64,000 nucleotides of DNA from an uncultured Croceicoccus sp. (GTDB lineage: Bacteria > Pseudomonadota > Alphaproteobacteria > Sphingomonadales > Sphingomonadaceae): assembly GCF_947496385.1 (NCBI RefSeq), contig NZ_CANMCP010000006.1:1-64000 (forward strand), given 5' to 3'. Positions 1 to 64,000 of this stretch are shown here, one piece after another. Position numbers and translations under genes: made by a program. Every line of letters starts with the position of its first letter. Within the stretch, counting starts at the first letter, position 1. Under the pieces are notes generated by a model that saw nothing but the letters and a program-made list of their open reading frames with translations, was not told the DNA's origin and searched no databases.

Positions 1-973
1 TAACATCAACCCTGAGACGAGGCCCGCACTCCGCTAATTTACGCCGCGACTTGTGCCAAATGTTCTGACGACGGACATGCGCCGACAGAAAAGCGCCGCG
101 CTGGTCCTCGAACGTGGCGATGGATCCCAAGTCGGAATAGGCAGCGGTGATCGTCACATGGTCGGTCACGGCATATGCGGCAAAAATGTCCATCCAGTCA
201 TCTTCGCCCAACCCGAGATTGTCCGGTTTGCTTCGATATTCGGCGCCCACGACCGCCCGGCGCGAAAATTGATAGGCGACAGAGCCTTCGAATTGCAGGT
301 GCGCATCCTTTGCATCCGGACCTCCAAAGCCCAGTAATCCGCCCTGATTTCCGCTGGTGCGGCGCACCGTCGCCGAGGCCAGGACGCTGTGCGAAAGAAA
401 AAGCTTCGACGCAGCGATGAAAAGATCGGTCCCTTTTGCGTCCAGCGCGCCCACCGCGCGAACGATGGCGCCGTCGCGGCTGCGCTTGTGTTGCGCTCCG
501 ATGCTGATTTGCGGCATCAGCGGATCGCCATAGACCAGATCGCCGAACAGCCGCAGCTTTGCCCCGAAAATATCCTGATTGAAGGAAAATCCCTCGCCCA
601 GCCCAAGTGCCGTACCAACATCGCGCGTGTCGAAATTCTGACGCGTGTAGGACAGTTCGACCCGGTTCGCGATGCCGAGCGCGACACCGTGGGATTGAAA
701 TCCGAAATCGGGCAATTCCACCACCGTGACATGCCCGGTGAGCCCGATGTCCCCCCGCATTTCGAGCCCGCCAATCGTGGCCCAGGTGGCGATGCCGCCC
801 CCGCTCGCGCCTTCGACCGTGGTAACGCCGTTGGTGAGCAACAGCTTCCCACCGCGCAGGACTGCCGGATCGGTATTGTCCGGCGCGAGCATATCCGCAT
901 CCTGTGCACGTGCAGGCATCGCGACCGACACGGATGCGAGAAAAATCGGAAAAATGAAACGGGCTTTGCTCAT
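1..973 (-). CDS. DUF3034 family exported protein (C-terminus beyond window)
   Basis: An open frame starts at ATG 973 on the minus strand and runs off the left edge without a stop, giving 324 codons. The first 23 residues form a clear Sec signal peptide ending in the cleavage motif ARA-QD. The body alternates short hydrophobic and polar strands and contains the phrases LRGGKLLLTNGV and GGGIATWATIG, which I recognise from the DUF3034 family (probable outer-membrane beta-barrel, function unknown). It is divergent from a cupredoxin-like gene and a GGDEF-EAL gene; this trio is a recurrent neighbourhood in Proteobacteria, so the three probably act together. Family members normally end soon after the RGxxLS strand seen near positions 75-100, but here the frame stays open about 25 codons longer. 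Either it has a C-terminal tail or a frameshift lies near position 90. The family call is from memory and not searched. Confidence 0.72.
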   Translation of the reverse strand, partial: MSKARFIFPIFLASVSVAMPARAQDADMLAPDNTDPAVLRGGKLLLTNGVTTVEGASGGGIATWATIGGLEMRGDIGLTGHVTVVELPDFGFQSHGVALGIANRVELSYTRQNFDTRDVGTALGLGEGFSFNQDIFGAKLRLFGDLVYGDPLMPQISIGAQHKRSRDGAIVRAVGALDAKGTDLFIAASKLFLSHSVLASATVRRTSGNQGGLLGFGGPDAKDAHLQFEGSVAYQFSRRAVVGAEYRSKPDNLGLGEDDWMDIFAAYAVTDHVTITAAYSDLGSIATFEDQRGAFLSAHVRRQNIWHKSRRKLAECGPRLRVDV

Positions 974-1066
974 GCGCCGCTCTCTACGGCCGCATCGTTA
1001 AGAGCGCCCTAATCACAGGGTCGGCCCAAGCACTTTATTAAGCTTTCGGCATTATCAGCCTGAGGG

Positions 1067-1681
1067 GTGAAGAGACTTGTCGCCATCCTCCTCGCGTGCC
1101 TCGCGCTTGTGCTCCCGGCCACGGCCATCATCGCTGCCGGAAACGTTTCCGCACGGGTGCAAATCGTCGACGAACGCGGGATGCCGGTGCGTGACGCTGT
1201 GGTCGAGATCACGCCGGCAGGCGGGGTCAGGCCGCCGACCGGATTTGCCTGGCGCGCGGCCATGGCGCAAAAAGACCTCACATTCACGCCGGGTACGCTG
1301 ATCGTCGCAAAGGGAGCCGTGGTCGCCTTTCCCAATCTCGATCGGGTACGACACAGCATCTACAGCTTCTCGCGGATCGCCCGGTTCGAAATTGATCTCT
1401 ACGGCCGCGATCAGACGCGTACGCAGAAATTCGATATTGCCGGAGGGGCGGCACTGGGCTGCAATATTCACGATGACATGCGCGGTTATGTTCGCGTCGT
1501 GGAAACGCCTTTCGCCGCCAAAACCGACGGCAATGGTTTCGTGCAAATCTCGGGGATCCCCGCTGGAAATGCCGCCATGACCGTATGGCATCCGCGCTTG
1601 CGCGCGCCGGCCAGCGAATTGCGCATGAATATATCAATGAGCGGAGACTTCTCCCGAAAGATCCGGGTCCGCTTGCGGTGA
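1067..1681 (+). CDS. cupredoxin-like periplasmic protein ('methylamine utilization protein' family)
   Basis: Encodes 204 aa from a GTG start. Residues 1-24 form a signal peptide (KRLVAILLACLALVLPATA). Two patches carry the likely type-1 copper ligands: a His in FPNLDRVRHSIYSFS (around residue 97) and Cys, His and Met in LGCNIHDDMRGYVRV (around 130-145), the His...Cys-His-Met arrangement of cupredoxins. The family is often annotated as methylamine utilization protein, but no mau genes are nearby, so that substrate is unsupported. The stop overlaps a possible GTG of the downstream GGDEF-EAL gene (GTGA at 1678-1681), suggesting translational coupling. I infer a periplasmic copper or redox module that informs the c-di-GMP enzyme. 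It lies divergent from the DUF3034 gene across about 93 nt, so a shared promoter region is likely. Confidence 0.8.
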   Translation: MKRLVAILLACLALVLPATAIIAAGNVSARVQIVDERGMPVRDAVVEITPAGGVRPPTGFAWRAAMAQKDLTFTPGTLIVAKGAVVAFPNLDRVRHSIYSFSRIARFEIDLYGRDQTRTQKFDIAGGAALGCNIHDDMRGYVRVVETPFAAKTDGNGFVQISGIPAGNAAMTVWHPRLRAPASELRMNISMSGDFSRKIRVRLR

Positions 1682-1695
1682 ACGCGATCGAGCGT

Positions 1696-4017
1696 ATGGA
1701 TTTCTTCCGCTTCGGTTCGTTGAAGCTGCGCATGGCGGCCCTCTATGCCGCATTGTTCGCCGCTGTTCTCGCTGTCATTCTCGCCATCGTGGGCGGCGCC
1801 ATCGATCGTTTCGCGGAAAACGCGGCGACGAACGACCTTGCCACAAACGCCCGTGTTTTTGAGGAAATTCTCGCCCTGCGCGCCCGACAGATGCGCAGTT
1901 CGAGCGATATCCTCTCCCGCGATTTCGGATTTCGCGAGGCGGTCGCCACGGCCGACCGTCCCACGCTGGCCAGTGCGCTCGGCAGCCTGCGGGAGCGTTC
2001 GGGTAGCAGTTCCGCCTTTGTCGTGGGCTACGACGCGTCGCTCATCGGTTCGACCGGCGATGCCATGCCCGATCCGGCGCGCTTGTGGAACGCGCTCGAT
2101 AATGGACAGAGCTATGGCGTGATCACGCAAGGGGGGCAGCTGGCGCTTGCCGCCGCATCGCCGATCGAGGTGCCGGATCTCGTGGGCTGGCTGGTCGTGA
2201 CGCAGCCGCTCGATCAGGCGGAGCTGTCGCGCCTCGTCAATCTTGGCGCGATCGATCTCGATGCCTCGGTCATACGAAAAGCGAACCTCCCGCGCGCATT
2301 GGCCAATGCACCGCCGGGCGAGGTTTTCGAACGAAGCGGGAGCAGTCGCACCCTCTATCGCATGTCGAACCTGCGCACGCTTGAGGAGGATCTGAACCCG
2401 GTACTTCTCCTCCAATATCCGCTCAGCCGTTCGCTTGCGCAATATTCTTCCATCCGCTGGCTGCTGGCCGCGCTCGCCGGGGCAGGGCTCCTGCTTGTCG
2501 TCGCGCTGAGCTGGCGCGTGGCGAAGACGATCACCGCGCCGCTTCGCAAGCTGGACGAGGCGACCCGGATCATCGGTGCAGGAGAGCGGGTCGCGCTATC
2601 TGTAGAGACGAACGACGAGATCGGCCGGCTGGCGGCCAGTTTCAATCAGATGATGGAGGCAATCGAGGAGCGCGAAAGGCAGATCGTTCATGTCGGACTT
2701 CACGACGGGCTTACCAATCTCCCCAATCGCAAGCTGTTTGCAGAACAGCTGACGCTCGCGCTCTCCCGCCGGCGGAAGGAGCGCCAGGTGATGGTGGCGA
2801 GCGCCGATCTCGACGATTTCAAGGCCGTTAACGCAACGCTTGGGCACCCCGCCGGAGATGCGATGCTCGTCGAACTTGCCAAGACGCTCCAGCGGGACTT
2901 GCCCAATGGAACGAGTGCGCGTCTCGGCGGCGACGAGTTTGCGATCATGATCGACGACATTGCCCCGGGCACGAATCTCGATGCGCTCGCCCGGAAAATT
3001 CAGAGCTGCTTTGCCCAAGGGATTGCAGGGCGCAAAACGGCCGTAACGGTGAGCCTTGGCATCGCGGTCGCCCCGGGCGATGGTTCCGATGGCGTCACCT
3101 TGATGAAACATGCCGACCTGGCGCTCGACCGCGCGAAGAGGGAGGGAAGGGGCTGCCAGCACTTTTTCGAACCTTCGCTCGACGAACATGCGCGGCAACG
3201 GCGCCAGCTGGAGCTCGACCTTCGCGAAGCCGTCGTACAGGGCGGCTTCGAGCTTTATTTTCAGCCGCTCTATAGCCTGAAGGAAGACCGGCTGAAAGGT
3301 TTCGAGGCGTTGATCCGCTGGAATCATTCGAGCCGTGGGATGGTAGCGCCGGGCGAGTTTATCGGCTTGGCCGAGGAAACCGGTCTCATCCTTCCCATCG
3401 GCGATTGGGTCGTCGAGGAGGCGTGTCGGCAGGCGAAACACTGGCCGGGCGATCTGTCTGTCGCGGTCAATATTTCACCACGGCAGTTTGCGGCGCCAAA
3501 CCTCATCGAACGGATCAAGGTATCCATCGCCGCATCCGGGATTGAGCCGCATCGGCTCGAACTGGAAATTACCGAGAGCGTGTTCATAGCCGATGTTGAA
3601 ACGACGCTTGCGACGCTGCATGAGCTTCGCCAACTCGGCGTTCAGATCGCACTCGACGATTTTGGAACGGGATATTCCTCACTCAGCTATCTGCGCTCCT
3701 TCCCCTTCGACAAGGTGAAGATCGATCGCAGTTTCGTCAGCGATCTTGCAAGCGGCGGAAACGGGCATGCGATCATTCGCGCCATCACGACCCTTGCGCG
3801 CGCACTCGGAATGGAAACGCTGGCGGAGGGTGTCGAGCATCACGAGCAGCTCGCCATCCTTCGCCGAGAGGGGTGCGAAAGCATTCAGGGATTTTTGTTG
3901 AGCCGACCCATGCCAGCGCGCGATATAGAAGCGTGGCTGAGCCTCGACGAGACGCGCAACGTCTTTTTCGATGCGCGGGACAGCGAGAAGGCCAAGCCGC
4001 TACGCGCGGCACAATAA
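1696..4017 (+). CDS. membrane HAMP-GGDEF-EAL bifunctional c-di-GMP enzyme
   Basis: The protein is about 773 aa. It has an N-terminal membrane helix (residues about 12-35), a periplasmic sensor region (about 36-250), a second helix (about 255-275), HAMP (275-330), GGDEF (332-500) and EAL (515-765). The GGDEF active site is intact (RLGGDEFAIM, near residue 413). The EAL catalytic set is also complete: FEALIRW, VNISPRQF, EITES, DDFGTGYSSL, KIDRSF, EGVE and QGFLLSRP. Both cyclase and phosphodiesterase activity are therefore possible. The start at ATG 1696 places the first helix normally; an in-frame GTG at 1678 overlaps the upstream stop (GTGA) and would add six residues. The gene is the last of a two-gene operon with the cupredoxin-like gene, whose product probably supplies the periplasmic signal. 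Confidence 0.9.
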   Translation: MDFFRFGSLKLRMAALYAALFAAVLAVILAIVGGAIDRFAENAATNDLATNARVFEEILALRARQMRSSSDILSRDFGFREAVATADRPTLASALGSLRERSGSSSAFVVGYDASLIGSTGDAMPDPARLWNALDNGQSYGVITQGGQLALAAASPIEVPDLVGWLVVTQPLDQAELSRLVNLGAIDLDASVIRKANLPRALANAPPGEVFERSGSSRTLYRMSNLRTLEEDLNPVLLLQYPLSRSLAQYSSIRWLLAALAGAGLLLVVALSWRVAKTITAPLRKLDEATRIIGAGERVALSVETNDEIGRLAASFNQMMEAIEERERQIVHVGLHDGLTNLPNRKLFAEQLTLALSRRRKERQVMVASADLDDFKAVNATLGHPAGDAMLVELAKTLQRDLPNGTSARLGGDEFAIMIDDIAPGTNLDALARKIQSCFAQGIAGRKTAVTVSLGIAVAPGDGSDGVTLMKHADLALDRAKREGRGCQHFFEPSLDEHARQRRQLELDLREAVVQGGFELYFQPLYSLKEDRLKGFEALIRWNHSSRGMVAPGEFIGLAEETGLILPIGDWVVEEACRQAKHWPGDLSVAVNISPRQFAAPNLIERIKVSIAASGIEPHRLELEITESVFIADVETTLATLHELRQLGVQIALDDFGTGYSSLSYLRSFPFDKVKIDRSFVSDLASGGNGHAIIRAITTLARALGMETLAEGVEHHEQLAILRREGCESIQGFLLSRPMPARDIEAWLSLDETRNVFFDARDSEKAKPLRAAQ

Positions 4018-4072
4018 GCCGGGGAGGTTGCGAAAAGGCAACTTGTCCCAATGAACTCCGCAGGAATGAAAA

Positions 4073-4148
<76 letters not shown>

Positions 4149-4257
4149 ACTCTGCCGCTTTGCAGGCAGGCCGCGCGCGGGCCGGAAGGTCCGATCCGCT
4201 GCGGGAGCGCCCCATATACACATTGTCGCGACGGTGAAAAGGGGGTTTTTCGCTTAT

Positions 4258-5373
4258 CTAGTCGAAATTGCTGACGCGGCGCTGGCTCCACCGGTTCACC
4301 GCCATGATCAGGCCCACACAGATCATGATCGTCATCATCGAGGAACCGCCATGGCTCATGAAAGGCAGGGGAATGCCGACCACCGGCGCGAGTCCCATCA
4401 CCATCATCAGGTTGACCGCGGTGTAGAAGAAGATCGTCGCCGTCATCCCCGCGGCCAGAAGGCGGGAAAAGCGGTCCGGCGCCGCGATTGCCACTTTCAA
4501 GCCCCAGCGCAACAGCAGGCCGAACACGAAAATGACAAAGAATCCGCCGGCCATGCCCCATTCCTCGGCCATCGTCGCGAACACGAAATCGGTGTGCGGT
4601 TCGGGCAGATAGTTCAGGTGGCTCTGCGTACCATTGCCGAACCCCTTGCCGAAGAATCCCCCCGATCCGATCGCGATCTGCGACTGCGTGATGTGGTATC
4701 CCGCGCCCAGCGGATCGCTCTCGGGGTCGAGGAAGGTCAGGACGCGCTTTTGCTGATACGGGTGCAGGGCAAAGAAGAAGAGCGCCGGGATCGCCGCCAT
4801 TCCGGCCACGCCGACGCTTATGAACCATGCCATCGGCAGCCCGGCGAGAAACATCACGACCACCGCCCCGAACATGATCGCGAGGCTGGTCCCAAGATCG
4901 GGTTGCAACAGCACGAGCCCCACCGGAAGCCCGATGAGAACGGCAGGAGGAAGCAGCGATTTGAAATTCTGCACATGCCCGCCCGGCAGGAGATCATAAA
5001 GGCGCGCAAGGATCAGGACGATGCCCGGCTTCATCAGCTCCGAAGGCTGCAACGTCATGAAGCCGAGGTTGAGCCAGCGCTGACTGCCACCACCGACAAA
5101 GCCCATCGCCTCCACCGCCATCAACAACAGCACGAGCAGGATATAGACCGGCACGGCGATTGCCTTGATAAAGTCCATCGAAAAGCGCGAAATGACGAAT
5201 GCCATCGTCAGAAACACACCGAACCGAACGACATGGAGCAGCGACCAGGGCCACAAATTCCCGCCCGCCGCGGAATAAAGGACCGCCGCGCCGAACAGGA
5301 CGAGCACGGTGAGCGGAAGGATCACCCCCCACGGTTCGCGTGCGATAAAGGCGGGGACCGACGCGCGTGCCAT
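4258..5373 (-). CDS. rodA: rod-shape SEDS glycosyltransferase RodA
   Basis: 371 aa, polytopic with about ten membrane helices. RodA is the SEDS-family peptidoglycan polymerase that works with PBP2 in the elongasome. Family signatures are present: GGGSQRWLNLG, LQPSELMKP, LLQPDLGTS, ADPLGAGYHI-type loop (DPESDPLGAGYHITQSQ), LPEPHTDFVFATMAEEWG and the C-terminal LPFMSHGGSSM. ATG 5373 shares its A with the mrdA stop (TGATG), so the two are translationally coupled, as expected for a fixed-stoichiometry pair. It is the last gene of mreB-mreC-mreD-mrdA-rodA. A TTG codon lies immediately upstream of the ATG but is not needed. Confidence 0.97.
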   Translation of the reverse strand: MARASVPAFIAREPWGVILPLTVLVLFGAAVLYSAAGGNLWPWSLLHVVRFGVFLTMAFVISRFSMDFIKAIAVPVYILLVLLLMAVEAMGFVGGGSQRWLNLGFMTLQPSELMKPGIVLILARLYDLLPGGHVQNFKSLLPPAVLIGLPVGLVLLQPDLGTSLAIMFGAVVVMFLAGLPMAWFISVGVAGMAAIPALFFFALHPYQQKRVLTFLDPESDPLGAGYHITQSQIAIGSGGFFGKGFGNGTQSHLNYLPEPHTDFVFATMAEEWGMAGGFFVIFVFGLLLRWGLKVAIAAPDRFSRLLAAGMTATIFFYTAVNLMMVMGLAPVVGIPLPFMSHGGSSMMTIMICVGLIMAVNRWSQRRVSNFD

Positions 5374-7472
5374 CAATCCGTCGTCCCGGTGTCGGGCGTA
5401 TCGCCGTCGCCGGCGGCGCCGTCCACGCCGGGGTCAGGGGCGTCGCCCTCGGGGGGGCGGGGGGCACCGGCGGCGTCGACCGGGCTGGGGCTGGGTGCGG
5501 GGCGGCGGCCTTCCTCGACCGCGTCCTGAATCTCGCCCTGTTCCGGCTTTGGCGCCGCGCCGCCATAGGCCTGTTCATAGGCGGCATATTTGCGCGAGAG
5601 CCGTTCTTGCGCCGTGCCGCCCCATTCTTTTTCATAGTTATGAAGCACTTCGAGCGCTTTGTTCGCATCGAACAGGAAGGTCATGACATCGCGCGCCACC
5701 GGATAGGCGGAGGACGAACCGGCGCCGTGTTCGATCGCCACGGCACAGGCATAGCGCGGCTTGTCCGCCGGCGCGAAGCAGATGAAATGCCCGTGGTCGC
5801 GATATTTCCACGGCACGTCGCGGCCCCCGCGTCCATAGGCGAGCGAGACGACCTGCGCCGTGCCGGTCTTTCCCGCAAGCTCGATCCCGTCAATGGGCAG
5901 GCGCGCGCGTCCCGCCGTGCCGGGGCCATTCACCACGTCGCGCATCGCCTGTCTTACGACCTGAAGATGTTCTTCGGGCAGGTTGAGCGAGGGCGCAGGC
6001 CGCGGCGCGTTTTCGAGGAGCAGGCGCGGCTGTATCCGCAATCCGCTGGCGATGCGGGAGGTCATCACCGCCTGCTGCAACGGGTTTACCAGCATGTAAC
6101 CCTGCCCGATGGTGGCATTCACCGTGTCGAACGCCTGCCATTCCTTGTCGTATTTCTTCAGCTTCCATTCCGGATCGGGCACCGTGCCGTATGACTGGCT
6201 CGCGACGGGGAGGGGATATTGATAGCCGAGCCCTAGGCGCCGGGCCATGTTCGCGATCCGCTCCATGCCGATACGCTGCGCGAAATAGTAGAAATAGACG
6301 TCGCAGCTCTGATAAATGCCCTTCGCCATATTGGTGCGCCCATGGCCGCGCCGGTTCCAGCAGCGGAACACGCGATTGCCCACGCGCAGCCCGCCATTGC
6401 ACACCACCGATTCCTCAGGGTCGAGCCCGCCTTCGAGGAAGGCCAGCGACACGAAGGGCTTAACCGTAGAACCGGGTGGATAAAGCCCGCTCAACACCTT
6501 GTTTCGCAAGGGAACATGGTCGTCTTCGGAGAGCATTTTCCACTCGATGCGGCCGATCCCGTCGGAAAAGCTGTTGGGGTCAAAACTGGGCATGGACGAC
6601 GCGGCAAGAATGTCGCCGTTCTTCAGATCCATGACGACGACAGACCCGGATTCGGGACCGAGCCGCCGCGCCGCGTAATCCTGCAACGGGCCGTCGATGG
6701 TGAGCTGCACCGGGTCGCCCTGCACATCCTCGCGCATGTCGAGATCGCGGACGATCTTGCCGCTCGCGGTGACCTCGGCCCGGCGGGCGCCCGGTTCGCC
6801 GCGCAGCGTATGCTCGAAATATTTCTCGACGCCGTCCTTGCCGATCTTGAAACCGGGCGTGATGAGCAGCGGTTCCGGCTCCTCCTCGTACTCCTCCGCC
6901 GACACCGTGCCGACATAGCCAAGCAGGTGGCCGACGGCGGGGCCGGTTGGGTAATAGCGCGAAAATCCGCGCTGCGGCACGACACCGGGAAGATCGGGCA
7001 GCCGAACCGACAACGCCGCGAACTGCTCCCAATCGACGCCGGTCGCGACCTCTACCGGGCGAAAACCGCTGGTCGATTCGATCTTGTCGCGAAGATCGGT
7101 AATGCCCGCGGGGGTGAGCGCCAGCACATCGCCCAGCACCTGCAACGTCTGATCCACGTCGACGATGCGGTCGGGAATGAGATCGACGCGAAAATCCGCC
7201 CGGTTGGAGGCAAGCGGCACACCGTCGCGGTCGAGAATCCACCCCCGGCGCGGCGGGATGAGCGTGAGATCGACCCGGTTGCTCTCCGAGGCCAGCTCGT
7301 ATTTCTCGTTCTGCGCGACGGCGAGATAGGTCATGCGCCCGGCCAGCAAAAGGCCGATGCCGCCCTGAACCGCGCCGATGAAGAACGTCCGCCGGTCGAA
7401 GCGATTGTTGAGTTCGCCCGCGCTGACCCTCTGCTCCGGTTTTGCGACCCGCTTGCCAAAGCCGAACGCCAT
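5373..7472 (-). CDS. mrdA: penicillin-binding protein 2 (elongasome transpeptidase)
   Basis: 699 aa class B PBP that cross-links peptidoglycan during lateral growth with RodA. There is a short cytoplasmic N-terminus and one membrane anchor (about residues 35-55), a pedestal domain, and then a transpeptidase with nucleophile motif S335-TVK (PPGSTVKPF), second motif SCD (in YQSCDVYFY) and KTGTAQ as third motif. ATG 7472 was chosen because it matches the family N-terminus (MAFGFGKR) and shares one nucleotide with the mreD stop; the frame is open further upstream but that part overlaps mreD. The last 60 or so residues are a low-complexity Pro/Asp/Gly/Ala tail absent from typical PBP2, probably disordered. 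Confidence 0.96.
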   Translation of the reverse strand: MAFGFGKRVAKPEQRVSAGELNNRFDRRTFFIGAVQGGIGLLLAGRMTYLAVAQNEKYELASESNRVDLTLIPPRRGWILDRDGVPLASNRADFRVDLIPDRIVDVDQTLQVLGDVLALTPAGITDLRDKIESTSGFRPVEVATGVDWEQFAALSVRLPDLPGVVPQRGFSRYYPTGPAVGHLLGYVGTVSAEEYEEEPEPLLITPGFKIGKDGVEKYFEHTLRGEPGARRAEVTASGKIVRDLDMREDVQGDPVQLTIDGPLQDYAARRLGPESGSVVVMDLKNGDILAASSMPSFDPNSFSDGIGRIEWKMLSEDDHVPLRNKVLSGLYPPGSTVKPFVSLAFLEGGLDPEESVVCNGGLRVGNRVFRCWNRRGHGRTNMAKGIYQSCDVYFYYFAQRIGMERIANMARRLGLGYQYPLPVASQSYGTVPDPEWKLKKYDKEWQAFDTVNATIGQGYMLVNPLQQAVMTSRIASGLRIQPRLLLENAPRPAPSLNLPEEHLQVVRQAMRDVVNGPGTAGRARLPIDGIELAGKTGTAQVVSLAYGRGGRDVPWKYRDHGHFICFAPADKPRYACAVAIEHGAGSSSAYPVARDVMTFLFDANKALEVLHNYEKEWGGTAQERLSRKYAAYEQAYGGAAPKPEQGEIQDAVEEGRRPAPSPSPVDAAGAPRPPEGDAPDPGVDGAAGDGDTPDTGTTD

Positions 7473-8029
7473 CAGCCGACCACCTTCACGCGGGCGCGGC
7501 GAAGCATGTCGAGAACGGCAACGATGCGGGTGAAAAGCGGGAACATGATGAGCGACAACAGCAATTGCGGAACGATAAGCGACGGGTCGAACGGACCACC
7601 GGCGAGCGCGGCGATGGCCATGGTCAGACAGAGATAGGAAGCGAAGGCGAGACTTGCCACCATCCAGTCCTGCCAGAACCCGCGCCACCGCGCCCAGTCG
7701 TCGACCATGTCCAGCACGATCATTGTGACGGACCACAGGAATATAGCACTGCCAAATGGCTGTCCGCTGTACAGATCGTCGATCAGGCCGAGCGGAAACC
7801 CGGCCCATACCGGCAACAGGCCCGGCCGCAACAATTGCCAGCTTACCAGCAGCATGAAGGCGAGCGGCGGCACCACCGGAGCCGATGCAATGATCGGCGA
7901 GAGCGGGACGAGCGAGAGCATCGCCACGCTGATCCAGGGGACGATGGTCGCAAGAATGCGCGACGGCGCACGATTGATGCGCCGCGAAAAAAGGCCCGAT
8001 CCGGGCAGCCGGTCGCCGGCGAGGCTCAT
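7472..8029 (-). CDS. mreD: rod shape-determining protein MreD
   Basis: 185 aa hydrophobic protein with about five to six membrane segments and the MreD signature region PLGLIDDLYSGQPFGSAIFLW. It is an integral membrane part of the MreBCD elongation complex. ATG 8029 overlaps the mreC stop by 4 nt (ATGA), and its own stop overlaps the mrdA start by 1 nt. The position between mreC and mrdA is the standard order and supports the call more strongly than sequence, since MreD is poorly conserved. Confidence 0.93.
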   Translation of the reverse strand: MSLAGDRLPGSGLFSRRINRAPSRILATIVPWISVAMLSLVPLSPIIASAPVVPPLAFMLLVSWQLLRPGLLPVWAGFPLGLIDDLYSGQPFGSAIFLWSVTMIVLDMVDDWARWRGFWQDWMVASLAFASYLCLTMAIAALAGGPFDPSLIVPQLLLSLIMFPLFTRIVAVLDMLRRARVKVVG

Positions 8030-8907
8030 TCGCCGGGTGCGGGGCGCGGCGGCGGCAGGTCCGTCACCGGTTGCCAGATCGGCTGTATCGTGACGAATTC
8101 GGTCGCCGCCGGGTCCGAAATGATGCGCGCGACCGCACCGTCTCGCGTCACCTCCTTGACCACCGCGACGGGCACGTTGGGCCGGTACAGCCCGCCCGAC
8201 CCCGAAGTGACGAGCACGTCGCCTTTTTTCAGCGGATTGATCCCCATTTCGATCAGCCGGACGATGAGCGTTCCGTCGGCCTGACCCTGCGCGAATCCGG
8301 CGACGTTTCCGCGGGTACGGCGCACCGGCACGACGCTCTCGCTATCGGTGATGAGCAGGATGCGCGCGGTGCGCGAACCCACCTCCAGCACGCGGCCGAC
8401 GAGGCCCGTTGGCGACCGGACCGGCTGCCCGACCATGACGCCGTCACGCTGTCCCGCGCCGACGAGGGCGAAGCGGCGGCTGCTCGTGGCGGTCGACCCG
8501 ATGAGGCGGGAGGCGGCGACGGCGCGGCCATCGGTTTCGCGCATGTTCAACACGCGCTTCAGCCGGCGGTTCTCCTCCTCGATCGCTTCGGCCTCGGCGA
8601 GGCGGCTGCGGGCGACGCGCAGTTCCTCGCGCAGGGCAGCGTTCTTGCTCCCTGCCTCGATATAGCCGGCGACCACGTCGATCACCGACTTGCCGTTGGA
8701 GCGTCCGATGGCCGATGCCTGCCCGACAGGTTCGGCAACATCGGTGGCCGCGGTCCGGGCAAAGGCAAAGGCGGAGGGGTGGAACAGGGATACGACCAGC
8801 AGGACAAGACCCAGCATCCCGCCCACCACGGCCGCGACATAGCTCGTGAAAATTGAGAACTGCGCCCTTTTGGAAAATCCCGGACGCCGATCCATCGGCG
8901 GCGCCAT
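8026..8907 (-). CDS. mreC: rod shape-determining protein MreC
   Basis: 293 aa bitopic protein with a cytoplasmic stub, one membrane helix (about residues 20-45), a periplasmic coiled coil (about 85-125: NAALREELRVARSRLAEAEAIEEENRRL in part) and the paired beta-barrel domain ending about residue 275. MreC scaffolds PBP2 and RodA in the periplasm. Typical phrases are VGQPVRSPTGLVGRV and DVLVTSGSGGLYRPNVPVA. The C-terminus is a short proline-rich tail. The ATG lies 40 nt after the mreB stop; translation is coupled to mreD by ATGA. Confidence 0.95.
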   Translation of the reverse strand: MAPPMDRRPGFSKRAQFSIFTSYVAAVVGGMLGLVLLVVSLFHPSAFAFARTAATDVAEPVGQASAIGRSNGKSVIDVVAGYIEAGSKNAALREELRVARSRLAEAEAIEEENRRLKRVLNMRETDGRAVAASRLIGSTATSSRRFALVGAGQRDGVMVGQPVRSPTGLVGRVLEVGSRTARILLITDSESVVPVRRTRGNVAGFAQGQADGTLIVRLIEMGINPLKKGDVLVTSGSGGLYRPNVPVAVVKEVTRDGAVARIISDPAATEFVTIQPIWQPVTDLPPPRPAPGE

Positions 8908-8947
8908 CTGTCCGCTCCCTCCTAATTAATGCGTGCGACGCCCCGGT

Positions 8948-10120
<1,173 letters not shown>

Positions 10121-10151
10121 TTAACCTTCCCGCGAAGCTTTTTCCACAGGG

Positions 10152-10178
10152 GCCAACTCGATATTCACAACAGTTGGC
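10152..10178. repeat. 7-bp inverted repeat in the mutL leader
   Basis: GCCAACT (10152-10158) and AGTTGGC (10172-10178) are perfect inverted arms around a 13-nt A/T-rich loop. The repeat ends 9 nt before the mutL start codon in the mreB-mutL divergent region. It could be an operator or a hairpin masking the mutL ribosome binding site, which is otherwise weak. No function is shown. Confidence 0.4.
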
Positions 10179-10187
10179 GCTACGACG

Positions 10188-12032
10188 ATGCGGATTATGG
10201 CCCGCATCCGTCGCCTTCCCGAAAGCCTGATCAATCGCATCGCCGCGGGGGAGGTGGTCGAACGCCCGGCCGCCGCGCTTAAAGAGCTGGTGGAGAACGC
10301 CATCGACGCGGGCGCGCGGCAGATTACCGTCACGCTGGAGCAGGGCGGGCTGACGGGGATCGAGGTGACCGACGACGGCATCGGCATGGCGCCCGACGAC
10401 ATCGCGCTCGCGCTCGAACGGCATGCCACGTCGAAATTGCCGGACGAGGCGATCGAGGAGGTCGCGACTCTCGGCTTTCGCGGGGAGGCCCTGCCATCCA
10501 TCGCCAGTGTCGCGCGCCTGACCATCGAAAGCAGGCCGCGCGCCGCGTCGCAGGGGTGGCGCCGCGTGGTCGATCATGGCGAAACCATCGCGGACGAGCC
10601 CGCCGCGCTGCCCCCCGGCACCCGCATCCGGGTCGAGGACGTGTTTGCCAAGGTCCCCGCCCGCCGCAAGTTCCTGCGCAGCGCGCGCAGCGAATATGGC
10701 GCCTGTCACGACATCATGCGCCGCCTCGCCATGGCGCGTCCGGAAATCGGCTTCACGCTGAGCAATGAGGGGCGCCGCATTTTCGCGGTGCAGCCGGACG
10801 AGGATCTGCCCACGCGGGTCAGCCGCCTTATCGCGCGGGAGCTTGCCGACAATGCGGTCGCCATCGACTTTACGCGCGGACAGGTGGACGAGCCAGTGCG
10901 GCTGACCGGGCTGGCCGGCCTGCCGACCTATAATCGCGGCGTCGCCGATCATCAGTATCTGTTCGTGAATGGCCGCCCGGTGAAGGATCGCCTGCTGACT
11001 GGCGCGGTGCGCGGTGCCTATGCCGACATGCTGGCGCGTGACCGGCACGCGGTGCTCGCGCTGTTTCTCGACATGCCGGCGCATCTGGTCGACGTGAACG
11101 TGCACCCGGCAAAGACCGAGGTGCGCTTTCGCGATCCGCAGGCCATTCGCGGCATGATCGTGAGCGGCCTTCGCCAGGCGCTCGACACCGGCGACCGGCG
11201 TAGCGCACAGGCCCCGTCGCAAACCGCGATGCGCGCATGGCAAAGCGAGCCGTGGCAGGCTGACCTGCCTGCGCAAACCGATTCCGCGAAACGAAGCGCA
11301 TTTACGGTGCAGGAAAGCGTGGCCACTTTCGGGGCCTTCCCCACGGCGGACACGCGATCCCACGGTCCCGCCCGCGACATCGCCGCCCCCGTGTTCGAGC
11401 CGCAGGGCCGCGCCGAACCCGCCGACGAAGCGCCGCAGGACGCCGCCCGTTTTCCCATGGGCATCGCCCGCGGACAGGTCGCCGAAACCTATATCGTCGC
11501 GGAGGCAGAGGACGGGCTCGTCCTCGTCGATCAGCATGCCGCCCACGAACGGCTCGTGCTCGAACGATTGCGGGCCGCCGGTGCGGAGGAGGGCGCGCGC
11601 CGTTCGCAGGCGCTACTCATCCCGCAGGTCGTGGAACTCGACGAAACCGATTGCGACCGTATCGAAGGCGCCGCCGAAAAGCTGGGCACGCTGGGCCTCG
11701 TGGTGGAGCGGTTCGGGCCGGATGCGATGCTGGTGCGCGCCATGCCAGGCGCCATTCGCGGCGGCGATCCGGCGAAGCTGTTGCAGGATATTGCCGATGA
11801 TATCGCGGTGAACGGCGACGCGCTCCTGCTTGAGGAAAGGCTCGATCTCGTGCTGGCGACGATGGCGTGCCATGGTTCGGTGCGGGCGGGGCGGCGGCTC
11901 AACGTCGCGGAGATGAACGCGCTGCTACGCGAAATGGAGCGGACGCCGCGATCGGGACAGTGCAATCACGGCCGGCCGACATGGGTCAAGCTGTCGATGG
12001 CGGACGTGGAAAAGCTGTTCGGACGGAAATGA
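10188..12032 (+). CDS. mutL: DNA mismatch repair protein MutL
   Basis: 614 aa. The N-terminal GHKL ATPase has all motifs: ELVENAIDAGA, DDGIGM, HATSKL and LGFRGEALPSIASV. The linker (about 340-420) is variable. The C-terminal dimerisation domain carries DQHAAHERLVLE, which fits the MutL endonuclease motif DQHA-x2-E-x4-E, plus CHGSVRAG and QCNHGRPTW. It is therefore a nicking MutL of the kind found in organisms without MutH. Starts at ATG 10188 or three codons later at ATG 10197 are both plausible. The stop overlaps an ATG by 4 nt (ATGA 12029-12032), but the downstream lipoprotein more likely starts at 12047. Confidence 0.97.
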   Translation: MRIMARIRRLPESLINRIAAGEVVERPAAALKELVENAIDAGARQITVTLEQGGLTGIEVTDDGIGMAPDDIALALERHATSKLPDEAIEEVATLGFRGEALPSIASVARLTIESRPRAASQGWRRVVDHGETIADEPAALPPGTRIRVEDVFAKVPARRKFLRSARSEYGACHDIMRRLAMARPEIGFTLSNEGRRIFAVQPDEDLPTRVSRLIARELADNAVAIDFTRGQVDEPVRLTGLAGLPTYNRGVADHQYLFVNGRPVKDRLLTGAVRGAYADMLARDRHAVLALFLDMPAHLVDVNVHPAKTEVRFRDPQAIRGMIVSGLRQALDTGDRRSAQAPSQTAMRAWQSEPWQADLPAQTDSAKRSAFTVQESVATFGAFPTADTRSHGPARDIAAPVFEPQGRAEPADEAPQDAARFPMGIARGQVAETYIVAEAEDGLVLVDQHAAHERLVLERLRAAGAEEGARRSQALLIPQVVELDETDCDRIEGAAEKLGTLGLVVERFGPDAMLVRAMPGAIRGGDPAKLLQDIADDIAVNGDALLLEERLDLVLATMACHGSVRAGRRLNVAEMNALLREMERTPRSGQCNHGRPTWVKLSMADVEKLFGRK

Positions 12033-12046
12033 GGGAGAATACCGCG

Positions 12047-12565
12047 ATGAAGACCCCACGGCACCATTTCCCGCGCACCGCGGCAACCGTTTTGCTTGCC
12101 GCGCTCCTTGTCGCGTGCGGCGATGGCGCATCGTCCGACCCGGCGCAGGACGATGCCGATGTCGCGAGAATCCGCGCGACCCACGATACGCCGCCGGTCA
12201 TGCCGATCGCGCCCGAGCGGATCAGCTATTCCGATGTCGAGGACAACAACCTGTTCGGCGTATCCTGCGCCTTTGCACAGGGCAACGGCATGGCGGTGAT
12301 GATGATGGCGATGCCGGACCGCGCCTATATGAAGCTGGACGGCGAAATCGTCAGCTTCGCCGCGGACAAGGGGTCGGCCAGCATGCCGCTTGGCACATGG
12401 GCGCAATATGATGGCCGCGAATATGCCATCCGCATCGCGCAGCCCGAAGGAGAGGGGCCGCAGGACGGTATAGCGAGGGTGAGCTGGAGCGGTTCGATCG
12501 CGGTCCTCGACGGAAAAAACCGGCCGGTTTACGAAGAAACCGGCACCTTACAATGCGGGAGCTGA
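12047..12565 (+). CDS. small lipoprotein of unknown function
   Basis: 172 aa with a type II signal peptide: basic N-terminus, hydrophobic core TAATVLLAALL and lipobox LVAC, giving a lipidated Cys near residue 24. The mature part has no family I recognise; it ends in GTLQCGS, so a second Cys could pair with the one in FGVSCAFAQG. ATG 12047 is preferred over the overlapping ATG 12029 because a purine-rich GAGGGAGA lies 8 nt upstream and it starts the signal peptide correctly. It is co-transcribed with mutL. Its 3' end overlaps the convergent MaoC-like gene by 18 nt. Confidence 0.75.
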   Translation: MKTPRHHFPRTAATVLLAALLVACGDGASSDPAQDDADVARIRATHDTPPVMPIAPERISYSDVEDNNLFGVSCAFAQGNGMAVMMMAMPDRAYMKLDGEIVSFAADKGSASMPLGTWAQYDGREYAIRIAQPEGEGPQDGIARVSWSGSIAVLDGKNRPVYEETGTLQCGS

Positions 12566-13027
12566 GGAACCGGGGCCCGCGTCCCGTGGTCTGCGTCTGA
12601 ACAGCGCCGCGGAACGATAGCGGCATACCAGAATGTCGTCCTGATTGAATAGCTGCACCGCGATGGTGACCAAGCCGGCATCGCGCATCGACTTGCTGTC
12701 ACGCGTATCGACGATTTTCGTTTCACAACGCAGCGTATCGCCGGGATAGACAGGGCGGGTCCAGCGAAGGTCGTCCACACCCATTCCCGCGATCATGGCG
12801 CGCCCGGTTTCGCGATAATGATCGACGATCATGCGCATGCTGATCGCCGCGGTGTGCCAGCCACTCGCCGCGATGCGCCCGAACATGGAATCGCGCGCCG
12901 CTTCCTCCGAAAGGTGAAACGGTTGCGGGTCGAATTGCGAGGCAAAGGCGACGGCCTCGTCCCTTTGCACGCGATAGGAGCCGAAGCGCTCCTCCTCACC
13001 AACATGCATATCTTCGAAATAGAGCAT
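12548..13027 (-). CDS. MaoC-like (R)-hydratase/dehydratase family protein
   Basis: 159 aa single hot-dog fold. The segment FASQFDPQPFHLSEEAA keeps the Asp and His expected at the active site of MaoC/(R)-specific enoyl-CoA hydratases, and RWTRPVYPGDTLRCE is the usual second conserved block. The likely role is hydration of an enoyl-CoA or a related acyl thioester; the substrate cannot be told. ATG 13027 (MLYFEDMHVGE) fits family starts; the frame is open 20 codons upstream. It lies alone between the mutL lipoprotein (convergent) and a DUF1206 gene. Confidence 0.85.
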   Translation of the reverse strand: MLYFEDMHVGEEERFGSYRVQRDEAVAFASQFDPQPFHLSEEAARDSMFGRIAASGWHTAAISMRMIVDHYRETGRAMIAGMGVDDLRWTRPVYPGDTLRCETKIVDTRDSKSMRDAGLVTIAVQLFNQDDILVCRYRSAALFRRRPRDAGPGSSAPAL

Positions 13028-13079
13028 CGTGTTTCGCTTTGTTTCGCAACGCCCGCGCCCGGTGATCGCTTTGCCGCGC

Positions 13080-13113
13080 CGCCCCATGCCTGCCGATCGG
13101 CGGGCACGGGGCG
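13080..13113. repeat. 34-nt near-perfect palindrome between DUF1206 and MaoC genes
   Basis: CGCCCC, AT, GCC, T, GCCGATCGGC, G, GGC, AC, GGGGCG reads symmetrically about 13096/13097 and would fold into a long GC-rich stem with two small mismatches. It lies 24 nt downstream of the DUF1206 stop on the minus strand. It has no following T-run, so it is not a classic intrinsic terminator; an RNA 3'-end stabiliser, a Rho-assisted stop or a protein site are all possible. Confidence 0.55.
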
Positions 13114-13136
13114 ATGCGTCAAAGGATCGCGACGGA

Positions 13137-13946
13137 TCAGAGGCGGTAGGCCGGCTTCAGCCCATCGGGGCCGAGGTCGGGCACGGTGCGATAGCGCGCC
13201 ATCACGAGGCTGAACACGCCGAACAGCAGCAGGCCGATCGCGACCAGCGTAAACCAGACGCCGTCATCGCGAAGCGACGCAACCGCAGCGCCCAGCGACT
13301 TCACCTGCGAAGAGCTGTCGAACCAGGCAGACTGCATCAGCGACCAGCCGATGACCACGAACACCACGGCACGCGCGGCATAGCCCGCATGGCCGAGATA
13401 TTTGGTGAAATCGGGCGCCCGGCCCGCAATGCGGTTCATGAAATCGCCGGTGATCGCCTTCTTGCCCTGCATGAGGCCGGCAATCAGAAAGCCGAGGCCC
13501 ACGATGCCGATGATCGCGGGGCCGAACCCCATCGACAGGACGGTGCCGGTCGCCTCCTCGGCGCCGCTGGTGCCGCCCGACGACTGCTTGTTGCCCTGCG
13601 CGAACTGAAACGCGGTATAGGCGAGCACGAGATGCGCGATGCCGCTCGCGCCATGGCCGACACGGTGGGCGATGCCCTTCTTGTCGCTGCCGTAATGTTC
13701 GATGTCGAACAGCGGGCTGCTCAGCCGGTACAGCGCATAGCCCAGAAGGCCGAGCGCGCACAGGTACAGGATCGGCGTGCCGAACGGAATGTCCTGCAGA
13801 TAATCGAACGCGCCTCTCGCGCCATCATCGGCCTGGCTCTGTCCGGTGGTGGACAGGAACAGATAGCCGATGAGAATATAGACCACGCCGCGCGCGGCGA
13901 AGCCGAGACGCACGAGCCAGCGAAATTTTTCGGACTTGTCTACCAT
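13137..13946 (-). CDS. DUF1206 integral membrane protein
   Basis: 269 aa with six membrane helices arranged as three internal repeats of about 85 residues, each beginning with an aromatic/Gly-rich helix such as LGFAARGVVYILIGYLF, VGHGASGIAHLVLAYTAF and LGHAGYAARAVVFVVIGWSL. This threefold repeat is the DUF1206 pattern. The function is unknown. A good ribosome site (AAGGGGAA) precedes ATG 13946. It is monocistronic, between ychF and the MaoC-like gene on the same strand. Confidence 0.88.
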   Translation of the reverse strand: MVDKSEKFRWLVRLGFAARGVVYILIGYLFLSTTGQSQADDGARGAFDYLQDIPFGTPILYLCALGLLGYALYRLSSPLFDIEHYGSDKKGIAHRVGHGASGIAHLVLAYTAFQFAQGNKQSSGGTSGAEEATGTVLSMGFGPAIIGIVGLGFLIAGLMQGKKAITGDFMNRIAGRAPDFTKYLGHAGYAARAVVFVVIGWSLMQSAWFDSSSQVKSLGAAVASLRDDGVWFTLVAIGLLLFGVFSLVMARYRTVPDLGPDGLKPAYRL

Positions 13947-14053
13947 TGTCAGTTCCCCTTCTGATGGTGTGACAACGGTGGTGGCCCGAAATGGTGCCCG
14001 CTGGCCAATCCAATGTTAATTATGTTGTGGAAGCAATTGATTTTCCGGGTGGT

Positions 14054-15154
14054 TCACACGTTGAACTTGAACAGCATCACGTCGCCATCGTTGACGACAT
14101 ATTCCTTGCCCTCCTGACGCAGCTTGCCCGCCTCGCGCGCCGCGCTTTCACCGCCCAGCGTCACGTAATCGTCGTAGGCGATGGTTTCGGCCCGGATGAA
14201 GCCGCGCTCGAAATCGGTGTGGATCTCGCCGGCGGCCTGCGGTGCCTTTGCGCCCTTGGCCACGGTCCACGCCCGCGTTTCCTTCGGCCCCGCGGTAAAG
14301 AACGTCTGCAGGCCGAGCAGCTGGTACCCTGCGCGGATCACGCGGGCGAGCCCGGTTTCCTCCAGCCCCAGCTCAGCCAGATATTCGGCGCGTTCCTCGC
14401 CTTCCATACCGACCAGCTCGGCCTCGATCGCGGCGGAGACGACGACGGCCTGCGCGCCCTCGGCCTCGGCCTTGGCGAACACTTTTTCCGCCATCGCATT
14501 GCCGGTCGCGGCCTCGTCCTCGGCCACGTTGCAGACGTAAAGCACGGGTTTGGCGGTCAGCAATTGCGCCTGCGCGAACACGCGGGCCTCTTCCTCGTCC
14601 TTCGGTTCGGTCAGGCGGGCGGGCTTGCCTTCGCGCAGGAGTTCGAGCGCCTGACCCAGCACGCTGGCCGCGATCTTCATCTCCTTGTCGCCGGTCTTTG
14701 CGCGTTTTTCGGCGGCGGGCACGCGCTTTTCCAGGCTTTCGAGGTCGGCCATCAGCAATTCGGTCTCGACCACCTCGGCATCGGCGAGCGGGTCGACCTT
14801 GTTGGCGACATGCTGAATATCGTCATCTTCGAAACAGCGCAGGACGTGCACGATCGCGTCCACCTCCCGGATGTTGCCGAGGAACTGGTTACCCAGACCT
14901 TCGCCCTTGGACGCGCCCTTCACCAGCCCGGCGATGTCCACGAAGGCAAGCTGCGTCGGGATGGTCTTCGCGGACCCCGCGATCCCCGCAATCTTGTCGA
15001 GCCGTTCATCGGGCACGCCGACCTGGCCGACATTGGGTTCGATGGTGCAGAACGGATAGTTCGCCGCCTGCGCCGCCTGCGTTTCGGTCAGCGCGTTGAA
15101 AAGGGTCGATTTGCCCACATTGGGAAGGCCGACGATGCCGCAACGAAAACCCAT
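14054..15154 (-). CDS. ychF: ribosome-associated ATPase YchF (Obg family)
   Basis: 366 aa. The P-loop GLPNVGKS is at residues 9-16, with the switch/G3 motif [21 protein letters not shown] (in part) and N-terminal order typical of YchF. A coiled-coil insertion with [10 protein letters not shown] follows, and a C-terminal TGS domain ends in [17 protein letters not shown]. YchF binds ATP rather than GTP and associates with ribosomes in stress and redox responses. It follows rplY and pth on the same strand, the classic order. Confidence 0.97.
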
Positions 15155-15251
15155 CGAAAACTCCGGTCATAGATTGAGCCGCGCCCATAGCCGGATCGGC
15201 GGGGCATGGCCAGAAAACAGATATTGCGGCCGATACCGCGTTCGTGATGCC

Positions 15252-15821
15252 TCAGCCGTTCAGCCGCATGGCGACGTCGTTCATGAACCGCTCGCCATCG
15301 CCCTTCGCCAGCCATTCGGCCTCCGCCGCGACGGCGCCGAGCATAGCGGCAAGATCGTCCATCTCCGCCTTGGCATAATTGCCGAGGACATGGCCGGTAA
15401 CGCGGTCTTTCGACCCCGGATGACCGATGCCGAGCCGCACCCGGGCAAATTCGCGGCCGAGATGGCTGTCGATACTGCGCAGCCCGTTATGGCCCGCCGT
15501 GCCGCCGCCCTGCTTCACCTTCACGCGCATTGGGTCGAGATCGAGCTCGTCGTGAAAGACGGTGAGCGCGTCCAACTCCAGCTTGTAGAACCGCATCGCC
15601 TCGGCGACCGAACGCCCGCTTTCGTTCATGTAGGTCGCGGGTTTCAGGAGGAGGACACGCTGCGCGCCGATGCGGCCTTCCTGCAACCAGCCGGAGAATT
15701 TCTTCTGCACCGGGCCGAAGTCATGCATGTCGGCAATGGTGTCGAGCGCCATGAAGCCGACATTGTGCCGGTTGAGCGCGTATTTGGCGCCCGGATTGCC
15801 AAGGCCTGTCCATAATTGCAT
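15252..15821 (-). CDS. pth: peptidyl-tRNA hydrolase
   Basis: 189 aa, normal family length. It frees tRNA from peptidyl-tRNA released by stalled ribosomes. GLGNPG at 6-11, the catalytic His19 in NRHNVGF, Asn67-type motif in PATYMNESGRSV and the Asp of VFHDELDLDPMRVK are all present, as is GGGTAGHNGLRSI. It lies between rplY and ychF; a terminator-like hairpin separates it from rplY, so it may be expressed by read-through or from its own promoter. Confidence 0.97.
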   Translation of the reverse strand: MQLWTGLGNPGAKYALNRHNVGFMALDTIADMHDFGPVQKKFSGWLQEGRIGAQRVLLLKPATYMNESGRSVAEAMRFYKLELDALTVFHDELDLDPMRVKVKQGGGTAGHNGLRSIDSHLGREFARVRLGIGHPGSKDRVTGHVLGNYAKAEMDDLAAMLGAVAAEAEWLAKGDGERFMNDVAMRLNG

Positions 15822-15853
15822 GGCGTTTCCCTATCCCAGCCGGGGCCGAAAGC

Positions 15854-15889
15854 AAAACGCCGGCCTTGCCCGTGGCACGGCCGGCGTTT
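15854..15889 (-). terminator. hairpin terminator after rplY
   Basis: AACGCCGGCC (15856-15865) pairs perfectly with GGCCGGCGTT (15879-15888) around a 13-nt loop. Read on the minus strand, the second arm runs into a short T-run (complement of AAAA 15854-15857). It lies 27 nt after the rplY stop and 33 nt before the pth start, so it probably attenuates rplY-pth transcription. Confidence 0.7.
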
Positions 15890-15915
15890 CGTATCGCCAG
15901 AAAGCGAGAACGCGT

Positions 15916-16611
15916 TCAGGCGCTCTTTTCTTCCTGTTCCTTGGCGGCATCGTCGTCCGGGCCCTGCTCGGTCGCGGCGGTTTCGCCCGCTTCCATGCCG
16001 GCGCCGGTCTGATCCGAACCTTCTTCGCCGTCGGCCTTCTTGAGAGCTGAAGGCGCCACCACGGTCGCGATGGTGAAGTCGCGGTCGGTGATCGCGCTTT
16101 CCGAACCCTTGGGCAGCTTCACGTGGCTGATGTGGATCGAATCGCCGATTTCGAGGCCGGTCACGTCGATCTCGATCTGATCGGGGATGTGGTCGGCGTC
16201 GCAGACCAGCTCCAGCTCGTGCCGCACGACGTTGAGCACGCCGCCACGCTTGAGACCGGGGGCCGCTTCCTCGTTCACGAAGACGACGGGCACGTTCACG
16301 TCGACCTTCGCATCCTTCGCAAGGCGGAAGAAATCGACGTGGGTCGGCGTATCGCGAACCGGGTGAAGGGCGACGTCCTTGGGCAGGGTGCGCAGCTTCT
16401 TGCCGTCGATTTCGACCATCACGATCGAGTTCATGAAGTGGCCGGTGTCCAGCAGTTTCACCAGCGCACGTTCCTCGACGTGGATGGGCTGCGGTTCTTC
16501 CTTGCCACCGTAGACGACGGCGGGAACGCGACCTTCGCGGCGCAGGGCACGGGAGGCTCCCTTGCCTGCCCGTTCGCGCTTTTCGGCCGCCAGGGTAAGC
16601 TGATCGCTCAT
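15916..16611 (-). CDS. rplY: 50S ribosomal protein L25 (Ctc/TL5 form)
   Basis: 231 aa: an N-terminal L25 5S-rRNA-binding domain (about 1-95, with [20 protein letters not shown]), the CTC/TL5 beta domain (about 100-190), and an acidic, probably disordered tail (about 195-231) rich in Glu and Asp. The long form is usual in alphaproteobacteria. Its ATG 16611 is preceded by a 140-nt upstream gap to a TraB-family gene, where its promoter should lie. Confidence 0.95.
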
Positions 16612-16752
16612 AATCCTAGACCTTTGTATAAAGCTTGTTGGTTCAACTCGCGCGGCACGCGCCTCCAGGGATGACCATGTGCCGATGCGAAGGCGGGCGC
16701 GTAGCGGCTCTGCGCGCCAAATGCAAGCGCCGCGCGGGATCGGCCGCCCCTG

Positions 16753-17646
16753 TCAATCCGCGCGCACGACCCGCCATCCGCGCGCGCGGAGCATCGCGAT
16801 CAACCCGTCGGCCCCGCCCATATGCCCCGCGCCCACCGCGATCAGCGGCCTGCGCCCATCCGACAGCAACGGTTCGATCTGCGCGATCCAGCGCCGGTTC
16901 CGATTGACCAGCAAGGCCGCGCGCAGGTCCGGATTCGCGGCAAGGCCCTGCTCCAATATGCGGGTGAGCATCGCCGCGTCGCCGCGCATCCATGCATCGA
17001 GCATCGCGCCGTCATCCTCGGGCGCCTCCCACATGCTCCGCAGCAGGGCGAGCTGTGCATCCTCGTCGAGCCGGTCGAAGATGGCGAGTTGCTCGCCCGC
17101 GGTTTCGAGCCCGGCGACCGGCCGCCCGTCGAACGCCTCGAGCAGCGCGCGATCGGTGCCCGCGCCGCTATCGTTGCCGGCCTCCCGCGACAATGCGGAC
17201 GACACGGACAGGGCCGCGGCCCAGGTCTCGACATCGCGAAAGGCGCCCGGTTCGATATCCGCCCGATCGTAAAGCGCGGCGAGGGCAGGGCGGTCTTGCG
17301 CAGGGATCCGGCGGGACAGCGGGGGCAGGCCCTCGGTCCTGCCGAGCGCCGCCATGGCGCCCGCGATGGCCGCCGTATCGTCGAGCGCGCGCACCTCCAC
17401 CACCAGCATGCCAGCATCCGCGATGACACGATTCAGCCCTTCGCGGCGCCAGTCGACACCGGAGGGCAGGGCATGCACGGTCCCGAACAGCCACCCCGCC
17501 GTCCGCCCGGCCTCATCCTCGATCCGCCAGAGCGCGGGGTCCGCCTCGACCCGAGGCCCCCCGCACGCCGCGAGCGTCGATGACAGAGTGCACAGCAGCA
17601 GCGCGCATAGCCACGCCCGCCACCGCCCCGTCGCGGGAATCGTCAA
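16753..17646 (-). CDS. TraB/GumN family lipoprotein (paralog 1)
   Basis: 297 aa. The type II signal peptide ends in lipobox LAAC (Cys about residue 28). Two conserved family motifs are present: FGTVHALP near residue 53 (GxxH) and VGAGHMGG near the C-terminus, with a conserved Glu in LVVEVRAL between them. TraB/GumN proteins belong to the TIKI/EreA-like superfamily of putative metal-dependent hydrolases; no substrate is known here. Its ATG overlaps the stop of a second TraB/GumN gene by 4 nt (ATGA), so the pair arose by tandem duplication and is co-translated. Confidence 0.85.
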   Translation of the reverse strand: MTIPATGRWRAWLCALLLCTLSSTLAACGGPRVEADPALWRIEDEAGRTAGWLFGTVHALPSGVDWRREGLNRVIADAGMLVVEVRALDDTAAIAGAMAALGRTEGLPPLSRRIPAQDRPALAALYDRADIEPGAFRDVETWAAALSVSSALSREAGNDSGAGTDRALLEAFDGRPVAGLETAGEQLAIFDRLDEDAQLALLRSMWEAPEDDGAMLDAWMRGDAAMLTRILEQGLAANPDLRAALLVNRNRRWIAQIEPLLSDGRRPLIAVGAGHMGGADGLIAMLRARGWRVVRAD

Positions 17647-18593
17647 TACGCGATCCGCTCGACGGTGAGCCCGCGCTTCGCCAGTGCGTCCTGCACGCTG
17701 TTCTCACCCGCGAGGTGACCGGCGCCCACCGCGATGAACACGGTGCCGGGCCGGTCCATGCGCGCGTCGATCTGCCGTGCCCAGTCGGCATTGCGGCGGT
17801 CGAGGAGGAGCGTCTTCACTTGCGGGTTATCCTCGAACCCTTCGTTGAGCAGCGCGGCGGTATCGACGATGTCGCCCATCGCCCATGCGCGCTCCATCCG
17901 TTCAAGATCCGCGGCCATCGTGTCGGGCGCGTCGATCGTCGCCATCAGGAACGCGATCTGCGCGTCGGATGACATGCTATCGAAAAAGCCGATCTGCTGG
18001 CGGAAGGTTTCGAGACCCGATACCGGCTTGCCATTCTCCGCGGCCGCCTGGCTCAACACCTGCTCGCCGCCCGAGGCGGGCGAATAGCCCAGCTTCTGAC
18101 CATAGGCCATCGTCATCATCGTGGCGGCGAACCACGGCTGCATCCGGTCGATCGCGGCCATCGGCATGCCGATGCCTTGCGCGGCGGCGGCAAGCTTCTC
18201 GCGCTGCGGCGGGGTCAGCATCGCGGACAGTGTCTGACCCTCGGGCAACATGGCAGCGCCGCCGACGGCCTCGGCGGCTTCGGCCTCGCTCGGCTGCACG
18301 ATCTCCAGCATCACCTCGTCGCTATTGGCAAAAGCGTCGGCGACCGGCCCGTCGAACCATGCGAGGTCCGGCTTCAGGACATGCATCGTGCCGAACAGGT
18401 AGATCGTCGTATCCTCGTCCGACAGTTTCCAAAGGGCCGGGGTGGCGTTCTGCCGGTCGAGCGGGGCGGCCTCTGCGGCCTCCACGCCTTGCGCCGGGGC
18501 GATGCCGGCCGGTTCGGCGGACGCGGTCGCACAGCCGGCGAGCAGCGGCGGCAGAATGGCGACAAGCGGGCGGAGGAAACGTGGCATTCGCAT
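17643..18593 (-). CDS. TraB/GumN family lipoprotein (paralog 2)
   Basis: 316 aa with a type II signal peptide and lipobox LAGC (Cys about residue 21). Family motifs are FGTMHVLKP, a Glu in VMLEIVQP and VGAGHLAG. It is more like the commonly annotated TraB/GumN protein than its downstream partner, to which it is only distantly similar outside the motifs. The two overlap by ATGA. The promoter should lie in the 144-nt region divergent from glyQ. The catalytic role is inferred from family motifs only. Confidence 0.87.
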   Translation of the reverse strand: MRMPRFLRPLVAILPPLLAGCATASAEPAGIAPAQGVEAAEAAPLDRQNATPALWKLSDEDTTIYLFGTMHVLKPDLAWFDGPVADAFANSDEVMLEIVQPSEAEAAEAVGGAAMLPEGQTLSAMLTPPQREKLAAAAQGIGMPMAAIDRMQPWFAATMMTMAYGQKLGYSPASGGEQVLSQAAAENGKPVSGLETFRQQIGFFDSMSSDAQIAFLMATIDAPDTMAADLERMERAWAMGDIVDTAALLNEGFEDNPQVKTLLLDRRNADWARQIDARMDRPGTVFIAVGAGHLAGENSVQDALAKRGLTVERIAY

Positions 18594-18681
18594 GAAATAT
18601 CATCCCGGTTTGAAAAGCAGCGCCCCCTCGACCCCGCCTTCGTCGTGTCAGATTGCCGGTGCGGGCATTAAATTCAAGAGG

Positions 18682-18693
18682 CGGACCGGTCCG
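18682..18693. promoter_or_regulatory. 12-bp perfect palindrome in the TraB/glyQ divergent region
   Basis: CGGACCGGTCCG is a perfect palindrome located 45 nt before the glyQ start codon and 89 nt from the TraB/GumN start. A dimeric regulator could bind there, but no regulator gene is adjacent and a 12-bp palindrome can occur by chance in GC-rich DNA. Confidence 0.3.
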
Positions 18694-18737
18694 AAATTGT
18701 TGACGCTGCGGGACCGCTTCGCCATTGCGGCGGCACC

Positions 18738-19646
18738 ATGAAGACGCCCGAACGAGACCCCAAGACCAGCTTTCAGGACATGATCCTCACGCTCCACGAT
18801 TACTGGAGCGCGAATGGCTGCCTGATCCTGCAACCCTACGACATGCGGATGGGGGCGGGCACGTTCCACACCGCCACCACGCTGCGCGCGCTGGGGCCGG
18901 AGCCGTGGAACGCCGCTTTCGTGCAGCCGTGCCGCCGCCCGACGGACGGACGTTACGGCGAGAACCCGAACCGATTGCAGCATTATTACCAGTATCAGGT
19001 GATCCTGAAACCCAGCCCCGCCAATCTGCAGGAGCTCTATCTGGAAAGCCTGCGCGCGATCGGCATCGACCCGCTCAAGCACGATATCCGCTTTGTCGAG
19101 GATGACTGGGAAAGCCCGACACTGGGCGCCTGGGGTCTGGGCTGGGAAGTGTGGTGCGACGGGATGGAAGTCACGCAGTTCACCTATTTTCAGCAGATGG
19201 GTGGCTATGACTGCAAACCCGTCGCGGGTGAGCTGACCTATGGGCTCGAACGGCTGGCCATGTATATTCAGGGGGTCGATAACGTCTACGACCTCGGTTT
19301 TGACGGGCGCGGCACGACCTATGGCGACGTGTTCCTCGACAATGAACGGCAGATGTCGACCTGGAACTTCGAGGTTGCCGACACCGATGCGCTGTTCGAC
19401 CTGTTCCGCAAGGCGGTGGCCGAATGCCGCAATTGCCTCGACGCGAAACTCCCCATTCCCGCCTATGAACAGGCGATCGAGGCGAGCCATATCTTCAACC
19501 TGTTGCAGGCCCGCGGCGTGATCAGCGTACAGGAACGCGCCAGCTACATGGCGCAGGTCCGCGATCTCGCCCGCGGCTCGTGCGAGGCGCATATGGAGAA
19601 GAACGCCGACCGCTGGGCCGAAGCCTATCCGGAGTGGAGCGCATGA
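18738..19646 (+). CDS. glyQ: glycyl-tRNA synthetase alpha subunit
   Basis: 302 aa catalytic subunit of the bacterial alpha2beta2 glycyl-tRNA synthetase. Signatures include [70 protein letters not shown] and [20 protein letters not shown]. Length is normal for the family. It overlaps glyS by 4 nt (ATGA), coupling synthesis of the two subunits. Confidence 0.98.
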
Positions 19647-21745
19647 GTGATTTTCTGCTCGAACTCAGGTGCGAGGAAATTCCCGCCCGGATGCAGGCCG
19701 GCGCCCGCCGCGACCTCGAACGTTTGTTTCGCGCCGAAATGGACGGCGCCGGTGTCTCCCATGGCGCGGTGACCGTGTGGTCCACGCCGCGGCGTCTCGC
19801 GCTGATCGCGCGGGACTTGCCGGTCGAAACGCAGGCCGTCTCCGAAGAGGCGAAAGGTCCGCCCGAGGGCGCGCCCGATGCCGCCATCGACGGGTTCTGC
19901 CGCAAGAATGGCGTGAGCCGCGACGATCTCGAACTGCGTGAGGTGAAAGGCCGCAAGACCTGGTTCGCGGTGCGCGACATTCCGGGCCGGGCCGTCGCCG
20001 ACGTGCTGGCCGAGGCGATTCCGGCGATCATCCGCGCGTTTCCCTGGCCCAAATCCATGCGCTGGGGCGCGGCGTCGCTTTCCACCGAAAGCCTGCGCTG
20101 TGTCCGGCCGTTGTCGGGAATCGTCGCCATTCTGGGCGAGGATCTGGTGCCGTGTGACGTCGAGGGCATCGCCAGCGGTTTTGCCACCAAGGGTCATCGT
20201 TTCCATCACGACGGCCCCATCACCATCGGCGGCGCGGACGATTATGCGGGCAAGCTTCGCGCATGCCACGTCATCGTCGACCACGAGGAACGCGAGGCAA
20301 TCATCCGCCAACGCGCGCAGCAGGCCGCATCGGACGCGGGCCTCACGCTGGTCGAGGATGAGGGGCTGGTCGTCGAGAATGCTGGACTGACCGAATGGCC
20401 GGTGCCGTTGCTCGGCCGGTTCGACGCGGAATTCCTCGCGGTGCCGCCCGAGGTCATTCAGCTCACCGCCCGCACGAATCAGAAATATTTCGTGTGCGAG
20501 GAGGGCGGCACGCTCGCCAATGCATTCGTGTGCACCGCGAATATCGAGGCGGCCGACAATGGCGCCGCGATCACCGACGGCAATCGCAAGGTTCTGGCCG
20601 CGCGGCTGTCGGACGCACGTTTCTTCTGGGATCAGGATCGGAAAAAGACGCTCGCCGAACATGCCGAGGGGCTGGGGCGCATCACCTTCCACGAAAAACT
20701 CGGCACCGTCGCGGACAAGGTGGAGCGGGTGGCGACGCTCGCCCGCTGGCTCGTGACCGAGGGTATCGTGAAGGATGCCGACCCGGACGAGGCGGAGCAG
20801 GCCGCGCGGCTGGCCAAGGCCGACCTGGTTACCGAAATGGTCGGCGAATTCCCGGAATTACAGGGTCTTATGGGCGGATATTACGCCCGCGCCGAAGGTT
20901 TGAACGACCGCGTCGCCGATGCCATCCGCGATCATTACAAGCCGGCGGGGCAGGGGGACGAGGTGCCCACGGCGCCGGTGACGGTGGCGGTCGCGCTGGC
21001 GGATAAGCTCGATAATCTGCGCAGCTTTTTCGAGATTGACGAGAAGCCGACCGGTTCGAAGGATCCCTTCGCCTTGCGGCGGGCCGCACTCGGCGTGGTC
21101 AGGATCGTGACGGAAAACGGGCTTCGGCTCGGCATTGCGTCGGGCGAGCTGCTCGATTTCTTCGCCGACCGATTGAAGGTGCAGCAGCGCGAGGCCGGCG
21201 TTCGCCACGATCTGATCGACGCCGTCTTCTCGCTCGGGAACGAAGACGACCTTGTACGACTTCTATCTCGCGTGAACGCATTGCAAACATATATGGGTAG
21301 CGAGGATGGGCAAAACCTGCTCGCCGCCTACAAGCGCGCCGCGAACATCCTGAAGAAGGAAGGGTTCGAGGCTCCCGAAAACCGCACCGCGCGAACGGGG
21401 GAGGAAGATCCGCTGGCGCTGGTCGACGATCCCGATCTCGGCCCGATCGTCGCCGAACGCGCCCGCGAAAAGCAGGAGCCGTCCTACGAGCGTGAGCCGG
21501 CGGAGCAGGCGCTTGCCGATGCGCTCGACACCGCCGAACCGAAGGCCGAGACCGCCATCGCGCACGAAGATTTCGAAAGCGCGATGGATGCGCTGGCCTC
21601 GCTGCGGGCGCCGATCGACGCGTTCTTCGACAGCGTGACGGTGAATGACGACGATCCGGCAAAGCGGCAGGCACGATTGACCCTTCTGGACAGGTTTCGT
21701 GCTGCGGTGCACAAGGTTGCAGACTTTTCGCGGATTGAGGGATAG
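19643..21745 (+). CDS. glyS: glycyl-tRNA synthetase beta subunit
   Basis: 700 aa. The beta subunit binds tRNA-Gly and is required with GlyQ. It begins [17 protein letters not shown] and includes RTNQKYFVC, the HD-like region [36 protein letters not shown] and a C-terminal anticodon-binding DALR-type helix bundle ending about residue 695. ATG 19643 overlaps the glyQ stop; the frame is open upstream inside glyQ but is not coding. The 92-nt gap to ppdK has no strong terminator, so all three may be co-transcribed. Confidence 0.98.
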
Positions 21746-21837
21746 TAAGGTGCAAGGGTCACAATCGGACAACGATTGAACGCGAGATGCGAAAATGTTC
21801 GCGGTCGCGGAACGATAATTTTGGGGGCACAGGCTAT

Positions 21838-24501
21838 ATGACGCAATATGTCTACACCTTTGGTGGGGGCGCCGTTTCCGATGATCCGCGCGCGCGGGAC
21901 AAGACGATCACCGGCGGCAAGGGCGCGAATCTCGCGGAGATGGCATCCATCGGCCTGCCGGTTCCGCCCGGTTTCACCATCACGACCGAGATGTGCATCA
22001 AATACCTGGCCGAGGGTGCGAATTTTTCCGACGAATTGCGGGCCAATGTCGCAGACGCGCTGAATCATATCGAGCGGACGGTCGAAAAATCCTTCGGCGA
22101 TGCGCAGGATCCGCTGCTCGTTTCGGTGCGGTCGGGCGCGCGCGTTTCGATGCCGGGGATGATGGACACGGTCCTCAATCTCGGACTCAACGACGAAACG
22201 GTCGTCGGGCTGGCCGCGATTTCGGGTGACGAGCGATTCGCCTGGGACAGCTACCGCCGCTTCATCCAGATGTATTCCGACGTCGTGCTCGGCCTCGACC
22301 ATGGCCTGTTCGAGGAAGCGCTCGAAATCGCGAAGGAAGACAAGGGCTTTCTCAACGATATCGAGATGGCAGCCGAAGACTGGAAAGCGCTCGTCTCGCA
22401 ATACAAGGCGATTGCCGAGCGCGAGCTGGGCCGGCCGTTCCCGATGGATGTGCACGAACAATTGTGGGGCGCCATTGCCGCCGTGTTCGGAAGCTGGGAT
22501 GCGGAGCGCGCCAAAATCTATCGCCGGATCAATGGCATATCGTCCGAATGGGGCACCGCCGTCAACGTGCAGGCCATGGTGTTCGGCAACATGGGCGACA
22601 CCAGCGCCACCGGCGTTGCCTTCACCCGCGACCCCGCCACCGGCGAACGCAATTATTACGGCGAATGGCTCGTCAATGCGCAGGGGGAGGATGTCGTCGC
22701 CGGCATTCGCACGCCGCAATATCTGACGAAATCGGCGCGCGAGAGCGCGGGCGCCACGCTCCCCTCGATGGAGGAGGCGATGCCCGATGCCTATGGCGAG
22801 CTGGAACGCGTGTTCGCGCTGCTCGAAAACCATTATCGCGACATGCAGGACATCGAATTCACGGTGCAGCAGGGCAAGCTGTGGATGTTGCAGACCCGCA
22901 CCGGCAAGCGGACCGCGCGCGCCGCGTTGAAGATGGCGGTCGACATGGTGAACGAGGGGCTGATCGATCAGTCCGATGCCGTGCGCCGCATCGATCCGAT
23001 GGCGCTCGATCAGCTTCTGCACCCCACGCTCGACCCCGACGCGCCGCGCGACGTGCTGACCACCGGGTTGCCCGCGTCGCCGGGCGCGGCATCGGGCAAG
23101 GTGGTGTTCGATGCCGATACGGCGGAAACCATGGCGAGCCGCGGCGAGGATGTCGTGCTCGTCCGCGTGGAAACCAGCCCGGAGGATATTCACGGGATGC
23201 ACGCGGCCAAGGGCATCCTGACCGCGCGCGGCGGCATGACCAGCCACGCGGCCGTCGTGGCGCGCGGCATGGGCCGCCCGTGCGTATCGGGCGCGTCGGC
23301 GCTGTCCATCGACCGTCAGACGAAGGTCGCCCGCATCAATGGCGAGGAATTGAAGGAAGGCGATATCATCACGCTCGACGGGGCGAACGGGCAGGTGATG
23401 AAGGGCGCGGTCCCGACGATCGAGCCGGAGCTGGTCGGCGATTTCGCCACCTTGATGGAGTGGGCCGACACGATGCGCCGCATGAAGGTGCGCGCGAATG
23501 CCGAAACGCCGGAGGACTGCCGCATGGCGCGGCAGTTCGGCGCCGAGGGCATCGGCCTTTGCCGGACCGAGCACATGTTCTTCGACGCCGCGAGGATCAG
23601 CCTCGTGCGGCAGATGATCCTGGCCGAGGACGAGGCCGGACGGCGCAAGGCGCTCGACCAGCTGCTCCCCGAACAGCGCAGCGATTTCGTCTCCATCTTT
23701 ACCGAGATGGCGGGGCTACCCGTGACGATCCGCCTGCTCGATCCGCCGCTGCACGAATTTCTGCCCACGCGGGACGAGGAATTCGACGATCTGGCGAATG
23801 CGACCGGATATGGCGCCGATCACCTCAAGCGGCGTGCGGGCGAATTGCACGAGGCGAACCCGATGCTGGGCCACCGCGGTTGCAGGCTCGGCATTACGTT
23901 TCCCGAAATCTACGAGATGCAGGTCCGCGCCATATTCGAGGCGGCGCTTGCCGTTGCGGAGGATAGCGGCGAGGCGCCATTGCCCGAAATCATGATCCCG
24001 CTGGTCGCGACGCGGCGCGAATTGCAGATCCTCAAAACGCTGACCGACCGCGTGGCCAAAACCGTGTTCGAGGAAAAAGGCCAGACCATCGACTACCTCG
24101 TCGGCACGATGATCGAATTGCCGCGGGCCGCCCTGATGGCGGGCGAAATCGCGAAGGAGGGTGAATTCTTCTCCTTCGGCACCAACGATCTGACGCAGAC
24201 GACGCTGGGCGTGTCGCGGGACGATGCCTCGCGCTTCCTTGGCCCCTATGTCGACCGGGGCATCTACCCGCGCGATCCTTTCGTCAGCCTCGATATCGAA
24301 GGGGTGGGGCAGCTTGTCGAACTCGCCGCCGAACGCGGGCGGGCGCAGCGTGCCGGTATCAAGCTCGGCATTTGCGGCGAACACGGCGGCGACCCTGCCT
24401 CCATCGCGTTTTGCGAGAAGCAGCGGCTCGATTACGTGTCGGCCTCGCCCTATCGCGTGCCGATCGCGCGGCTTGCGGCGGCGCAGGCGGCGCTGAGCTG
24501 A
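21838..24501 (+). CDS. ppdK: pyruvate, phosphate dikinase
   Basis: 887 aa. It interconverts pyruvate + ATP + Pi and phosphoenolpyruvate + AMP + PPi, linking glycolysis and gluconeogenesis. The ATP-grasp domain is N-terminal (GGKGANLAEM; SVRSGARVSMPGMMDT). The swivelling phosphohistidine domain has GGMTSHAAVVARGMG with catalytic His470. The C-terminal TIM barrel carries GLCRTEHMFF, GHRGCRLG, SFGTNDLTQTTLG and GICGEHGG. Start ATG 21838 matches the family N-terminus (MTQYVYTFGGG) and has a G-rich site upstream. The stop lies one base from the convergent methyltransferase stop. Confidence 0.98.
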   Translation: MTQYVYTFGGGAVSDDPRARDKTITGGKGANLAEMASIGLPVPPGFTITTEMCIKYLAEGANFSDELRANVADALNHIERTVEKSFGDAQDPLLVSVRSGARVSMPGMMDTVLNLGLNDETVVGLAAISGDERFAWDSYRRFIQMYSDVVLGLDHGLFEEALEIAKEDKGFLNDIEMAAEDWKALVSQYKAIAERELGRPFPMDVHEQLWGAIAAVFGSWDAERAKIYRRINGISSEWGTAVNVQAMVFGNMGDTSATGVAFTRDPATGERNYYGEWLVNAQGEDVVAGIRTPQYLTKSARESAGATLPSMEEAMPDAYGELERVFALLENHYRDMQDIEFTVQQGKLWMLQTRTGKRTARAALKMAVDMVNEGLIDQSDAVRRIDPMALDQLLHPTLDPDAPRDVLTTGLPASPGAASGKVVFDADTAETMASRGEDVVLVRVETSPEDIHGMHAAKGILTARGGMTSHAAVVARGMGRPCVSGASALSIDRQTKVARINGEELKEGDIITLDGANGQVMKGAVPTIEPELVGDFATLMEWADTMRRMKVRANAETPEDCRMARQFGAEGIGLCRTEHMFFDAARISLVRQMILAEDEAGRRKALDQLLPEQRSDFVSIFTEMAGLPVTIRLLDPPLHEFLPTRDEEFDDLANATGYGADHLKRRAGELHEANPMLGHRGCRLGITFPEIYEMQVRAIFEAALAVAEDSGEAPLPEIMIPLVATRRELQILKTLTDRVAKTVFEEKGQTIDYLVGTMIELPRAALMAGEIAKEGEFFSFGTNDLTQTTLGVSRDDASRFLGPYVDRGIYPRDPFVSLDIEGVGQLVELAAERGRAQRAGIKLGICGEHGGDPASIAFCEKQRLDYVSASPYRVPIARLAAAQAALS

Positions 24502-24502
24502 C

Positions 24503-25315
24503 CTATTGCGGCGTGGGGGAGCGCGCCCCGGCCTGCGGTGCCGCGCTCCATCCGCTTAGCGTCACGATCTCGAACCGTTCGCGGATCTTGCCGCTGTCGT
24601 CGGCATGTTCGGCGAACGCATCCCGGGCCCGTAGCAACGCTGCCTTCCCCAGCGGCGGCCCCGCATTGCGCAGGACATTGCCCGCGGCCTGCGCCCGGAG
24701 ATCGCCAACCAGCTGATCGAGCGAATCGAACGCAACCTCGAAGTGCCAGCCATCGACAACCGGGCTTTCGAAGCCCAAGCGGTTCATCAATTGCCCCGCG
24801 GCGCGTACGTCCACCTGCGGATGGATGCGCGGGGCCGGGCGGTCGGCGTCGGCCGCGACCATCGCCTCGCGCAAGACCGGCAGGCTCCCCGCGCCAAGAA
24901 AACTCCCGATCATCAACCCGCCCGCATGCAACGCCCGCCGCATCAGGATCAGCGCGCCGGGCAGATCATTCACCGTATCGAGCAGCCCAAGCGACACGAT
25001 AAGATCATAGGGCCCGCCGGGAAGGGGGCGTTCCTCGTCGAGGTGCATATCGGCGAGGCCCGGCGCCGGGTCGGCGCGCGTGATCTGTGTGCCCCGCGCG
25101 GCAAGATCATCGGAGAGGTTGCCCGTCGTGTCGCCGATGACGAGAGCCTTGCCGAAATCGCCGCGGACGAAACCGATCCTGTCGATCGCGTCTGCCGCCA
25201 TCTCGCGCGCGATCGCCTGTGCGACGGGGCCATTCTGGCCAAGCCGGGCCATGCGTTGGCGGGCAGCGATGCGGCGTGATGGCGCGAAGATGCGGGGAGG
25301 GGCGTTGTCGGTCAT
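24503..25315 (-). CDS. SAM-dependent methyltransferase (BioC/NDUFAF5-like)
   Basis: 270 aa class I methyltransferase fold. A motif I-like segment FGKALVIGDTTGNLSDDL is followed by an acidic end of strand 2, YDLIVSLGLLDTVNDLPGAL (motif II) and RALHAGGLMIGSFLGAGSL (post-motif). The layout, including N-terminal FAPSRRIAARQRMARLG, resembles the proteobacterial relatives of the mitochondrial complex I assembly factor NDUFAF5; the reaction here is unknown. ATG 25315 was chosen from family length; the frame is open 90 codons further into the comF region. It is divergent from comF. Confidence 0.8.
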   Translation of the reverse strand: MTDNAPPRIFAPSRRIAARQRMARLGQNGPVAQAIAREMAADAIDRIGFVRGDFGKALVIGDTTGNLSDDLAARGTQITRADPAPGLADMHLDEERPLPGGPYDLIVSLGLLDTVNDLPGALILMRRALHAGGLMIGSFLGAGSLPVLREAMVAADADRPAPRIHPQVDVRAAGQLMNRLGFESPVVDGWHFEVAFDSLDQLVGDLRAQAAGNVLRNAGPPLGKAALLRARDAFAEHADDSGKIRERFEIVTLSGWSAAPQAGARSPTPQ

Positions 25316-25388
25316 GGGTGCGTCCTGCCCGCTTGGCGCGGTTCTGACAAGCTTGCCCAATGGCGTCGCGGCGGGCAGGATGGGGCGC

Positions 25389-26138
25389 ATGTCGCTGCAC
25401 CAGATCATCGCCCCGATCATTGATTTTGCGTATCCTCCACGCTGCCCGGCATGCGGCGATCCGGTCGATGGCGGCGGGTTTGGGACGGTCGATGCGCTTT
25501 GCCCGGACTGTTTCGGGATGGTGGAACGGCCCGGTTCGCCAGCCTGCGCGACGTGCCAATACCCATTTTCGGAAAACACCCTCGGCAATGAGGCCCAATG
25601 CGCCGCATGCCTGCACGACCCGCCCGAACATGACGGGATGACCGCGGCGACGTTTTACGGTCCCGTTTCGAAGGATCTCATCCTTTCGCTCAAATATGGG
25701 GGGCGGATGGCGCTTGCCGATATGCTGGGGCGTCAGATCGCGGCGCGTCTGCCCGATTTTTCGCGCGATACGATCATCGTGCCGGTGCCGCTGCATCGCT
25801 GGCGCCTGTGGAAACGCGGTTATAATCAGGCTGCGCTCCTCGGTCGTGCGATCGCGCGGGGCAAAACGCTCTCGCTCGTGCCCGATGCGCTGGAACGGGT
25901 GCGGCGCACGACGCCGCTCGGCGGGATGGACGCGGCACAGCGCCGCGCCATGGTCGCAGGCTCGATCCGGGCGAGCCCGCGCCACGCCGCATCGCTTGCG
26001 AATCGCGCGGTGATCCTGGTCGACGACGTGTACACCACCGGCGCGACGACCGGTGAATGCGTCAGGGTCTTGAAAGCCGCGGGGGCCGGGGCGGTCCATG
26101 TGGCCTGTTATGCGCGGACACGATCGGGCGAGGGGTGA
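25389..26138 (+). CDS. comF: ComF family phosphoribosyltransferase-like protein
   Basis: 249 aa. An N-terminal double zinc-finger has four Cys pairs (CPACGDP, CPDC, CATC, CAAC). The PRTase core has [21 protein letters not shown] and the PRPP loop [16 protein letters not shown]. In naturally competent bacteria ComF acts in DNA uptake; in others its role is less clear. ATG 25389 (MSLHQIIAP) is used, though ATG 25380 is three codons upstream. It is monocistronic and followed by a strong terminator. Confidence 0.92.
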
Positions 26139-26148
26139 ACCCACGAAA

Positions 26149-26180
26149 AACGCCCGGAACCGAAACGGCTCCGGGCGTTT
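26149..26180 (+). terminator. intrinsic terminator after comF
   Basis: AACGCCCGGA (26149-26158) pairs with TCCGGGCGTT (26170-26179) around an 11-nt loop, preceded by an A-run (26146-26150) and followed by a short T-run. It begins 10 nt after the comF stop. Confidence 0.85.
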
Positions 26181-26443
26181 ACGTGACGATGATCTCATTC
26201 CGGCTTCGAGGGATTTTATCCCGAGCCTGTCACAAGATCTTCACCCTGGCAGATCCCCCCGAACCTGCCATTTTCCCTGAACCCGCCGAAGCGGACTGGC
26301 TCCCTCAAGCCATGGTCATCTTGTGTGGTTGCAACACATTTGAAAAGGGGGCAGGCGCACAGGCACAGGAATATGAGTCTTCACTGTGGCCACTACGCAA
26401 CAGTGCGACTTCACCGCCCATGACGCAGAATACGGAGCCATCC
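26181..26443 (+). other. hisI upstream region, no gene identified
   Basis: About 263 nt between the comF terminator and hisI. The hisI frame is open through it, but the translated product has no recognisable domain and lacks a good start, so I do not call it coding. It contains ATG 26420, an alternative hisI start lacking a clear ribosome site. It also has a small inverted repeat (TGTGT...ACACA near 26321-26337). No convincing -35/-10 pair or riboswitch was found. Confidence 0.4.
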
Positions 26444-26806
26444 ATGCCCTCGATCGAGACGACCCCGCGATTTGAACCGCGTTTCAATGCCGATGGCCTG
26501 ATTACCGCGGTGTGTGTCGATGCGAGCGATAACGCGGTGCTGATGGTGGCGCATATGAATGCAGAGGCGCTGCGGCTCACGCGGGAGACGGGCTTTGCGC
26601 ATTTCTGGTCGCGTTCGCGCAAATCGCTGTGGAAGAAGGGCGAGACGTCCGGCCATACGCTTCGCCTTGTCGACATGCTCGTCGATTGCGATCAGGATTG
26701 CCTGGTGCTGCGCGTCGATGCGGCGGGGCCGGCATGCCACACCAACGCGCGGAGCTGTTTCTATCGCCGGGTGACCGACGACGGGCTGGAACCCGTCGCG
26801 GTGTGA
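26444..26806 (+). CDS. hisI: phosphoribosyl-AMP cyclohydrolase
   Basis: 120 aa single-function HisI (third step of histidine synthesis, opening the adenine ring of PR-AMP). Metal-binding motif [12 protein letters not shown], Cys/His of [12 protein letters not shown] and the active-site stretch [16 protein letters not shown] are present. ATG 26444 has GGAG six nt upstream; ATG 26420 would add eight residues. No HisE domain is fused and no other his genes are adjacent, so it is detached from the main his operon. Confidence 0.95.
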
Positions 26807-26821
26807 ACCGGGCCGCCAGGC

Positions 26822-27745
26822 TTATGCCTCGGTCGGCAGAAAGTCGGGGACGGACAGATAACGCTCGCCCGTGTCGTAATTGAAACCGAGAACGCGCGTG
26901 CCCGCATCCATTTCGGGCAGCTTCTTGGCAATGGCGGCGAGCGTGGCGCCCGAACTCAGACCGACGAGCAACCCTTCTACGCTGGCGCACTGGCGCGCCA
27001 TGTCCTTTGCCGTGTCCGCGTCCACCTGGATCGCGCCGTCGATCGCGCGGGTGTGCAGATTGTTCGGAATGAAGCCGGCACCGATCCCCTGCAACGGGTG
27101 GGGGCCGGGCTGTCCGCCCGAAATCACGGGGGAAAGCGCAGGCTCGACGGCATAGGTCTTCATATTGGGCCAATGCTTCTTCAACTCCTCGGCACAGCCG
27201 GTGATATGGCCGCCCGTTCCCACGCCCGTGATCATCGCATCGATCGGCGTGTCGGCAAAATCGGTCAGGATTTCCTGCGACGTGGTGCGAACGTGCACAT
27301 CGACATTGGCGGGATTGTCGAACTGCTGCGGCATCCATGCGCCTTCGGTTTCCTCCACCAGCTCGCGGGCGCGTTCGATGGCACCTTTCATGCCGCCCTC
27401 CTTCGCGGTGAGGTCGAAGCTCGCCCCATAGGCCAGCATCAGACGGCGCCGCTCGATCGACATCGATTCCGGCATGACGAGCACCAACTTGTAGCCCTTG
27501 ACCGCCGCGACCATGGCAAGGCCGACGCCGGTGTTGCCCGACGTGGGTTCGATGATGGTGCCCCCCGGCTTCAACGTGCCCTCGGCCTCCGCCGCCTCGA
27601 CCATGGCGAGCGCGATGCGATCCTTGATCGATCCGCCGGGGTTGGCGCGTTCGGATTTCACCCAGACCTCGTGATCGGGGAAAAGCCGCGACAGGCGGAT
27701 ATGCGGGGTATTGCCGATGGTTTCGAGGACGCTGTTGGCCTTCAT
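26822..27745 (-). CDS. cysK: cysteine synthase A
   Basis: 307 aa PLP enzyme that makes cysteine from O-acetylserine and sulfide. PLP Lys41 lies in PGGSIKDR, the substrate loop is PTSGNTG, the phosphate loop is [10 protein letters not shown] and the PLP-ring Ser region is VGLSSGAT. Length matches the family. ATG 27745 has AAAGGAG nearby. It is the third gene after a beta-carbonic anhydrase and an MFS transporter on the same strand; the 28-nt gap suggests one operon. Confidence 0.96.
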
Positions 27746-27773
27746 GGCGGCTCCTTTCAGGATGGTATGCTTT

Positions 27774-29057
27774 TTATTCGCGATATGCAGGAGCAAAGGT
27801 CCGCGCGTTCTTTAGTTCCGGGAAAGCCATCGCCCAGATCAGCGTGACCAGCACCGCGCCCGCCCCGCCGAAGATCACCGCCCCCGTCGCGCCGAGGAAC
27901 GCCGCGGCGACGCCGGACTGCAATTCGCCCAGCTCGTTCGAGGCCGATATGGCCAGTCCGGAAATCGACGAGACCCGCCCGCGCATGGCATCGGGTGTGT
28001 TGAGCTGCACGAGCGAGTTGCGCACGAAAACCGAGATCATGTCCGCCGCGCCCAGCGCGACAAGCAGGACGAGGCTAAAAGCCAGAGAGCGGCTGAACCC
28101 GAAGATCGCGGTGGCAAGGCCGTACGCGCCCACGGCCCAGAGCATCTTCACGCCAACGTTCCGCTCCATCGGCCGAACCGATAGCCAGAGCGCAACCACG
28201 CCCGCCCCGAGCGCAGGCGCCGCCCGCATCCAGCCCAGCCCCTCCGGCCCGACGCGAAGGATATCGCGCGCGAACACGGGCAGAAGCGCCGTCACCCCGC
28301 CCAGCAGCACCGCAAACAGGTCGAGCGATATCGCGCCCAGCAGAAACCTGTCATGCCAGACGAAACGCAACCCGTCGCGCACCTGCCGCCAGGGGTGGAC
28401 CGTCCGGTCGACATCCGGCTTCCGCAACGGTTTGATCATCAACACGAGCGCCGCGCCAAGCGCCAGAAGCCCCACCGACACGATATAGGGGAGGGAGGGA
28501 AATATGGCATAGAGCAGCCCGCCCGCCGCGGGGCCCAGCACCGATGCGAATTGCCAGGCGATCGAATTCATCGCGATCGCGCGCGGGATCATGGCCGCCG
28601 GCACGATATTCGGCGCCAGAGAATTGAGCGCCGGCCCCAGGAATATGCGCGCCACCCCGTGCAGCGCGGCGAGCGCGAACAGCAGCGGCAGCGAGAGAAC
28701 CTCCAACCACGTCGCCAGCCCCAGTCCGGCCGCGACCAGCATGTCGATTCCCATCGACAGGGCCGCGACCCGGCGCCGGTCGAACCGATCCGCGGCAAGC
28801 CCCGCGACGGGCGTGAGCACGAAGAGCGGCACGAACTGCACCAGGCCCAGAATGCCGAGTTGAAACGCCGCGACGGACCGGCTCATCCCGTAATCGGACC
28901 GGGCGATGTCGTACACCTGCCAGCCGAGGACGACCACCATCGACAGCGTGGCGATCACGCCGGAAAACCGGCAGATCCAGAAAAGCCGGTAATCGCGGAT
29001 CTGATAAGGGTGACGCGGCGCCGGCGCCGTCGCGTCACCCGATGCTTCGTCTTGCAT
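27774..29057 (-). CDS. MFS transporter (EntS-like exporter subfamily)
   Basis: 427 aa with about twelve membrane helices. The loop between helices 2 and 3 has [14 protein letters not shown], the MFS motif-A equivalent, and [10 protein letters not shown] occurs in the second half, the pattern of the EntS/enterobactin-exporter-like group. The substrate cannot be told. ATG 29057 shares one nucleotide with the carbonic anhydrase stop (TGATG), and cysK follows, so it belongs to that operon. Confidence 0.85.
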
Positions 29058-29731
29058 CAGAAGCTGGGTTTGAACTCGTCGCTCTCTTCGTCGAGCCAGT
29101 GCAGGATGCCGTCCGAGATGGCAAAGAATGCACCGCGCAGGCGCAGGCGCGGCTTGCCGTCGCGGATCTCGCCCTCACGTTCCTGCACAAAGGGGAAGGT
29201 GCGCAGATTGGCGAGGCTGACCCGCACACCGGCCAGTTCCATTTCGCGTTCCGCCATGCGGCCTTCGGTGCCGCAACGTGCGGCGACCTCGTCGCGCGCT
29301 TCGTCGAGAAGCCGGATCCAGTCGGCGACGAAACCGCCCTTGCCGGGTTCGGCCCCCTGCATCGACTGGCTCAGCGCGGCCTTGCAACCGCCGCACATGC
29401 CGTGGCCCATCACCACGACTTCCTCGACTTCCAAAACCTGCACCGCGAATTCCAGTGCGGCGGACACGCCATGCTGTCCGGGCGTGGTCTCGAACGGAGG
29501 GACCATCGCGGCGACATTGCGCACCACGAAGATTTCGCCGGGATCGACGTCGAACACCTGCGCCGGATCGACCCGGCTGTCGGAGCAGGCGATGATCATC
29601 ACCTTGGGCGACTGACCCTCGCTCAACGTGCGCCAGCGTTCATGCTGCGGGTGCCAGTTCTTTTCACGGAAGCGGCGATAGCCTTCGTTGAGGTGGGCCA
29701 GGGCGTCGGAGTGATGGGTCGATTCGGTCAT
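29057..29731 (-). CDS. beta-class carbonic anhydrase
   Basis: 224 aa. The zinc ligands Cys49, His110 and Cys113 are visible in ACSDSRVDP and MGHGMCGGC, with the Asp51-Arg53 dyad. It interconverts CO2 and bicarbonate. ATG 29731 is the first Met consistent with family length. It is divergent from lipA with only 47 nt between start codons, so the two promoters overlap. It heads the carbonic anhydrase-MFS-cysK operon. Confidence 0.96.
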   Translation of the reverse strand: MTESTHHSDALAHLNEGYRRFREKNWHPQHERWRTLSEGQSPKVMIIACSDSRVDPAQVFDVDPGEIFVVRNVAAMVPPFETTPGQHGVSAALEFAVQVLEVEEVVVMGHGMCGGCKAALSQSMQGAEPGKGGFVADWIRLLDEARDEVAARCGTEGRMAEREMELAGVRVSLANLRTFPFVQEREGEIRDGKPRLRLRGAFFAISDGILHWLDEESDEFKPSF

Positions 29732-29778
29732 GGCAATAGCTTTGCCGTGTAGCATTGCGCGTGGCAAGCGGGACGACT

Positions 29779-30765
29779 ATGTGGGCGGACATGGACGACA
29801 TCGCAGCAAATTCCGACCTCTCGCCGCAGCAGCTCGAACGCCGGCGCAAGCCCGACTGGATCCGGGTGAAGGCGCCCACGAGCAAGGGCTATGCCGAAAC
29901 GCGCAAGCTCATGCGCGATCTCAAGCTCAACACCGTGTGCGAGGAAGCGGCCTGTCCCAATATCGGCGAATGCTGGACGAAAAAACACGCCACCGTGATG
30001 ATCCTCGGCGATGTGTGCACGCGGGCGTGCGCGTTCTGTAACGTAAAGACCGGCATGCCGCGCATGGTCGATGCGAGCGAGCCGCAGCATACCGCCGATG
30101 CCGCCGCCGCGCTCGGCCTTGAACATATCGTTATCACCTCGGTCGACCGGGATGACCTGCCCGACGGCGGCGCGGGGCAGTTCGTGAAAGTGATCGAGGC
30201 GCTGCGCCGCACCGCGCCCGACACCACGATCGAAATCCTGACCCCCGATTTCCGCGGCAAGATGAAGGCCGCGATCGCCGCCATCGTCGAGGCCGGCCCG
30301 GACGTGTTCAACCACAATCTGGAAACCGTGCCGCGGCTCTATCCCACGATCCGGCCCGGTGCGCGCTATTACAATTCGCTCCGCCTGCTCGAGGAGGTGA
30401 AGGACCGCAACCCGTCGATCTTCACCAAGTCGGGCATCATGCTGGGACTGGGCGAGGAACGGCTCGAGGTGCATCAGGTCATGGACGACATGCGCAGCGC
30501 CGACATCGATTTCCTCACCATGGGGCAATATCTGCAACCGACGCCGAAACATGCGAAGGTCGTCGATTTCGTCAAGCCGCAGCAGTTCGACGCACTGGGC
30601 GCAATCGCGCGGGCGAAGGGCTTCCTGCAGGTCGCGTCGAGCCCGTTGACGCGGTCGAGCTATCACGCCGGCGACGATTTTGCCGAGATGCGCGCCGCGC
30701 GCGAGGCGAAGCTCGCCAAGGCCGCGACGACGCCGGCGAAAATCCCGGGTCGCAAGGCACGCTGA
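29779..30765 (+). CDS. lipA: lipoyl synthase
   Basis: 328 aa radical-SAM enzyme that inserts two sulfurs into octanoyl-lipoyl domains. The auxiliary cluster Cys are C54, C59 and C65 ([12 protein letters not shown]); the radical SAM Cys are C80, C84 and C87 (CTRACAFC). The conserved C-terminal [11 protein letters not shown] supplies the Ser ligand. ATG 29779 or 29791 are both possible. It is followed eight nt later by a COQ10-like gene. Confidence 0.97.
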
Positions 30766-30772
30766 ACGACCG

Positions 30773-31234
30773 ATGCCCAGTATTCGAGAATCCAAAGAGC
30801 TGCCCTACAGCGCCGACCGCATGTTTGCGCTGGTGGCGGATGTGAAAAGCTATCCGCAATTCCTGCCATGGGTCGTGGCGACGCGGGTGCGGTCCGACGA
30901 CGGCACGGTGATGATCGCGGACATGATGGTGGGGTTCAAGGCGCTGCGCGAAAAGTTCACCTCGCGCGTGACACGCAATGCGCCGCACGACATCAAGGTC
31001 GAATATATCGAGGGGCCGCTCAGCCACCTTGAAAACCTGTGGCATTTCGAGCCGACCGGCCCCGACAGCTGCCGCATCGATTTCAGCGTGGATTTCGCGT
31101 TCAAGAACCCGATTTTCGAGGCGCTCGCCGGCACATATCTCGACCGCGCATTTCGCAAGATGGTGGGCGCGTTCGAAAAACGCGCCGAAGAACTTTACGG
31201 CAACAGCAGCTCGAGCGCGCACAGCGTGGCCTGA
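30773..31234 (+). CDS. COQ10/RatA family START-domain protein
   Basis: 153 aa START/polyketide-cyclase fold. It begins RESKELPYSADRMFALVADVKSYPQFLPW, the standard N-terminus, and ends with a long amphipathic helix (FRKMVGAFEKRAEELYG). Relatives bind coenzyme Q and assist respiration; the alternative name RatA toxin comes from one E. coli report. The lipA-coq10 pair is conserved in alphaproteobacteria. Its 3' end overlaps the convergent pncC by 40 nt. Confidence 0.92.
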   Translation: MPSIRESKELPYSADRMFALVADVKSYPQFLPWVVATRVRSDDGTVMIADMMVGFKALREKFTSRVTRNAPHDIKVEYIEGPLSHLENLWHFEPTGPDSCRIDFSVDFAFKNPIFEALAGTYLDRAFRKMVGAFEKRAEELYGNSSSSAHSVA

Positions 31235-31695
31235 TGCCGGACGTCGGCGCGGGTCCGGCAGTCGAAACGTTTCAGCTCCGCCGTGGGTTCATCATCCGCC
31301 TGTCCGCGGATCGCGCGGGCGAATACGACCGTACCAACCGGCTTCATCTCGCTCCCGCCTTCCGGCCCGGCGATGCCCGTTATCGACACCGCGACGTCGG
31401 CACGGGAGGCCGCCAGCGCACCCTGCGCCATGGACCAGGCGACGGCCACCGAGACCGCGCCGAAGGTTTCGATAAGATCGCTCGGCACCTGTAGCTGTTC
31501 CATCTTCGAATCGTTCGAATAGGTGATGAAGCCGCGTTCGAGCACCTTGCTCGACCCCGCAATTTCGGTAAGCGCGGCCCCGACGAGCCCGCCGGTGCAA
31601 CTTTCCGCAAGCGCGACGGTCCGGCCGATGCGGATATTTTCCTCCACCACCCGGCGGGCAAGCTCGGTAATGTCGGGGGAAAGCATGCTATCCAT
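31195..31695 (-). CDS. pncC: nicotinamide-nucleotide amidohydrolase (CinA C-terminal domain)
   Basis: 166 aa stand-alone CinA C-domain. The active-site segment AESCTGGLVGAALTEIAG, TYSNDSK and SITGIAGPEGGSEMKPVG match the PncC family, which deamidates nicotinamide mononucleotide for NAD recycling. The N-terminal CinA domain is absent. It follows ispDF by 12 nt and its end overlaps the COQ10-like gene by 40 nt in antisense. Confidence 0.94.
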   Translation of the reverse strand: MDSMLSPDITELARRVVEENIRIGRTVALAESCTGGLVGAALTEIAGSSKVLERGFITYSNDSKMEQLQVPSDLIETFGAVSVAVAWSMAQGALAASRADVAVSITGIAGPEGGSEMKPVGTVVFARAIRGQADDEPTAELKRFDCRTRADVRHQATLCALELLLP

Positions 31696-31707
31696 CGTAT
31701 CGTCCTT

Positions 31708-32877
31708 TCAGCAGCGCGTCACAAGAACGCTGGCCTGCGCCGCGATCCCTTCGCCGCGCCCGGTGAAGCCCAGCCGTTCGGTCGTCGTGGCCTTTACCGA
31801 TATGGCGCCGATCTCCGCGCCCACAAGTTCGGCGAGCCGGGCGCGCATCGCATCGCGGTGCGGGCCGATCTTCGGTCGTTCGCAGATAAGGGTCAGATCC
31901 GCATTCGCAAGGCGATAGCCGCATTCCCGCGCCAGCCCGACCGCGTGGGTCAGGAACAGGTGCGAGGCAGCACCGCGCCATTGCGGGTCGGAAGGGGGGA
32001 AATGCTGTCCAATGTCGCCCGCCGCCACCGCGCCCAGAATCGCATCGGTGAGCGCGTGCAGCGCCACGTCGGCATCGCTGTGCCCCGACAACGCCCGATC
32101 GTGGCGCACATGCACACCGCACAGCCAGAGCCCGTCGCCGGGAACCAGCCTGTGCACGTCATAACCGTTCCCCATGCGGAAGGTGGGGATGGTTTCGGCG
32201 GTTCGGTCCATGTTCGCCTCCGGAAAATCGTCGCGCCAGGTCAGCTTGCGCAGCCGGGTGTCCCCATCGACGAGCGCGACGGCGCACCCGGTCCTGGCCA
32301 GCACCTCCGCATCGTCGCCGGCAACCGCGTCCCCCGACCAGCTGCGGTGCGCGGCGATGATTTCCGCGAAGTGAAAGGCCTGCGGCGTCTGCACCCGGCG
32401 CAGCGTTGCGCGGTCGAGCATGGCACCGCGCATGTCGCCCTCGGCGCTGATCATGCTGTCCGCGACGGGCAACACCGGAATGGCCCCCGCCGCATCGTCG
32501 AGCGCACGCAGAAGGCGCGTCACGACTTCGCACGGCAGATCGGGCCGGGCGGCATCGTGGATGAGCACGCGCGACGGCGCCAGCTCGTACAGCCGTTCGA
32601 GGCCGGCGTGCACCGATTCCTGCCGCGTGCGACCACCGGCGGCGAAGAGCAGGCCGTCACACGCACCGATCGCGGCGCGCGCGGTGGTTTCCTCGCCCGC
32701 CGGGACGACGACCACGATGGGATCGGCGCCCGCCTCCCGCATCCGCGAGACGGCGAGACCGAGCATCGTGGTCCCGCCGATGGCCGCATATTGCTTCGCC
32801 ACCGGAAGGCCCGCGCGCGTCCCGCTCCCGCCCGCGACGATGACGGCGGCAAATGTTCGCTGTTCTTCGCTGCGCAT
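31708..32877 (-). CDS. ispDF: bifunctional IspD/IspF (MEP pathway)
   Basis: 389 aa fusion. Residues about 1-225 form IspD (CTP: MEP cytidylyltransferase) with [21 protein letters not shown] and HDAARPDL. Residues about 230-389 form IspF (MECDP synthase) with [29 protein letters not shown] and the C-terminal [19 protein letters not shown]. The fusion is usual in alphaproteobacteria and skips the IspE step between them. ATG 32877 fits the family; divergent from dusB across 73 nt. Co-transcribed with pncC. Confidence 0.97.
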
Positions 32878-32950
32878 GGCAGGCGCGCTACAACCTTGCC
32901 GCGCTGGCGGCAATCGACTATGCGCCGTGCTTAAATAATAGGCACTTTTC

Positions 32951-33976
32951 ATGACCCATCCACAGCCCCCCAAGCTCGCCCCCATTGCCATCGGCCCCGT
33001 CACGATTGCGGAACCGGTGATCCTGGCGCCGATGACCGGCGTGACCGATCGTCCGTTTCGCACGCTCGTGCGGCGCTTTGGTTCGGGGCTGAACGTGACG
33101 GAAATGATCGCGAGCCCCGCGATGATTCGCGAAACGCGGCAATCCCTGCAAAAGTCCGCATGGGCCCCGGTCGAGGAGCCGGTCTCGCTTCAGCTTGCCG
33201 GCTGCAATCCTGCGGAAATGGCGGAGGCGGCGAAGCTGAATGCGGATCGCGGCGCCGCCATCATCGACATCAACATGGGTTGCCCGGTGAAGAAGGTCGT
33301 GAACGGCGATGCGGGCTCCGCGCTGATGCGGGACGTGCCGCTGGCCGCTTCGCTGATCGAGGCGACGGTGAAGGCGGTGGACGTTCCGGTGACTGTGAAG
33401 ATGCGGATGGGCTGGGATCACAACGCGCTCAACGCACCCGAACTGGCCCGCATCGCGCAGGATCTCGGCGCGAAAATGATCACCGTGCACGGCCGCACCC
33501 GCAACCAGATGTACAAGGGCAGCGCGGACTGGGCCTTCATCCGCAAGGTGAAGGACGCGGTCACGATCCCTGTGATTGCCAATGGCGACATCAACGGCAT
33601 CGAGGAGGCCGCGATGGCCCTCTCGCAAAGCGGCGCCGATGGCGTGATGGTCGGGCGCGGCGCCTATGGCAAGCCATGGCTGCTCGGTCAGATCATGGAC
33701 TGGCTCGCCGGGCGCGACGTGCGGCCCGATCCGACCCTACCCGAACAATTCGCCCTGATTTCAGAGCATTATCAAAGCATGCTCGACCATTATGGGAGCG
33801 ATACCGGGGTCAAGATGGCGCGCAAGCATCTGGGCTGGTATACAAAGGGTCTCCAAGGCTCTGCCGAATTTCGCAATCGCGTCAATTTCATCGACGATCC
33901 CGATGCGGTCATGGCCGCCCTGCGCGCCTTCTACGAAACGAAGTTCGACGACGAACTTGCCCAAGAAGCGGCGTGA
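32951..33976 (+). CDS. dusB: tRNA-dihydrouridine synthase DusB (NifR3)
   Basis: 341 aa FMN-dependent enzyme that reduces uridines in the tRNA D-loop. [13 protein letters not shown], catalytic Cys in [26 protein letters not shown] and [10 protein letters not shown] are present. It heads the nitrogen-regulatory block; its stop overlaps the GTG start of ntrB (GTGA). A TTAAATAATAGG box upstream could hold the -10 of the operon promoter, but the -35 is not clear. Confidence 0.96.
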
Positions 33977-35088
33977 ACCACGCGCCCGATCCCGGCGCGG
34001 ACCGGATCCTCGCCAGCCTTCCGCACGCCGTCATTCTCCTGCGATCCGACCTGACCATTCACAGGGTCAATACGGCGGGCGAAATCCTGCTGGGGCAGGG
34101 GGAAGGGCGGCTCGTCGGGCGGGCATTGTCCGATGCGATCACCTTTGTCGAACCGCGCCTCATCGAAATGATGGCCGACAGCGAAGTGCGCGTAAATGCG
34201 CGCGATGTGAGCGCGACGGTCGGCGGACACGTCGCCGGGCCGGTACACGTCTCGCTCGCCCCGGTGTTCGGGTGGACAGGGTGGCGCGTTCTCACGCTGA
34301 TCCGCCCGGTGGAGGTCGAGGCGCTCGAAGGGGCGGCGGGACCGGACGGCGACGACAGCATGCTGCGTGCGCCCGAAATCCTCGCCCATGAAATCAAGAA
34401 CCCGCTTGCCGGCATCCGCGGCGCGGCGCAGCTCATCGCGCGAAGGCTCGGCGAGGAGGGACGCGAGCTGACCGGCCTCATCGCGAGCGAGGTCGACCGC
34501 ATCGCCGCACTTATCGATCAGATGCAATCGCTTAGTCGCAAGAGTTCAGACCCGTCCGAACCGATCAACCTGCATCTGGCGGTGCGCCGGGCGCGCGCGG
34601 TGCTCGAAATGTCGGAGCCCCATATTCGCATCGTCGAGGATTACGACCCCTCGCTTCCCGAAGTGATGGCCAGCGTCAATGCGCTCGTGCAGATCCTGCT
34701 CAACCTGATGAGCAATGCGGCCGACGCCTCGCGCGGGGAAAAGGATCCGGTCATCATGCTGCGCACCAAGTTCGCCAGCGGGATCAAGCTTCACCCCAGG
34801 GGCGGCGATGCGCCGATCCGCCTGCCCATCGAAATCCGGGTCAGCAACAACGGCCCCCGGATCGATCCGGCCCTGCGCGCGCATATCTTCGAACCTTTCG
34901 TCAGCGCGAAACAACATGGGCAGGGGCTCGGCCTGGCGCTGGTCCGCAAGATGGTCCGGGACATGCACGGGCGCATCACGCACGACCGGGACGAGGCACG
35001 GGGCCTGACCCATTTCCGGATCCACCTGCCCGTTGCCGGCACGCTTTCGCACACCCTGTCGGAACAGCCCGAAAGAACGACGCCATGA
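33973..35088 (+). CDS. ntrB: nitrogen sensor kinase NtrB
   Basis: 371 aa cytosolic kinase/phosphatase for NtrC, from a GTG overlapping the dusB stop. A PAS-type N-domain (about 10-110) precedes the HisKA with His139 in LAHEIKNPL. An N-box NLMSNAADA (about 243) and a G2-type box GQGLGLALV follow. The usual G1 box DNGPGI is replaced by NNGPRI at 292-297, so the adenine-contacting Asp is Asn here. Whether this weakens ATP binding is unknown. It overlaps ntrC by ATGA. Confidence 0.94.
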
Positions 35089-36584
35089 CCGATCCGGTTC
35101 TTCTGGTCGAGGATGACAATTCCATTGCTATCGTCATTTCCGCGGCGCTGGAGGCCGAGGGCCTGCGCGTCGTGCGATGCGAGACGATTGCCGCACGCGA
35201 CGAGGCGCTGCGCGACGGGCGTTTCGCAATCCTGCTGACCGATGTGATCCTGAAAGATGGCGACGGGATTGCGACGCTCGGCGAGGTTCGCGCCTGCCAT
35301 CCCGACATGCCGGTCATCATCCTCTCGGCGCAGAATACGCTCGATACCGCGGTGCGGGCGACCGATACGGGTGCGTTCGAATATTTCCCAAAACCCTTCG
35401 ACCTCGACGATCTGGTGCGCGCCGCGCTTCAGGCGATCAGCGAGCGGGCCGGGGCGCAAGCCCAGGCGGCGCACGATGCCGGCACCGATGGCGAAACGAC
35501 GCAATTGCCGCTCATCGGCCGGTCGCCCCCGATGCAGGCCGTGTTCCGCATGATCACCCGCGTCTTGCGCAACGACCTCACTGTCCTGATCCTCGGCGAA
35601 TCGGGCACGGGAAAGGAAGTCGTGGCCGAAACCATCCATCAGCTCGGCTCGCGGCGCGGCAACCCGTTTGTCGCGGTGAACACGGCCGCCATTCCGGCTG
35701 AACTCATCGAATCCGAGCTGTTCGGCCATGAAAAGGGCGCCTTTACCGGGGCGGTGGCCCGTCATGCCGGCAAGTTCGAGCAGGCGCGCGGCGGCACGCT
35801 TTTCCTCGACGAGATCGGCGACATGCCGATGCAGGCGCAGACACGACTGCTGCGCGCGCTGCAATCAGGGACGATCCTGCGCGTCGGCGGGCGCGAGGAG
35901 GTAGCGATCGACGCGCGGATCATCGCGGCCACCAATCGCGATCTCGGCCCGCTGATCCAGGCGGGGAAGTTTCGTGAGGATCTGTTCTATCGCCTGAACG
36001 TGGTGCCGATGAAGTTGCCCCCCCTGCGCGAGCGGGGCGCGGACGTGGCGGCGCTCGCCACGCATTTCCTCAATGGCGCGGCGCAGGACGGGCTTCCGCG
36101 GCACCGGCTTTCCGATGCGGCCGCGACGCTCCTTTCGCAGCAATACTGGCGCGGCAACGTTCGCGAATTGAAGAATTTCATCTATCGCCTGGTCCTGTTT
36201 TCGCGCGAGGAAACGATCGATGTCGGTGCGGTTCGCGCGCTGCTCGACGAAACGGGCGGTCCTGCACCCGTACCACCGCCGCAGGGCGCGATCGACGCGG
36301 GCGAACACGGCGATCACGGTTTCGAGGCGGCGCTGGGCCGCTGGATGGCGGCGCACGAGCCGGCCAATGGCGACATCTACGCCTCGGCGCTGGCCGCATT
36401 CGAGAAGCCCTTGTTCGAACACGCCTTGCGCACGACCGGTGGAAATCAGCTCCGCGCGGCGGAAATGCTCGGCATCAATCGCAACACCCTGCGCAAGCGG
36501 GTGAACGAGCTGGGCATCGATGTCGATGGGCTGTCAGGGCGGGGTGCGCCCGGCACGTCTTCGCGGCAAATTTTGCAACCATAA
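35085..36584 (+). CDS. ntrC: sigma54 response regulator NtrC
   Basis: 499 aa with a receiver (1-120, phospho-acceptor Asp53, Lys in FPKPFD), an AAA+ domain (about 140-375; Walker A GESGTGKE, Walker B GGTLFLDEIGD) and a C-terminal Fis-type HTH (about 440-485). The sigma54-contact loop GAFTGA at 218-223 is intact, so it should activate sigma54 promoters under low nitrogen. It is paired with ntrB by a 4-nt overlap. Confidence 0.97.
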   Translation: MTDPVLLVEDDNSIAIVISAALEAEGLRVVRCETIAARDEALRDGRFAILLTDVILKDGDGIATLGEVRACHPDMPVIILSAQNTLDTAVRATDTGAFEYFPKPFDLDDLVRAALQAISERAGAQAQAAHDAGTDGETTQLPLIGRSPPMQAVFRMITRVLRNDLTVLILGESGTGKEVVAETIHQLGSRRGNPFVAVNTAAIPAELIESELFGHEKGAFTGAVARHAGKFEQARGGTLFLDEIGDMPMQAQTRLLRALQSGTILRVGGREEVAIDARIIAATNRDLGPLIQAGKFREDLFYRLNVVPMKLPPLRERGADVAALATHFLNGAAQDGLPRHRLSDAAATLLSQQYWRGNVRELKNFIYRLVLFSREETIDVGAVRALLDETGGPAPVPPPQGAIDAGEHGDHGFEAALGRWMAAHEPANGDIYASALAAFEKPLFEHALRTTGGNQLRAAEMLGINRNTLRKRVNELGIDVDGLSGRGAPGTSSRQILQP

Positions 36585-36627
36585 GTCACTTGCCATTCAG
36601 CCACAGCAGTGTTGTATCCCGGCCACG

Positions 36628-38904
36628 ATGGATGCCACGCCCGACATGACTCTCGACAATACGCAGTCCGACGTCGGAAAGGCGGCGCCGCATGGTGCGT
36701 CCTTCTGGGCGCGCGGGCGGCGGCAGGTCGCACTTTTCTGGCACCGGGCGAACGGGTTCGCGCTGCTCGAAATCGCGGCGTCGGTGGCGTTGATCGCCGT
36801 GGTGGTGAGCGGGTGGTCCACGCTCGACGGGAGCGACACGCCCGGCGAATTGCTGCCGACGGTGACGACGACGACGCTGCTCGTCGCGACGCTGGTGCCG
36901 GGGATGGGGCTGCTCGTGCTCATGGGGCGGCGGCTCGCCCTGCGCCGGGCGTTGCGACAGATGGGCAGCACCGGACAGCTGCACGTGCGGCTCGTGTTCT
37001 TCTTCTCGCTCCTCGCTGCGGTTCCGACTTTGCTCGTCGTGGTGTTCGCCTCGGTGCTGTTTCAATCGGGGGTCGAATTCTGGTTTTCGGAACGGTCGCG
37101 CGGCATGCTGGAGGATGCGAACCAGCTGGCGCGCGGATATTACGAGGAAAATTTCCGCGATGTCGGCGACAAGAGCGTCGCGATGGCCGACGATATCCGG
37201 TTCTACCTGTCGCAGGTTTCGCTCACCAATCCTGAATTCGCGGAGGCATTCACGCGGCAGGTCATCCTGCGTGAACTCGACAAATCCGCCATTCTGGAAC
37301 GGGGGGAGGACGGCGTGGTGCGCACCGCGGCCATCGTCGATCCCGACGAATCGACCGACCCCGGCGCGATCGATCCAGAGGTGTTCGAACGCCTGATCGC
37401 GGGCGAAACCGTCGTGGTCAGCTCCACGGCGGAGCGGCTCGAGGCGGTGACGCCCCTCGATCTCAGTGCGGGGATCTATCTTTACACCGCCCGCGATTCC
37501 GATGCCCGGTCGCTCATGCAGTGGCAGCGGGCGCAAAGCGTGCTGGAAAACTACGATCAGATTACGGGCCGCGCACGCCTGCTCCAATTGCAGTTCAATA
37601 TGGCCCTGCTCATCGTATCGCTGATGCTGGTCGGGCTCGCGGTGTGGTTCGCGCTGCGCTTTGCGGATCGGCAGGTCGCGCCGCTTGCCGAACTTCTCGC
37701 CGCGACGCGTACGGTGGGTGCCGGCAATTTCGCGATGCGCGTCGCCGGTCGCACGGGGAGCGACGAGATCGGACAGCTCAACCGCGCCTTCAACCGCATG
37801 ACGGAGCAGATCGAGCAGCAGACCCATGCGTTGATCGGCGCCAATGCGCAGCTCGACGAGCGGCGCGCGTTTACAGAAGCCGTGCTCGATTCGGCGACCG
37901 CCGGTATCGTGTCGGTCGATCGCGACGGGCGCATCCTGCTCATCAACGGGTCGGCGCAGACCATGCTCGGCAGCCAGGACGAAACCTCCGCCATCGGGCA
38001 GTCGCTCCTCGACATCGCGCCGCAATTGCATGCGCTGGTCGCGCAGGGGCGGGGCGGGGGCATCGTTCAGTATCCGCGCGGCGGCGACACGCGCACCTTC
38101 GCGGTCAAGCTGGCCGAGACGCAGCATGGCCACGTACTCACCTTCGAGGATATCACGCGGCAATTGCTCGACCAGAGGCGCGCGGCTTGGTCGGACGTGG
38201 CCCGCCGCATCGCGCATGAAATCAAGAACCCGCTCACGCCGATACAGCTGGCGACGGAACGTCTTGGCCGGCGTTTCCGCAGGCAGGTCGAGCAGGACAC
38301 AGAATTGTTCGACGAGTTGATGGCGACGATCATCCGGCAGGTCGGCGATTTGCGCAAGATGGTGGACGAGTTTTCCTCCTTCGCCCGCATGCCCAAGCCG
38401 AATTTCCGGAACGAGGACATCAGCGAGCTGATCCGGCAGTCGCTCTTCCTTCAGGAAGTGGCGCACCCGGAAATCGCCTATCGCTATATCGCGAGCGATG
38501 GCGACACGGTCATCGAATGCGACCGGCACCAGGTCGGCCAGGCCATGACGAATGTTCTTAAAAACGCGGCAGAAGCCGTTGAAACACGTCAGGAAGATGG
38601 CTCCGGCTATCGAGGTTTGATAGAGGTGTCGATCGCCGCCGACAGTGCGGGGGTGACGGTGATCGTCGCCGACAATGGCGTCGGCCTGCCGCAGGACAGC
38701 GGCAATATCGTCGAGCCCTACATGACGACGCGGGAAAAGGGCACGGGCCTTGGTCTCGCCATCGTGCAGAAGATCGTGGGCGAACACGGGGGAAACATCG
38801 CTTTCGAAGCCGGGTCGGAGGGGGGCACGCGGGTCCGGCTTCGCTTTGCGCGCGAACCGCTTGCCGGGGCTGCGGCAGCGGACGAACGGGACAATACCGA
38901 ATGA
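36628..38904 (+). CDS. ntrY: membrane sensor kinase NtrY
   Basis: 758 aa. Three helices lie near the N-terminus (about 43-63, 78-100, 121-145) and one at about 318-342, enclosing a periplasmic domain of about 170 residues. HAMP (343-395), PAS (about 410-510) and a kinase core with His530 ([13 protein letters not shown]) and G1 box DNGVGL follow. It senses redox, oxygen or nitrogen cues in related species and phosphorylates NtrX. ATG 36628 is preferred; the frame is open 36 codons further into ntrC. Confidence 0.95.
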   Translation: MDATPDMTLDNTQSDVGKAAPHGASFWARGRRQVALFWHRANGFALLEIAASVALIAVVVSGWSTLDGSDTPGELLPTVTTTTLLVATLVPGMGLLVLMGRRLALRRALRQMGSTGQLHVRLVFFFSLLAAVPTLLVVVFASVLFQSGVEFWFSERSRGMLEDANQLARGYYEENFRDVGDKSVAMADDIRFYLSQVSLTNPEFAEAFTRQVILRELDKSAILERGEDGVVRTAAIVDPDESTDPGAIDPEVFERLIAGETVVVSSTAERLEAVTPLDLSAGIYLYTARDSDARSLMQWQRAQSVLENYDQITGRARLLQLQFNMALLIVSLMLVGLAVWFALRFADRQVAPLAELLAATRTVGAGNFAMRVAGRTGSDEIGQLNRAFNRMTEQIEQQTHALIGANAQLDERRAFTEAVLDSATAGIVSVDRDGRILLINGSAQTMLGSQDETSAIGQSLLDIAPQLHALVAQGRGGGIVQYPRGGDTRTFAVKLAETQHGHVLTFEDITRQLLDQRRAAWSDVARRIAHEIKNPLTPIQLATERLGRRFRRQVEQDTELFDELMATIIRQVGDLRKMVDEFSSFARMPKPNFRNEDISELIRQSLFLQEVAHPEIAYRYIASDGDTVIECDRHQVGQAMTNVLKNAAEAVETRQEDGSGYRGLIEVSIAADSAGVTVIVADNGVGLPQDSGNIVEPYMTTREKGTGLGLAIVQKIVGEHGGNIAFEAGSEGGTRVRLRFAREPLAGAAAADERDNTE

Positions 38905-38969
38905 TATGGGTCCGAACGACATTGGGGCGAACGGTGCAAGCCGCAACTGAAGACATGCAAGGACGCTGA

Positions 38970-40352
38970 ATGGCTCTCGATATTCTCATCGTCGACGACG
39001 AACGCGATATTCGCGAACTGGTCGCGGGCGTGCTTTCGGACGAAGGTTACGAATGCCGCACCGCCGGCGACAGCCGCGCCGCGCTCGCCGCGATCGACGA
39101 ACGCCGCCCCTCGCTGGTGCTGCTCGACGTGTGGCTGCACGGCTCGCCGATGGACGGGCTGGAGGTGCTCGACGCGATCAAGGCGCGCGAACCCGACCTT
39201 CCGGTCATCATCTTTTCCGGTCATGGCAATATCGAGACCGCCGTGGCCGCGGTGTCGCGCGGCGCGGTCGATTTCATCGAGAAACCCTTCGAATCCGAGC
39301 GGCTCCTGCTCATGGTCGCCCGCGCGACCGAGACAGAGAGCCTCCGCCGCGAAAACATGCGCCTGAAACAGGATGACGAGGCGGGCTTTGCCGAGTTCAA
39401 CGGCAACAGCAGCGCGATCAACAACGTGCGCGCCACGTTGAAACGCGTCGCCAATACCGGCAGCCGCGTGCTCATCACCGGCCCCGCGGGTGCGGGCAAG
39501 GAAGTTGCCGCCCGCCTGCTGCATCAATGGAGCAATCGCGCGGACAAGCCCTTCGTCACCGTCAATTCCGCCCGCATCACCCCCGAACGGTTCGAGCAGG
39601 AGCTTTTCGGCGAGGAATCGAACGGGCGCCTCGTGCGCACGGGACTGCTGGAGACGGCGGACGGGGGCACGCTCTACCTCGACGAGGTGGCGGACATGCC
39701 CGAATCCTCGCAGGCGCGGATCCTGCGCGTGCTGACCGATCAATCCTTCGCGCGCGTGGGTGGCAACCGGCAATTGCGCGTCGACGTGCGGGTCGCATCC
39801 TCGACCTCGACCGATCTTGAGCAGGCGATCGCCGAACGCCGATTTCGGGAGGATCTCTACTACCGGCTCAACGTCGTGCCGGTCGCGGTGCCGGGGCTGA
39901 GCGAGCGGCGGCGGGACATTCCCGTGCTCGTCACGCATTTCTTCACCCGCTACGCCAATCAGCAGGGTCTGACCCCGCCGGAGGTGAGCGACGACGCGAT
40001 GGCGGTGCTGCAAAGCTACGACTGGCCCGGAAATGTCCGGCAGCTGCGCAATGTGATCGAGCGGACGGTCATCCTGACCCCGCGCGAGAAATTCACGCGG
40101 GTGGAGGCCGACATGCTCCCCGCCGAGCTCACCAGCGACAATGGCGAGGACAGCGCCGGGCTGACCGCGATGATGGGCATCCCCCTGCGCGAGGCCCGCG
40201 AACAGTTCGAGCGCGAATATCTGCGAATCCAAATCCGGCGCTTTTCGGGCAATATCTCCCGCACGGCGAGCTTTATCGGGATGGAACGCTCCGCTCTCCA
40301 CCGCAAGCTCAAGACGCTCGGCATCAATGAACGACGCGACGATCAGGAATAG
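38970..40352 (+). CDS. ntrX: response regulator NtrX
   Basis: 460 aa NtrC-like regulator with a receiver (Asp53 in VLLDVWLHG), AAA+ (Walker A-like GPAGAGKE, Walker B GGTLYLDEVAD) and a C-terminal Fis-like HTH (ISRTASFIGMERSALHRKLK). The region after LFGEES lacks the GAFTGA loop found in NtrC at the same place and is several residues shorter, so sigma54 activation is unlikely; it probably acts as a sigma70-class DNA-binding regulator, as shown for NtrX in some relatives. It is the last gene before the hfq promoter region. Confidence 0.95.
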   Translation: MALDILIVDDERDIRELVAGVLSDEGYECRTAGDSRAALAAIDERRPSLVLLDVWLHGSPMDGLEVLDAIKAREPDLPVIIFSGHGNIETAVAAVSRGAVDFIEKPFESERLLLMVARATETESLRRENMRLKQDDEAGFAEFNGNSSAINNVRATLKRVANTGSRVLITGPAGAGKEVAARLLHQWSNRADKPFVTVNSARITPERFEQELFGEESNGRLVRTGLLETADGGTLYLDEVADMPESSQARILRVLTDQSFARVGGNRQLRVDVRVASSTSTDLEQAIAERRFREDLYYRLNVVPVAVPGLSERRRDIPVLVTHFFTRYANQQGLTPPEVSDDAMAVLQSYDWPGNVRQLRNVIERTVILTPREKFTRVEADMLPAELTSDNGEDSAGLTAMMGIPLREAREQFEREYLRIQIRRFSGNISRTASFIGMERSALHRKLKTLGINERRDDQE

Positions 40353-40450
40353 CGTTTCGGGGAACCACTTGCGCTTCGGGGCTTTGGCCAAATAGAATTG
40401 GTGCGGCGCAGCGTGAAAGAGATTCGCACCTGCGCAACACGCAATGATTC

Positions 40451-40513
40451 GGCCGGTTCCATCCGGCCAGACTGCGGCGGGGGCAATCCCGCACGCCAAG
40501 AAAAAGGAAAAGA
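40451..40513 (+). promoter_or_regulatory. hfq leader: two hairpins and an (ARN)5 tract over the ribosome site
   Basis: GGCCGG-N6-CCGGCC (40451-40468) and GCGGG-N6-CCCGC (40477-40492) are perfect short hairpins. After them, AGA-AAA-AGG-AAA-AGA (40499-40513) gives five consecutive A-R-N triplets that overlap the Shine-Dalgarno of hfq. A-R-N repeats are the known ligand of the Hfq distal face in proteobacteria, so self-binding and autoregulation is a reasonable inference. An A-rich SD can produce such triplets by chance. Confidence 0.4.
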
Positions 40514-40515
40514 TC

Positions 40516-41088
40516 ATGGCCGGCAAGACATTGAGCATCAAGACACCGCCCCCCGCACCGCCTGCGCCCCCCGCGCCGCCCAAGCCCGCGAAGAAAAGCG
40601 CCGCCAAGGGCAGCCAGAATCTTCAGGATCTTTTCCTGAACCAGCTCCGTCGCAGCAAGACCCCGGTGACCATGTTCCTGGTCAAGGGCGTGAAGCTTCA
40701 GGGGATCGTCACCTGGTTCGACAATTTCTCGATCCTGCTGCGCCGCGACGGACAGTCGCAGCTTGTCTACAAGCACGCCATTTCCACCATCATGCCCACC
40801 GTGCCGATGGACGCCGAACAGTTCGAAATGGACGACGCCGTCCGCGGCAAGCGCCAGTTGCAGGACGTTTTCCTGACCTCCGTGCGCGAGGCGGGGGTCC
40901 ATGTGACCATGTTCCTCATCAATGGCGTCATGTTGCAGGGGCGCATCGCGGCCTATGACCTGTTCTGCATGCTGCTCGAACGCGAAGGCTATGTGCAGCT
41001 TGCCTACAAACACGCGGTGTCGACAGTGCAGCCGGTCAGCCACGTGGATCTGAGCGGCGACTGGGACGAAGATGGCGACGATGCTTAG
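40516..41088 (+). CDS. hfq: RNA chaperone Hfq with two tandem Hfq domains
   Basis: 190 aa, about twice the usual Hfq length. After a Pro/Ala/Lys-rich N-terminus (10-31) come two Hfq/Sm domains: repeat 1 (33-94, [16 protein letters not shown]...[10 protein letters not shown]) and repeat 2 (112-173, [14 protein letters not shown]...[10 protein letters not shown]), joined by about 17 residues, then an acidic tail. Compared with E. coli, repeat 1 keeps the proximal Q37, D38, Lys/His of YKHAIS (86-87), F71 and K60. Repeat 2 keeps YKHAVS and F150 but has M139 for K31, E125 for the second rim Arg, and T121 for Asn13. A trimer of this chain would make a pseudo-hexamer with alternating faces. ATG 40516 has AAGGAAAAG upstream. 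It precedes hflX. Confidence 0.95.
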
Positions 41089-41097
41089 GCCGACATC

Positions 41098-42417
41098 TTG
41101 AGCGACGACATTACCGGCGAAGTGACCCGCGGCGCGCGCGCCGTCGTGGTCATGCCCGACATCCGCACCGCCCATATCGCCGACCCGGAGGCCCGCCTCG
41201 AGGAGGGGCGGGGGCTGGCGCTTGCCATCGGGATCGAGGTGGTCGACAGTTTCGTCATCCCCATCCGCGAGGTGCGCCCCGCGACCCTTTTCGGCGCCGG
41301 TCAGATCGAGCGGATCGATACCGCCTGCACGATGGAGGAGGCCGAGCTCGTCATCGTCGACGGCGCCCTGTCCGCGATACAGCAGCGCAATCTCGAAGAG
41401 AAACTCAAGCGCAAGGTCATCGACCGCACCGGGCTCATCCTCGAGATTTTTGGCGAGCGCGCGGCGACGGCCGAAGGCCGTCTTCAGGTGGAGCTTGCCC
41501 ATCTCGATTATCAGGCGGGGCGGCTCGTGCGCAGCTGGACCCACCTCGAACGGCAGCGCGGCGGCTATGGCTTCCTCGGCGGGCCGGGCGAAACGCAGAT
41601 CGAGGCGGATCGCCGGATGATCCGCGATCGCATGGCCCGCCTGCGCCGCGATCTGGAGCAGGTACGCCGGACCCGCGCCTTGCACCGGGCGCGGCGGGGA
41701 AGGGCGCCCTGGCCCGTGGTGGCGCTGGTCGGCTATACGAATGCCGGAAAATCGACGCTTTTCAATCGCATGACCGGCGCTTCGGTCATGGCCGAGGACC
41801 TGCTTTTCGCAACGCTCGACCCGACGATGCGGGCGGTGTCGCTGCCTGCGGTGGAGAAGATCATCCTTTCGGACACGGTCGGTTTCATCTCCGACCTGCC
41901 GACACAGCTTGTCGCCGCCTTCCGCGCCACGCTGGAGGAGGTGACGGGCGCCGATGTCATCGTCCACGTGCGCGACATGTCGAGCGACGCCGCCGAGGAA
42001 CAGAAGCAGCAGGTCGAACAGATTCTGCACGACCTCGACATCAACGCGGAGGAGGGGGATGGCCTGCAGATTCCGGTGATCGAGGCTTGGAACAAGTGGG
42101 ACAGGCTTTCCCCCGATCGGCAGGAGCAGCTGAGCGAGATTGCCGGCCGTGAAGACGACACGCCGATCATCCCGATTTCGGCGCTGACCGGTGAGGGTGT
42201 CGACAGGCTCGAGCGGGCGATCGCGGAACGACTTACGCAGGATGCGCGCGTGTACGAGTTTCTGTTGCCGACCAAGGACGGGCAGCGGATCGCCTGGCTC
42301 CATGCACATGGCGAGGTTCTGTCCGAAGCCGCGGCGGGTGAGGGCGACGATGGCCCGCAAACCGCGATGACGGTGCGCTTGGGACCGATCGAATATGGCC
42401 GTTTTTCAAGTCTTTAG
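41098..42417 (+). CDS. hflX: ribosome-associated GTPase HflX
   Basis: About 439 aa from a TTG at 41098, nine nt after the hfq stop; GTG 41122 is an alternative eight codons downstream. The N-terminal HflX domain (1-195, ATLFGAGQIERI, HLERQRGGYGFLGGPGETQIE) is followed by a G domain with GYTNAGKS, TLDPTMRAVSL, DTVGFI and NKWD. HflX splits stalled or damaged ribosomes, notably after heat. The ntrX-hfq-hflX order is conserved in alphaproteobacteria. It is convergent with mazG at 9 nt. Confidence 0.95.
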   Translation: MSDDITGEVTRGARAVVVMPDIRTAHIADPEARLEEGRGLALAIGIEVVDSFVIPIREVRPATLFGAGQIERIDTACTMEEAELVIVDGALSAIQQRNLEEKLKRKVIDRTGLILEIFGERAATAEGRLQVELAHLDYQAGRLVRSWTHLERQRGGYGFLGGPGETQIEADRRMIRDRMARLRRDLEQVRRTRALHRARRGRAPWPVVALVGYTNAGKSTLFNRMTGASVMAEDLLFATLDPTMRAVSLPAVEKIILSDTVGFISDLPTQLVAAFRATLEEVTGADVIVHVRDMSSDAAEEQKQQVEQILHDLDINAEEGDGLQIPVIEAWNKWDRLSPDRQEQLSEIAGREDDTPIIPISALTGEGVDRLERAIAERLTQDARVYEFLLPTKDGQRIAWLHAHGEVLSEAAAGEGDDGPQTAMTVRLGPIEYGRFSSL

Positions 42418-42426
42418 AAGAATGAC

Positions 42427-43245
42427 TTAACGCTCGGCCTCATTCTTTTCATCGCGCTTCGCTGCTTGCCAAAGCTGCTCCTGCGCGTGGAGGTCGAGCG
42501 TGTCGAATGCGCGGCCTTCATGGGCAGCGCGTTGCTCCATGTTGGTGAAGCGCCGCTCGAACTTGCGGTTGGCGGCGCGCAAGGCCTCTTCGGGGTCTAT
42601 GCCGCGTTTGCGCAAGAGGTTGACGGCCGAAAACAGCAGGTCGCCCGCCTCCTCCACGCGCTCCGCATCGGTTTGCGCGGCGTCGAATTCCTGAATTTCC
42701 TCGGCTAGTTTTGCCGCGGCGCCGCGATCGTCGGGCCAGTCGAACCCGACGCGCGCGGCGCGTTTCTGCAATTTTTCGGCCCGCATCAACGCCGGCAGGC
42801 CCAGCGCCACACCATCGAGAGCCCCCGATTGGGCCTTGGCCGCACGTTCCTCGGCCTTGACCGTTTCCCAGTTTCGGTTGGCGCTGACCTGTGTGCTGTC
42901 GTCGGCGAAGATGTGGGGATGGCGCCGCCGCATCTTGGCCGCGATGCCACTCGCGACCTGCGCGAAGTCGAACAGATTTTCTTCCTCTGCCATGCGTGCG
43001 TGGAATATGACTTGAAGAAGCAAATCACCGAGTTCGTCGGACAGATCGCCCATGTCGCGCCGCGCGATGGCATCGGCGACCTCGTAAGCTTCCTCGATCG
43101 TGTAGGGGGCGATGCTTTCGAAATCCTGTGCGAGATCCCAGGCGCAGCCACTCTCCGGATCGCGCAGCTTGGCCATCACCGTCAACAGATCGAGAAGTGC
43201 CGAGGCGGCGTTTTCCAAACCCTTTCCTCCAAACCGATAATACAT
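42427..43245 (-). CDS. mazG: nucleoside triphosphate pyrophosphohydrolase MazG
   Basis: 272 aa with two MazG domains. The EExxE...ExxD metal-binding pattern is seen in YTIEEAYEVADAIARRDMGDLSDELGDLLLQV (in part) and again, weaker, in KLAEEIQEFDAAQTDAERVEEAGDLLFS. It hydrolyses (d)NTPs to monophosphates and pyrophosphate, house-cleaning non-canonical nucleotides. It is the last gene of the holB-metG-tatD operon run, 25 nt after a small membrane protein gene. Confidence 0.94.
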   Translation of the reverse strand: MYYRFGGKGLENAASALLDLLTVMAKLRDPESGCAWDLAQDFESIAPYTIEEAYEVADAIARRDMGDLSDELGDLLLQVIFHARMAEEENLFDFAQVASGIAAKMRRRHPHIFADDSTQVSANRNWETVKAEERAAKAQSGALDGVALGLPALMRAEKLQKRAARVGFDWPDDRGAAAKLAEEIQEFDAAQTDAERVEEAGDLLFSAVNLLRKRGIDPEEALRAANRKFERRFTNMEQRAAHEGRAFDTLDLHAQEQLWQAAKRDEKNEAER

Positions 43246-43270
43246 ATTATGTTAAATAAAGAGAGTTCTG

Positions 43271-43438
43271 CTAGCGCATGCCACCGAACGCGAACGCGGC
43301 CAAGGCGAACAGCCCGACCCAAAGCAACGCCATTTGCAGCAGCTTGGTCTTCGGCACCTCGTGCGATTTCAGCGCACTCAACGCCAGAACGAGCCAGCCC
43401 AGCAGGCTCACCACCGACACGATCGCAAGCGCAGTCAC
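43271..43438 (-). CDS. 55-aa two-helix membrane protein
   Basis: A GTG at 43438 overlaps the stop of the PhnP-like hydrolase gene by 4 nt (GTGA). The product has two hydrophobic segments (LAIVSVVSLLGWLVLALSAL and ALLWVGLFALAAFAF) separated by a basic loop (KSHEVPKTKLL), consistent with an inner-membrane hairpin protein. Similar small genes occur beside this hydrolase in sphingomonads as far as I recall, but no function is known. The overlap argues strongly that it is translated. Confidence 0.7.
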   Translation of the reverse strand: MTALAIVSVVSLLGWLVLALSALKSHEVPKTKLLQMALLWVGLFALAAFAFGGMR

Positions 43439-44202
43439 AGCGTCACCGTCAACCCGTCGAACGCAGGCTCGACATGATCCGGCGTTTCCGCGGCCAAGGC
43501 ATCGTAATCCATGCTTTTGTCCAGATGCGTCAGGATGACACGGCGTGCCCCACATCGTTCCGCAAGTTCGAGCGCCATACCAAGATGCGCATGGGTCGGA
43601 TGCGGATCACGCCGCAGACAATCCACGACCAGCAATTCGACATCGCGGAAAAGCGTCACCATTTCGGTTCGAATTTCACTGAAATCTGTCGCATAACCGA
43701 TTGATTTATCGCCATTATCAAAACGATACGCCGTGCTTCTGGCAGGCCCGTGCGGCATCACGGTCCAGCCCAGCCGCATGCCGTGAACGAGGCGCAAACG
43801 GTCCAGAGTCTCGATCTGGCATATGGTGGGGTAGCCATGCTGCCCGGCAAAGACATATCCGAACCGCTGGCGAAGGCGCCGTACCGTTTCCTCCGCCGCA
43901 TAGGCCGGTATCGGCCCCGCCCGACCGTAGCGCAGCACGCGAAGATCATCGATCCCATGACAATGGTCGGCATGATCGTGCGTCCAGAACACCGCGTCGA
44001 TCCCATCGATGTCATTGGCCAGAAGCTGATTGCGTAGATCCGGCGAGGTATCGATGAGCACGCGCGCACCATCGTCGGATTCGATCACGATCGACACGCG
44101 GGATCGCCGGTTGCGCGGATTGTCGGGATCGCACACGCCCCAATCGTTCCCGATGCGCGGCACGCCGGTCGATGTGCCGGAACCGAGAATGATCAGTTTC
44201 AT
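43435..44202 (-). CDS. metallo-beta-lactamase-fold hydrolase (PhnP-like)
   Basis: 255 aa. Metal site THDHADHCHG, opening motif LGSGTSTGVPRIG and VILTHLDKSMDY mark the PhnP/RNase Z-like branch, which cleaves cyclic phosphodiesters. The true substrate is unknown; no phn genes are present. It overlaps tatD by ATGA and the downstream 55-aa gene by GTGA, so it sits inside a tightly coupled operon. Confidence 0.88.
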   Translation of the reverse strand: MKLIILGSGTSTGVPRIGNDWGVCDPDNPRNRRSRVSIVIESDDGARVLIDTSPDLRNQLLANDIDGIDAVFWTHDHADHCHGIDDLRVLRYGRAGPIPAYAAEETVRRLRQRFGYVFAGQHGYPTICQIETLDRLRLVHGMRLGWTVMPHGPARSTAYRFDNGDKSIGYATDFSEIRTEMVTLFRDVELLVVDCLRRDPHPTHAHLGMALELAERCGARRVILTHLDKSMDYDALAAETPDHVEPAFDGLTVTL

Positions 44203-44975
44203 GCCTGCGCCTTTTGAAACAGTGCGAAGAAATTGCGTCCGGTTTGCGCCGCAAGAGTATCCACAGACACGCCGCGCAGCGCGGCGAGAAACGCCAGCGT
44301 ATCGCCGACGAAGGCCGGCTCACATGTCTTTCCGCGATGGGGCACCGGCGCGAGAAACGGCGAATCCGTTTCGACCAGCAGCCGGCCGTCCGGAATATCA
44401 CGCGCGACTGCCTGCAGGTCCTTTGCATTCTTGAACGTCACGATCCCGGAAATGGAGATCGTGAGCCCGAGGTTCAGCACCGCATCGCCAAATTCGCGCG
44501 ACGCGGTAAAGCAATGGATGAGCGCGGGAAAGGCGCCCTTCTCCATTTCCTCGCACAGGATGGAGAGCGTGTCGGCCTCCGCATCGCGGGTATGAATGAT
44601 AATCGGCAGGCCGGTATCGCGCGCGACGCCAATATGCATGACGAACAATTCGCGTTGCGCCTCGCGGTCGGACTTGTCGTAATAATAATCGAGGCCGGTT
44701 TCGCCGATGCCGATGACGCGGGGATGCGCGCTCGCCTCCATGAGAGCCGTGCGGCCAAGGTCGCGATGCTTGTCCGCTTCGTGCGGGTGTATGCCCACAC
44801 TCGCCCACACATCGTCCTCGCGCTGTGCCGTGGCGACCACCGCATCCCATTCCGACTGCCGGGTCGAGATATTCAGGAACCCGCGAACGCCCCGCGCCCG
44901 CGCCGCCGACAAGATTTCGCCCTGTCGCTCGATCAAGCCTTCGTAATTGAGGTGACAATGCGAATCGATCAGCAT
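44199..44975 (-). CDS. tatD: TatD family metal-dependent hydrolase
   Basis: 258 aa TIM-barrel deoxyribonuclease family. Metal ligands are in DSHCHL (HxH), IGETGLDYYYD (Glu) and HCFTAS; ETDSPFLAPVPHRGKTCEP is the conserved C-terminal block. Relatives act as 3'-5' exonucleases in DNA or tRNA quality control. ATG 44975 shares a base with the metG stop (TAATG). It is the usual partner downstream of metG in proteobacteria. Confidence 0.95.
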   Translation of the reverse strand: MLIDSHCHLNYEGLIERQGEILSAARARGVRGFLNISTRQSEWDAVVATAQREDDVWASVGIHPHEADKHRDLGRTALMEASAHPRVIGIGETGLDYYYDKSDREAQRELFVMHIGVARDTGLPIIIHTRDAEADTLSILCEEMEKGAFPALIHCFTASREFGDAVLNLGLTISISGIVTFKNAKDLQAVARDIPDGRLLVETDSPFLAPVPHRGKTCEPAFVGDTLAFLAALRGVSVDTLAAQTGRNFFALFQKAQA

Positions 44976-46525
44976 TACGCGTCCCCTTCCCCCAGTTGCA
45001 GGCGGGGGAAGATCGGCTGCGGATCGACGATCTTGACCGTCTCGCACAGCAGCGGCGCGCGTTCCATCGCGGCGAAATCGCGCGCGTCATCCGGCGCTGC
45101 CACGATGTCGAGAATGCGCGCGGCCGACCCCGGCACGACCGGCTGTATCGCGATGGCAAGGTCGCGGATACACCCGACAAGCGTGGCGAGCACGCGGCGC
45201 ATCCGCACCGGATCGGTCTTCCGCAAGGTCCACGGCGCCTGCTCGTCGACATATTGGTTACAGGCGAAAACCGCCTGCATCCACGCTTCGATCCCTTGCG
45301 AAAAGGCCAGCGCCTCGAAATGGGCGGGCAATTCGCGCAGGCACGCCTCGCGGACTTTCCCGGCGAGCGCACGGTCGGCGTCCTGCGCCTCGCCATCGAC
45401 GTCGAAGCCGCCCTCGCAATTCTTCGCAATGAAGGAGGAGACACGCTGCGCCAGATTGCCGAAGCTGTTGGCGAGTTCGGCATTCGCGCGCGTGACGATC
45501 GCCTCTGCCGAGTAGCTTCCGTCCTGGCCGAACGCGATTTCCCGCATCAGGAAGTAGCGCAGCACATCCGCGCCATATGTTTCAACAAGGCCGACCGGAT
45601 CGGTCACATTGCCGAGCGATTTCGATTCCTTCTGCCCACGGTTCAGGAGGAACCCATGGCCGAACACCTGCCGCGGCACGGGCAGATTCGCACTCAACAG
45701 GAAAGCCGGCCAGTAAACGGCATGAAAACGCACGATATCCTTGCCGATGAGATGCACGTCGGCAGGCCAGAAACGCGCAAAATCGCCGCCCGTATCGGGA
45801 TAGCCCAGCCCCGTCAGATAGTTGGTCAGCGCATCGACCCAGACATACATCACGTGGTCTTCGCTTCCCGGCACCTTCACGCCCCAGTCGAAGCTGCTCC
45901 GGGAAACGGACAGGTCGCGCAGCCCGCCCTCGACAAAGCGCATGACCTCGTTGCGGCGGCTTTCGGGGCGGATGAAATCAGGGTTTTCGCGGTACAGGTC
46001 GAGCAAAGGCTGCTGATACTTCGAAAGGCGGAAGAACCAGCTTTCCTCCACCGTCCATTCGACGGGGGTGCCCTGAGGCGAGAGTTTTTCGCCGCCCTCC
46101 CCTTCGGTCAGCTCGCTTTCATCGTAATACGCCTCGTCGCGGATCGAATACCAGCCTTCGTAGCGATCGCGATAGAGGTCGCCGCGCTCGGCCATGGCGG
46201 ACCAGAGCGCCTGGCTGGCGGCATGGTGCGCATCCTCCGTGGTGCGGATGAAACGATCATAGCTGATATCAAGCACGTCGAACAGATGCTTGAAATGAGA
46301 GGACATTTCATCACTCAACGCGCGCGGCGTCACGTCGAGATCGCGCGCCTTCTGCATCATTTTCAGGCCATGTTCGTCCGTGCCGGTCTGAAACCGCACG
46401 TCCCGCCCGCGCAGCCGTTGAAAACGGGCCGCGACATCGGCGGCGATGGTTTCGTAAGCGTGACCGATATGCGGCTTGCCATTGGGATAATGGATGGCGG
46501 TGGTGATGTAATACGGCTCGGCCAT
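44975..46525 (-). CDS. metG: methionyl-tRNA synthetase
   Basis: 516 aa class I synthetase. HIGH motif PHIGH at 18-22; KMSKS-equivalent KESKS near 300; anticodon region WMQAVFACNQYVDEQAPWTL. The connective peptide lacks the Cys pairs of the zinc-knuckle type, and there is no C-terminal tRNA-binding dimer domain, so it is the short knuckle-free form common in alphaproteobacteria. It is 51 nt after holB, in the same operon. Confidence 0.97.
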   Translation of the reverse strand: MAEPYYITTAIHYPNGKPHIGHAYETIAADVAARFQRLRGRDVRFQTGTDEHGLKMMQKARDLDVTPRALSDEMSSHFKHLFDVLDISYDRFIRTTEDAHHAASQALWSAMAERGDLYRDRYEGWYSIRDEAYYDESELTEGEGGEKLSPQGTPVEWTVEESWFFRLSKYQQPLLDLYRENPDFIRPESRRNEVMRFVEGGLRDLSVSRSSFDWGVKVPGSEDHVMYVWVDALTNYLTGLGYPDTGGDFARFWPADVHLIGKDIVRFHAVYWPAFLLSANLPVPRQVFGHGFLLNRGQKESKSLGNVTDPVGLVETYGADVLRYFLMREIAFGQDGSYSAEAIVTRANAELANSFGNLAQRVSSFIAKNCEGGFDVDGEAQDADRALAGKVREACLRELPAHFEALAFSQGIEAWMQAVFACNQYVDEQAPWTLRKTDPVRMRRVLATLVGCIRDLAIAIQPVVPGSAARILDIVAAPDDARDFAAMERAPLLCETVKIVDPQPIFPRLQLGEGDA

Positions 46526-46576
46526 GGGTGGCGCGTCTCTTTCATTGAACGTGCGAAGGGCCGCGAGATGCGGCGA

Positions 46577-47542
46577 TCAGTTGCCCTCCCCTTTAGGCAT
46601 CGCAATATCCGCCAGCAACCCGCCGATTTCCACCACGGTCAGTCCGGGGTCGAAATTCGCATAGGGGATCTCCGCGCCCAACCGGGTCAGCGCCGCATGC
46701 GCGGTGATGAGCCGGGCCTGTTCCCCCTTCCCCGCATCGGGAAGTCTCGCGGCGCAGATCGTGCGGGCAAGATCGACACTCGCCACCAGCCGGTCGCGGT
46801 CGGGCCGCGTTCCGATCGCCTTGGCAAGTGCGCCGCGCCGCGCGAAATCGGCATCCCCATGCGCGGCAATCCCGATCAGCTCGTGGCGGATCGGCGCCAT
46901 GTCCTTTGCGATGAAGCCAAGCGCTGCGCCGGGCGACCCGTGCGCCGCGGCAATCGCAGCCTCGCGAATGTCGGGCGAGACGTCGGGCGCCGCGTCGGCC
47001 ACAACCCGGTGCATCTGCGCATCGTCGAGCGCGGCAAACCGCAGGATCCGACAGCGCGAACGCACCGTGGGCAAAAGCCCACCCGGCCGATGTGAGACGA
47101 GCAGGAATATCGTCCCGGCCGGCGGCTCCTCTAGGCTTTTGAGCAGCGCGTTCACCGCCGACTTTTCCAGGTCGTCAATCGAATCGATGATGATCGCACG
47201 CCTCGGCCCGAGTGTTGGCCGCGTGTTCAACCGCCGCTGCATCGCGCGCACCTGCTCGACATTGATGCTGCGCTTCGTGGCGAAGGGCTTGCCCTCCTCC
47301 ATCTTTTTTTCATCCTCCTTGCTGGCCGGCGGACGGGTCAGGATGAGGATATCGGGATGCGATGTCGCAGGGGGCTGCGGCGTGCCGTCGACCTCCACCA
47401 GAGCAGCAGCGGCATGAATCGCGAACTGCGCCTTGCCGATCCCCGCCATGCCGGTCAGCAACCACGCATGGTGCAACCGTTCGTCTGCCACCGCGGCGCG
47501 CCATTGGCGCCATGGCGTTTCATGTCCGACAAGCGTTGTCAT
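46577..47542 (-). CDS. holB: DNA polymerase III delta' subunit
   Basis: 321 aa clamp-loader subunit. It has a P-loop remnant GMAGIGKAQ, a long insertion rich in Lys/Glu (SKEDEKKMEEGK), the delta'-type motif NVEQVRAMQRRL, Walker B-like IIIDSIDDLEKSAVNALLKSLEEPP and SRC sensor VRSRCRIL. The order holB-metG-tatD-MBL hydrolase is conserved. The usual upstream gene tmk is missing here; a YihY-type gene stands in its place. Confidence 0.94.
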   Translation of the reverse strand: MTTLVGHETPWRQWRAAVADERLHHAWLLTGMAGIGKAQFAIHAAAALVEVDGTPQPPATSHPDILILTRPPASKEDEKKMEEGKPFATKRSINVEQVRAMQRRLNTRPTLGPRRAIIIDSIDDLEKSAVNALLKSLEEPPAGTIFLLVSHRPGGLLPTVRSRCRILRFAALDDAQMHRVVADAAPDVSPDIREAAIAAAHGSPGAALGFIAKDMAPIRHELIGIAAHGDADFARRGALAKAIGTRPDRDRLVASVDLARTICAARLPDAGKGEQARLITAHAALTRLGAEIPYANFDPGLTVVEIGGLLADIAMPKGEGN

Positions 47543-47632
47543 CGACAGGAGAGGAGCGAGGTTCGGGCCATCACGGTGCGGTGACTGCTATAAGGATTGC
47601 GCGCCCCCGGCAATCAGCTGCGGGCGTTTTGC

Positions 47633-48505
47633 TCACAATTCGGGCGCAGTGGCATTGCTCGCGATCAGGGCGGCGTTCATTTCCGCGCCGAGCAGGAGGA
47701 TATAGGCCGACGCCCACATCCATGTCAGCAATACGATCACCGCGCCGAGCGATCCATAGGTCGCATTGTAATTACCGAAGTTCGACACGTAATAGCCGAA
47801 CAGCAAGGTCGCGACGACGATCCCCACCGCGGCCAGCAACGAGCCGGGCGTCAGCCATTTGAACGCCGCCGTCTCGCAAGCCGGGCCATAGCGGAACAGG
47901 AGCGCCGCCCCGCCGGTGATCGCAGCCGCCAGCACGACATAGACCAGGATCTTGCCCAGCGGCGCAAAGACCGCGGGCGCCGCATCGAGCATTCCATCGA
48001 GAAAGCCGAGCGCCGCGATCGCACCCACCGACAACAGCGCGATCAGCGCCCCGCCCACGGTCACGCCGATGGCGGTCAGGTTCTTTCCGATGAAGCTGCG
48101 GCTTTCCTTGCACTCATACGCGATGTTGAGCGCGATGATGAGCGCCCCTGCGCCCTTGCGCGCACTGAACAATGCCACCAGCAGGGCGAGGATCAGCCCC
48201 AGCCCCTTCTTCGAGGACGAGCTTTCGACCACGGCGGAAAGCTGATCCTGCACGAGTTCGGCCGCGCTTCCGGGCAGATCCTGTGCGAGCGACTGCATCT
48301 GCACCGCGACCGTCTGCGGATCGGCGATCAGCCCGTAGGTGAGGACCGTCGCCGCCATGAGGGGAACCATCGCGAGAAATCCATAAAACGCCACGCCCGC
48401 CGCGATCAGGCTGATATTATCGTCACCGCCCCGGGCCCAGGCCTGTTTCGCGGAGGCGATCCACCCGCCGCTTGGCAAATCATATGGTGAAGATGCTGTC
48501 GGCAT
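47633..48505 (-). CDS. YihY/BrkB family inner-membrane protein
   Basis: 290 aa with about six membrane helices. Family signatures are NISLIAAGVAFYGFLAMVP near the N-terminus, the middle GALIIALNIAYECKE, and YGSLGAVIVLLTWMWASAYILLLGAEMNAAL at the end. Once called RNase BN by mistake; the real role is unclear (possibly transport or envelope). ATG 48505 fits the family. It is divergent from the antiporter across 215 nt. Confidence 0.88.
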   Translation of the reverse strand: MPTASSPYDLPSGGWIASAKQAWARGGDDNISLIAAGVAFYGFLAMVPLMAATVLTYGLIADPQTVAVQMQSLAQDLPGSAAELVQDQLSAVVESSSSKKGLGLILALLVALFSARKGAGALIIALNIAYECKESRSFIGKNLTAIGVTVGGALIALLSVGAIAALGFLDGMLDAAPAVFAPLGKILVYVVLAAAITGGAALLFRYGPACETAAFKWLTPGSLLAAVGIVVATLLFGYYVSNFGNYNATYGSLGAVIVLLTWMWASAYILLLGAEMNAALIASNATAPEL

Positions 48506-48720
48506 GGCCGTCCCCTGTCTCGTACATATTCGGTATCGCGCGATCATCCGATGCTGCACCATGCATCATCGGGCGGCAATCGCCACCGCGCCCGTCGTCA
48601 ACAGCCTAACCCCCGCGCCGGGCCCGCGGTTCCATGCGCCCTGTATCCCCCGCGAAATCCGGGGGCATTGCACAGCTTTCATTTGCCCCTGCCCGGCCGC
48701 TGTGGCAGCAACGGGCCTAC

Positions 48721-50628
48721 ATGGAAGAACAAGCTCTCGTAATCGCCCTCGTCGGCGTCCTGGGTATCGGGGCGCAATGGGTTGCGTGGCGAACCGGGTG
48801 GCCGGCCATCGTGCTGATGATGGTGGCCGGGTTCGCCGTCGGCCCCGTTTTCGGCATCATGGACCCGCATCACGCCTTTGGCGAATTGCTGGAACCGGCC
48901 GTTGCCATCGGCGTCGCGCTCATCCTGTTCGAAGGCGGGCTGAGCCTCAATTTCAAGGAACTGAAGAAAACGGGCGGCGCGGTCTGGCGGCTCGTCGTTC
49001 TGGGCGTGCCGATCGCATGGTTCGCAGGCTCGCTCGCCTGCTATTACATCGCCGGGCTGGTCTGGCCGGTATCGATCCTGTTCGCCGGCATTCTGGTGGT
49101 GACCGGGCCGACGGTCGTCCTGCCCCTCCTTCGACAATCGAGCGTGGCGCAAAGGCCGGCGGCGATCCTCAAATGGGAGGCGATCGTCAACGATCCCTTC
49201 GGCGCGATGTGCGCGGTGATCGCATACGAATATTTCCGCGCATCGGCCAATGGCGCGACCATTTTCGACGTGGTGCCACAACTGGTATTCGCCGCGATCG
49301 CCGCCGCCGTCCTCGGCTATGCCGCGGCGTGGGTCATCGCGTGGAGCTTCCCGCGCGGCATGGTGCCCGAATATCTGAAGGCGCCGGTCCTGCTCGTGGT
49401 GGTGGTCGCCCTGTTCGTTGCCTCCAACACGATACAGCAGGAGACCGGCCTCGTTGCCGTCACGATCATGGGCATCGCGCTTGCCAATATGAAGGTGGAT
49501 TCGCTGCGCGACATTCACCCGTTCAAGCAGAACATCGCGGTCATCATGGTGTCGGGCATCTTCGTCCTCTTGTCCGCCTCGCTCGAACGGGAATCGCTGG
49601 CCTTGCTGGAATGGCGGTTCGTATTGTTCCTGCTGGCGATATTGTTCCTCGTCCGTCCGGCGACGATCCTGATCAGCCTCGCCTTCTCCAAGGTGCCGTG
49701 GAACGAGCGCCTGTTCCTGGCGTGGATCGCGCCGCGCGGCATCGTGGCCGTCGCGATTTCAGGCCTGTTCGCCCTGCGTCTTTCGGATCTGGGCTATGGC
49801 GACGGGTCCATCCTCATCAGCCTGTCGTTCGCCGTCGTGGTGGCGACGATCGTGGCGCATGGCTTTACCGTCGGTATCGTGTCGCGCTGGCTCAAGGTCA
49901 CCGGCTCGACCACACCGGGCATATTGATGGTCGGCGCAACGCCGTGGTCCATCGCGCTCGCAAAGGAAATGTCGGACATCGAGGTTCCTGTGCTCATCGC
50001 CGATACCAGCTGGTGGCGTCTGTCAAAGGCGCGGCAGCAGGGGGTACAGACCTATCACGGCGAAATTCTGGCCGAATCGACGGAACATTCGCTCGACCTT
50101 TCGCAATTCGGCGTGCTGGTCGCCGCGACGGAAAACGAGGCGTATAACGCGCTTGTCTGCAACGAGTTCGCGCCGGAAATCGGGCGCGACGCGGTGTATC
50201 AGCTTGGCGAGGCGGGAGGGCATGACGACCCGCGCGCCCTGCCCCCGTCGATCCGGGGCCGCAGCCTGTTCGAATCCGGCGTCGACATGGACGAAATCTA
50301 CCGCCGGCAGCAGCAGGGCTGGGAATTTCGCAAGACGCGCCTGTCCGAACGTTTCGGGTTCGAGGAGGCGCAGGCCGCGCTTCCGGCCGATGCCGACTTC
50401 CTCCTGCTCGTGCGCAAGGGCGGCGGGATTCGGTTCTTTACCCATGCCACCCGCCCCACTCCTGCCGCCGGCGACACCGTGATATCCTATTCCCCGCCCG
50501 AGGACCCGGTGACCGAGAAGGTGCAAGCCAAAAAGGAAAAGCGGGCGAAGATACAGGCCAAGGCCGATGCCGAAACCGGGGCAAAACAGGCCGGGCCGCA
50601 GGAAGGCCCGTTGGGGGAAGCGACATGA
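48721..50628 (+). CDS. CPA1-type Na+(K+)/H+ antiporter with TrkA-N-like domain
   Basis: 635 aa. About twelve membrane helices occupy residues 1-405, with ion-site motifs TGPTVVLPLL and IVNDPFGAM (the ND pair). A cytosolic nucleotide-binding (RCK/TrkA-N-like) region (about 410-560) and a Lys/Ala-rich C-terminal tail (about 600-635) follow. It is probably involved in pH or Na+ homeostasis; cation selectivity is unknown. ATG 48721 is supported by the first helix position. Its stop overlaps the next ATG by 4 nt. Confidence 0.9.
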   Translation: MEEQALVIALVGVLGIGAQWVAWRTGWPAIVLMMVAGFAVGPVFGIMDPHHAFGELLEPAVAIGVALILFEGGLSLNFKELKKTGGAVWRLVVLGVPIAWFAGSLACYYIAGLVWPVSILFAGILVVTGPTVVLPLLRQSSVAQRPAAILKWEAIVNDPFGAMCAVIAYEYFRASANGATIFDVVPQLVFAAIAAAVLGYAAAWVIAWSFPRGMVPEYLKAPVLLVVVVALFVASNTIQQETGLVAVTIMGIALANMKVDSLRDIHPFKQNIAVIMVSGIFVLLSASLERESLALLEWRFVLFLLAILFLVRPATILISLAFSKVPWNERLFLAWIAPRGIVAVAISGLFALRLSDLGYGDGSILISLSFAVVVATIVAHGFTVGIVSRWLKVTGSTTPGILMVGATPWSIALAKEMSDIEVPVLIADTSWWRLSKARQQGVQTYHGEILAESTEHSLDLSQFGVLVAATENEAYNALVCNEFAPEIGRDAVYQLGEAGGHDDPRALPPSIRGRSLFESGVDMDEIYRRQQQGWEFRKTRLSERFGFEEAQAALPADADFLLLVRKGGGIRFFTHATRPTPAAGDTVISYSPPEDPVTEKVQAKKEKRAKIQAKADAETGAKQAGPQEGPLGEAT

Positions 50629-51275
50629 AAACGCGAATGACATCCAAGCCGATCGCAACCGTCCTCGCGCTGGGTGCGCTCGTCCTGGTCGGGGCATGCA
50701 ACGAGCCGGATAGCGAGACGCCGTCGCCTGCCCCGTCCGCGACGATGGACAACGGCCTTCCCGATCCCAATTCCAGCCCTGCGTCCATCCTGCGCAGCGA
50801 CCTGTCCGAAGACGTGATCGAGGAGCCCGCGCTCGAACCGCTGGAGGCGACGATATCGTTCGGCGAAGGCGGCACGCGGCTGTCCGATGCGGCGCGCGCG
50901 GAAATCGAGGAGCTGCTCGGCACGGCGCAGATGAAGGCGGGCGGTGCCATCACCCTGCGCGGGCATACCGATTCGGCCGGTTATGACGAGGCCAATCTGC
51001 GCGCCTCCCGCCAACGGGCCGAGGCCGTCGCTGCCATGCTGGAGGACAATGGCATCGACGCAGACCGGATCGAGATCATCGCGCTTGGCGAGATGCGTCC
51101 GGTTGCCCCCAATGCCAATCTCGACGGTACGGCGAACGAGGCCAATCGCGCGCGGAACCGGCGCGTGGACATTCACATCGCGATTCCGGAAACCGACGAT
51201 GACGAAGAAGCGAACGCGGACGAACCGGGCGAGGACCGCGCCGGATCGTCCGGAAGTTCGAATTCGACCGACTGA
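50625..51275 (+). CDS. OmpA-family peptidoglycan-binding lipoprotein
   Basis: 216 aa. Lipobox VGAC puts the lipidated Cys near residue 26. A Ser/Pro-rich linker leads to an OmpA-like domain (about 75-185) with the peptidoglycan-binding GHTDSAGYDEANLRASRQRA stretch and NRRVDIHI. An acidic Ser/Asp/Glu-rich tail follows. It overlaps the antiporter gene (ATGA). It probably anchors the outer membrane to the wall; the tie to the antiporter is unexplained. Confidence 0.88.
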   Translation: MKTRMTSKPIATVLALGALVLVGACNEPDSETPSPAPSATMDNGLPDPNSSPASILRSDLSEDVIEEPALEPLEATISFGEGGTRLSDAARAEIEELLGTAQMKAGGAITLRGHTDSAGYDEANLRASRQRAEAVAAMLEDNGIDADRIEIIALGEMRPVAPNANLDGTANEANRARNRRVDIHIAIPETDDDEEANADEPGEDRAGSSGSSNSTD

Positions 51276-51392
51276 TCGAGATGGCATATCCTGCGCCCGC
51301 CGGCGCATGCCGTAGAGCGGGTTGCACTGTTGTTAAACAAAGTTGTGATACCCGTTTTCCAGATGCATAGCCCTGCGAGCGAGATCTGACCC

Positions 51393-53621
51393 ATGACAGC
51401 ATCGCTGTCCCGCCTGTATCAGCTGGCCGCGGCCGCTGTTGCGGCCGGTTTGCTTGCGCTGGTCGGCGCGGCCGATCCGATCGAGGAGATGATCTGGATC
51501 GCCCTCTACCGCTTGGAAGACAAGCCGGTTTCCGGCCAGATCGTCATCGTCGATGTCGACCAGTCGGCGGATCCCACGCTCAGCGTCGCACAACGGCAGG
51601 CGGAGGTCGTCCGCCAATTGTCGCGGCACAGGCCGAGAGGCATCTATCTGCAGGGTAACTATTCGGCGGACGATCGCGGTATTGCCGAACTGGGCGCGGC
51701 GATCGATGCGACGGACGTTCCTGTGGCGATCGGCTGGGTCGAAGGAGTCGGAAGTACCCGCGGCCTGCCGAGCCTGTCGCGCTCCTCGCAGCTTGATGGC
51801 GCGGTTGCCACCGTCGATCGCTATCACGCCACGGCGCTCGGCTTTGCCTGGGAATCGCTGACCTCGTTCGATGTCGGCAATCGCGAAATGCCGGGCTTCC
51901 CCGCCGCGGTGGCCGGCTTCGTCGATCTGAACGACTATTATTTCATCGATTACCGCTACGCCAATTCGGAAATCACTATTTTTCCGGCCCGCGTCTTGAG
52001 CAGGAGCAATCTGCCGCTGACCGGAAAGCGCGTACTCGTCGGCTCGGCATCGTCGGGTTCGCTTCTCGATCAGGGCGTGGTCCCGATTCCGGGCGACATG
52101 GTCCCGCGTATACAGCTCGCGTTTTTCGCGGCTGAAAGCCTTTTGCAGGGTGTGCCGGTCGCTGTGGGCTGGCTCTTCGCGCTCGCCATCATCGTCGCCA
52201 TCGTATTTGCGGCGGTATATTACCCGCCAGCGATCCGCCGCACGCTTTATGCCGTTGCGGTTGCGGCCTGTCTCGCCATTCCATTTTTCGGGCTTCTTCT
52301 CGACCGGATTGTGGAATCGGGCGCGACTGTCGTGTTCCTGGTGCTGTTTGCCATCCTGCGCATCACCAGCCTGCTCAAGGCGCAGGCGGCCAAGACCGAT
52401 CATCTTTCCGGGCTTCGAAATTTCAGTGCGCTCGCAGAAAAGCTCGAACGTGAGGATGGCATGGTGATCGTAGCCCGGGTCAACCGGTTCGAGGAAGTGC
52501 TGAGCAGTCTCGAGCCGGAATTTCACGGCGAATTCATGCAACAGATCGCCGAACGGCTCGCGGCGGACCGTTTCCGCGAAATCTTTTCCGACGGCGCGGG
52601 CAATTTCGCCTGGCTGGACGGCACGCGGGATGCCCGTGGGCGGATGGCGGATCTCATCGGGCTGACGGGGGCGCCGATCCTCGTCGAAAATCGCACTTTC
52701 GACTTTACCTGCTCCTTCGGGATACAGGACGTCCCGATCGACAGCGCACAACAGGCGATCAGTGCCACGCTGGTCGCGGCGGAACTCGCGTCGACCCGCA
52801 TGTCGCATATCGCCCTGGTGAGCGAGAGGGAAAGTACGGACGCCAACTGGCGGCTCTCGCTTCACACCTCGCTCGATCATGCGATCGTGAACGGACACAT
52901 CTATCTCGTATATCAGCCGCAGGTGATGATCGAAAACGGGCAGATCGTCGGTGCGGAGGCGCTGGTTCGGTGGAAGCATCCCGAACGCGGCGAGATCAGC
53001 CCTTTCGAATTTATTCCGCAGATTGAAAAGGCGGGTCGTCTGAAACCGCTTACCGCGCATACGTTCCGGATGGCTGCGCGAACGGCGAGCCTGCTTCCCG
53101 AACGGGATCTCCGCATATCGGTCAACGTGTCCGCAACGCTCGTTTGCGACGATAATTTCGTGCAGTTCGTTCAGGACAACGTGATGGCTGGCGGCGGCTC
53201 CGCATCCCGCATCATGCTTGAGATCACGGAAACCGCGCGTATCGAAAATCTCGAACTCGCTGCGCGCCATCTTACCGAACTGCGCGAGGCCGGTTTCAAA
53301 GTTTCCCTCGACGATTTCGGTACGGGCGAAGCCAATCTGAGCCTGCTCGTCCATCTTCCCTGCGACGAGGTGAAGCTGGATCAGACCTTCGTGCGGCTGG
53401 CCAAAACGAACGAGCGCGCGCGAATGATCATCATTGCCCTCGCGCAGACGACCCGACTTTCGAACATGTCCTTCGTGGCGGAGGGAATCGAAACGGTGGA
53501 GGATCAGGCGATCATGGCATCCCATGATTGTAAAGTCGGACAGGGATATTTGTATGGATATCCCCTGCCATCACACGAACTGATCGAGATTGCCCGCAAA
53601 AATATCCGGCTGGTAGGATAA
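51393..53621 (+). CDS. CHASE2-(degenerate GGDEF)-EAL c-di-GMP phosphodiesterase
   Basis: 742 aa. A helix at about 9-27, a periplasmic CHASE2 sensor (30-250), a three-helix bundle (about 255-330), a degenerate GGDEF (335-480) and EAL (490-735). At the GGDEF position the sequence is DGAGNFAWLDG (near residue 400), so no cyclase activity is expected. EAL residues are complete: EALVRWKHP, VNVSATL, EITETA, DDFGTGEANLSLL, KLDQTF, EGIET and QGYLYGYP. It is probably a phosphodiesterase controlled by an external signal through CHASE2. It lies 117 nt after the OmpA-like gene, probably with its own promoter. Confidence 0.9.
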   Translation: MTASLSRLYQLAAAAVAAGLLALVGAADPIEEMIWIALYRLEDKPVSGQIVIVDVDQSADPTLSVAQRQAEVVRQLSRHRPRGIYLQGNYSADDRGIAELGAAIDATDVPVAIGWVEGVGSTRGLPSLSRSSQLDGAVATVDRYHATALGFAWESLTSFDVGNREMPGFPAAVAGFVDLNDYYFIDYRYANSEITIFPARVLSRSNLPLTGKRVLVGSASSGSLLDQGVVPIPGDMVPRIQLAFFAAESLLQGVPVAVGWLFALAIIVAIVFAAVYYPPAIRRTLYAVAVAACLAIPFFGLLLDRIVESGATVVFLVLFAILRITSLLKAQAAKTDHLSGLRNFSALAEKLEREDGMVIVARVNRFEEVLSSLEPEFHGEFMQQIAERLAADRFREIFSDGAGNFAWLDGTRDARGRMADLIGLTGAPILVENRTFDFTCSFGIQDVPIDSAQQAISATLVAAELASTRMSHIALVSERESTDANWRLSLHTSLDHAIVNGHIYLVYQPQVMIENGQIVGAEALVRWKHPERGEISPFEFIPQIEKAGRLKPLTAHTFRMAARTASLLPERDLRISVNVSATLVCDDNFVQFVQDNVMAGGGSASRIMLEITETARIENLELAARHLTELREAGFKVSLDDFGTGEANLSLLVHLPCDEVKLDQTFVRLAKTNERARMIIIALAQTTRLSNMSFVAEGIETVEDQAIMASHDCKVGQGYLYGYPLPSHELIEIARKNIRLVG

Positions 53622-53681
53622 AATCGCTTTTTTTTTCGTCCATGTGCGGTTAATATGATTGTCCAAGCAATGGAGGTTTTT

Positions 53682-53747
53682 ATGGATTATCAGGAAGAAC
53701 GTGGCGGTGGCATCTGGGAATGGTTTTTCGGCGAATATTGGTTCTGA
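53682..53747 (+). CDS. 21-aa aromatic-rich small protein
   Basis: A perfect GGAGG (53672-53676) lies 5 nt before ATG 53682. The 21 codons encode an acidic, glycine-containing start (DYQEERGGG) and a tail IWEWFFGEYWF with three Trp, four Phe/Tyr-type aromatics and no basic residue except one Arg. A strong intrinsic terminator begins 20 nt after the stop, so it forms its own unit; TAATAT at 53651-53656 is a possible -10. ATG 53670 in frame would give 25 aa but has no site. It is too short for database-style recognition; I know no family. Not PqqA (no Glu-x3-Tyr in that arrangement and no pqq genes). Confidence 0.6.
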   Translation: MDYQEERGGGIWEWFFGEYWF

Positions 53748-53766
53748 CGCCATCTTCGATCGTTGA

Positions 53767-53799
53767 ACGGGGTCTTGTCACAGGCAAGGCCCCGTTTTT
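53767..53799 (+). terminator. intrinsic terminator after the 21-aa gene
   Basis: ACGGGG (with a T-G wobble) CTTG pairs with CAAGGCCCCGT across a 7-nt loop, followed by TTTT(T). About 11 bp of stem. It lies between the 21-codon gene and ribBX, so ribBX needs its own promoter downstream. Confidence 0.9.
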
Positions 53800-53830
53800 G
53801 TAACATTCCAATGATGCTTTGTGGCTTGCA

Positions 53831-53848
53831 ATCACATTTCGCTGTGAT
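53831..53848. promoter_or_regulatory. ATCACA-N6-TGTGAT palindrome upstream of ribBX
   Basis: ATCACA (53831-53836) and TGTGAT (53843-53848) are perfect inverted half-sites separated by 6 nt, ending 12 nt before the ribBX start. The half-sites are in the opposite orientation to a CRP site. The position would block initiation, so a repressor operator is plausible; the HTH at the N-terminus of the encoded protein is a candidate binder. Confidence 0.4.
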
Positions 53849-53860
53849 ATTGCGCCGGCC

Positions 53861-55156
53861 ATGCAAAATACAGCCCATCCTTCGGTCAAGGACCGCGTTC
53901 GCCAGATCGTTTCCACCGGCAGCATGTCACGTGCCGCCCTTGCAAGAGCGGCCGGATTGCACGCCAATTCGCTGCGCGATTGCAACGAGGCGAACTGGAA
54001 CCCCACATCGGACACGCTGGCAAAGCTCGAAAGCTTCCTCGATTCCAACGACGATCGTCCCGTCCTCGCCAGCCCGGAAGAAATTATCGACGAAGCCCGC
54101 AACGGTAGGATGTTCGTACTCGTAGACGACGAAGATCGCGAGAACGAGGGCGATCTGGTCATCCCCGCGCAAATGGCCACTCCGCAGGCGATCAATTTCA
54201 TGGCGTCGCACGGGCGCGGCCTGATCTGCCTCGCGCTGGCGAAGAATCGCGTCGAACAGCTCGGCCTTGAACTGATGAGCCGGAACAATCGCACGCGCCA
54301 CGAAACGGCGTTCACCACCTCCATCGAAGCACGCGAAGGCGTCACCACCGGGATCAGCGCCGCCGACCGCGCCCGCACGATCAGCGTGGCGATCGATTCC
54401 GCGAAAACGGCGGATGACATCGTGACCCCCGGGCATGTCTTCCCCCTCATCGCGCGGGACGGCGGCGTGCTCGTGCGCGCGGGCCATACCGAGGCCGCGG
54501 TCGATATCGCGCGGCTCGCGGGGCTGAACCCGTCGGGCGTCATCTGCGAAATCATGAAGGACGACGGCACGATGGCGCGGATGGACGACCTCGTCGAATT
54601 CGCCCGCACCCACAATCTCAAGATCGGCACGATCCGCGACCTTATCGCCTATCGCCGCGAAAACGATCATTTGGTGGAGAAGCGCGCCGAGTCCCGATTC
54701 CGCAGCAAGTGGGGCGGAGACTGGACGGTGATGGCGTTCTTCAACAAGGCGACGGGCGAGGAAACGCTGGCGCTAAGTTTCGGGCATCTGGCCAAGGACA
54801 GCCCGACGCTCGTCCGGATGCATGCGCTCGACCTGTTTCCCGATCTTTTTGCGGACGACACGCCGCGCGCCGGCCTCTTGCAACGCGCGATGCAGGCCAT
54901 TGCCGAGGAAGGCGCGGGCGTGATCGTCGTCATCAATCGCAAATCGCCCGATATGCTGTCCCGCCGGATCGCTTTGCGCGATGCGCCCAAGGCGGACGAT
55001 ATGGACGAATTGCGTGATTATGGCGTCGGCGCACAAATTCTGACCGAGTTGGGCGTGCACGAGATGATCCTGCTCACGAATTCGCACCATTCGCTCGTCG
55101 CGCTCGAAGGGTACGGCCTGACCGTGGTCGGCGAACGCCCGATCCCCGACGCCTGA
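53861..55156 (+). CDS. ribB: HTH-RibB-RibA-like riboflavin synthesis protein (RibBX type)
   Basis: 431 aa. Residues about 8-60 look like an XRE-type HTH ([24 protein letters not shown]). About 66-270 is 3,4-dihydroxy-2-butanone-4-phosphate synthase, with [63 protein letters not shown] (in part). About 285-425 resembles GTP cyclohydrolase II but the three zinc Cys are absent ([12 protein letters not shown] where RibA has a Cys-rich loop), so GTP hydrolysis is not expected. The pattern fits the RibBX variant described in Proteobacteria. ATG 53861 is used; the frame is open 14 codons upstream. It is followed by ribH. Confidence 0.93.
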
Positions 55157-55175
55157 ACAAGACTGGACACAGACA

Positions 55176-55598
55176 ATGGCACGATTCCTCATCGTCGAAG
55201 CGCGATTCTACGACGAATATAACGACATGCTGATCAGCGGTGCGCGTCAGGTTCTCGAACAGGCGGGGCACGAGGTCGAGGTACTCACCGTTCCGGGCGC
55301 GCTGGAGATACCCGGCGCGATCGCGCTCGCGGTCGAGGGCGGCGGCTACGATGGCTTTGTCGCGATCGGCGTCGTGATTCGCGGCGAAACCTATCATTTC
55401 GAGATCGTCGCGGGCGAAAGCGCACGTGCGATCATGGCGTTGACCATCGACGGGATCGCGGTGGGTAATGGCATACTGACCGTGGAAAACGATGAACAGG
55501 CGCTCGTCCGCGCCGACCCTGCACAAAAGAATAAGGGCGGGGAGGCCGCCCGCGCCGCCATCGCGCTATACGATCTTCGCACCCGTTTCACCGGATAA
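55176..55598 (+). CDS. ribH: 6,7-dimethyl-8-ribityllumazine synthase
   Basis: 140 aa, the penultimate step of riboflavin synthesis, condensing the RibB product with the pyrimidine. Motifs: [31 protein letters not shown] (catalytic His), [15 protein letters not shown]. It lies 19 nt after ribBX in the same operon. No riboflavin (FMN) riboswitch was found upstream of either gene. Confidence 0.96.
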
Positions 55599-55651
55599 TC
55601 GGAACCGCACGACGAACGAGGCGTCATTGACCCCATGACGGACAAGACGCC

Positions 55652-55963
55652 TTGATCACCACGATACTGGAATGGTTCGGCGCGCTCGGCACGATTGCGG
55701 CCGCCGCGCTTATCGCGTCCGATCTGGGCCGACGGGTGACCGGATGGGCCTTCGTCCTGTTCACGATCGTATCGGTGGCGTGGATCGCGGCCGGAATGCT
55801 CGGCAACAACACGCCGATCGCGTTGCAGAATGTCGCGATGTTTTTCGTCAATGGCTGGGGCGTGTGGCAGTACCTGCTCAACCCGAAGAAGAAGCGCGAG
55901 ATCGAGCGCGCCGAAGCGCTTGAGAAAAAAGCGCACGAAGACGTCGAGAACGGCGACGCCTGA
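55652..55963 (+). CDS. small membrane protein of unknown function
   Basis: 103 aa from TTG 55652, the only start in frame after a stop. Two to three hydrophobic segments (GALGTIAAAALIASDLG, WAFVLFTIVSVAWIAAGML, VAMFFVNGWGVWQYLL) are followed by a charged C-terminal helix (KKKREIERAEALEKKAHEDV). The arrangement recalls PRC-adjacent inner-membrane proteins but I do not recognise it. It follows ribH by 53 nt and ends 12 nt from the convergent M13 gene. Confidence 0.65.
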   Translation: MITTILEWFGALGTIAAAALIASDLGRRVTGWAFVLFTIVSVAWIAAGMLGNNTPIALQNVAMFFVNGWGVWQYLLNPKKKREIERAEALEKKAHEDVENGDA

Positions 55964-55975
55964 GGCCCTGCCGCG

Positions 55976-58057
55976 TTACCAGATCGTGATGCGGTCCTCG
56001 GGGGCGAGATAGAGCGCGTCGCCCTCCTCCACGTCGAACGCGCGATACCACGCATCGAGATTGCGCACGGTCGCCGCGCGATACCGGCCCGGCGCATGGC
56101 CATCGGTGGCAAGCTGCGCTCGCAATCTGGCATCGCGGGTTTTCGTCGCCCAGGCCTGCGCATAGGCGATGAAGAACCGCTGATCCCCGGTAAAGCCCTC
56201 GATCACCGGGGGTTCCTTACCCCGCAAGGACGCGCGATACGCATCATATGCCGCCGCGAGCCCGGCAAGGTCCGCTATATTCTCGCCCAGCGTAAGCTGC
56301 CCGTCGACCGCCGCATCCGCGAACGGGCGATAGCGCGAATATTGCTCGGCGAGGTCCTGCCCCCTGCGGCGAAACTCCTCCGCATCCGCCGCCCCCCACC
56401 AGTTGCGCATGCGGCCATCGGCATCGAAGGCCGCGCCGTTATTGTCGAAACTATGGCTGATTTCATGGCCGATGATCGCACCGATCGCGCCATAATTGGC
56501 GGCGGGGTCGGCCTCCGGATCGTAGAACGGACGCTGCAATATGCCCGCCGGAAAGTTCAGCGCATTCTGAACCGGCAGATTGAGCGCGTTGACCACGTGC
56601 GGCGACAGCCACCATTCGCTGCGGTCGAGCGGCTTGCCGATCTTCGCCAGGGCGCGGCGATAGGCCGCCCGCTCCGCCGCGACGGTCATGCCGTAGGCGG
56701 ATTTGCCCGCCAGTTGCAGCCCGTCATACCGGTCGTAACGATCAGGGTAGCCGATCTCGACCTCGATTCCGGCGACCTTCTTCAACGCCTCGCGCCGGGT
56801 CGCGGGGTCGAGCCAGTCGAGCGCACCGACCCTTTGCGCAAAGGCGCGTTTGACCCGTTCGACCATGATCTCGATATCGCGGCGCTGATTGGCGGAGAAA
56901 TTGCGGTCCACGTAAAGGCGGCCCAGCGCATCGCCGAAATTTTCGCCCAGCGCCTCGATCGCGAGCGTTTCGCGATCCGGCCGCGTGTCGAGCCCGCCAA
57001 GAACTCGCCCGTAGAAATCGAAATGCGCCCGGCCCACCGGCGATGGCAGCACGTCGGCATACTGGCTCAGCCGGTGAAAGCGCAGCCAGTCCTTCCATAC
57101 GTCGAGCGGCTCCCCCGCGACGAGCGCGGAAAGCCCGGCGATCCCGTCGGCGTGATAGGCGGCAAAGCGGTCCTGTTCGCCGAGCGATGCCGCGCCGAAG
57201 AACGCATCCCAATCGATCCCGGGCGCGTATTCGGCGAAATCGGCCCGCGACCACAGCGTGGCGGAACGCGTGAAATCCTCGCTCTGTTCACGCGGGACGT
57301 GCGCGCGCGCGATCGCGGTTTCGAGCGCGATGATACGGTCCGCCCGCGCATATCCGTCCTTCACGCCGACGGTCCCGAACATCCGCGCGATATAGTCGCG
57401 ATACTCGCGGCGGATACGGACCATGTCGCGGCTGTCCGACAGGTAATATTCGCGCGAGGGAAGGCCCAGCCCGCCCTGCAACATATAAGGCACCACGCTA
57501 TCTTCGGTCAGAGCGCGGGTCACGAACAGGCCGAACAGGTTTTCGGTATGAAAATCCGTCGCGTTGAGCGGATCGACATCGGCGCGCATCTGCCGGCCCA
57601 GCACGCGCGATAAATCCGCGACGTCATCGATCGCGGCGTAACGGCGGAAATCGTCGCGCATCGGGCGCAGTCCGCGCCGGTCGATGGCGTGCTGATCCAT
57701 GAAGGCGGTGTAGTAGCGGGCAATCATGCCCTCCGGCGTATCGTCGTCCTGCGGCGTGCCGGCCACTTCCTCGACCAGCGTGCGGAGCCGTTCCTCGGCA
57801 CGCTCCTGCGCCATGAGGAACGAGCCGGTCGAGGATCGATCCGCCGGAATCTGCGTCGCGTTCAGCCAGTTGCCATTGGCGTACAGGAAAAAATCGTCGC
57901 CGGGATCGACCGATTTGTCGATCGCCTCGATGTCGATGCCCACGCCCGTCCCCTGGATCGGGGAGACCTGCTCGCTCGTATCCGGGGCGCAGGCGGTCAC
58001 CGCCGCAACCGAACCGGTCACCAGAAGCAGGGGAAGGACGAGGTCACGATAGGGCAA
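55976..58057 (-). CDS. M13 family metalloendopeptidase (lipoprotein)
   Basis: 693 aa from a TTG. A signal peptide with lipobox-like VTAC (about residue 23) precedes the neprilysin-type domain. The zinc site is GHEISHSFD (HExxH), with a third ligand in GENIADLAG; NALNLPVQN and a C-terminal RNLDAWYRAFDV also match M13. Such secreted peptidases degrade small peptides. No ATG fits the signal peptide; the TTG is the only in-frame start. It follows eno on the same strand beyond a terminator-like hairpin. Confidence 0.93.
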   Translation of the reverse strand: MPYRDLVLPLLLVTGSVAAVTACAPDTSEQVSPIQGTGVGIDIEAIDKSVDPGDDFFLYANGNWLNATQIPADRSSTGSFLMAQERAEERLRTLVEEVAGTPQDDDTPEGMIARYYTAFMDQHAIDRRGLRPMRDDFRRYAAIDDVADLSRVLGRQMRADVDPLNATDFHTENLFGLFVTRALTEDSVVPYMLQGGLGLPSREYYLSDSRDMVRIRREYRDYIARMFGTVGVKDGYARADRIIALETAIARAHVPREQSEDFTRSATLWSRADFAEYAPGIDWDAFFGAASLGEQDRFAAYHADGIAGLSALVAGEPLDVWKDWLRFHRLSQYADVLPSPVGRAHFDFYGRVLGGLDTRPDRETLAIEALGENFGDALGRLYVDRNFSANQRRDIEIMVERVKRAFAQRVGALDWLDPATRREALKKVAGIEVEIGYPDRYDRYDGLQLAGKSAYGMTVAAERAAYRRALAKIGKPLDRSEWWLSPHVVNALNLPVQNALNFPAGILQRPFYDPEADPAANYGAIGAIIGHEISHSFDNNGAAFDADGRMRNWWGAADAEEFRRRGQDLAEQYSRYRPFADAAVDGQLTLGENIADLAGLAAAYDAYRASLRGKEPPVIEGFTGDQRFFIAYAQAWATKTRDARLRAQLATDGHAPGRYRAATVRNLDAWYRAFDVEEGDALYLAPEDRITIW

Positions 58058-58083
58058 TTAAAGGTCCGGAAGCGATATGTGGC

Positions 58084-58121
58084 AAAAATGGGGCGCCCCA
58101 CCTCTAGGGAAGAACGCCCCA
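58084..58121 (-). terminator. hairpin with T-run downstream of eno
   Basis: On the minus strand TGGGGCG and CGCCCCA (58115-58121 and 58089-58095) form a 7-bp stem with a 19-nt loop and are followed by five T (complement of 58084-58088). It lies about 70 nt after the eno stop and only 27 nt before the M13 TTG, so it may end eno transcription or attenuate the M13 gene. Confidence 0.5.
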
Positions 58122-58191
58122 ATTCGCAATCGGTCCGGTGCCGGTTTCGTGTCGTACCCGCCCTTTTTCATGGCGGCGGGCTCATCCGGCT

Positions 58192-59481
<1,290 letters not shown>

Positions 59482-59602
59482 TCACTCGTTCCTTCTGTCT
59501 GGCGATACCCGGATAAGGCCGGGCGACGACGATCGGCAAAGATGTCGGAAAGCGTCGCGGGCGATATGCTCGCGCCTCTGTCCGTAAAGCGCCCTAATTC
59601 CC

Positions 59603-59627
59603 GGAACCTTGACTGGCAACAGCCGTT
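59603..59627 (+). promoter_or_regulatory. EcfG-type general stress promoter
   Basis: GGAAC (59603-59607), exactly 16 nt, then CGTT (59624-59627) match the consensus of alphaproteobacterial EcfG (SigT/PhyR-NepR-dependent) promoters. It reads toward the YqjD-like operon starting at 59757. I checked other intergenic regions by eye and found no other exact GGAAC-N16/17-CGTT in a sensible place. Confidence 0.75.
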
Positions 59628-59756
59628 AATGCGGCAATAAGCGCGGGAGAATAGCGCTCCCCCCGTGCACGATTGAAAGAACCGCCGGAAATATTGCGCA
59701 TCCGGCTATCAGACCGCCCAAACGCCGGGGCGAACAACGAAGGGATTACAATTATC

Positions 59757-60323
59757 ATGGCAGACCCCATCAGCACCGAACCGACCGCAACCACCACGCC
59801 GGCCATGGGCGCGACCACCGCGACCGACCGCGAAACGCTGGGCGTCGATCACAAGACCGAGGCGAAGTCGCGCTTCTCCAATGCGCTGAACGAAGCGAAG
59901 GCGGGCGCCGCCGCACTGAAGGCCGAGGCGTTCGACCGCGGCAATCAGTACAAGGAACGCGCCAACGAAAAGGGCGACCAGTTCAAGGGCGATGCCGCCG
60001 CCTATGGCGACCAGGCAAAGGCGAAGGCCAGCGATTATGCCTATCAGGGCAAGGCAAAGGCCAGCGAAGGCCTGACCTCGCTCAGCCGCATGATCAACGA
60101 CAATGCCGCGACGCTCGACGAAAAGCTGGGCCCGAAATACGGCGATTATGCCCGCTCCGCCTCGCGCACCCTCGAAGAGCAGGCGGCCAAGCTCGATTCC
60201 AAGAGCATCGAGGAGCTGACCGAGGACACGCGCACCTATATCCGGTCCAACCCCGGCACCGCGGTCGGCATCGCCGCTGCGACCGGCTACATGCTGGCCC
60301 GCCTGTTCCGTTCGGGCAAGTGA
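59757..60323 (+). CDS. ElaB/YqjD-like membrane-anchored helical protein
   Basis: 188 aa. A long Ala/Lys/Asp/Glu-rich amphipathic helical region (about 30-155) is rich in repeated KAEAFDRGNQYKERANEKGD-like segments. It ends with a membrane segment (NPGTAVGIAAATGYMLARLF), the C-terminal layout of DUF883/ElaB/YqjD proteins that tie ribosomes or stress factors to the membrane in E. coli stationary phase. It is first in a four-gene operon behind an EcfG-type promoter, consistent with stress induction. Confidence 0.75.
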   Translation: MADPISTEPTATTTPAMGATTATDRETLGVDHKTEAKSRFSNALNEAKAGAAALKAEAFDRGNQYKERANEKGDQFKGDAAAYGDQAKAKASDYAYQGKAKASEGLTSLSRMINDNAATLDEKLGPKYGDYARSASRTLEEQAAKLDSKSIEELTEDTRTYIRSNPGTAVGIAAATGYMLARLFRSGK

Positions 60324-60411
60324 TCGCCTCGACACCGCAAACGATGATCCGATCGACCGGCGCCATTTCGGCCCGCGATAATCTCAAGGCGATCGAAACG
60401 GGGCCGCTGGC

Positions 60412-60843
60412 ATGACACAAAGCTATACCGACGCAGGCGATCCGCGGGTTAACCCCGTGGATCCCTACGATACCCACATTGAAACCGATCCGGCGGCCGA
60501 ACGGTCGCTCGTCGATGACGTTCGCGCGCTCATCGACGATGGCAAGATGGTTGCCGAGGCCGAGCTCGATTTTCAGAAGAAGCGCGTCGCCTATGGCGCC
60601 GGGCAGGCTGGCGGTATCGTGGGCCGGTTCGGCGCGGCGGCTGTCGTTGCGCTGCTCGCCGGTATTGGCTTTACGGTCGGGCTCATCATCGCGCTGGGTA
60701 CGCTCATCACGATCTGGGGCTCTACCGCGGTCGTGACTTTGGTCTACCTGCTGGTTGCGCTGGGACTGGCGAAGTCCGGTCAGAAGCGGCTTCGCCATGT
60801 GCAGGCCGTCATTTCCACCACCGACCGGACGGAGAGCCGCTGA
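60412..60843 (+). CDS. YqjE-like / phage holin superfamily III membrane protein
   Basis: 143 aa. The N-terminal acidic region is followed by an amphipathic helix (VRALIDDGKMVAEAELDFQKKR) and two membrane segments (GAAAVVALLAGIGFTVGLIIAL; AVVTLVYLLVALGLA). This is the YqjE/Holin-X layout; it is not a phage gene here, as the neighbours are YqjD-like. ATG 60412; the stop overlaps the next ATG (TGATG 60841-60845). Confidence 0.78.
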   Translation: MTQSYTDAGDPRVNPVDPYDTHIETDPAAERSLVDDVRALIDDGKMVAEAELDFQKKRVAYGAGQAGGIVGRFGAAAVVALLAGIGFTVGLIIALGTLITIWGSTAVVTLVYLLVALGLAKSGQKRLRHVQAVISTTDRTESR

Positions 60844-61160
60844 TGCCCGTGACCGAAAGCGAAGTCCTCGAAGCGAAGCGGTTGCGCGGCTCTGCCCGCA
60901 CCGTGTTCGATACGCAGAAGGCGCTCGTTCGGGCCGATCTCGACGCGGCTGGCGTCGGCACGCGGATCAAGAACCGCCTCACCGAAGAGGGCAGGCACCT
61001 GTCGGACAAGGCGAGCGAAACGGCCTCCGAACATCCGCAGGCGGTGAAGGCCGGCGCGGCCGCACTCGTCGCCTGGTTCGTGGGACGCCCGGTGCTCGGC
61101 GCGATGATCGGCGGGATCGCCGGCCTGTTCGGTTTCGGATCGGACGACGAGGAATACTGA
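60843..61160 (+). CDS. small stress-operon protein (YqjK-position)
   Basis: 105 aa. The first 65 residues are charged and helical; 66-95 form a Gly/Ala-rich hydrophobic stretch (AGAAALVAWFVGRPVLGAMIGGIAGLFGFG) able to cross or insert into the membrane; the end is acidic (SDDEEY). It occupies the place of YqjK after YqjE-like. I do not recognise a family by sequence. It overlaps its upstream neighbour by 1 nt, so it is coupled to it. Confidence 0.7.
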   Translation: MPVTESEVLEAKRLRGSARTVFDTQKALVRADLDAAGVGTRIKNRLTEEGRHLSDKASETASEHPQAVKAGAAALVAWFVGRPVLGAMIGGIAGLFGFGSDDEEY

Positions 61161-61212
61161 AGCCGCCCGCAGATCCGGCATAACGCCCCACCCCAATCAC
61201 AAGGAATTTTTT

Positions 61213-61752
61213 ATGCAGACCCAAGCCAATACGGAGCTTTATCCCGAACCCGACACCAAGCCGTCCCTGTCCGACCGCGTATCCGCGGCACAGGAGCGGA
61301 TCGCGGAAAGCACCGCCCCTGCGCGCAGCAAGGCCGGCGATGCCGCCGTCGCCACGAAGAATTTCGTGAGCGAGCACCCGTTCATCGCGGTCGCTGGTGC
61401 GCTCGCGGTCGGTGCGATCATCGCGGTGTCCCTGCCCGGTCGTCCGGGCCGCAAGGTGCGCGGTTCGGTCATGGCAGCCGGCGGCACGATCGCCGAGCTG
61501 GCCGCCACCTATGGCGCGCAGCTGCTTGAAATGGCGGAAGACGCCAGCAATGCGAGCCAGGAAAAGCTCGAGGAAATCGGCGACAGTATTGCCGAGGCGA
61601 CGAGTGCCCTCACCGGAAGCGCGCGGATCGCGGGCGAAAGCGCGGTCGACAGCGTGTCGCGCGCGGGAGAGCGCACCGCTGACTCGCTGGAGCGTGCGGC
61701 ACATTCGACCATGCGCGAAGGCCGCACCCTGGTCTCGCGTCTTCGCCGCTGA
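61213..61752 (+). CDS. second YqjD/DUF883-like membrane protein
   Basis: 179 aa with a helical Ala/Ser/Asp/Glu-rich body, a central membrane segment (FIAVAGALAVGAIIAVSLPG), and a C-terminal half of long amphipathic heptads (LEEIGDSIAEATSALTG...). It resembles the ElaB/YqjD group with the membrane segment in the middle. It is last in the operon, 52 nt after the previous gene. A Shine-Dalgarno AAGGAA precedes ATG 61213. Confidence 0.72.
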   Translation: MQTQANTELYPEPDTKPSLSDRVSAAQERIAESTAPARSKAGDAAVATKNFVSEHPFIAVAGALAVGAIIAVSLPGRPGRKVRGSVMAAGGTIAELAATYGAQLLEMAEDASNASQEKLEEIGDSIAEATSALTGSARIAGESAVDSVSRAGERTADSLERAAHSTMREGRTLVSRLRR

Positions 61753-61902
61753 TCGCCGCGAAACGCAAACATGGCTTCGGCGCAGGGCTTGCAGGTCTTG
61801 CGCCGAAGCCGTTTTCGTTTAACCCACGCAGCCGAACCGCGTTGGACGACACGCGGTCGCTTCTCGCCAACGATATTTCGCAGCATAAGGTAGCAACGCG
61901 CG

Positions 61903-62148
61903 ATGGGACAGAAATTGCATCTCGTTCTGGGCGGCCGGGTCAAGGATCCGCGCGGCATTGAATTCGAGAATCTCGAGCAGGTCGATCTGGTCGGGGTCTA
62001 CCCCGATTTCGACAGCGCCGAAAACGCCTGGCGCAGCGCGGCGCAGCGCACGGTCGACGATGCCGAGATGAAATATGTCATCGTGCACCTGCATCGCCTG
62101 CTGGAACCGCATCTCGCCGATCATGAAAAGATTGCCGACGCGGAATAA
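61903..62148 (+). CDS. DUF4170 family protein
   Basis: 81 aa. LHLVLGGRVKDPRGIEFENLEQVDLVG and SAAQRTVDDAEMKYVIVHLHRLLEP match DUF4170, a small soluble family widespread in alphaproteobacteria of unknown role. It is monocistronic and closed by a strong bidirectional terminator. Confidence 0.92.
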   Translation: MGQKLHLVLGGRVKDPRGIEFENLEQVDLVGVYPDFDSAENAWRSAAQRTVDDAEMKYVIVHLHRLLEPHLADHEKIADAE

Positions 62149-62149
62149 G

Positions 62150-62184
62150 AAAAGGCTCCGGATCACGCGATCCGGGGCCTTTTT
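62150..62184. terminator. bidirectional terminator between DUF4170 and greA
   Basis: GGCTCCGGATC (62154-62164) pairs with GATCCGGGGCC (62169-62179) around the tetraloop ACGC, with one G-T wobble. It is flanked by A4 upstream and T5 downstream, so it can stop transcription from both sides of this convergent pair. Confidence 0.9.
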
Positions 62185-62205
62185 CTCGATCCGATCCGCA
62201 AGGAT

Positions 62206-62679
62206 TCAGATGAATTCGATCTTGTCGATGAGGTAGAACCTCTCGCCCGACGGGACGGTGACTTCGATTTCCTCGCCAACCTTCTTTCCGATCAGCGCGC
62301 GGCCCATCGGACTGGAATAGCTGATGCGGCCTTTTTTCGCATCGGCCTCGGTCTGACCGACGATCTGGTAACGGATCGGCTTTTCATCCTCATCCAGCAT
62401 GCTGACCGTCGCGCCGAACACGACCTTGTCGCCCGAAAGCGTGGCGGGGTCGATGATCTGTGCACGGCTGACGCGATCCTCAAGATCGGCGATGCTCGCC
62501 TCGACCTGGCCCTGACGCTCCTTCGCCGCGTGATATTCGGCGTTTTCGGACAGGTCGCCATGCGCACGCGCCTCTTCGATGGCGTCCACGATCCGGGGGC
62601 GTTCCTCGCGCAGCGCTTTCAGATCCGCCGTCAGCTTCTCGTAGCCCTCGGCCAGCATGGGGACTTTTTCGACGGCCAT
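62206..62679 (-). CDS. greA: transcription elongation factor GreA
   Basis: 157 aa. An N-terminal coiled coil with the acidic tip [14 protein letters not shown] (Asp/Glu that stimulate RNA cleavage by polymerase) and a C-terminal FKBP-like domain ([20 protein letters not shown]). It rescues backtracked RNA polymerase. It lies 97 nt after carB on the same strand; the carB-greA order is common in alphaproteobacteria. Confidence 0.97.
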
Positions 62680-62776
62680 TTTAGAACCATTCCTTACTGT
62701 TGTGTGACAGGAAAACCGGCCGCCTTGCCAGATGGAAGGCGACCGGTTTGCCCGCTATATGCGATGTGTCGTCAAT

Positions 62777-64000
62777 TCAGCCGCTATAATAGGACTGAAG
62801 CGAGCGTACTTCAAGCGTTCCGCCGCGTTGCGCGACGATCGCATCGGCGGCGGCCACGCATGCGGCCGCGGTGGTATAGGACGGCACGCGCTCTTCCAGA
62901 GCGGCGGTGCGGATCGACTTGCTGTCCTTGAGGCTCTGCCAACCTTCGGTCGTGTTGAAGATCAACGCGACGTCGCCATCCACGATCCGGTCGACGATAT
63001 GCGGCCGGCCTTCCGCGACCTTGTTCACGATATCGACGGCAATGCCGTTTTCGGACAGGAAGCGCGCCGTGCCGGACGTCGCGATGACATCGAAACCATT
63101 ATCGGCGAGCTTGCGCACCGCGGGCAGGATCGTCTGCTTGTCCGTCGACTTGACCGACACGAACAGGATGCCCTTTTCCGGAAGGCTCGCGCCCGCGCCG
63201 AATTGCGACTTGATGAAGGCGGAGGTGAAATCGGCATCGATGCCCATGACCTCGCCCGTGGATTTCATTTCCGGCGACAATACAGGGTCGGTGCCGGGGA
63301 AACGGGCGAAGGGGAACACCGCCTCCTTCACCGCGACATGGTCGATCCGCCGGTCGATGACGGGCAGATCGGCGAGCATTTCGCCCGCCATCACACGCGC
63401 GGCGATCTTGGCGATCGGCTGCCCGATGGCCTTCGCGACGAAGGGCACGGTCCGGCTTGCACGCGGGTTCACCTCGATCAGGTAGACCTCCCCGTCTTTC
63501 ACCGCGAACTGAATATTCATCAGCCCGACGACCTTCAACGCACGGGCAAGCGCATCGGCCTGACGCTCCATCTCCTCGATGATCGTCGCAGGCAGGCTGT
63601 AGGGAGGGAGCGAGCAGGCGCTGTCGCCCGAATGCACGCCCGCTTCCTCGATATGCTGCATCACGCCGGCGACGACGACATCGGTCCCGTCGCAGATCGC
63701 ATCCACATCGCATTCGATCGCATCGCGCAGATACTGGTCGATCAGAACCGGCTGATCCCCCGATACGTGCACGGCGGTTTCCATGTATTGATCGAGCTGC
63801 GCCTCGCTGTCGACGATTTCCATCGCCCGCCCGCCAAGGACATAGGACGGGCGGATGAGCACGGGAAAGCCGATGCGCGCCGCGATCGCCCGCGCCTCTT
63901 CCTGGCTGCGTGCCATGCCGTTCGCCGGCTGCTTCAGCCCGAGCTTGTTGACCAGCGCGGAAAACCGCTCCCGGCTTTCGGCAAGGTCGATCGCATCGGG
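62777..64000 (-). CDS. carB: carbamoyl-phosphate synthase large subunit (C-terminal part)
   Basis: The frame is open from the right edge to the stop at 62777 (407 aa seen). Only the second ATP-grasp half and the C-terminal MGS allosteric domain are in view: [51 protein letters not shown], and then the MGS block ending in RSLQSYYSG. The N-terminal half lies beyond the window. It supplies carbamoyl phosphate for pyrimidines and arginine. Confidence 0.97.

Follow-up and report, generated by a model that had tools for sequence, protein, structure and literature searches.

A double-domain Hfq from Croceicoccus and its relatives with conserved, differing RNA-contact residues in its two repeats

Hfq is a ring-forming protein that helps RNAs to pair, and in an uncultured Croceicoccus sp. 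it is encoded as two Hfq domains in a single chain. What does the second domain do, and what kind of ring would such a chain build? The gene, hfq, occupies positions 40516-41088 of the forward strand, on which all of its parts also lie, in a stretch of 64,000 nucleotides that we call the window (contig NZ_CANMCP010000006.1). The frame has no internal stop and yields 190 residues plus stop, a chain of 21.0 kDa; AAGGAA stands shortly upstream of the ATG (40504-40509). The Pfam Hfq profile PF17209 matches the protein in two stretches (181.2 bits, cut-off 27), and NF010691 (PRK14091), the NCBIfam model of two-domain Hfq, whose 176 positions span both domains, aligns in one stretch from residue 17 to 187 with its positions 4-175 (293.6 bits, cut-off 270). 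The initial annotation had described two fused, diverged Hfq domains, and the single frame together with both profiles bears this out. By profile, alignment and predicted structure the chain divides into a first domain, R1 (residues 34-94; 40615-40797), and a second, R2 (residues 113-173; 40852-41034), joined by a linker (residues 95-112; 40798-40851), and it ends in an acidic tail (residues 174-190; 41035-41085), whose net charge is -7 over the 16 residues assigned to it in the charge tally. R1 is preceded by a Pro/Lys-rich N-terminal extension of lower model confidence (residues 1-33; 40516-40614), and many relatives match only from residue ~20-30.

AlphaFold2, run with a 70-row alignment, predicts two Hfq folds at residues 36-94 and 115-173, each with a helix and five strands (mean pLDDT 88.3, pTM 0.76). 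The pLDDT is mostly above 90 in the domains and lower in the first 30 residues, the last 10 and around 101-110. One domain makes up roughly a third of the chain and reaches a TM-score of about 0.34 on query length in Foldseek; the pTM of 0.76 therefore suggests, as read from pTM alone, that R1 and R2 of one chain are placed against each other, a placement that may merely reproduce known Hfq contacts. For a strongly diverged member of the fast-evolving genus g13 a second Sm-like domain is still predicted, with a pTM of 0.88.

The gene lies between ntrX (38970-40352, forward; NF051870, 738.1 bits, cut-off 600) and hflX (41098-42417, forward; TIGR03156, 446.7 bits, cut-off 216.75). This setting is widely shared: across 200 fetched hfq loci hflX is a neighbour in 199 and ntrX in 184, and 14 of the 16 loci without ntrX come from families other than that of the window; locus L106 is truncated where its contig ends. 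Among named relatives the nearest in the alignment is Croceicoccus bisphenolivorans (L031), with 81% identity, which is also the sister on the HflX tree. A profile search of the whole genome (E <= 0.001) returned a single Hfq match. A leader of 163 bases (40353-40515) separates ntrX and hfq; in Zymomonas mobilis the hfq 5' UTR is reported to govern the Hfq level in ethanol stress (PMC5770649). A regulatory RNA in the window's leader was considered and set aside, the folding of 40353-40530 being just modestly above that of shuffled sequences (z -2.09; 8 of 200 as good). Rfam at gathering threshold matched nothing at the leader and, in the whole window, a tRNA gene alone (4076-4148, reverse strand); a scan of 40300-41200 for sigma-70 promoters gave no site.

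An early Hfq survey (2002) may already have recorded double Hfqs. Two Sm-like domains were reported by Yang et al. (2010) for the Hfq of Z. mobilis and six other Sphingomonadales species (PMC2877685), in line with the statement in the initial annotation that double-Hfq genes had been noted in sphingomonads, for which NF010691 is further testimony. The same authors raised, as a question, a ring built from three double-Hfq chains, and connected hfq with the ability of Z. mobilis to tolerate inhibitors (PMC2877685). The architecture is thus not new but published since 2010. Z. mobilis Hfq (ZMO0347, PMC2877685), like the NF010691 model, carries two Hfq domains in one chain, and we found that the window Hfq differs from them in sequence divergence only, with no architectural difference. 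Hfq-dependent sRNA regulation has been reported for Sphingopyxis granuli (PMC6563040), whose Hfq may be single or double. The closest solved relative of R1 is Caulobacter crescentus Hfq (PDB 6gwk, 113.3 bits; 77-82% identity and an rmsd of 0.3-0.7 A in most top Foldseek rows), which differs in having a single domain per chain and an N28/K31 turn (E. coli numbering). E. coli Hfq shares family, fold, the proximal YKH motif and the A-pocket residues Q33, Q52 and T61, but has one domain per chain, whereas in the window Hfq the rim and the distal lysine are unequal between the halves. Hfq paralogues of the kind of Burkholderia hfq2 are separate genes rather than parts of one chain. They resemble the present case in that different kinds of Hfq domain occur together in a cell (PMC3474761).

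How widespread is the fusion, and how often did it arise? We sampled 396 genomes of the order, 313 of them in the family of the window (f1, that is, Sphingomonadaceae as broadly circumscribed in the genome set, including Erythrobacter-like and Zymomonas-like genomes) and 83 in other families, with family tallies made by hand. Hfq was matched in all 313 f1 genomes and in 77 of the 83 others. Within f1, 13 genomes from seven genera are single-domain. The other 300 are called double, of which the domain scan accounts for 92 and the score only (E <= 1e-50; the best single reached 2.4e-34) for 208. The scan covered 105 fetched genomes (13 single, 92 double), among them all 23 with an E worse than 1e-50 (13 single, 10 double). 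From the other families 15 of the 77 matched genomes were fetched and all are single; for the remaining 62 the score alone would miss a strongly diverged double. In a class sample of 385 genomes, five exceed the NF010691 cut-off among the matches listed, all f1; in a phylum sample of 200, six do, again all f1 and including those five, and in the 122 matched phylum genomes below the cut-off the alignment ends by profile position 115. None of 14 control genomes exceeds the cut-off. Among the sampled genomes, the two-domain form as defined by NF010691 is confined to f1. The thirteen f1 single-domain loci (L120, L122, L123, L125, L126, L129, L130, L131, L132, L133, L135, L137 and L138; L134 is not among them) provide natural strains with which to compare the fusion.

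The history looks simple. On an HflX tree the single or double label is explained by one change; the tree holds 86 of the 199 hflX-bearing loci, comes from a quick search with SH-aLRT only and has weak deep forks, with 34 of 83 inner branches below 80 and one f1 single (L126) placed among rows of other families. Several independent fusions or frequent loss are not supported by a tree that needs one change. In a tree of the repeats the R1 copies make up one clade (100/95) and the R2 copies another (100/99), apart in all 200 bootstrap trees checked, though this tree was built on 65 columns and rooted at its midpoint, its bootstrap had not settled and some of its branches are long, L118_R2 being the worst. 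Gene conversion homogenizing the repeats is not supported, because the clades are separate and because the R1 and R2 residue sets at positions 28, 31, 41 and 63 do not overlap in 142 sequences. Nor is a frameshift or assembly artefact, which the initial annotation had raised: both domains share one intact open frame in 172 of the 200 fetched loci. As far as these alignments go, the simplest history looks like a single, old tandem duplication inside hfq that dates from an ancestor of most Sphingomonadaceae and has been kept.

We compared the repeats residue by residue in an E. coli-numbered alignment of 28 single Hfqs and 163 distinct doubles (172 minus nine duplicate cores), of which 142 lie outside g13 and 21 within it, g13 being tallied apart from the other doubles. 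A further 45 distinct singles from other Alphaproteobacteria, drawn from the 52 best-scoring loci and not at random, were aligned separately. Residues were placed on the proximal face, the distal face or the rim by E. coli numbering, and the counts are over related, not independent, sequences. In all 73 singles the distal turn reads N-G-V-K, with N28 and K31. The doubles outside g13 depart from this in opposite ways in the two halves: R1 has K28 and K31 in 142/142 and R2 has N28 and M31 in 142/142. In the window the R1 turn is K57-G-V-K60 (40684-40695), with K57, a change missed by the initial annotation, in place of the single-Hfq Asn, and the R2 turn is N136-G-V-M139 (40921-40932), with M139 in place of the single-Hfq Lys. 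The split is largely kept in g13, where 21/21 R1 copies have K28 and 21/21 a K or R at position 31, and R2 has N28 in 20/21 and M31 in 13/21. Single Hfqs carry one basic residue at positions 28 and 31 per domain (28/28 and 45/45); the doubles carry two in R1 and none in R2 in 161/163, and two and one in the other two. The basic count per domain pair is therefore unchanged, but sited in R1. Judged by alignment, R1 is close to the single Hfqs but has gained a distal-turn lysine (N28K), and R2 has lost the distal lysine (K31M). The same K-G-V-K and N-G-V-M turns occur at locus L167, which is Z. mobilis or very near to it, since it contains, without mismatch, three hfq primer sequences published for Z. 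mobilis. A search of the open-licence literature by title or abstract start found no treatment of this pattern at positions 28 and 31, and what appears new here is the residue-level division between R1 and R2, in which strongly conserved RNA-contact residues differ.

In Pseudomonas Hfq the backbone amide of K31 is reported to bond the phosphate of an A nucleotide, with an N-pocket suggested by simulations at I30 and the backbone of N28 (PMC8121710); in E. coli K31A is reported to lower RNA-RNA chimeras almost four-fold, with a mild regulatory effect (PMC12262471, a preprint). Because the backbone makes part of these contacts, the effects of the side chains at 28 and 31 are not predictable from the two sources, and, the K31A effect being mild, the lysine shift may matter little.

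The remaining faces of R2 tell of both loss and retention. The rim segment (positions 16-19) of R1, R45 R46 S47 K48 in the window (40648-40659), has a net charge of +3 in 119/142 R1 copies outside g13, as in 26/28 singles. Its R2 counterpart, R124 E125 A126 G127 (40885-40896), has largely lost the basic patch, and across the same doubles its charge is 0 or lower in 93/142, +1 in 43 and +2 or +3 in 6, so that the patch is absent from most R2. The pockets are another matter. Outside g13 R2 retains the proximal residues Q8, F42, Y55, K56 and H57 and the distal residues F25, G29, V30, L32, Q33, Q52 and T61, each in 141/142 copies or more, and Y55, K56 and H57 are present in 142/142 copies of both repeats; the remaining listed R2 contacts are retained except at positions 9 (D111, E31) and 27 (V120, I22), and in both repeats the distal contact residues are retained save for N28K and K31M. 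Two further positions have moved in R2, with Leu at 41 in 138/142 and Gln at 63 in 142/142 (L149 and Q172 in the window); these and G127 at Arg19 were also missed by the initial annotation. Mean column entropy in R1 and R2 is 0.15 and 1.43 for the rim, 0.00 and 0.15 for the proximal and 0.01 and 0.06 for the distal positions. The four R2 residues singled out at first, M139, E125, T121 and F150, do align with E. coli positions 31, 17, 13 and 42, and M139 proves constant (M31 in 142/142). The identities of E125 and T121 vary among relatives: position 17 is most often D (50), E (29), N (16) or S (14), not basic in at least 109/142, and position 13 is most often S (95), G (14), A (10) or N (10) of 142. 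The refuting condition named in the initial annotation, variation of the R2 residues among close relatives, therefore applies to two of the three identities (E125 and T121) but not to the disappearance of a basic rim in general. The suggested alternation in RNA-binding competence finds support in the residues for the rim and the distal lysine only.

Is R2 then a passive, slowly decaying ring filler that leaves all RNA work to R1? Its rim charge is mostly gone and it evolves faster: for pairs of equal-length domains with mean dS 0.1-1.0 only, dN/dS is 0.054 in R1 and 0.154 in R2 outside g13 (663 non-independent pairs) and 0.117 and 0.675 in g13 (8 pairs). Across most of f1 purifying selection acts on R2, but in g13 it is much relaxed. 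In nine g13 doubles examined (L118, L119, L121, L124, L128, L134, L136, L139 and L140) R2 is strongly diverged, and the alignment shows its rim-bearing first helix shortened by two residues. Against passivity stand, outside g13, the twelve conserved proximal and distal contacts as well as M31 and Q63, two new states whose fixation is not what free decay would produce, and, within g13, the lysine and histidine of the YKH site, present in 21/21 R2 copies. Since almost all of its pocket residues on both faces are retained, R2 is probably not the silent spacer that had been one of the two options at the outset, and we regard a purely structural R2 as unlikely.

Based on these observations, we consider it fairly probable, from sequence and model, that three chains would form a three-fold pseudo-hexamer in which rim-active R1 alternates with rim-poor R2, and that this ring, derived from one duplication, would be the Hfq of the cell. 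Three chains, together about 63 kDa, would close a ring of six domains, each with a proximal and a distal pocket, while the basic rim patches would number three. With its acidic C-terminal tip, E. coli Hfq is reported to bind the basic rim and displace RNA (PMC5606850), and the rim change R16A to lower RNA-RNA chimeras about 100-fold (PMC12262471). The doubles retain an acidic tail after R2 (median net charge -6 over 142 doubles), and in the proposed ring three such tails would serve three rims. The distal lysines would be gathered in pairs on R1, and RNA on the distal face would meet lysine-rich and lysine-free turns alternately. R1 alone would supply the rim and carry out rim-driven sRNA-mRNA annealing, while R2 would hold RNA on both faces with little rim action. 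A different assembly, six chains forming an R1-only and an R2-only hexamer linked as a stacked dodecamer, would suit the retention of most of the Hfq core in both halves and a linker of 17-23 residues outside g13, and stacked dodecamers of Hfq are reported from crystals (PMC5379935). The pTM values of 0.76 and 0.88, which suggest that domains of the same chain pack together, and the constant basic count at 28 and 31 per pair, easier to account for with a shared distal face, speak against stacking though they are not proof, and we hold it to be distinctly improbable. Cutting of the chain in the linker, which would release two separate subunits to mix in rings, seems less probable still. The linker varies in length and sequence and is near neutral (median net charge +1; -3 in the window), processing is not readable from DNA, and the published Western blots are given, in the accessible text, without band size; on the other side, no linker residue is nearly invariant in the 70-row alignment, hence no obvious cleavage motif, and the one change on the HflX tree suggests that none of the lineages sampled has reversed the fusion.

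What would a three-fold ring with alternating R1 and R2 mean for the family? With confidence a little short of balanced, we tentatively extend the proposal to most Sphingomonadaceae, in which Hfq regulation may run on an obligate three-fold ring with an annealing R1 and a holding R2, the distal lysines having moved from R2 to R1 with their number per ring unchanged and being held there by selection since one ancestral event. The number of rim or distal sites that a ring requires is hard to test in a homo-hexamer, because a mutation there alters all six. A covalent double Hfq would offer two sets of three sites per ring, each changeable alone, and the conserved split between K-G-V-K and N-G-V-M, common to the Z. 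mobilis-like sequence, names the residues to test. The value of the double Hfq would lie in that test and not in its architecture.
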